From positions 1-24,612 of the IMG/VR virus record IMGVR_UViG_3300024264_000166: a stretch of 24,612 nt of DNA, one strand, 5' to 3'. Origin of the DNA: a virus. The notes under the pieces were generated by a model. The model was not told where the DNA came from and ran no database searches. It worked only from the letters and a program-made list of their open reading frames with translations. This document shows positions 1 through 24,612 of this stretch, in pieces. A program made the translations under genes and the position numbers. The stretch's first letter is position 1; every line of letters starts with the position of its first letter.

Positions 1-829
1 TTGTTCTTGCAAACGCTGAAGTTGTCGCTGATTGTAGTACTGTTAACATAGTTGGTGAAATAACAACGTAGTTACCTGCGCCACGTCTTGTACGTGTAGC
101 AATTAAGTTAGCTGCTCTGTTAATTAGAACTGCTAATGCTGCGTGTTGGTCTCCAACGAATGTAGCTTGACCTGATACATTACCTTGGTCATATGTATCA
201 GTTGCTGCACCTGCTAGTGTACGTAGTGAAGTTAAAACTTCTTGATCAATCTCAGCAGTAATTTCTTGTGCAAGTGCTTGCATAATTTCTGCTTCAACGT
301 CTAGACCGTGCATTGAATTAGCATCTTGTGCTGCTTCAAAAGTCCAACGTGCTGATAATTTACGTGTTTTAGCTTCAACAGTTTGTTTCAATACTTGGAT
401 TGAAAGTTTACGACCTGCTTCTGCTTCTAGAGCTGAAGTTGAAGTCGGTCCACCTGTTGATGCGTCACCTGAGTAACCTTTTGCAATTGCAAATGGTGAT
501 AGTGCTTCGTCACCAGCTGTTGCGCCAGCTGCTGTTTGGCCATATCTTACTCTTAGTGTGTGGATTTGTCCTACTGGACCTGTCATAGGTTGTACACCTA
601 CTAGTTCGTTCGCGATAACTGTTGGCATAACACGACGAATAACTGGAAGAATCACTTTGTTTAGTGATGCAACGTTACCTGCCATTGTTGTACCTGCGGT
701 TGCTGATTCTGAAAGATAGTTTCTTGTATTCTCAAGAACTGATTCCATAACAACCTTTTTGTTACCATTTAAACCATCTGTAAGGGCGTCTTTTGTTACG
801 TCCCAATTTTCAAATAGATTCTGTGTCAT
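1..829 (-). CDS. gp23: Major capsid protein gp23 (partial, 3' end outside window)
   Basis: This is the N-terminal 276 residues of a T4-type major capsid protein, which builds the hexameric lattice of the head. The translated minus strand begins MTQNLFENWDVTKDALTDGL and contains the segment AEIMQALAQEITAEIDQEVL (about residues 165-190), a hallmark of gp23 in T4-like phages, as well as a conserved RRVMPTVIANELVGVQPMTG stretch. The ATG lies 12 bases after the gp22 stop and has a good ribosome site (AAGGAG, about 837-842). Residues 39-41 (LSE, followed by SATAG) fit the (L/I)xE cleavage rule of the T4 gp21 protease, so the mature protein may start near Ser42. It is the last gene seen of the minus-strand head cluster. 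The C-terminal part is missing only because the window ends. Confidence 0.95.
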   Translation of the reverse strand, partial: MTQNLFENWDVTKDALTDGLNGNKKVVMESVLENTRNYLSESATAGTTMAGNVASLNKVILPVIRRVMPTVIANELVGVQPMTGPVGQIHTLRVRYGQTAAGATAGDEALSPFAIAKGYSGDASTGGPTSTSALEAEAGRKLSIQVLKQTVEAKTRKLSARWTFEAAQDANSMHGLDVEAEIMQALAQEITAEIDQEVLTSLRTLAGAATDTYDQGNVSGQATFVGDQHAALAVLINRAANLIATRTRRGAGNYVVISPTMLTVLQSATTSAFART

Positions 830-841
830 TTGGAGATCTCC

Positions 842-1939
842 TTAGTTGATTCCTGCTAACTTTTTAAGGTTAATAATTTCGGCGGCACTATCAGTTGCCT
901 GTGTCGTTGCTGCCTTGTTACCTGTAATCTCAGTCTTCTGAGATTCGTTTAGTTTTTGTGATTTAATTGTTGTGCTTGACTCATTAAGTACCGTTGGTAG
1001 GTATTTGTTGAATTGAGCTTTTAGTTTGCTTGTGCTTACGCTTTCAAGCAAGTTGTTCATTAATTCACGTTTTTCTTTAGATAGTGGAGACATAAGTTCA
1101 GCCATAACTGACTCACGTTCACGGCTTTCATTAATTTTAGCTACTTTATTAGTTGCCTCAGTAATTTTTGCCTCTCTATCTTTAATTTCTTTATGTGATT
1201 CATCAAGTTGACTCTTCACATTCGAAAGTTCTTTTGAAAGTTTTGAAATATGTGTACCTTCAGCTAAGTGAGAACCCATAAATTCTGCTGCGAATGTTTC
1301 GAACAACTTACGTCCAAACATATTTTCTTTAGCAGTTTTAATATCTTCTTTTAAAGTACCTAGTTCTTTTGAGAGCGTACTCTCAACAATACTAGCTAAT
1401 TTAGTAGAAGCTTTTTCTACGAATTCAGCTTTCGCCTTAGTGATCATTTCTTTACCTTCCGCGACAAGTTTTACCTTTTGTTCAATAAGGTCTTTCTTGT
1501 CATTATGGAATTCATTAAGTTCTGAAGTAAGTTGTTCCATCACAAAATCTTCAAGCTTCTCAAAGTTGCCTTCTTGTAGCTTTCTGTCTTTGCGTAGTTC
1601 TGTAATTTCCTTGTTAAGCGTTTCCATAACAAACTTATCAAGTAGATTAGCATGTTCAGTAATTTTACGTTTGTACTCAACTTGAGCTTCTACTGCTGCT
1701 TTTTTATCCGATGCGAATTCTTTCAACTCAGTATTAATAGTATCTGATACCATCGCGTCAAGTGCTTCCACCATCGACGTTTTATCAGTCTCATATCTGT
1801 TTGCGAATTCTTCACGTAATTCAGCAGTGATCTCTTCACGAGCCTCACCTAATTTTACTTCCCAAGCTTCTGAAAGTGTTGAACGCACTTCTTCCGATAG
1901 GACTTCTGAACTTAGGAGTTGTTCTATTGCATTAGCCAT
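842..1939 (-). CDS. gp22: Prohead core scaffold protein gp22
   Basis: This 365-aa protein sits between the protease and major capsid genes, exactly where T4 has the main scaffold gene 22. It is almost entirely charged, alpha-helical sequence (long runs rich in E, K and L) that should form coiled coils, and it ends in LKKLAGIN. The sequence has many potential gp21 cleavage sites of the form (L/I)xE, for example LSE near residue 14; the T4 scaffold is degraded by gp21 during maturation. It is longer than T4 gp22 (269 aa). The start ATG directly follows the gp21 TAA stop, and the ribosome site AGGAGA lies inside the last gp21 codons, so the two are probably translationally coupled. Identification rests on position, size and composition more than on a single motif. 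Confidence 0.87.
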   Translation of the reverse strand: MANAIEQLLSSEVLSEEVRSTLSEAWEVKLGEAREEITAELREEFANRYETDKTSMVEALDAMVSDTINTELKEFASDKKAAVEAQVEYKRKITEHANLLDKFVMETLNKEITELRKDRKLQEGNFEKLEDFVMEQLTSELNEFHNDKKDLIEQKVKLVAEGKEMITKAKAEFVEKASTKLASIVESTLSKELGTLKEDIKTAKENMFGRKLFETFAAEFMGSHLAEGTHISKLSKELSNVKSQLDESHKEIKDREAKITEATNKVAKINESRERESVMAELMSPLSKEKRELMNNLLESVSTSKLKAQFNKYLPTVLNESSTTIKSQKLNESQKTEITGNKAATTQATDSAAEIINLKKLAGIN

Positions 1940-2569
1940 TTAGTTTCTCCTAATATCTAGTTTTTCAATGAACTGTAGTACTTCCTTCTGGAGGTACTTT
2001 TCAGCTAAGTTGTCGCTGTTTGCTGCTGAAGCTACATCAAGTAAGATGTTACCACGTTTCCCATTCATGATTTGCTCATAAAGTGGATCTGGGTAAGCAT
2101 CTGGTGCACTTGGATTAGCAACGATATCAACTGTTTGTATTTCAAAATCGCTGACATTGCCGCCGTCTGTAACATTACCACTACCTCTTGATGATACACC
2201 AAGTTTAACTCCATTGTCTAAAAGGGTTTTACAAATATTTCCCATCGGAGTAGGTAACAGCTTTAAACGACCATAACCGTCTTGACCGTCCATCCACATT
2301 TTCTCAATCATGTGTGACACACGGTCTAAATTTACTTGCAGATCGTCGGGGTGATCTGCTTCACCTAATACAGAGTAACCAGTTTCAATCTTTTGTTGTA
2401 TGACTTTAACAGCCTTACTGATTTCTGAAACTGGATAAACTCTCTGATTTTGATTACGTTTTTCACCTTGAACGAAAATTCCTTGCATATACAGGTTTTT
2501 ACCATCATCTGAAGATTCAGTAATGATATTTGCCTGGTCGTATGTTAGATTTTCTTTAAGTGTCAACAT
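1940..2569 (-). CDS. gp21: Prohead core protease gp21
   Basis: This 209-aa protein is the serine-type maturation protease of the T4 prohead, which degrades the scaffold and trims capsid proteins. The sequence shows GEADHPDDLQVNLDRVSH (residues 69-86, candidate catalytic His73), LGVSSRGSG (123-131, candidate Ser126 or Ser127) and VDIVANPSAPDA (147-158, candidate Asp148), the usual order of the family. The length matches T4 gp21 (212 aa). The ATG is two bases after the stop of the acidic core-protein gene and the stop abuts the gp22 start, so core protein, protease, scaffold and capsid are read as one tight block. The catalytic assignments come from the general family pattern and are not proven here. 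Confidence 0.92.
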   Translation of the reverse strand: MLTLKENLTYDQANIITESSDDGKNLYMQGIFVQGEKRNQNQRVYPVSEISKAVKVIQQKIETGYSVLGEADHPDDLQVNLDRVSHMIEKMWMDGQDGYGRLKLLPTPMGNICKTLLDNGVKLGVSSRGSGNVTDGGNVSDFEIQTVDIVANPSAPDAYPDPLYEQIMNGKRGNILLDVASAANSDNLAEKYLQKEVLQFIEKLDIRRN

Positions 2570-2571
2570 AA

Positions 2572-3420
2572 TTATTCAGCCTTGCCTTTTTTCTCTGCGC
2601 CGTGACCTTTAGACTCTGGAGATAATTTTGCACCGTCACCTGGGTGAGTTACATTCATATCTTTTGCATCGCCTGTTAAGCCTTTTGAATCGCCGCCTTC
2701 TGATTTAGCAGACATATCAACTGCTTTGCCGCCCATATCATTTTTGCCTGCAACTGGAGATGATTTACCATCATCGCCTGCTGGCATATCTGCTGGGTGC
2801 ATGCCGTCTTTACCTACTTTTGTTAAATCAGCTGCTTCTTCGATTTCTTCCGAATCATCATCAGCTTCCGCTGTAGTTTCTTCAACTACTGCTTCTTCCA
2901 TTTCTGGTTCCATATCCATTTCTGGAGCTGGATCTGCTGCTGGCTCGTCGCCCATAATTTTAGCAAATTCTGCTTTAAGATCTTCTAGTGCGTCTTCGAC
3001 GTTTACTAGTTTGTCTTCAATTTCTTCATGTTCTTCTTCGTGTCCGTCTGTTTCACCGTCATCGTCAAAGTCCATTTCGTCACCGTCTGATGCTAATTCC
3101 ATCTCAGCTTCTGGCTCTGCTAGATCTGACTCAGGAGCGTCTTCGCCCTCTTTGTCTTCTCCGTACATTTCCTCTGCTTCAATTTCTTCATCATCTTCTT
3201 CGATGTCGTCGATAAAGTTATCAGCTTTTTCGTCGCCAAACGCTTCATCTAGTTCTTCTTCCGCTACTTCATCTTCTACAACTTCGTCTGCTTCGACTAA
3301 GTCATTCCAAATTTCACGTGCTTTTTCTACGAATGCTTCGTGTAATAGGTCAGATGCTTTTGCTTCTTCGCCATTAACTAGGCTTTCAATCACTTTAATA
3401 TAACGTTCGCGAGTACTCAT
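2572..3420 (-). CDS. Acidic prohead core protein (gp68-position)
   Basis: This 282-aa protein starts MSTRERYIKVIESLVNGEEA. The N-terminal 45 residues look like the short helical module seen in prohead core proteins of marine T4-like phages (a pattern like KASDLLHEAFVEKAREIW). Residues 45-210 are extremely rich in Asp and Glu, and the last 80 residues are Gly/Asp/Lys/Ser-rich and low-complexity. It lies between the portal and protease genes, where T4 has core genes 67 and 68. I chose the ATG at 3420 because AAAGGAG lies 7-13 bases upstream; an in-frame ATG at 3477 would precede the predicted promoter box and lacks a ribosome site. Its likely role is an internal scaffold component removed by gp21. 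It has its own predicted late promoter, and a terminator lies just upstream. Confidence 0.75.
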   Translation of the reverse strand: MSTRERYIKVIESLVNGEEAKASDLLHEAFVEKAREIWNDLVEADEVVEDEVAEEELDEAFGDEKADNFIDDIEEDDEEIEAEEMYGEDKEGEDAPESDLAEPEAEMELASDGDEMDFDDDGETDGHEEEHEEIEDKLVNVEDALEDLKAEFAKIMGDEPAADPAPEMDMEPEMEEAVVEETTAEADDDSEEIEEAADLTKVGKDGMHPADMPAGDDGKSSPVAGKNDMGGKAVDMSAKSEGGDSKGLTGDAKDMNVTHPGDGAKLSPESKGHGAEKKGKAE

Positions 3421-3454
3421 TAGCTTTTCTCCTTTATCGAGGTTATAACACATG

Positions 3455-3462
3455 TATTTAGT
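3455..3462 (-). promoter_or_regulatory. Late-type promoter box ACTAAATA (core protein-21-22-23 block)
   Basis: ACTAAATA followed by C on the minus strand resembles the T4 late -10 box TATAAATA. With T4 spacing (box at -13 to -6) transcription would start near 3449, giving a leader of about 29 bases with AAAGGAG before the ATG at 3420. It is weaker than the other boxes (two changes from TATAAATA). Its position just downstream of a terminator supports it. Confidence 0.45.
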
Positions 3463-3491
3463 CTTACTGCTAGGCAAGATATCTTAAATAC

Positions 3492-3517
3492 AAAAAAAAC
3501 CGCGGTTTTGACACCGC
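3492..3517 (-). terminator. Intrinsic terminator after the gp67-position ORF
   Basis: On the minus strand GCGGT (3517-3513) pairs with ACCGC (3506-3502) around a 6-base loop, followed by GG and eight T residues (3499-3492), a classical factor-independent terminator. The palindrome AAAAC-CGCG-GTTTT is an alternative fold of the same bases. A second small hairpin, ACACC-AGC-GGTGT, lies just upstream (about 3510-3522). It would end messages coming from the portal gene before the scaffold block. Confidence 0.7.
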
Positions 3518-3551
3518 TGGTGTAAAAATAACAGTTATGTAGGTATTTTAT

Positions 3552-3749
3552 CTACTCTTCTGCTTGGCTAGCGCCGTATTGTAGCTGTACATCTTCGATC
3601 TTAGACGTATGCTCACTACGAGCCATCTCACGTCTATTACGCATCTTATTTAGATGTTTCAGCGTCAATCTAGGTCTACGGGTATCGTCAAGATCCCATT
3701 TGTTAAAATTATCATCTTCTGGTTTCTGAGCAAGTTCATTAAACCTCAT
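3552..3749 (-). CDS. Small charged protein at the gp67 position
   Basis: This is a 65-aa ORF starting MRFNELAQKPEDDNFNKW, highly charged (Arg, Lys, Asp, Glu), with no membrane segment or recognisable enzyme motif. It overlaps the end of the portal gene by 11 bases (the ATG is at 3749 and the gp20 stop at 3739-3741). I prefer this start because GGGAG lies a suitable distance upstream; an ATG at 3770 would add 7 residues and deepen the overlap. T4 carries the 80-aa core protein gp67 directly after gene 20, so a prohead core role is plausible by position. I could not recognise clear sequence similarity. A terminator follows. Confidence 0.6.
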   Translation of the reverse strand: MRFNELAQKPEDDNFNKWDLDDTRRPRLTLKHLNKMRNRREMARSEHTSKIEDVQLQYGASQAEE

Positions 3750-5406
3750 TTGATGTGTCTCCCATATCATCGTTCAGATCAGCATCTGGTGTATCAATTG
3801 GACCATCAACATCATCACTTGCATTCTCTGCATCGACATCAGTTGGTTGGAAACTATCGACATCAGATCCTCTAATACCTAATGCTCCTAAATCTCCTGT
3901 TGCTGTGCTGTCAGGCATATTGCCTTTTTGATTTTCTTCTTTCCACAATCTTTCGTTCTCAACCATTTCGTCTTCGTTTAGTCCTAAGTATCTATCAAGT
4001 AAGAATCTTCTTGACAAGTATCCAACACCCTCGAGCTGTCCAAATAGTTGTGCTTTTTGTGCATCAATTTCAATTTGTCTGTATTGTGAGAAACTTTGTG
4101 GTTCAACAAAGTTTAGTTCAAATAAACTAGAACTAACATCTAGTCCTCTATGTTTACAGAACATTTTAAATTCTTTGTCTAATGTATTTTGCAATGTAAG
4201 TTGTAATCTTTCACAGTACTTTGCAAAACGGAATTCTTGTATCATTGCTGTACCTATACGTCCATCGTTAAATGCCGCAATACCGTCTTCACTTCCTGTA
4301 GGAAGGTACGATGTTGGTACACGAAGTCCACGCATAAGTTTATTGTTAAAGTACTTTAAATCATCAATCTCACCAAGGTTTTCACCACCTGGTAATACTT
4401 CAACTTTAGATCCACGTCCTTCTGCTGTTTGAGCAAAGAAGTAATCTTCCATTATTGATAACGGGTTATAAGCCGCATCAACAACTTTAGTACCACCACC
4501 ACTCATATTTGGAATACGTGTTTGGTGTACTTCGTTTTTAACTCTTTCAACAAAACCCATTGCTTTGTGTGCTGGCATGTTACCTACGTCAATATAGAAC
4601 ACACGTCTTTCTGGTGCTCTTTGTACACGATAGATAATAATACTATCTTCTAATAATTCTTTTTGCTTGTATACTTTAAATACAGATTCTAATATACTGT
4701 TACCAAATGGCCAGTTTGCATTCATTCCATCACTTAGGCTTACATGTACTACGTTTTTAGAATCAACTGCGTACTCTGAATTAACACCTTGTGAATTGTT
4801 TGCATTAACAACACCGCTGTTTCCTTTACCAACACTATAACCTGTTGTAGGATTAACCGCTGTTGAATCTGCATGCTTCTTAGTATCTGTTGCAACCATG
4901 TCATGTAAATTTAATGCAATATTTTTAATTATATATTGATCAATTTCTCTGCCTTCGCTTTCGTTAACAATAGCTTTAGCAACATCACCTGGTTGTACCC
5001 ATATAAGTTTATATGTTTCTGGATCTCTAATAAAAAATTGATCACCATATTTAATACACGATCTAAACATAGTAAATATTCTACGTTCAAAATCATTAAT
5101 TCTAACCCACTGCTTTAATGTAGTTTCAAGGGCAGTAACTTCTGTATCAGTTGGAGCTGTTTTATATTTGATTCCAAAAGGAATACTTGATTGTGGATCT
5201 AATTGTGTACTAAATTCTGCAATAGTATCTAGTGCCGCATTAATTTCGCTGTCTTGATCCATCTGATCATACTGAGTATAACGCTCAACACGGTTTGGTT
5301 GACCCGAATATACTTCTGGTAGCCAACTTTGCCATCTGTTAGTTTTAGCGTTTCCGCCTGTTCCGTCATTAACGTTATATCTTGTAAAGTGTTTTTTCCA
5401 ACTCAT
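3739..5406 (-). CDS. gp20: Portal vertex protein gp20
   Basis: This 555-aa protein is the T4-type portal (T4 gp20 is 524 aa), which forms the dodecameric ring for DNA packaging and tail joining and nucleates head assembly. Recognisable family segments include YDQMDQDSEINAALDTIAEF (about 45-64), YRVQRAPERRVFYIDVGNMP (about 260-280), GGGTKVVDAAYNPLSIMEDYFFAQTAEGRGSKVEVLPGG (split across about 305-343) and DDLKYFNNKLMRGLRVPTSYL (about 350-370). The C-terminal 60 residues are acidic and low-complexity. The ATG has AAAGGA upstream, and a late-type box (5432-5439) lies in the short gap after the tape-measure-like gene. The 3' end overlaps the small gp67-position ORF. Confidence 0.96.
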   Translation of the reverse strand: MSWKKHFTRYNVNDGTGGNAKTNRWQSWLPEVYSGQPNRVERYTQYDQMDQDSEINAALDTIAEFSTQLDPQSSIPFGIKYKTAPTDTEVTALETTLKQWVRINDFERRIFTMFRSCIKYGDQFFIRDPETYKLIWVQPGDVAKAIVNESEGREIDQYIIKNIALNLHDMVATDTKKHADSTAVNPTTGYSVGKGNSGVVNANNSQGVNSEYAVDSKNVVHVSLSDGMNANWPFGNSILESVFKVYKQKELLEDSIIIYRVQRAPERRVFYIDVGNMPAHKAMGFVERVKNEVHQTRIPNMSGGGTKVVDAAYNPLSIMEDYFFAQTAEGRGSKVEVLPGGENLGEIDDLKYFNNKLMRGLRVPTSYLPTGSEDGIAAFNDGRIGTAMIQEFRFAKYCERLQLTLQNTLDKEFKMFCKHRGLDVSSSLFELNFVEPQSFSQYRQIEIDAQKAQLFGQLEGVGYLSRRFLLDRYLGLNEDEMVENERLWKEENQKGNMPDSTATGDLGALGIRGSDVDSFQPTDVDAENASDDVDGPIDTPDADLNDDMGDTSNEV

Positions 5407-5431
5407 ATTGTTATTATCCTTTGTATTCTTG

Positions 5432-5439
5432 TATTTATG
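5432..5439 (-). promoter_or_regulatory. Late promoter box CATAAATA for gp20
   Basis: CATAAATA followed by C on the minus strand differs from the T4 late consensus TATAAATA at one position. The predicted start is near 5426, leaving a 20-base leader that contains AAAGGAT before the gp20 ATG at 5406. It sits in the 36-base gap between two genes, where a promoter is expected. Confidence 0.75.
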
Positions 5440-5442
5440 CCT

Positions 5443-7440
5443 TTAACGGAAGTTATTGTTTCTTTCCTTTAAAGCACGTTCTAATACTGCATCTTCTTCA
5501 GCTTTTATTTGCTTTTGCAATGCTGCGATTTGTCTCTCCAATAGTGCCATTTCTTTATTGAGTCGAACTTTATCTCTCGGATGTTTAACTATTGTACTAG
5601 ATTGTTGCTTTTCTGTCAACCTATCTTTGAGTATACTTATTTCCTTGCTTTTAGGTATATCTTTAGGAACTGCTAATACTGGACTTACGCTAGGAGTAGT
5701 TTCACTAATTTTCATAGGTTTATGTGGATTATTTTCCTGTGCAGTGTCTTTTGGTAATGTGGTTGTTCCTATCTCTGTTTGAATAATTTCTTCATTAAAG
5801 AAATTAGTTGATTTCTTTTTAATAATTTCTGAGTTTTCATTAAACCAGTTTGAAACTGATTCAATTTTTACTGATAAATTATTTAAATCCCATGTAATAG
5901 CATTTTGTGCTGACAAGAACATTTTACTTGCATCGTTCATTGCTTGTACTGTACTACCTGATGCTGCTAATTTTGTTTTAGTGTCTTTGTTAAGTGCTTC
6001 AATTTCATCAGCACTTAACTCTGCATATTTTCCAAAGTTCTTTTTAATCAATATACCACTTGATTGTAACTGTGCAATTGATTGAAGTATACTATTATCT
6101 ACTGCACCAGCGTTTGCCATTTTATCCATATTCATGTTAGCAAAACTTTGCAATATATAGTTGCCAGCTTCTTCGCCACGCATTTCTCCTGTTTGAATCA
6201 TTCTTTCAATATTTCCAAAAAAGTCTTGTCCCATTGTTTTTGTAAATGCTGCTCTTGTCTCGTCAGAAAGTCTAGAATCAAATTCAAAGTTTTCAATATT
6301 ACCAGTGTACTGGAATAATTTCTCACCCAATGCTGCTGATAGCTCTTGTATCATACTTCCACCAGCACCTTGATCTGATATTAATGATAACTGTTCTAAT
6401 ATATGTTTTGCTGCACTAGCTTGTTCATTTTTACCATTGTCTCTTAAACCTTGTAAACCGGCCATTTCAAATGTTCCACTAATAGCAGACATTTGTCTTT
6501 GTAATGCATCGCTTCTAGTTAAAGAAGTTAAACTTGCCATTGCTGTACTTTCTACAACTAAGTCTTGAAAACCTTTATCTAACTTGGTTCCCATGCCAGC
6601 AACTTTCATATCTATTGCACCTGTTAAACGTTGTGTTTCTATATAAGACGCATACTGAGTCATTAATTCAGTATTTGAAAGTCCTAAGTCTCCCAACTTA
6701 TCTGTAGAGTCACTAAGTTTCTTAAACATACTTAAAAACTTTTTAGAACCGCCTGATACATCTGATCCAAGTGCTGTCATAGTACCACCAAAATTTGTTA
6801 CTGTATCTGAAAATGCATTATAAGTTATACCGGCTTTCATACTGTCAGAATACAAATCATCAAACTCACTTGCACTAGAATAAAATATAGCACCACTATC
6901 AATCATTTTCTTTTGTACTTCAGCAAACTGTTCAAATTTAGCTGCATTCCAACCTACCCATGCTAGTGCAACATCAGTTACTGTACTCATAGTACCGCCG
7001 AACTTAGTAAAAAATCCACTTAGTCCTTTAGATTTGTTCATCAGTTCTTTTAGACCGCCGCCGCCGGCTGGTCCTTTAAGTTTACCTGCTAAACTATCAA
7101 CAGCACCTACCATACTTGTTAACGGCTTTTCAGCATTACCAAAGAACGTTGCTGCCTGATTGATTGCACCTGCTGTACCTACTGTTCTATCTAAAAATGT
7201 TTTTTGATTTTTTTCTGTTGATTCAGAGTTTGTACCAGCTGCTTCAACCACTGCTTTCACAGATGCTAATACTTCGCTGTCTACTTCTTTAAGTTCTTTA
7301 ACACCGCCAAGCATTGTATCTGAAAGAATATTAGTACGTTGTAACTGCTTTGCCATAGCAAGCAATGTTGATTCACTTGCCCATGCTGGCAATTCAATAC
7401 TACTACCATCTGGTAAAGGTATATTATTCTTCTTAGCCAT
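5443..7440 (-). CDS. Tape-measure-like structural protein B
   Basis: This 665-aa protein has a long, mainly helical sequence with Gly/Ala-rich hydrophobic patches (about residues 105-165) and a charged coiled-coil tail (about 600-665). It resembles tape-measure proteins, which set tail length inside the tube. It is related to the gene just upstream: both share the N-terminal pattern P-WA-(S/T)-E-x-TL-x-A-(M/L) and the pattern (K/R)-x-(M/L)-ID-x-G-(A/S)-I in the middle, followed by a similar Gly/Met-containing region. Its ATG overlaps the upstream stop by one base (TAATG) with GGGGGAG before it, so translation is coupled. T4 has a single tape measure (gp29, 590 aa) elsewhere in the genome. The tape-measure role is inferred from composition, length and neighbours. 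Confidence 0.6.
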   Translation of the reverse strand: MAKKNNIPLPDGSSIELPAWASESTLLAMAKQLQRTNILSDTMLGGVKELKEVDSEVLASVKAVVEAAGTNSESTEKNQKTFLDRTVGTAGAINQAATFFGNAEKPLTSMVGAVDSLAGKLKGPAGGGGLKELMNKSKGLSGFFTKFGGTMSTVTDVALAWVGWNAAKFEQFAEVQKKMIDSGAIFYSSASEFDDLYSDSMKAGITYNAFSDTVTNFGGTMTALGSDVSGGSKKFLSMFKKLSDSTDKLGDLGLSNTELMTQYASYIETQRLTGAIDMKVAGMGTKLDKGFQDLVVESTAMASLTSLTRSDALQRQMSAISGTFEMAGLQGLRDNGKNEQASAAKHILEQLSLISDQGAGGSMIQELSAALGEKLFQYTGNIENFEFDSRLSDETRAAFTKTMGQDFFGNIERMIQTGEMRGEEAGNYILQSFANMNMDKMANAGAVDNSILQSIAQLQSSGILIKKNFGKYAELSADEIEALNKDTKTKLAASGSTVQAMNDASKMFLSAQNAITWDLNNLSVKIESVSNWFNENSEIIKKKSTNFFNEEIIQTEIGTTTLPKDTAQENNPHKPMKISETTPSVSPVLAVPKDIPKSKEISILKDRLTEKQQSSTIVKHPRDKVRLNKEMALLERQIAALQKQIKAEEDAVLERALKERNNNFR

Positions 7441-9362
7441 TATTGTACTCCCCCGTTAGTTACTTTCTTAGAATCCATATCGGCTTTCTTTGTTAGTAGC
7501 ATTGTGTAAAATTCTTTTTGTTCCATTAATTGAGTTTCTAACATCTGTTGTTGTGCTTCAGCACCTTCTATTTGCTCATCTGTTGCGTCTATAGTTTCGC
7601 CGGCTTCATTTGTGTATTCTGGTGTTTCAATGAACGAATTAATATGATCCATTCTACCTTGTGCTGCATCAATTTTTTGTTTAGCTACTTCAATTGTTAT
7701 ATCAATATTCTTTTCAGTAACTTGTGCAAGTGCTGCTTCTCTGTTAATAGTCATTTGTTTATCGTAAAATTCATCAAAGTCTGATGACTTACCAAAGAAA
7801 CCACTTACTGCTCTACCAAACTTCATCATGTTATCTGTTACAAGATTTATACCTGTATCCATTGTTCCAAACCCAGGTGTTAATATTTCTTGCAAATTTT
7901 GAAATGTTATTGCAAAGTCATCTAATGTATCAATTGATGAGTCTGCGTTATCAATTATACCTTTATAGTAAGATGTTGTTAATAGCTCGTCTGTGTCTGC
8001 TGACAAATATGATTTTGGCAGTGCTTTTGTTCTTGCTATAAGTTCGTTTGAGTCACGTAGGTCAGAACTGACTCCTGGTTTAGGCATTGCATCTCGCACC
8101 ATTTTTACAAGTTTTCTTTGTCTGTCTACCATTTGTTTATTGCTAGTAATTTTTCCTTGAGCTGTGTCTTCAACTAATGATATATATTCTTCTGCAACAC
8201 CTGGTCCTACTCTACGTAATTTTTCTATCATTTCTCTGTTAACATTGTTTGCTGCTGTTGTATCAAATTCAAAATCACCAACAGTTGATATTACGTCTTG
8301 TTCAAATGTTTTAGCAAAGTCTTCTCCAAATGTTCCTGTCATTAAAATTGCTGCCGTGCCTTGTGCTTGTTCTATATTTTTTACTGCTGCCTTGCCAAAT
8401 AATTCTTCAATCTTTTTTGTATTTTGTATAATATTAAATTGTAGCTCTTCATTAGTACGTGCTTCATTTCTGATGTTTAATGCTTCCATTCTTTGCATAC
8501 CTAAATTATTACCAGTAAACATTGCAAGTGCATTAGCTGATTCAAAAGAGTCAGCAACACGTTTTTTTGTCATTGCATTTATTTCTGTAATTTGTCCTAA
8601 CTGATAAAGTGTTTCAGTTTCTTGTGCTAGAGATCTAGCCGTATCTTGTATACCCATTCCAAAATCACTAAACTTGTCATCGTTCTCAAGTTGAGAAAGC
8701 ATTTCAGATAATTTATATTGTCCCTTAACAACATCACCACCTGCTGAAATCATAAATGGTTGTGTGGCTGCTGTTATGTCTGCAAATTCTTTAAAACCCA
8801 TACCCAGCGAACGTATACTCGATCTAAGTGTGGTGTACATATCTATATCACCAACAATAGAACCAAAGTCAATTAGTTGTCTAGCATATTTGTCTTGTTC
8901 AGTTAGAAGTTTAGCAAATACAGTACCAACACCAGTTGCTGCCACTGCACCATATAGACCTGCTTTAGTAACGCCGCCTATTACTGCACCAACTTTATTT
9001 TTTCCACCACCTAAAAAGTCGCCTGCGGCTGCGCCTGCATTATACATTAACTTAGCTGTTTCATGTGATAGATCTGCAACTGCTTGTATAGGTGACATAT
9101 CGGACATAATAGATCCCATTGCACCTTTTGCTTTTTTAGCACCCTTTTCTATCTTTTGTTCTATTTTTTCTGCTTTAGCTTGTGCTTCATCAGCTTTACG
9201 TGCAGTAGTTTTAACTGCACTAGCATTTGATTCGCTTAGTATGGCTGCAATCTGGCCCATTGTAATGTTTTGAGAGGTCAGATCACTATTGAGAGCTTGC
9301 AGTGTTTCTTCTGTAGCCCAAGGATAGCGTTTACTTATAAATTCAAAGTATTGGTTGTCCAT
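7440..9362 (-). CDS. Tape-measure-like structural protein A
   Basis: This 640-aa protein starts MDNQYFEFISKRYPWATEET. Residues 40-85 are a Lys/Ala/Glu coiled coil, about 115-155 a Gly/Ala/Val-rich hydrophobic segment that could span a membrane, and the remainder is long helical sequence with a second coiled coil near 560-625. This layout fits a tail tape-measure protein that may also insert into the host membrane during DNA entry. It is a paralogue of the next gene (5443-7440). The start has AGAAGGA upstream, and a late box (9423-9430) lies about 60 bases before the ATG. The divergent gp26/gp51-like pair lies immediately on the other side. The specific role is inferred, and another virion structural role is possible. 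Confidence 0.6.
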   Translation of the reverse strand: MDNQYFEFISKRYPWATEETLQALNSDLTSQNITMGQIAAILSESNASAVKTTARKADEAQAKAEKIEQKIEKGAKKAKGAMGSIMSDMSPIQAVADLSHETAKLMYNAGAAAGDFLGGGKNKVGAVIGGVTKAGLYGAVAATGVGTVFAKLLTEQDKYARQLIDFGSIVGDIDMYTTLRSSIRSLGMGFKEFADITAATQPFMISAGGDVVKGQYKLSEMLSQLENDDKFSDFGMGIQDTARSLAQETETLYQLGQITEINAMTKKRVADSFESANALAMFTGNNLGMQRMEALNIRNEARTNEELQFNIIQNTKKIEELFGKAAVKNIEQAQGTAAILMTGTFGEDFAKTFEQDVISTVGDFEFDTTAANNVNREMIEKLRRVGPGVAEEYISLVEDTAQGKITSNKQMVDRQRKLVKMVRDAMPKPGVSSDLRDSNELIARTKALPKSYLSADTDELLTTSYYKGIIDNADSSIDTLDDFAITFQNLQEILTPGFGTMDTGINLVTDNMMKFGRAVSGFFGKSSDFDEFYDKQMTINREAALAQVTEKNIDITIEVAKQKIDAAQGRMDHINSFIETPEYTNEAGETIDATDEQIEGAEAQQQMLETQLMEQKEFYTMLLTKKADMDSKKVTNGGVQ

Positions 9363-9396
9363 TTTTCCTTCTCATATTAACCGATGTTTTAATTCT

Positions 9397-9404
9397 GATA
9401 AATA
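9397..9404 (+). promoter_or_regulatory. Late promoter box GATAAATA for gp26
   Basis: GATAAATA followed by CTATTG closely matches the T4 late promoter TATAAATACTATT. The predicted start is near 9410, and the gp26 ATG is at 9469 with GGAG at 9456-9459. It faces the minus-strand box at 9423-9430, so the two predicted transcripts overlap at their 5' ends by about 8 bases. Confidence 0.78.
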
Positions 9405-9422
9405 CTATTGTAATATACACAC

Positions 9423-9430
9423 TATTTATG
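9423..9430 (-). promoter_or_regulatory. Late promoter box CATAAATA for the tape-measure-like genes
   Basis: CATAAATA followed by G on the minus strand, with a predicted start near 9417 and a leader of about 55 bases before the ATG at 9362. It reads across the oppositely oriented gp26 promoter box. Confidence 0.68.
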
Positions 9431-9468
9431 GTATTCATAATATATGTATATAATTGGAGAAAAAATAT

Positions 9469-10299
9469 ATGACAAACCCACTAATTCAAGCATATAGAAA
9501 ACCGGCTTTGTACATTGCATTGCCAAGTAAGGGTAATTTTTATAAAAAGAAACCTAAACTTAGCATTGATAATGAACTAGCGGTATATGCTATGACAGCA
9601 AGGGATGAACTTATAACTAAAACACCAGACGCTTTGTTTAACGGAGAAGCCACTGTAAGTTTAATTAGAAGTTGTTGCCCAGACATTGACGATCCAGATA
9701 CAATGCCTGTGAGCGATTTACTTGTAATACTAATTGGAATTAGACAAGCAAGTTACGGTAAGGAAATTGACGTAGACGTTAAGTGTCCAAAATGTGAATT
9801 TGATAATCAACTACAACTTGATGCAAGTATAATGTTGTCAAAGACAAAATCAGAAATTGTTGAACGTGAAGTAACGTTAGACTCTGGTTTTAAAATAACA
9901 ACAATGCCATACACATTAAGAGATAGAACAACACTACAAGTTCAACAAATAAAACAAAACAAAATGATTCAAGGATTAAGTGATGCAAATTTAGATGACG
10001 TTGCTAGACAAGAATTATTTGGAAAAACATTTGTTGAAATTGCTGAACTTACTGTTAGTTTAATTACTAATAGTATTCATAGTGTACAAGGTCCAGAAAC
10101 TGATGTTATCGAGGACAAGGAAATGATTAAAGAATGGTTACAAAATATAACGAGAGCAGACTACGATGTTATTAAAAACAAAATAGAAGCACTAAGTGAA
10201 AGTGGATTAGAAACTGAATTTAATGCTAGCTGTCAAGAATGTAATCACAATTGGAAAACTGGTGTTGATTTAGATATTGCAAATTTTTTCGGGGGTTGA
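9469..10299 (+). CDS. gp26: Baseplate hub assembly protein gp26-like
   Basis: This 276-aa protein starts MTNPLIQAYRKPALYIALPS and contains KGNFY, the typical opening of the T4 baseplate protein family that includes gp26. Two CxxC pairs (KCPKCEFDN near residues 104-112 and SCQECNHNW near 253-261) could bind one zinc ion. The start is ATG 9469, with GGAG 9 bases upstream; a TTG at 9454 is in frame but would lie before the ribosome site. T4 gp26 (208 aa) is needed to assemble the baseplate hub. The gene ends in AAT TTT TTC GGG GGT TGA, and the following small ORF is in the -1 frame, so part of the product may be extended by frameshifting (see the signal at 10281-10316). Confidence 0.78.
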   Translation: MTNPLIQAYRKPALYIALPSKGNFYKKKPKLSIDNELAVYAMTARDELITKTPDALFNGEATVSLIRSCCPDIDDPDTMPVSDLLVILIGIRQASYGKEIDVDVKCPKCEFDNQLQLDASIMLSKTKSEIVEREVTLDSGFKITTMPYTLRDRTTLQVQQIKQNKMIQGLSDANLDDVARQELFGKTFVEIAELTVSLITNSIHSVQGPETDVIEDKEMIKEWLQNITRADYDVIKNKIEALSESGLETEFNASCQECNHNWKTGVDLDIANFFGG

Positions 10300-10316
10300 T
10301 AGCTTCTCGTCAACCC
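10281..10316 (+). promoter_or_regulatory. Candidate -1 ribosomal frameshift signal joining gp26 to the gp51-like ORF
   Basis: In the gp26 reading frame the bases read A AAT TTT TTC, which contains two overlapping X-XXY-YYZ heptamers: A-AAT-TTT (10281-10287) and T-TTT-TTC (10284-10290). A perfect 7-bp stem follows, GGGTTGA (10293-10299) with TCAACCC (10310-10316) and a 10-base loop. It begins 5 bases after the first heptamer and 2 after the second. The -1 frame is open here and enters the 10296-10523 ORF through RGLIASRQ. The predicted fusion is 351 aa. The stem also buries the gp26 stop and the TTG that would otherwise start the second ORF. Confidence 0.55.
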
Positions 10317-10523
10317 GTAGAAATTCAAGCATTAGTTCAACGATACGAAAAACAATTAGAGAAATCTGAAGGTAGTTTCTTAGACATAGTAATACGCAGT
10401 GAAGGTGCAGTAAGTTATCAAGACATTATGATGATGCCTGTTCCGTCTGTAAAGTTATTAGTTGAAAGAATGAATCACAGAGTTGAAGAAATCAACAAAT
10501 CTAATCGCGGGTCTCGCCGGTAA
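10296..10523 (+). CDS. gp51-like small baseplate assembly ORF (TTG start or frameshift product)
   Basis: This 75-aa ORF is read from a TTG that overlaps the gp26 stop (TTGA), or more likely as the C-terminal part of a gp26 fusion made by -1 frameshifting. The sequence is helical and charged, with YQDIMMMPVPSVKLLVERMN near residues 42-61. T4 has gene 51, whose product helps assemble the baseplate hub, directly after gene 26, and small gp51-like ORFs occupy this place in relatives. There is no useful ribosome site: the GGGGG abuts the TTG with no spacing and lies in a stem. The 3' end overlaps the convergent 10501-10953 gene by 23 bases. The gp51 name rests mainly on position and size. Confidence 0.6.
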   Translation: MIASRQPVEIQALVQRYEKQLEKSEGSFLDIVIRSEGAVSYQDIMMMPVPSVKLLVERMNHRVEEINKSNRGSRR

Positions 10524-10953
10524 TTAATGTATAATAGGCATCAGGCCAATTGTCGTAATATGTAGTATTATCTTTTAAGTAATTACGCTTTTTCATTATA
10601 TCTCCACGCAACTGAATAAACACACAATCTGTAAAGTTCTTTACAAAGTGTCCGCTATCTCTTGTACTTGTAAAATATAATAAGTCAGGATTAGCATCCA
10701 TAGAGTCGGTGCAAAATTTTTCTACAACATCAATGTTATCTATATCACCTAACCAGGCAATACCAATCTCATATGTAGATTTGTCAAATGTGTTAAGTTG
10801 TAATAGATCGTTACGTGCATCTATAAATTGTATCTTTTGTTGAAGTCTAGCCTTACGTGCAAAAGGACATACGGGTAAGCCAGAGTCCTGTTTAACTTCA
10901 ATGTTGTTTTGGCTCCAATTAAGGAACTCTTGTTGAAAGTCAGAAAAGTTCAT
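10501..10953 (-). CDS. Conserved-type phage protein of unknown function
   Basis: This is a 150-aa soluble protein starting MNFSDFQQEFLNWSQNNIEV. I do not recognise a function. A short motif, GLPVCPFARKARL (about residues 25-37), with a Cys-Pro-Phe core looks like a conserved element, and the rest alternates strand-like and helical segments without membrane regions. It is the last gene of the early-type minus-strand region. It lies downstream of the structured non-coding stretch and overlaps the convergent gp51-like ORF by 23 bases. There is no clear ribosome site before the ATG. A late-type box (11110-11117) about 160 bases upstream, two hairpins in the leader and read-through from the sigma70 promoter near 11600 are all possible controls. 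Confidence 0.65.
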   Translation of the reverse strand: MNFSDFQQEFLNWSQNNIEVKQDSGLPVCPFARKARLQQKIQFIDARNDLLQLNTFDKSTYEIGIAWLGDIDNIDVVEKFCTDSMDANPDLLYFTSTRDSGHFVKNFTDCVFIQLRGDIMKKRNYLKDNTTYYDNWPDAYYTLITGETRD

Positions 10954-10983
10954 TATGTTATTATCATTCTAGTTTATTGTTCT

Positions 10984-11027
10984 TGATGTCTAACGACATC
11001 ATCATTATCACAAAGCTAACGCTTTGT
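10984..11027. repeat. Two tandem 7-bp hairpins with the same TAAC loop
   Basis: TGATGTC-TAAC-GACATCA (10984-11001) and ACAAAGC-TAAC-GCTTTGT (11010-11027) are two perfect inverted repeats with different stems and an identical 4-base loop. On plus-strand RNA the loop is UAAC, a member of the stable UMAC tetraloop class; on the minus strand it is GUUA. No T-run follows either one. They lie in the leader of the 150-aa gene. Confidence 0.6.
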
Positions 11028-11103
11028 TCAATGCATATTGCTTACGCTTAATTAAAGTTATTAACTGTATTAGATAAAAAGCAATTTTTTAGATCTTATA
11101 TTA

Positions 11104-11583
11104 TATTAATATTTATCTTGTTCCTTGGCAAGATATTTTATTCACACTTAGCCTACTACGGGCCAAGTGTAAAATGAGTTCTTGGCATAGAACAGCACCC
11201 ACAAGTACTATAGTAAACCTAGTTTAACACCTAGGAAGGGCGGTTATGCTGTACCCTTATTACATACTGCTTTATTAACGCAGAAACATCCGGAGCCATA
11301 GTATCGACTTTTGGACTATCCTCAAGTTACGAGCGTTCGTAGAGCTTGATCATTTTGATTTGTCAAATCAGTGTATTGACATTATTAGGCACACCAGCAT
11401 CCAGTCACGTGAATTCGTAACCTCAAGGTGAGTCGACCCTTGCCGACCAAACGGAGCCTTGCTGCCTTTATTAGTGTTGTGTTAGCCTATATTTGCGAGA
11501 TTTGGTATCTGTGTATTTTGGTTTGTATTAGTAATTATCTGATGCTTTAATTATTAGCAGATAACGCAGTTAAAACCTTAATT
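11104..11583 (-). ncRNA. Candidate large structured non-coding RNA
   Basis: No ORF of useful length covers 10954-11614, yet the minus strand is packed with stems. They include 11535-11541/11558-11564 (7 bp), 11404-11409/11416-11421, 11424-11428/11438-11442, 11356-11361/11365-11370, the nested 11322-11349, 11298-11302/11315-11319, 11267-11270/11280-11283, 11236-11240/11254-11258, 11218-11222/11231-11235, 11178-11182/11189-11193, 11144-11153/11161-11170 (10 bp) and 11115-11120/11129-11134. A long-range helix pairs 11386-11398 with 11461-11464 plus 11479-11489. Two stems (11404-11421 and 11144-11170) contain a G-U pair on the minus strand that becomes C-A on the plus strand, so only minus-strand RNA folds fully. 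A consensus sigma70 promoter sits at its 5' end. The sequence is richer in G and C than the flanks. I recognise no known RNA family; ends are approximate and no strong terminator is visible. Confidence 0.6.
11110..11117 (-). promoter_or_regulatory. Possible late box GATAAATA upstream of the 150-aa gene
   Basis: GATAAATA followed by TTA on the minus strand matches the late boxes elsewhere in the window. The predicted start is near 11104, giving a leader of about 150 bases that carries the two TAAC-loop hairpins. It overlaps the 3' side of the last stem of the candidate RNA. The surrounding DNA is very AT-rich, so a chance match is possible. Confidence 0.4.
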
Positions 11584-11618
11584 CTTGTTACTATAACAAG
11601 AAAGATATGCGTTGTCAA
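11582..11618 (-). promoter_or_regulatory. Sigma70-type promoter with a palindrome over the -10 box
   Basis: On the minus strand TTGACA (11618-11613), a 17-base spacer and TATAGT (11595-11590) form a near-perfect host-type promoter. The predicted start is near 11583, directing transcription into the structured non-coding region. The TGA inside TTGACA is the stop codon of the GIY-YIG-like gene. A perfect 9-bp inverted repeat, TTCTTGTTA-CTA-TAACAAGAA (11582-11602), covers the -10 box and could be an operator or a hairpin in read-through RNA. Confidence 0.8.
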
Positions 11619-12058
11619 CCTTTTTTTAGATGTTCTGTAAGAATCTTTGAACTGCCAACTCTTACATTAATAATTCCGTTATAGTATTCATCGGTTTCTA
11701 ATACCTTACGGTCAAATTGTTCTTTAGCTTCTAAGTAGCTTGCAACGCCTCTACTAGGACAGAAATGTATTATTTCTCTGGTAAACTTATCTGCACCAAG
11801 TGTTAGTACGTCAGCATTTAAATGATCCGACGAACCCCAATAAGTCTGCCAATCACTTTCTTTTGTACCACGTCTTTTGTTTTTCTTACCTTTTAATGGA
11901 GGCTTAGTAGTTTTAAACTTTGCTAACTTCTTACCAATGTATTTTCTATTATTAGTAAGGTTAGTTATTAAGTATACAAATGCTTCTACACCATCTGGTA
12001 TTTCAGTGATTATTTTATTTTTGTATGTCCATGGGACCGTCTTCTTCGTACCACTCAT
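11615..12058 (-). CDS. GIY-YIG-like nuclease-family protein
   Basis: This 147-aa protein has VYLITNLTNNRKYIGKK at about residues 28-44. This matches the two short motifs of the GIY-YIG fold, with the first (GIY) replaced by VYL and the second (YIG) intact. Trp, Ser and Glu residues further on (WQTYWGSSDHL, about 70-80; EAKEQFDRKVL, about 110-120) could supply the rest of a small nuclease-like domain, with Glu110 or Glu113 as a candidate metal ligand. The start ATG at 12058 overlaps the end of the preceding 55-aa ORF by 44 bases in another frame. The stop TGA lies inside the -35 hexamer of the next promoter. GIY-YIG proteins in T4-like phages include homing enzymes, but this one has no flanking intron and may be a stable accessory nuclease. 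Activity is not certain because the first motif is degenerate. Confidence 0.65.
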   Translation of the reverse strand: MSGTKKTVPWTYKNKIITEIPDGVEAFVYLITNLTNNRKYIGKKLAKFKTTKPPLKGKKNKRRGTKESDWQTYWGSSDHLNADVLTLGADKFTREIIHFCPSRGVASYLEAKEQFDRKVLETDEYYNGIINVRVGSSKILTEHLKKG

Positions 12059-12182
12059 TTATTAATCTTTTGATTCTGTCTAATGCGTCCATTCCTATAG
12101 ATGCTTGTTCTATTGTATAAGGAGCATGCTTTAACACATATTCCTTATCTTCTAGTATAAATTCTTCTTGATCGTTATGCAT
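12015..12182 (-). CDS. Small 55-aa ORF between gp46 and the GIY-YIG-like gene
   Basis: This ORF begins MHNDQEEFILEDKEYVLKHA and ends MDIQK; it is acidic at the start and helical throughout. It overlaps the gp46 stop by 8 bases and the GIY-YIG-like gene by 44 bases, so it fills the only gap in an otherwise gap-free operon, which is the main evidence that it is real. I recognise no family. The overlap layout suggests translational coupling. Confidence 0.55.
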   Translation of the reverse strand: MHNDQEEFILEDKEYVLKHAPYTIEQASIGMDALDRIKRLINEWYEEDGPMDIQK

Positions 12183-13950
12183 CAATTACTTCTATCTCTG
12201 TATTGAATGTAGTAAAGCCATTTTCTTTTGTAACTTGTAGTACGCTGTTTACACGTCCAACTAATTCATCTCGATGAGATATAAGTAAAATATTTTTTCC
12301 ACGATCACGTTCCATTTTCTTTAACACACTCAATGCACTTTCAACACCAATTGTATCCATACCACTATCAACAAGTTCGTCAATACAAACTAAGTTAATA
12401 GGATGATTCATGCTTTCAAATACATCACGGAAGCTCCAACTAAGTCCTAGTATTAATCTATTACGTTCACCTCTTGACAAGTTATCAAAGTCTAAGTCTT
12501 GTCCAAGTTGTGTAATAGTTACAGACAAGTCACTTTGGAATTGTACTTCATGTGGTAAACCTAAACGTGTAATATAATATTCTAAACGTGTGTTTAAGAA
12601 TTGTAAGTTTTGTTCAATAATCTTTTTACGGATAAAACTATCTTTGTTTGTAAGTAGTTTCAATAAAAAGTCTTGATGTTCTTTTAGTTCAGTAAGTCTA
12701 TTAACTTCTGTCCAACTAACTTCTTGCAACCCAGTATTTTTTAATGCGTCAATTTGTTCTGTGTATGGATCTGATTCTTTTTCAGTATTTGCAAGTAGCG
12801 TCTTATTTTCTTTAATTTTATTTTGATGTTCATATGCTTCGTTTAAACTATTATATTCAATACGTGGAGCAACACCAATGTCGCCAATCTCTTCAACAGC
12901 AAGTTTATATTCTTCCATTGATGCTTTGTCATCATTGATATGTTTCAGAGAATCATTAACTAGTTCTGTTTTTTGTTCCACAATTTTGTCATGCTGACTG
13001 TCGTGTATTTCTTGTCCACATGCATAACATTTATGTTCTAATGTAGAATCTAAATCTTTCTGTGCTTTATCTAAACGCTTTTGTTCACGATCAATACTGC
13101 TAGTAAGTCTTGCTATTTCTGCAGTTAATGTATCACGTTGAGTTTTCTTTTCATTAAACTGTGCAAACTCAGCATGCGACTTAATTTCTGCATCAATATC
13201 AATATGTTCTAATGCATTAACTTCACTAGCATATTCATTTATTTTTTCAACTTGTTTATTAGCCCAGTGTGTTTGTCTACGTTCTAAATCTTTGATACTG
13301 CTACCAATACGTTCATTAGCATCTTCAACACCTTTAATTCTAAATGTTTCTTCTGTAATTCTATCTTTGGTATTTTTAGTTAGTTCTTTTAATATGTTTG
13401 CTTTTTGACTAAGTTTTGTAATACCTAACAACTGCTCAATCATCTCACGTTGGTCATTTGCTCGCATACTTAGAAACGGTTCAGTGTATGTATTCAATGC
13501 ACATATATGTTTAAACATAGTATGACTCATACCAAGCACCTCTTCAATTACTGCTTGGCTTTGTCTACCTTCACCTTGCATTTCATCTGTAATGCCTTCG
13601 TTGTTGTCAACGTTATTAACTAAAAATTTAAATATGTTAGGCTTACGTCCACGTTCTATTCTGTAGTCAATGCCATTCATTTCAAAGTCTACAGTAACCA
13701 TCATATTTTTATTATTAGTTTTATTAACTAAATTATCTTTTTTAATATTATAAAGTGCATTGCCGTACAGTGCATAACTTAGTGCATTAACGATAGTTGT
13801 TTTACCAGTACCATTACGTGAACCATCTCCTCCTAAGTCAATGTTATTACCTAACACAAGTGTTAAGCCATGTACGTCAAAGTGTACAGCCTGTGTGACA
13901 TTACCCACACTCATAAAATTCTTTACGGTGATATTTTTAATCTTTAGCAT
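12175..13950 (-). CDS. gp46: Recombination endonuclease subunit gp46 (Rad50/SbcC-like ATPase)
   Basis: This 591-aa SMC-type ATPase works with gp47 to resect DNA ends for recombination-dependent replication. The N-terminus has the Walker A motif GDGSRNGTGKTT (residues 41-52). Two long coiled-coil arms flank a zinc hook, CYACG (about 308-312). The C-terminal half carries the ABC signature LSRGERNRLILGL and the Walker B stretch NLVCIDELVDSGMD (about 520-535), followed by the D-loop and a switch His in ISHRDE. T4 gp46 is 560 aa, so the length fits. It starts two bases after the gp47 stop and is part of the gp55-gp47-gp46 operon from the sigma70 promoter at 15917-15945. Confidence 0.96.
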   Translation of the reverse strand: MLKIKNITVKNFMSVGNVTQAVHFDVHGLTLVLGNNIDLGGDGSRNGTGKTTIVNALSYALYGNALYNIKKDNLVNKTNNKNMMVTVDFEMNGIDYRIERGRKPNIFKFLVNNVDNNEGITDEMQGEGRQSQAVIEEVLGMSHTMFKHICALNTYTEPFLSMRANDQREMIEQLLGITKLSQKANILKELTKNTKDRITEETFRIKGVEDANERIGSSIKDLERRQTHWANKQVEKINEYASEVNALEHIDIDAEIKSHAEFAQFNEKKTQRDTLTAEIARLTSSIDREQKRLDKAQKDLDSTLEHKCYACGQEIHDSQHDKIVEQKTELVNDSLKHINDDKASMEEYKLAVEEIGDIGVAPRIEYNSLNEAYEHQNKIKENKTLLANTEKESDPYTEQIDALKNTGLQEVSWTEVNRLTELKEHQDFLLKLLTNKDSFIRKKIIEQNLQFLNTRLEYYITRLGLPHEVQFQSDLSVTITQLGQDLDFDNLSRGERNRLILGLSWSFRDVFESMNHPINLVCIDELVDSGMDTIGVESALSVLKKMERDRGKNILLISHRDELVGRVNSVLQVTKENGFTTFNTEIEVIDA

Positions 13951-13952
13951 GT

Positions 13953-14975
13953 TTACGATGTTAATCCTGTATAGATGTCTACTAATAATTCTTTTCTAAT
14001 AGTGTCGCTTTGTACTGACTCTAATTGTGATAATACAATACTGTCTACGTTCTCAACTTGTATATCAACTCCTTTATTCCAGTCTTGTGTATGCTCTTCT
14101 TTTTTACTTGGCATAAGAGCAATCTCACGCAAATCATATTGTTTAGCAAACGTTTCTTTTATAAAGTTTGCTTCTTCATATGTTATACCTACGTCGAGTG
14201 TTACACGACAATATGTTTTGTCAGATAAAAATTCATCTGGACTGTCAATAAGTTTACTTAATGTAAGTGTACGATACTTAGGTGCTTCAGGCCATTTTAG
14301 ATAATCAATGTTACCATCCCAATCTAAAATAGTACACCCACGATCGTCATCCCATGCATCAGCATAGTTGTGTGGGAAACAGTTACCTGGATAAATTACA
14401 TTACCATGTTGTTGTCTTTTGTGAAAGTGTCCACTAAAAACTTTTTCTGGCTTAGATAAATCTTCTGCTTTAAGTCCACCGTGGTCTGGCATTTGTACCA
14501 TTGCATTCATATAGAAGCTAGGTAATTCAAAATGACCAAACATATATTTACATTCTACTTCTTTTAGTTTCTTCCATTCGTCATCACATAACCAAGGAAT
14601 AAATGCAACACCATCTTCAACAAACATTTCATTGTTTATCATTCTAATGTTTTTAAATTCTTCAATCATTGATAAGCTATGTATCTCACGTTTCTCACGA
14701 TAATACAAATCGTGATTGCCTGTGATCATTATAACTTCGTCAAATGCTTCACTTAGTCTACGTAAATTACTTGTTGTATAGTTTAATGTACTAACATTAA
14801 TACTTGCACGATTATGATGCCAGTCACCCAAGAAGAAACATTTTTTAATGCCTCTGGCTTGTGCTTCTTTAATCATCCATATAATAAAATCTTCACAGTC
14901 TTGATTGTGATATCTACTGTTATTCTTCATGCCGAAATGAATGTCAGTAAAGATTATTGCTTTATCAAAAAACAT
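13953..14975 (-). CDS. gp47: Recombination endonuclease subunit gp47 (Mre11/SbcD-like)
   Basis: This 340-aa metallophosphoesterase is the nuclease partner of gp46 (T4 gp47 is 339 aa). The metal-binding motifs appear in order: FTDIHFG (about residues 9-15), FLGDWHHNR (about 48-56), ITGNHDLYY (about 84-92), a His in MFGHFELPSF (about 146-155) and FSGHFHKRQQHGNVIYPGN (about 180-198). The C-terminal 100 residues are the adaptor region expected to contact gp46. The ATG directly follows the gp55 TAA stop, with GGAGAA just upstream. All catalytic residues seem present, so it is probably active. Confidence 0.97.
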   Translation of the reverse strand: MFFDKAIIFTDIHFGMKNNSRYHNQDCEDFIIWMIKEAQARGIKKCFFLGDWHHNRASINVSTLNYTTSNLRRLSEAFDEVIMITGNHDLYYREKREIHSLSMIEEFKNIRMINNEMFVEDGVAFIPWLCDDEWKKLKEVECKYMFGHFELPSFYMNAMVQMPDHGGLKAEDLSKPEKVFSGHFHKRQQHGNVIYPGNCFPHNYADAWDDDRGCTILDWDGNIDYLKWPEAPKYRTLTLSKLIDSPDEFLSDKTYCRVTLDVGITYEEANFIKETFAKQYDLREIALMPSKKEEHTQDWNKGVDIQVENVDSIVLSQLESVQSDTIRKELLVDIYTGLTS

Positions 14976-15893
14976 TTATTCTCCAGTTGGTTCTGATTGA
15001 GGTTCGCTGTCTTTAATTAATACTGTTTTCTTTAGTGTTGGATTCTGTGCTTTAAGAGCTTGCTCACGTTCTTCATGTGCTTTCCACTCAGCATTAAATG
15101 TTCTAGTATTACTTGGATTCAAACCTTCTTCTTCTAATAAGTCATCTCTAATGTTCTGACTACGTTTTTCTAAATTAAGAACTCTTGTAAAACTATTGTT
15201 AATAGCGGCAGTATAATATGCAAATGGATTTTGTGATTTAAATTCATTAAACTGTAATCCTATTTGTGCTAACTGTAATAATGCTTGTCCACGCATTTCG
15301 TCTACATAAGTGTATCCACGCCAGTTACCACGCATACTATATCTCTCACATAGTTTAATATACATACGAGCTAGTCTATCGTTTGTTTTTCCATGGCCTA
15401 CACTAAAATGACCGTTATCTCTACCACCTACCCAATGACTACGAGCTACTTCTTCTAGATCGCCTTCAATATACGCATAATGCTTAAATGGTGGGAAGTT
15501 ACATTTAGCATGTAAATCTGCTTCTGTTTTTGGTTTGTTTTTTCTGTTTTCTTGTGGGACATGACCAAATGTCATTACTCTAACCACAATATCATCGTCT
15601 CGAATAGTATCAACATCTACTGCAAAGTCTGCTGCCCTGGGTTTAGTTTTTTTGCCTGTTAGGCCCTGTTCCCATCGTTTAACTTCAGCTTCATGTGCTA
15701 GTTTTTGTAATCGTTTTGCTCTATTCTGTTTAGCTTCTGCCGTTACTTCCTTAGTTATTGCATCTAAGCCTTCAACAATAATATCATAATGAGTGTATTG
15801 ATCATCACGTGCCCAGCAATAAGACATCTTACTACTGTGTATTTCTCTTAACAAATCTTTGTTTGTTAGGTAAAACTGTTTTGGTGTTTTCAT
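14976..15893 (-). CDS. gp55: Late-transcription sigma factor gp55 (enlarged)
   Basis: This 305-aa protein corresponds to T4 gp55 (185 aa), which directs host RNA polymerase to late promoters. The N-terminus FYLTNKDLLREI (7-18) matches the T4 start region YVNNKELLQAI. The sigma-region-2-like core is at residues 171-250 (NDRLARMYIKLCERYS, YTYVDEMRGQALL, SQNPFAYYTAAINNSFTRVL). Between these two parts T4 has about 25 residues and this protein about 155, containing Lys/Arg-rich helices and a segment around HVPQENRKNKPKTEADLH. The C-terminus ends KDSEPQSEPTGE and lacks the hydrophobic tail that binds the sliding clamp in T4. It is first in the gp55-47-46 operon, behind a perfect sigma70 promoter. 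AAAGGA precedes the ATG. Confidence 0.88.
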   Translation of the reverse strand: MKTPKQFYLTNKDLLREIHSSKMSYCWARDDQYTHYDIIVEGLDAITKEVTAEAKQNRAKRLQKLAHEAEVKRWEQGLTGKKTKPRAADFAVDVDTIRDDDIVVRVMTFGHVPQENRKNKPKTEADLHAKCNFPPFKHYAYIEGDLEEVARSHWVGGRDNGHFSVGHGKTNDRLARMYIKLCERYSMRGNWRGYTYVDEMRGQALLQLAQIGLQFNEFKSQNPFAYYTAAINNSFTRVLNLEKRSQNIRDDLLEEEGLNPSNTRTFNAEWKAHEEREQALKAQNPTLKKTVLIKDSEPQSEPTGE

Positions 15894-15916
15894 TAAAATA
15901 TTCCTTTGTTAACGTT

Positions 15917-15945
15917 ATTATACGTAAGTACCAAGTGATTGTCAA
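15917..15945 (-). promoter_or_regulatory. Consensus sigma70 promoter for gp55
   Basis: On the minus strand TTGACA (15945-15940), a 17-base spacer and TATAAT (15922-15917) match the bacterial consensus exactly. Transcription should start near 15910, 17 bases before the gp55 ATG. This predicts early expression by unmodified host polymerase. The base context GGTTGACAA is shared with the promoter at 11582-11618. The divergent late box is only 15 bases away. Confidence 0.9.
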
Positions 15946-15960
15946 CCGGTTTTTTAAAAT

Positions 15961-15968
15961 GATAAATA
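15961..15968 (+). promoter_or_regulatory. Late promoter box GATAAATA for the baseplate operon
   Basis: GATAAATA followed by CTAAC matches the T4 late pattern, with a predicted start near 15974. The leader is 17 bases and contains CGGAGAG before the ATG at 15991. It drives the plus-strand block that begins with the nucleotidyltransferase gene. Confidence 0.8.
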
Positions 15969-15990
15969 CTAACGAACGGAGAGTAGTATC

Positions 15991-16599
15991 ATGCTAATTG
16001 AACACATATTAACAGAGGGTGTAAACAACATTGCCGTATTTTACGGCGGTCGTTTCCAACCCATGCACCAAGGACACAAAGATGTTTATAAACACTTGTG
16101 TAATAAATTTGGTGCTGATAACGTATTTATAGCTACAACTTTTAGCCAAAAAGCAAAGAAAGCACATGCTGGCGGCGACTTTAGTAGCGATCCATTTACG
16201 TTTGATGAAAAAGCAAGCATCATGAGAAAGATGTTTGACATACCAGGAGATAAGATTGTTAACACAAATCCTTATAGACCAGACCTAGGAGCAGTAAACA
16301 GAGACCCTGCAGAAACTGCTACAATACTAGTATATGGTGCAAAGGATGCAGATAGGTTAGCAACTGGAACAGGATTCTTACATAAGATGCCAGAAGACAT
16401 GGACGAACTAATTCCAACTGCACAAGACAGAGGTTACGTTTACGTAGCTCCATTAATGCAGGGTGGAATGAGTGCAAGTGACTTTAGAGCAACTATGTCA
16501 AGTGCTGCACCAGATGAAGAGAAGCAAAAGAGCTTTACTAATTTCTTTGGTAAATTTGATCCAAATGTATTTGGATTTATTAAGGAGCGTCTAACGTAA
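15991..16599 (+). CDS. Nucleotidyltransferase (cytidylyl/adenylyltransferase superfamily) with capsid-targeting-like N-terminus
   Basis: This 202-aa protein has the superfamily signature GGRFQPMHQGH (residues 19-29; HxGH as HQGH) and the C-terminal MSASDFR motif (160-166), equivalent to the ISxTxxR nucleotide-binding motif. The closest well-known enzymes transfer AMP or CMP, for example NMN adenylyltransferase; the substrate cannot be read from the sequence. It is the first gene under a late promoter, and its stop overlaps the next gene by one base (TAATG), so it is made together with baseplate proteins. The N-terminus MLIEHILTEG contains LTE, a fit to the gp21 cleavage rule, and resembles in length and spacing the capsid-targeting peptide of T4 internal proteins. 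It may therefore be packaged in the head; that is inference. Similar genes are found in marine T4-like phages. Confidence 0.8.
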   Translation: MLIEHILTEGVNNIAVFYGGRFQPMHQGHKDVYKHLCNKFGADNVFIATTFSQKAKKAHAGGDFSSDPFTFDEKASIMRKMFDIPGDKIVNTNPYRPDLGAVNRDPAETATILVYGAKDADRLATGTGFLHKMPEDMDELIPTAQDRGYVYVAPLMQGGMSASDFRATMSSAAPDEEKQKSFTNFFGKFDPNVFGFIKERLT

Positions 16600-17222
16600 T
16601 GGCCGGTATAGCAGATAAGAATAAAGCATCGCTTGTACTTAAGAAAAAGGGTAAACCTTTTTTCACACTTGGTATTTTAAATCCACTGTCAGAAGCAGGA
16701 GGTGTTGAATTTCCGTTTACACCTACTATTCAAATATCACATCAAACATCATATGGACAATATGATGTTCCAGGTTCTAATTACCAACAGCAATACTACA
16801 TGAATACTCCAAACCCAAGTATATCAGTAACAGCAATGTTTGCAGCTAATTCAGATGCTGAAGCAAGATATACTGCAGCCGCATTACACTTTTTTAAAAC
16901 ATGTACCAAATCAGACTTTGGTATACAACGACAAGAAACAGCAGGTACACCACCTCCCATATTAAAATTTAATTGTTATGGATCTGTTCATGCTAATAAT
17001 GTTCCATGTGTAATACGAAGCTTTAACTACACGCTACCAGAAGATACTGATTATGTAGATGTAGATACAGGTGGCGAAACAATGAGCATACCAGCATTAC
17101 TACTAGTCAGTTTAGAACTAGCACCTCAACTTACTCCAAAGAAAGTAAAAGATGAATTTAACTTAGCAACCTTTGCAAGTGGACTTGCATTAAAAGGTGG
17201 AAACAATGGAGGGTTTATTTAA
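16599..17222 (+). CDS. Baseplate tail-tube junction protein (gp48/gp54-like)
   Basis: This is a 207-aa, beta-rich protein. The segment FPFTPTIQISHQTSYGQYDV (38-57) is followed by NYQQQYYMNTPNPSISVTAMF (61-81), HFFKTCTKSDFG, GTPPPILKFNCYG and LPEDTDYVDV. This series of motifs is typical of phage proteins that cap the baseplate and start the tail tube, as T4 gp48 and gp54 do, though those are longer (320-364 aa). Start and stop both overlap their neighbours by one base (TAATG), so the operon is tightly coupled. It precedes the gp53-like and hub genes, which agrees with a place at the tube-hub interface. Which T4 protein it best equals is not resolved by eye. Confidence 0.6.
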   Translation: MAGIADKNKASLVLKKKGKPFFTLGILNPLSEAGGVEFPFTPTIQISHQTSYGQYDVPGSNYQQQYYMNTPNPSISVTAMFAANSDAEARYTAAALHFFKTCTKSDFGIQRQETAGTPPPILKFNCYGSVHANNVPCVIRSFNYTLPEDTDYVDVDTGGETMSIPALLLVSLELAPQLTPKKVKDEFNLATFASGLALKGGNNGGFI

Positions 17223-17506
17223 TGACAAAATATAGAACAGATAGCTTATATAGAAATACAGAAGTAGTTAATTCTAAATACTTAGATGTATTATCTATTG
17301 ATAATATTGATATTGAAAATACAAGCACAAAAACTATAACGCTAGAAGCAAAACATAATGAGCGTCCAGACTTATTAGCATATGAGTTATATGGAAACTC
17401 AAAACTATGGTGGACGTTTGCATTGTTTAACCAAGACACACTCCAAGACCCTATTATAGATTTTAAATCAGGGCTAAGTATTATAGTTCCTGTAAGGTTC
17501 GCATAA
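17222..17506 (+). CDS. gp53: Baseplate wedge protein gp53-like
   Basis: This is a 94-aa protein with the pattern RPDLLAYELYGNSKLWWTFALFNQDTLQDPIIDFKSGLSIIVP near its C-terminus (about 49-91). This LysM-like fold with the motif LWW and a closing (L/I)xIP is shared by short gp53-type baseplate proteins. T4 gp53 is 196 aa, so this is a reduced version, as seen in other marine T4-like phages. In T4 it helps join the wedges around the hub. The start overlaps the upstream stop by one base and the stop is one base before the hub gene. Confidence 0.7.
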   Translation: MTKYRTDSLYRNTEVVNSKYLDVLSIDNIDIENTSTKTITLEAKHNERPDLLAYELYGNSKLWWTFALFNQDTLQDPIIDFKSGLSIIVPVRFA

Positions 17507-17507
17507 C

Positions 17508-19871
17508 ATGGCAGACAGGTCACTAACAGCAATAAATTCTAGAAACTATAACCCAGGTAATTTACGACCTAGTAGTGCGTATCAATGGAATGGCGAAATA
17601 GGACAAAATGGTGGCTTTGTTATTTTTGACAGCCCAGAAATGGGAACACGTGCTCTTACAAAGAATTTATATACAAGTCAAGAAACACATGGCAATAATA
17701 CAGTGCGTGAAATTATTACTCGTTGGGCACCGCCAAGTGAAAACGACACAGAAGCATATGTCGAAAAAGTTTCAAAAGAAATGGGAGTTACTCCTGATCA
17801 AGACTTAGGTAGCTTACGAGACAACCCAGGCACTACTAAAGCACTTGTTAAATCTATTACTAAACACGAAGGTGGTGGATTAGGAATTTATAACGATAAA
17901 CATTTTGAAGATGGTATTGCACTAGCTAATGGCAAACCAAAATCTGAGATAGACTTTCAAAAACGTAAAGAAAACTTTGAAGAAGAAGTAACTCCAGATG
18001 ATGGCTTTGTTGAAAACGAAAAAAGTGAAAAGATACCACCAACTGTTAAAACAACACCAAAACCAGTAGAACTACAAAACAACGCAACAGGAAACTGGTT
18101 AAGCACAATAGATAGCCCACAGTATTTGTGGACACTATTTCTTGTTGATAACAAAACATTTAACAACCCAAATACGTTACACGGAAGTGAATCAGCAGTG
18201 TCTGCAGGTAATGCAGTTATTGTTGCAAAGCAAGGTGTAACCTCACAGTTCTCATTGGATAACTTTGCAATGATAGCAACTGTAACGCCAGGACAATCAC
18301 ATGGTAATACTACACCGGGAATTATTCAATTTGATTTAGTTGAAACTTTAGGATTTACATTTTTAGATAGAATATTAAAAGCTGGTTTGGGATTAGGAAA
18401 GCCTGGTAACTTACACGAACAGAACTTTGTTCTAAAGTTAGAGTTTGTTGGAAGAGACTCAATAACTTCTGCCAGTGTTAAGTATCCTGGAACTTTTATA
18501 TATCCTGTAAAATTAAATCAAATAAGAAGTACAACAGGTCCAGAAGGAACACGTTATAATATTATTGCATGGTCATTAATTAAACATGCACAAACAGAAA
18601 CTGTAACTGATACAGATATAACAGTTAAAAATGTAACAACTGTAAAAGAGTTTATTGATGGTTTTGTAAAAACATATAATATTGGACAGTTAGAAATGTT
18701 ATCTCCAACAGATCAAAAACTAGGTAATTTACCTGATAAACAAATTGAAATAAATTTTGATGAAACTTCTAATGTTAGAGGAGTAAAAGGATTAATGAAT
18801 TTTAATTTAGCAGTTAAGCCTTGGGCTGGTTCTGCAAACGCAATGTCCGCTGGTGGACAAAGTAGTAACTTAAAAAACCCTGATAAAAAAGATGTTACTA
18901 TAGAAGCCGAATCATCTATACCTGTTGAAATTGCTTTAGCAATACAAAAGAATACTCCAGCCTTTGCTGAATATGTTAAAGAAGCACAAAAGATTGGAAT
19001 GACACCAAGCATTGTAGTTGATTCAAAACCAGTTTACCCAGAAAACTTTGCTGGCACAGGAACAGGCGCTGATGCACACGTTGGGCCTATTAAAATCATA
19101 TACACAGTTAAAATTAACCAATCTTGGGCAAACGTAGTTCAAGATAAAGGAACACATAGAAAAAACTTTGTAAGTAACAAATATCAATCTGATAAATTTA
19201 AAATGTTACCAATTGAAAAGAATTACACATATCTTTATACAGGATTAAATACTGAGGTATTAACTTATCAAATTGATATAGAAAGTTTATATACCGTTGT
19301 ATCAGTTCCACAAGCTGGAATATATCATGCAGATAAATCAGAACAGTTTGCTCCTACAACACCTAGTAAAGTTACTAAGTATTTAGAAGATATTCCATAT
19401 GACAAGATACCATCAGATTTTAACGATTATACAAAATTTATTAATAAACCTTATAGTATTAATGAACAAAGAAAAAATGAAACAGATGCCACAGATACAC
19501 TAAATGCTAGTTTGGCAGCTAACATGGCAAAAAGAGAATACGATGCATATAACTTTTCAATGGAAATAAAAGGCGACCCATACTGGATGGCAGGATCATT
19601 GCAATCTAATGTTGAAGGCGCTGACAGCCCAGACTATAGTTCAAGAGATGCATTAATATCATTATTACAATATAACCCTAACGCAGAAGACTTATTAGAG
19701 TTTCAAAGGAGAGGTCCAGTTGATTTAGTATCAAGTGGAATATATAAATTAACTAAAATTGAAAGTAGATTCCAAGGTGGTAAGTTTACACAAACACTAT
19801 CAGGATTCAAAGATCCAACAACGAATACACTTTTAATATTACCACAACTAATAGAAATATCAGGAGCATAA
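17508..19871 (+). CDS. Baseplate hub protein (gp27-like) with N-terminal muramidase-like domain
   Basis: This is a 787-aa protein with at least two parts. Residues 8-130 (NYNPGNLRPSSAYQWNGEIG, then FVIFDSPEMGTRALTKNLYT, IITRWAPPSENDTEAYVEKV and ITKHEGG) match the layout of lytic-transglycosylase or muramidase-like domains in phage virion proteins. After a Pro/Lys/Glu-rich linker (about 150-190), the long beta-rich remainder resembles a baseplate hub protein of the gp27 type, ending in SSGIYKLTKIESRFQGGKFTQTLSGFKD, a common hub C-terminal signature. In T4 the cell-wall enzyme is in gp5, while here the next gene (gp5-like) lacks it, so the activity appears to have moved to this protein. Whether the domain is active is not certain. 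Confidence 0.7.
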   Translation: MADRSLTAINSRNYNPGNLRPSSAYQWNGEIGQNGGFVIFDSPEMGTRALTKNLYTSQETHGNNTVREIITRWAPPSENDTEAYVEKVSKEMGVTPDQDLGSLRDNPGTTKALVKSITKHEGGGLGIYNDKHFEDGIALANGKPKSEIDFQKRKENFEEEVTPDDGFVENEKSEKIPPTVKTTPKPVELQNNATGNWLSTIDSPQYLWTLFLVDNKTFNNPNTLHGSESAVSAGNAVIVAKQGVTSQFSLDNFAMIATVTPGQSHGNTTPGIIQFDLVETLGFTFLDRILKAGLGLGKPGNLHEQNFVLKLEFVGRDSITSASVKYPGTFIYPVKLNQIRSTTGPEGTRYNIIAWSLIKHAQTETVTDTDITVKNVTTVKEFIDGFVKTYNIGQLEMLSPTDQKLGNLPDKQIEINFDETSNVRGVKGLMNFNLAVKPWAGSANAMSAGGQSSNLKNPDKKDVTIEAESSIPVEIALAIQKNTPAFAEYVKEAQKIGMTPSIVVDSKPVYPENFAGTGTGADAHVGPIKIIYTVKINQSWANVVQDKGTHRKNFVSNKYQSDKFKMLPIEKNYTYLYTGLNTEVLTYQIDIESLYTVVSVPQAGIYHADKSEQFAPTTPSKVTKYLEDIPYDKIPSDFNDYTKFINKPYSINEQRKNETDATDTLNASLAANMAKREYDAYNFSMEIKGDPYWMAGSLQSNVEGADSPDYSSRDALISLLQYNPNAEDLLEFQRRGPVDLVSSGIYKLTKIESRFQGGKFTQTLSGFKDPTTNTLLILPQLIEISGA

Positions 19872-19872
19872 A

Positions 19873-21078
19873 ATGGCAGGCTATTTAAAACATGACGGAG
19901 TACACGTTAGAAGTAGAGTTAAGCAAGGTGACGATGAGGGAACTAACACCCTTAGTGGAATTTACATTGCCGAAGTAATAAACAACGAAGATAGTTTACA
20001 CACAGGTAGAATTTCAGTAAAGATTTCAGACTTTGGCTCAAAAGATAATACTCGTATTTGTTTACTAGCAACACCGTTTGGTGGACATACAAAAATTAAA
20101 GACAGTGGAGACGACGAAACTAAAGAAGCACAATCACCTATAAGTTATGGAATGTGGCCACAGCCACCTGAAATTGGAACTAACGTAGTTGTTGCATATA
20201 CTGGTAGCCAGGAACAAGGAATCGTTTTGGGCAGCCTCATAGCTAAAGATAGAAATTCTATGATGGGTGGCAATGCTAGTGGACAAGTTTATGCAGACGG
20301 AGAAAAAAGTTTAGGGAAAGCAGTTGAGAAAAATGCATACGATCAAAATGATGCTGATACTAAACCATTAGACGAATTTAGTCAAGCAGTTTTAAATCAA
20401 CAAGGATTAAGTTTAGACTACGTAAGAGGACACAGTCAGAGTAGTGCTAGGCGTGAAAGTCCAAGCAAAGTATTTGGCATAACAACTCGCGGCGGACACA
20501 CATTTTCATTAGATGATGGAGATGCTGAAGGCAACAGTCAAAATATTAGACTAAAAACAAAAGGTGGAGCTCAGATATTAATGGACGACACTAACGGATT
20601 TGTTTTTGTTACAACACAAACAGGTGATGCATGGGTTGAACTTGATCGTTCAGGACATGTAGATGTTTACAGTAAAGCAGGTATAAGTTTTCATACTGAA
20701 GGCGACTACAATGTACATGCCAAAGGTAGCATCAACATGCAATCAGAGCAAGGTGTTAATATTAAAAGCTCAGGAGCAGATGGAATTAAATTAGAAACAA
20801 GTGTAGGTAATATTGATGTATATAGTGCATTGGATATTAATATACAATCAGATGCCAACTACGGCTTGCTTGTAGCAGGTAATCAAATTATTAAAGGTAC
20901 TAGAATAGATATGAATGGACCAGAACCAGCACCAGCTACAAAAACTACAATACAAAACCAAGGTGCTAACACAAGTGTCAAAGTATCAGCGGCAAGTAGA
21001 GTTCCCGAGCATCATCCTTGGAAAGGTGTAGAAGCTACACAAGAATCATTTAAGTCAGGTAAAGGATATACAGCATAA
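19873..21078 (+). CDS. gp5: Baseplate central spike protein gp5-like (no lysozyme domain)
   Basis: This is a 401-aa protein. Residues 20-125 look like the OB-fold of gp5/VgrG-type spikes (SGIYIAEVINNEDSLHTGRI, WPQPPEIGTNVVVAYTGSQ, GIVLGSLIA). From about 200 to 345 the sequence is a regular series of short beta strands with alternating Val/Ile and Gly/Asp/Asn (for example VDVYSKAGISFHTEGDYNVH), as in the triple-stranded beta-helix of the spike. T4 gp5 (575 aa) has a lysozyme domain between these parts, which is absent here. The role is to form the membrane-piercing needle under the hub. The gene follows the hub gene by one base and overlaps the next start (TAATG). Confidence 0.82.
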   Translation: MAGYLKHDGVHVRSRVKQGDDEGTNTLSGIYIAEVINNEDSLHTGRISVKISDFGSKDNTRICLLATPFGGHTKIKDSGDDETKEAQSPISYGMWPQPPEIGTNVVVAYTGSQEQGIVLGSLIAKDRNSMMGGNASGQVYADGEKSLGKAVEKNAYDQNDADTKPLDEFSQAVLNQQGLSLDYVRGHSQSSARRESPSKVFGITTRGGHTFSLDDGDAEGNSQNIRLKTKGGAQILMDDTNGFVFVTTQTGDAWVELDRSGHVDVYSKAGISFHTEGDYNVHAKGSINMQSEQGVNIKSSGADGIKLETSVGNIDVYSALDINIQSDANYGLLVAGNQIIKGTRIDMNGPEPAPATKTTIQNQGANTSVKVSAASRVPEHHPWKGVEATQESFKSGKGYTA

Positions 21079-21803
21079 TGGTTGATTTTATTTTGCCAAA
21101 TAGTATTAGTAGTCGTAACTTAATTGATTACACACTATTTCAAACATTAGATGCTAGTGCAGTTAATGATCAAAAACCATTGTCTGAATTGGAAGCTAGT
21201 TCAAAATTAATTAATCTAAAAATTAGATCAACAGGCTGGACAGGATATAAAAAAGTTGTTGACAAACAGACTGTAATCGGTTATGCTTATAAAGAAGACA
21301 GTCAATTAAATGGTATTGGCCTGACAGAAGACAATGCTTACAATTTATGGATAGAAGAATTCAAAGACAGAGAAAGAAGATTTAAAAATACATTTTTACT
21401 AAACACGTTATCACAAACACAATACGATGCAATGCTAAGTATGTATTTACAAACTAACACATTTAACGAAGTAGGTTCAAACATTAGAATGTTTGATTTA
21501 AGAGAGTATATTGATAACAGACAATGGGGTTACATTGCTACTGCTATGACTATATGTGGACTGAACAGACTAGACAGACAAGCTGATGCAAAAATATTAA
21601 TGCTAGGCGATTATGGAACTAACAAAGATAGATCATTAATTAAGGAACAAGGCTTACAAGTATTATACAAAGAACATAGTGCCGGAACACTTGATCAGCT
21701 ACAAACTGACCAAGCTGAATATGTTTACTATGCAGAAACAAAAAGGTTCTTACCTAATATGAACGAAAGCCGTAAAAGACTTTTAGCAAAACAGCTAAGT
21801 TAA
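21078..21803 (+). CDS. Lysozyme-fold (GH24-like) protein, catalytic Glu not evident
   Basis: This is a 241-aa protein. The stretch TVIGYAYKED (65-74), the helix-rich GIGLTEDNAYNLWIEEF, LSQTQYDAMLSMYLQTNTFN (111-130) and ICGLNRLDRQADAKILMLGD (159-178) follow the order of GH24 phage lysozymes (TIGYG, Q-x-Q-(F/Y)-DA, GL-x-RR-x-x-E). The residue expected as catalytic Glu, a few positions before GYKKVVD, is Ser or Thr here (IRSTGW), so it may be inactive or use a different Glu. About 35 N-terminal residues (FILPNSISSRNLIDYTLFQT) precede the domain. It lies in the baseplate operon, coupled to gp5 (TAATG), which suggests a virion role more than host lysis. The last two points are inference. Confidence 0.55.
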   Translation: MVDFILPNSISSRNLIDYTLFQTLDASAVNDQKPLSELEASSKLINLKIRSTGWTGYKKVVDKQTVIGYAYKEDSQLNGIGLTEDNAYNLWIEEFKDRERRFKNTFLLNTLSQTQYDAMLSMYLQTNTFNEVGSNIRMFDLREYIDNRQWGYIATAMTICGLNRLDRQADAKILMLGDYGTNKDRSLIKEQGLQVLYKEHSAGTLDQLQTDQAEYVYYAETKRFLPNMNESRKRLLAKQLS

Positions 21804-21819
21804 TCCCCCACCAAAATAA

Positions 21820-21827
21820 TTTAAATA
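21820..21827 (+). promoter_or_regulatory. Late-type promoter box TTTAAATA for the HNH gene
   Basis: TTTAAATA followed by CTACT resembles the late boxes elsewhere (one change from TATAAATA). The predicted start near 21833 leaves a 17-base leader with AAGGA before the TTG start at 21850. It sits in the 46-base gap after the lysozyme-fold gene. Confidence 0.5.
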
Positions 21828-21849
21828 CTACTATAACAAGGAAAATAAC

Positions 21850-22395
21850 TTGAATCACGCCGTACTCTTACTTAACGCAGATGGAAACCCGTTATCTATA
21901 TTTCCGGTGAGCACGATTAGTTGGCAGAACGCAGTCAAAGCATTGTGGGGTGACAAGGTACATGTTATTAAAAATTATGATAACAAATTCCTCCGGTCAC
22001 CTACAGTAACTATTCCATTCCCAAGTATTGTTATGCTTAATACATATCACAGACAACCTACTAGAGCCAAGTTTACTAGACGTAATGTTTACATTAGAGA
22101 TGACTATACGTGTCAATATTGTGGGAATAACTTTGCTTACAACGAACTTACACTAGATCATGTTATACCAAAGTCAGCAGGAGGAAGACTAACTTGGGTT
22201 AATACAGTTACAGCATGCGGTCCTTGCAATGTAAAGAAGAGCAATAACGCACATCCACTTCCCAAAAAGAAGCCAATTATTCCTACATGGCATCAAATCA
22301 ACTATTCAAACAAGCGTCATTTCTTATCAATTCCCGATATAGCATGGCAAGATTATGTACAATGGCCAGAAGATAAGCTAATTTTGCAATCATAA
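21850..22395 (+). CDS. HNH endonuclease (TTG start)
   Basis: This is a 181-aa protein whose HNH domain spans about residues 73-140: RRNVYIRDDYTCQYCGNNF, LTLDHVIPKSAGG and VTACGPCNVKKSNN. The two CxxC pairs (CQYC and CGPC) should hold a structural zinc, and His in LDHV is the likely catalytic base, so the nuclease looks intact. The start is TTG at 21850 with AAGGA 8 bases upstream; the N-terminus MNHAVLLLNADGNPLSIFPV is typical of this family. It lies between structural genes, is not coupled to either neighbour and has its own promoter-like box. It could be a free-standing homing-type gene or a stable component such as a packaging-linked nuclease. No intron is seen nearby. Confidence 0.85.
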   Translation: MNHAVLLLNADGNPLSIFPVSTISWQNAVKALWGDKVHVIKNYDNKFLRSPTVTIPFPSIVMLNTYHRQPTRAKFTRRNVYIRDDYTCQYCGNNFAYNELTLDHVIPKSAGGRLTWVNTVTACGPCNVKKSNNAHPLPKKKPIIPTWHQINYSNKRHFLSIPDIAWQDYVQWPEDKLILQS

Positions 22396-22415
22396 TCTAC
22401 CTACTTAATTATTTG

Positions 22416-22423
22416 CATAAATA
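22416..22423 (+). promoter_or_regulatory. Late promoter box CATAAATA directly before gp25
   Basis: CATAAATA followed by G is the same box as before gp20 and the tape-measure-like genes. If the T4 spacing holds (box at -13 to -6), transcription would begin at 22429, the first base of the gp25 ATG, so the message would have no leader. No Shine-Dalgarno sequence is visible between the box and the ATG. Confidence 0.65.
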
Positions 22424-22428
22424 GTTGT

Positions 22429-22812
22429 ATGAGCAATATAATTGGATACACAACAATAGACCAACCATACACAAGTAGCAATCTATCTGATATAGATTTA
22501 GCGAAGCGTGACCTGCTGAATCACTTTCATATCCGTAAAGGAGAGAAGTGGACAGACCCTGAATTTGGTTGTGACTTACCATTATACATATTTCAACCCT
22601 TAGATGACATCACAATGGATGCTATTAGAGAAGAAGTGTATAATGTAGTAAATTATGATCCAAGATTTACAGTTGACGATACTAATATTATTGTTAATCA
22701 AGATGCTCACTATGTTACTATCAATGTGAAGCTAACATATGTACCAACAACAACTGCAATAGATTTGCAGATCAAATTCGATAATGAATTTCAACAGGAC
22801 GCAGAGTTTTAA
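22429..22812 (+). CDS. gp25: Baseplate wedge protein gp25
   Basis: This 127-aa protein matches the gp25 family of myovirus and contractile-machine baseplates (T4 gp25 is 132 aa). It has LAKRDLLNHFHIRKGEKW (about 25-42) followed by DPEFGCDLPLYIFQPLD (44-60), an EExYNVVNYDPR segment (76-87) and a terminal beta sheet. In T4 it joins the sheath-initiating ring to the wedge. The ATG at 22429 is only 5 bases after a late promoter box and has no ribosome site. No other in-frame start preserves the conserved N-terminus. The stop is two bases before the gp6 ATG, so gp25 and gp6 form one unit. Confidence 0.92.
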   Translation: MSNIIGYTTIDQPYTSSNLSDIDLAKRDLLNHFHIRKGEKWTDPEFGCDLPLYIFQPLDDITMDAIREEVYNVVNYDPRFTVDDTNIIVNQDAHYVTINVKLTYVPTTTAIDLQIKFDNEFQQDAEF

Positions 22813-22814
22813 TT

Positions 22815-24612
22815 ATGGCACAAAAAACTAGACAAACAAAATTATTTGCGGCAGAAGACTATACAGTTGTATACGAATCATATATCAATGCAAACTTTCA
22901 AGCATTTGATTATGATACTATGCGATCAGCTATGGTTGAGTATGTACGCAACACTTACCCAGAGAATTACAATGACTGGGTAGAATCAGCAGAATTTGTA
23001 TCACTACTAGATGTAGTTGCACAATTTGGACATAACTTAGCATACAGAGTAGATTTAAATGCAAGAAACAATTTCTTAACAACATCCCAAAAACAAGAGT
23101 CAGTATATAAACTGGCAGAGTTTTTAGGGTATCAACCAAGACGTAATGTGCCAGCGTATGGTGAGATGAAAGTTATTGCAGTTAAAACAAATGAAGCAGT
23201 TATTGGTAGTGCCGGAACAAGTTTAGGTGGAACTGAAATTAAATATGAGATTACAAACAACTCTAGTAACTTAGATGATTTTATTACAGTATTAAATGCA
23301 TCATTGCAAAACAGTAATAGATATGGAAGTCCTACTAAAAGTTCAGTAATTGATAATATCAAAACAGATTTCTATAATTTAAACAATACATCAAATCAAA
23401 TTAAGTTTGATATTGAAGGTACTGCACTTGGTAAGACATCAACGTTTAATGTTATTAACAGTGAGTACGATAGTGTTAATAGAACGTTTACAGAAAAAAT
23501 GCCAGACCCAGTAAGTTCATTTGGAGTTTATTTTAAAAATGACGGCAAAGGCATTAACAGTATCAATAGTGGATTCTTTGCAGGAGTTAAACAAGGATCA
23601 TTAGGATACCAAGACTTTGTTGTATCAGATCCAATTGACAACGCAGTACTTGATGTAACTGCAACAGACATTAACCAAAATGATGTGTGGGTGCAAAACA
23701 TTAATGAAACTGGTAACGTTACTAAGCAATGGACAAAAGTTTCAGACGTAAACGGAAACGTAATTTATAACAACTTAGCTAACGGTGTTAGAGATGTATA
23801 CAGTGTTAAGACTAGATCAAACAATCAAATTTCAATTGTGTTTCCAGATAGAGCATTTGGTAATATTCCAAAAGATACAATAAGAGTTTGGTACAGAACT
23901 AGTGCTAACAGTACATATGTTGTTAGACCAGATGACTTAACAAATAAAAAAGTACAAATAAATTATACAGGATTAGATGGAAACGTATACACACTTGTAT
24001 TAACGCTACAACTAAAACAGCCAATTGCAAATGCAAGTTCAAATGAAACACTAGACAGCATTAGAGAAAACGCTCCTAGAAATTATGCTACACAAGATAG
24101 AATGATTACTGCAAGTGATTATAATACAATGCTTGGTGGTAGCAATGGCGGGCTTGTTAAAATTAAAAGTGTAAACAGAACATTTAGTGGACATAGTAGA
24201 TATTCTAAATTTACAGATCCAACTGGTATGTATTCTGATTTACATTTACGTGGAAGCGATGCAGTAGTTTCAGAAAGTGAGAAGCTAGTTTCGTATTCAA
24301 CATCAAGTTCAGATTCATCAACACAAATATTTGAAAAATATGTTAAAAATATTATTGACAATGATGAATTTGTAAATCTATATTACACAAGATACAAAGC
24401 AACATTTGAAGGACTAGCAACTTCAGCAGGATACACTACAAACAAATTTACATGGATTAGTCCTAGTATAACTGCTAGTGGTGCAAAAAATGGATACATC
24501 ACAGATCCAAATAATGCAGGATTAATTCAACGTGTAGGTGAAACTTCAGATACTTATATGAAGTATATAACACCAGGAGCGTTAGTTAAGTTTAAAGTAA
24601 CTAGAACTGCAG
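22815..24612 (+). CDS. gp6: Baseplate wedge protein gp6 (partial, 3' end outside window)
   Basis: This is the first 599 residues of a T4 gp6-type wedge protein (T4 gp6 is 660 aa), which forms the inner ring of the baseplate. The start MAQKTRQTKLFAAEDYTVVY is followed by YPENYNDWVESAEFVSLLDV (about 48-67), NLAYRVDLNARNNFLTTSQK (about 75-94) and LAEFLGYQPRRNVPAYGEMK (about 101-120), the best-conserved part of gp6 and gpJ-like proteins. Later, ENAPRNYATQDRMITASDYN (about 417-436) is the other family signature. The frame stays open to the window end. It begins two bases after the gp25 stop, with a weak ribosome site. Confidence 0.94.
   Translation, partial: MAQKTRQTKLFAAEDYTVVYESYINANFQAFDYDTMRSAMVEYVRNTYPENYNDWVESAEFVSLLDVVAQFGHNLAYRVDLNARNNFLTTSQKQESVYKLAEFLGYQPRRNVPAYGEMKVIAVKTNEAVIGSAGTSLGGTEIKYEITNNSSNLDDFITVLNASLQNSNRYGSPTKSSVIDNIKTDFYNLNNTSNQIKFDIEGTALGKTSTFNVINSEYDSVNRTFTEKMPDPVSSFGVYFKNDGKGINSINSGFFAGVKQGSLGYQDFVVSDPIDNAVLDVTATDINQNDVWVQNINETGNVTKQWTKVSDVNGNVIYNNLANGVRDVYSVKTRSNNQISIVFPDRAFGNIPKDTIRVWYRTSANSTYVVRPDDLTNKKVQINYTGLDGNVYTLVLTLQLKQPIANASSNETLDSIRENAPRNYATQDRMITASDYNTMLGGSNGGLVKIKSVNRTFSGHSRYSKFTDPTGMYSDLHLRGSDAVVSESEKLVSYSTSSSDSSTQIFEKYVKNIIDNDEFVNLYYTRYKATFEGLATSAGYTTNKFTWISPSITASGAKNGYITDPNNAGLIQRVGETSDTYMKYITPGALVKFKVTRTA

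Follow-up and report, generated by a model that had tools for sequence, protein, structure and literature searches.

A conserved –1 frameshift site very probably yields a gp26/gp51-type tail assembly chaperone pair in a marine T4-superfamily phage

How does a phage gene that ends in a run of six T residues continue into an open frame that has no evident start of its own? This question is raised by a gp26-like gene in a 24,612-nucleotide virus record (24.6 kb; the window, meaning the whole stretch of DNA that was analysed), which carries a T4-like module (Table 1). The gene ends GCA AAT TTT TTC GGG GGT TGA, with its stop at 10297-10299, and the –1 frame is open from the T run to a stop at 10521-10523, as an original prediction made from the letters alone had claimed. 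That prediction suggested that a –1 frameshift may fuse the gp26-like frame to a gp51-like one, making a short and a long protein that may act like gpG and gpGT. Our analysis indicates that the long form of a chaperone is very probably made by a –1 ribosomal slip at the T run in this marine T4-superfamily phage, and, judged as a sequence finding, the case for a –1 frameshift site and a gp26/gp51-type chaperone pair is strong.

Table 1. Features of the window that bear on the predicted frameshift and its surroundings.
Feature	Position	Strand	Evidence or remark
Tape-measure-like protein 2, 665 aa	5443..7440	-	Tandem paralogue of protein 1; then portal
Portal	Follows tape-measure-like gene 5443-7440		Pfam Portal_T4, E 2e-105
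Tape-measure-like protein 1, 640 aa	7440..9362	-	Divergent from gp26; paralogue of 5443..7440 gene
T4-late-promoter-like GATAAATA	9397..9404	+	Candidate gp26/TAC promoter
T4-late-promoter-like CATAAATA	9423..9430	-	Candidate promoter of tape-measure-like genes
gp26-like gene, short form (TAC-N), 276 aa	9469..10299	+	Pfam T4_baseplate, E 3e-20; PHROG 150 baseplate hub, E 6e-21
Predicted fusion (TAC-NC), 351 aa	join(9469..10290,10290..10523)	+	
Slippery heptamer T-TTT-TTC	10284..10290	+	T-TTT-TTY in 115/115 loci; codon-conservation outlier
–1 frame extension (TAC-C; 'gp51' in cyanophage annotation), 77 aa after FF	10290..10523	+	Open and homologous in all loci
Stem-loop, 8 bp, candidate clade-specific stimulator	10293-10300 / 10309-10316	+	Covariation, fold z-scores
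Gene in place of Atu_ph07 / 121Q late sigma factor	14976-15893		
gp46/gp47-like nuclease genes	In window		
gp25-like and hub genes	In window		

The heptamer by itself is no rarity, with 16 copies of TTTTTTC in the window against 12.2 expected; the evidence beyond chance comes from conservation among related loci. Homologous loci were gathered from environmental contigs and from 15 jumbo phages (Atu_ph07, PA5oct, 121Q, GAP32, XacN1, CBB, Phosso, RaK2, Munch, SCTP-2, Vibrio 2.275, RAS14, XaC1, Hallingskeid and BF), giving 115 loci with a readable gp26 end, some of which duplicate others from the same contig, with 70 distinct sequences when the window is counted; a scan of the collection with one jumbo phage record (L036) as the query found nothing. 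Alignment of the junction in these relatives, which had been proposed as a check, found T-TTT-TTC kept in 113 of the 115 loci and T-TTT-TTT in the remaining two, such that every locus has a slippery heptamer at the joint. Its phase in gp26 is NNT TTT TTC, in which, after a –1 slip, the P-site TTT and the A-site TTC both re-pair with TTT. Among the 70 distinct sequences, the TTT codon is conserved in 100% and the TTC codon in 97%, compared with a top-codon share of 88% for the next most conserved of the other conserved gp26 columns and a median of 61%. The codon 5' of TTT comes in eight kinds (AAT, AGT, GAT, CAT, TAT, GCT, CGT and ACT) and ends in T in all 70, against about two thirds of similar NNY codons in the rest of the gene. 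A preceding codon that varies while always ending in T, followed by a fixed TTT TTC, is what marks slippage of tandem tRNAs. With the TTC position excluded, the joint probability of the pattern, calculated from the codon usage of 27 less redundant sequences, is roughly 10^-11, a rough figure that ignores shared ancestry and is indicative only. The second, overlapping heptamer of the original prediction, A-AAT-TTT, did not survive this comparison and was rejected as a shift site, its AAT being replaced by AGT, CAT, GAT, TAT, GCT, CGT or ACT in relatives. Sequencing error at the T run was likewise rejected, because the same joint recurs in isolate genomes and in many independent assemblies.

Conservation extends beyond the heptamer into the –1 frame, which is open for 69-80 aa in all 115 loci, with the gp26 stop falling 3-33 nt 3' of the heptamer; the arrangement is thus a short reading frame overlapped by a longer, startless –1 frame. 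In every locus, protein homology in the –1 frame begins exactly at the heptamer, with FFR (in a few cases FFQ or FFY). Divergence at codon positions 1, 2 and 3 of this frame was 0.40, 0.25 and 0.55 among 40 freshwater-type sequences and 0.26, 0.15 and 0.42 among six marine sequences, and this third-position bias indicates that the frame evolves as coding sequence. Taken with the heptamer, the conservation across all 115 loci strongly supports the proposed –1 fusion of gp26 with the gp51-like frame. The extension is modelled by AlphaFold as a helical hairpin (pLDDT 89); it had no convincing Pfam or PHROG family, and tblastn against phages returned no match at E 0.01, which we attribute to the divergence of its relatives. 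None of the 15 annotated jumbo-phage records (L001-L003 and L029-L040) joins the two frames; the extension is either unannotated or entered as a hypothetical protein in its own right.

The T4_baseplate match of the short form makes it a homologue of T4 gp26, it has homologues in 62 phage records, and it carries four zinc-ribbon-like cysteines (CPKC ... CQEC). Its AlphaFold model is confident (pLDDT 85) and resembles predicted phage hub assembly proteins, with Aeromonas phage 25 Gp26 as a Foldseek match (E 4e-6); no solved structure resembling either TAC-N or TAC-C was found by structure comparison.

What the long form is can be read from more distant phages. T-TTT-TTC also stands at the end of gp26 in P-SSM2, Syn1, ACP17 and K575 (T-TTT-TTT in phiM12), and in the cyanophages, ACP17 and K575 the –1 frame that follows is gp51 where annotated; the known T4-like gp26/gp51 chaperones share with the window a homologous TAC-N, a homologous C-terminal extension and, in these four phages, the same heptamer. 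The hhalign alignment of the jumbo-phage and cyanophage fusions runs across the joint (98.2%, E 4e-14), and that of the cyanophage fusion with T4 gp51 extends from end to end (97.4%, E 1e-11). The homology of both halves of the long form to T4 gp51 runs via the cyanophages, the direct comparison of the jumbo-phage fusion with T4 gp51 being weak (3%, E 0.014). On the end-to-end alignment, T4 gp51 is the single-frame version of the fusion, and the short form is T4 gp26, with EFFELL at its terminus. Genes 26 and 51 of T4 itself are separate and divergent, on opposite strands, whereas a single frameshifted gene is found here, which therefore belongs to the frameshifted sub-type, as in cyanophages. 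The original prediction regarded a chaperone role for T4 gp26 and gp51 as not established, but one had already been put forward: Vladimirov, Gautam and Davidson (2022) reportedly proposed gp26/gp51 as the tail assembly chaperones of T4-like phages, with frameshifting said to be conserved in several T4-like groups and T4 said to use separate genes 26 and 51. The locus studied here differs from the known T4-like chaperones in belonging to a separate branch (the RaK2, 121Q, PA5oct and Atu_ph07 type, together with marine and freshwater contigs), in having a covarying stem in one clade and in being divergent from the tape-measure-like genes rather than upstream of them.

Those neighbours were part of the original prediction, which placed two tape-measure-like genes just across divergent promoters. 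The pair and its position were confirmed: the two proteins are paralogues (hhalign 99.5%, E 7e-23), and the TAC gene adjoins their genes and is transcribed divergently from them. Both are related (98.1% for the 640-aa protein) to a single structural protein encoded between portal and gp26 in RaK2-type jumbo phages, such that two tandem genes (5443-9362, minus strand) stand in the window where those phages have one. The RaK2 homologue was likened by its annotators to a tape-measure protein, and the PA5oct homologue was detected by mass spectrometry. Because neither gene has a Pfam or PHROG match, 'tape measure' is a putative label, drawn from position, size and relatives' annotation; profile comparisons gave no link to T4 gp29 or to the cyanophage candidates. 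In P-SSM2, too, gp51 is followed by two large genes, for which no homology was found. In the gap between gp26 and the tape-measure-like genes, ATAAATA motifs point both ways (9398, plus strand; 9423, minus strand); the window holds seven such motifs, which is not above chance. Five of these lie just upstream of genes, at 5432 (portal), 9398 (gp26), 9423 (tape-measure-like genes), 15962 (open reading frame at 15991) and 22417 (open reading frame at 22429).

The gpG/gpGT-like reading is supported by the adjoining tape-measure-like genes and by the fusion's homology, which leads from cyanophage gp26+gp51 on to T4 gp51. The likeness to lambda is one of arrangement: a short chaperone and a –1-frameshifted long one are encoded beside tape-measure genes. 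Lambda uses another slippery site. A parallel at the shift site is found in the Vandenendeviridae and Andersonviridae, the TAC genes of which have a poly-T –1 site at the 3' end of TAC-N and a conserved open –1 frame, although their motif is GTTTTT and these phage families are unrelated (PMC12846349). Poly-T shift sites are also known in TAC-N genes of T4-like phages (PMC12846349). The frameshift could nevertheless be real and its products be parts of the baseplate hub instead of tape-measure chaperones, as the family names in Pfam and PHROG say, as some T4 genetics placing gp26 in the hub would have it (PMC3004832) and as the 'structural protein' label on the homologue in Pectobacterium phage CBB might suggest. 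We consider this improbable: T4 gp51 is essential yet absent from the particle, and the same review of the T4 tail that gives the hub genetics also counts gp26 and gp51 among the hub assembly chaperones (PMC3004832); a short form paired with a frameshifted long form is a hallmark of tail assembly chaperones; and the T4-like genes have reportedly been reassigned in the 2022 study by Vladimirov, Gautam and Davidson, which PMC10885494 and PMC12846349 cite. The reading that we hold to be highly likely is that of a single tail assembly chaperone, made by this locus in two lengths via a –1 slip at T-TTT-TTC.

Less probable than a hub role is termination-reinitiation with no frameshift at all, in which the downstream frame would be a gene of its own that begins at TTG 10296 through a TTGA overlap. 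The TTG does overlap the gp26 stop, and reinitiation may have a precedent outside the group in Vibrio phage D507 (L127, about 5700-5900), where the heptamer is missing, the gp26 stop and a start overlap in TAATG and a homologous extension comes next, possibly marking a switch from frameshifting to reinitiation. However, the TTG is not conserved, being CTG in two relatives (L006 and L013), and many relatives do not show this overlap, their gp26 stop being up to 33 nt away from the heptamer. Across the 70 distinct sequences, no conserved start codon or ribosome site was found for the extension: about half lack a start codon among the first 25, only three combine a start with a ribosome-like site, and homology covers the residues encoded right at the heptamer. 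Equally unlikely is slippage of RNA polymerase on the T6 run, which by adding one U would yield the same FFR... protein, but for which T6 is short and NNC TTT TTT would serve equally with the same amino acids, yet that phase occurs in none of the 70 distinct sequences, the fixed NNT TTT TTC matching the need of tandem tRNA slippage.

A stem-loop follows the heptamer in the window, contains the gp26 stop and overlaps two coding frames. The original prediction described it as a 7-bp stem; as RNA it has 8 bp and it covaries, but its conservation is confined to the window's marine clade. In 12 clade members (10 distinct), 98.8% of stem cells are paired, with compensatory changes at two pairs, against 11-49% paired in slid controls, and the 40-nt fold has z = -3.0 (-2.3 without the heptamer). 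Outside the clade the stem is absent, and it was rejected as a general signal; strong hairpins of another kind occur in Atu_ph07, PA5oct and P-SSM2, and those of the enterobacterial jumbo phages are weak. It begins 2 nt 3' of the heptamer, closer than the usual spacing of 5-9 nt, and may act as a lineage-specific stimulator.

In the mechanism that we propose, most ribosomes would stop at 10297 and release the short gp26-like TAC-N, while a minority would slip –1 at T-TTT-TTC and produce TAC-NC with its 77-aa helical extension, aided in the window's clade by the stem-loop. By analogy with lambda gpG/gpGT, both forms would coat the tape-measure protein, presumably that of the neighbouring genes, and recruit tail-tube subunits. 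More tentatively, and at somewhat less than even odds in our estimation, the frameshifted chaperone may be the ancestral state of the T4 superfamily, RaK2/121Q-type phages included, with T4 having dispensed with the frameshift once gene 51 encoded the long form separately and gene 26 was retained for the short one, and with one pair in the window's clade serving two tandem paralogous tape-measure proteins. If true, one chaperone pair for two tape-measure paralogues would mean that tail length is controlled through a new arrangement.

The device is already known in other T4-like phages; what is added here is a new branch, missed in the jumbo-phage annotations that were examined, by which the published gp26/gp51 frameshift-chaperone idea is extended to a large and diverse set of environmental and jumbo phages. 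An annotation fix follows, namely joining the two frames in 15 jumbo-phage records, and the question of T4 gp51 becomes testable in a laboratory phage, 121Q, an E. coli phage that has the fused version.

Two further features of the window lie outside this locus. A free-standing HNH endonuclease gene (21850-22395, plus strand) sits amid baseplate genes, and about 500 nt without a substantial open reading frame (11040-11620, minus strand favoured) lie beside a SegE-type GIY-YIG gene. The window had no Rfam family match at the gathering threshold, no tRNA and no tmRNA. Within its clade, this second region has 69-94% nucleotide identity, and its consensus fold reaches -82 kcal/mol on the minus strand, compared with -60 on the plus strand. 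The minus-strand fold has 85 pairs, 17 of them with compensatory changes, and a core motif recurs in 46 stretches of viral contigs, making the region a candidate large structured phage RNA of a family not matched in Rfam.
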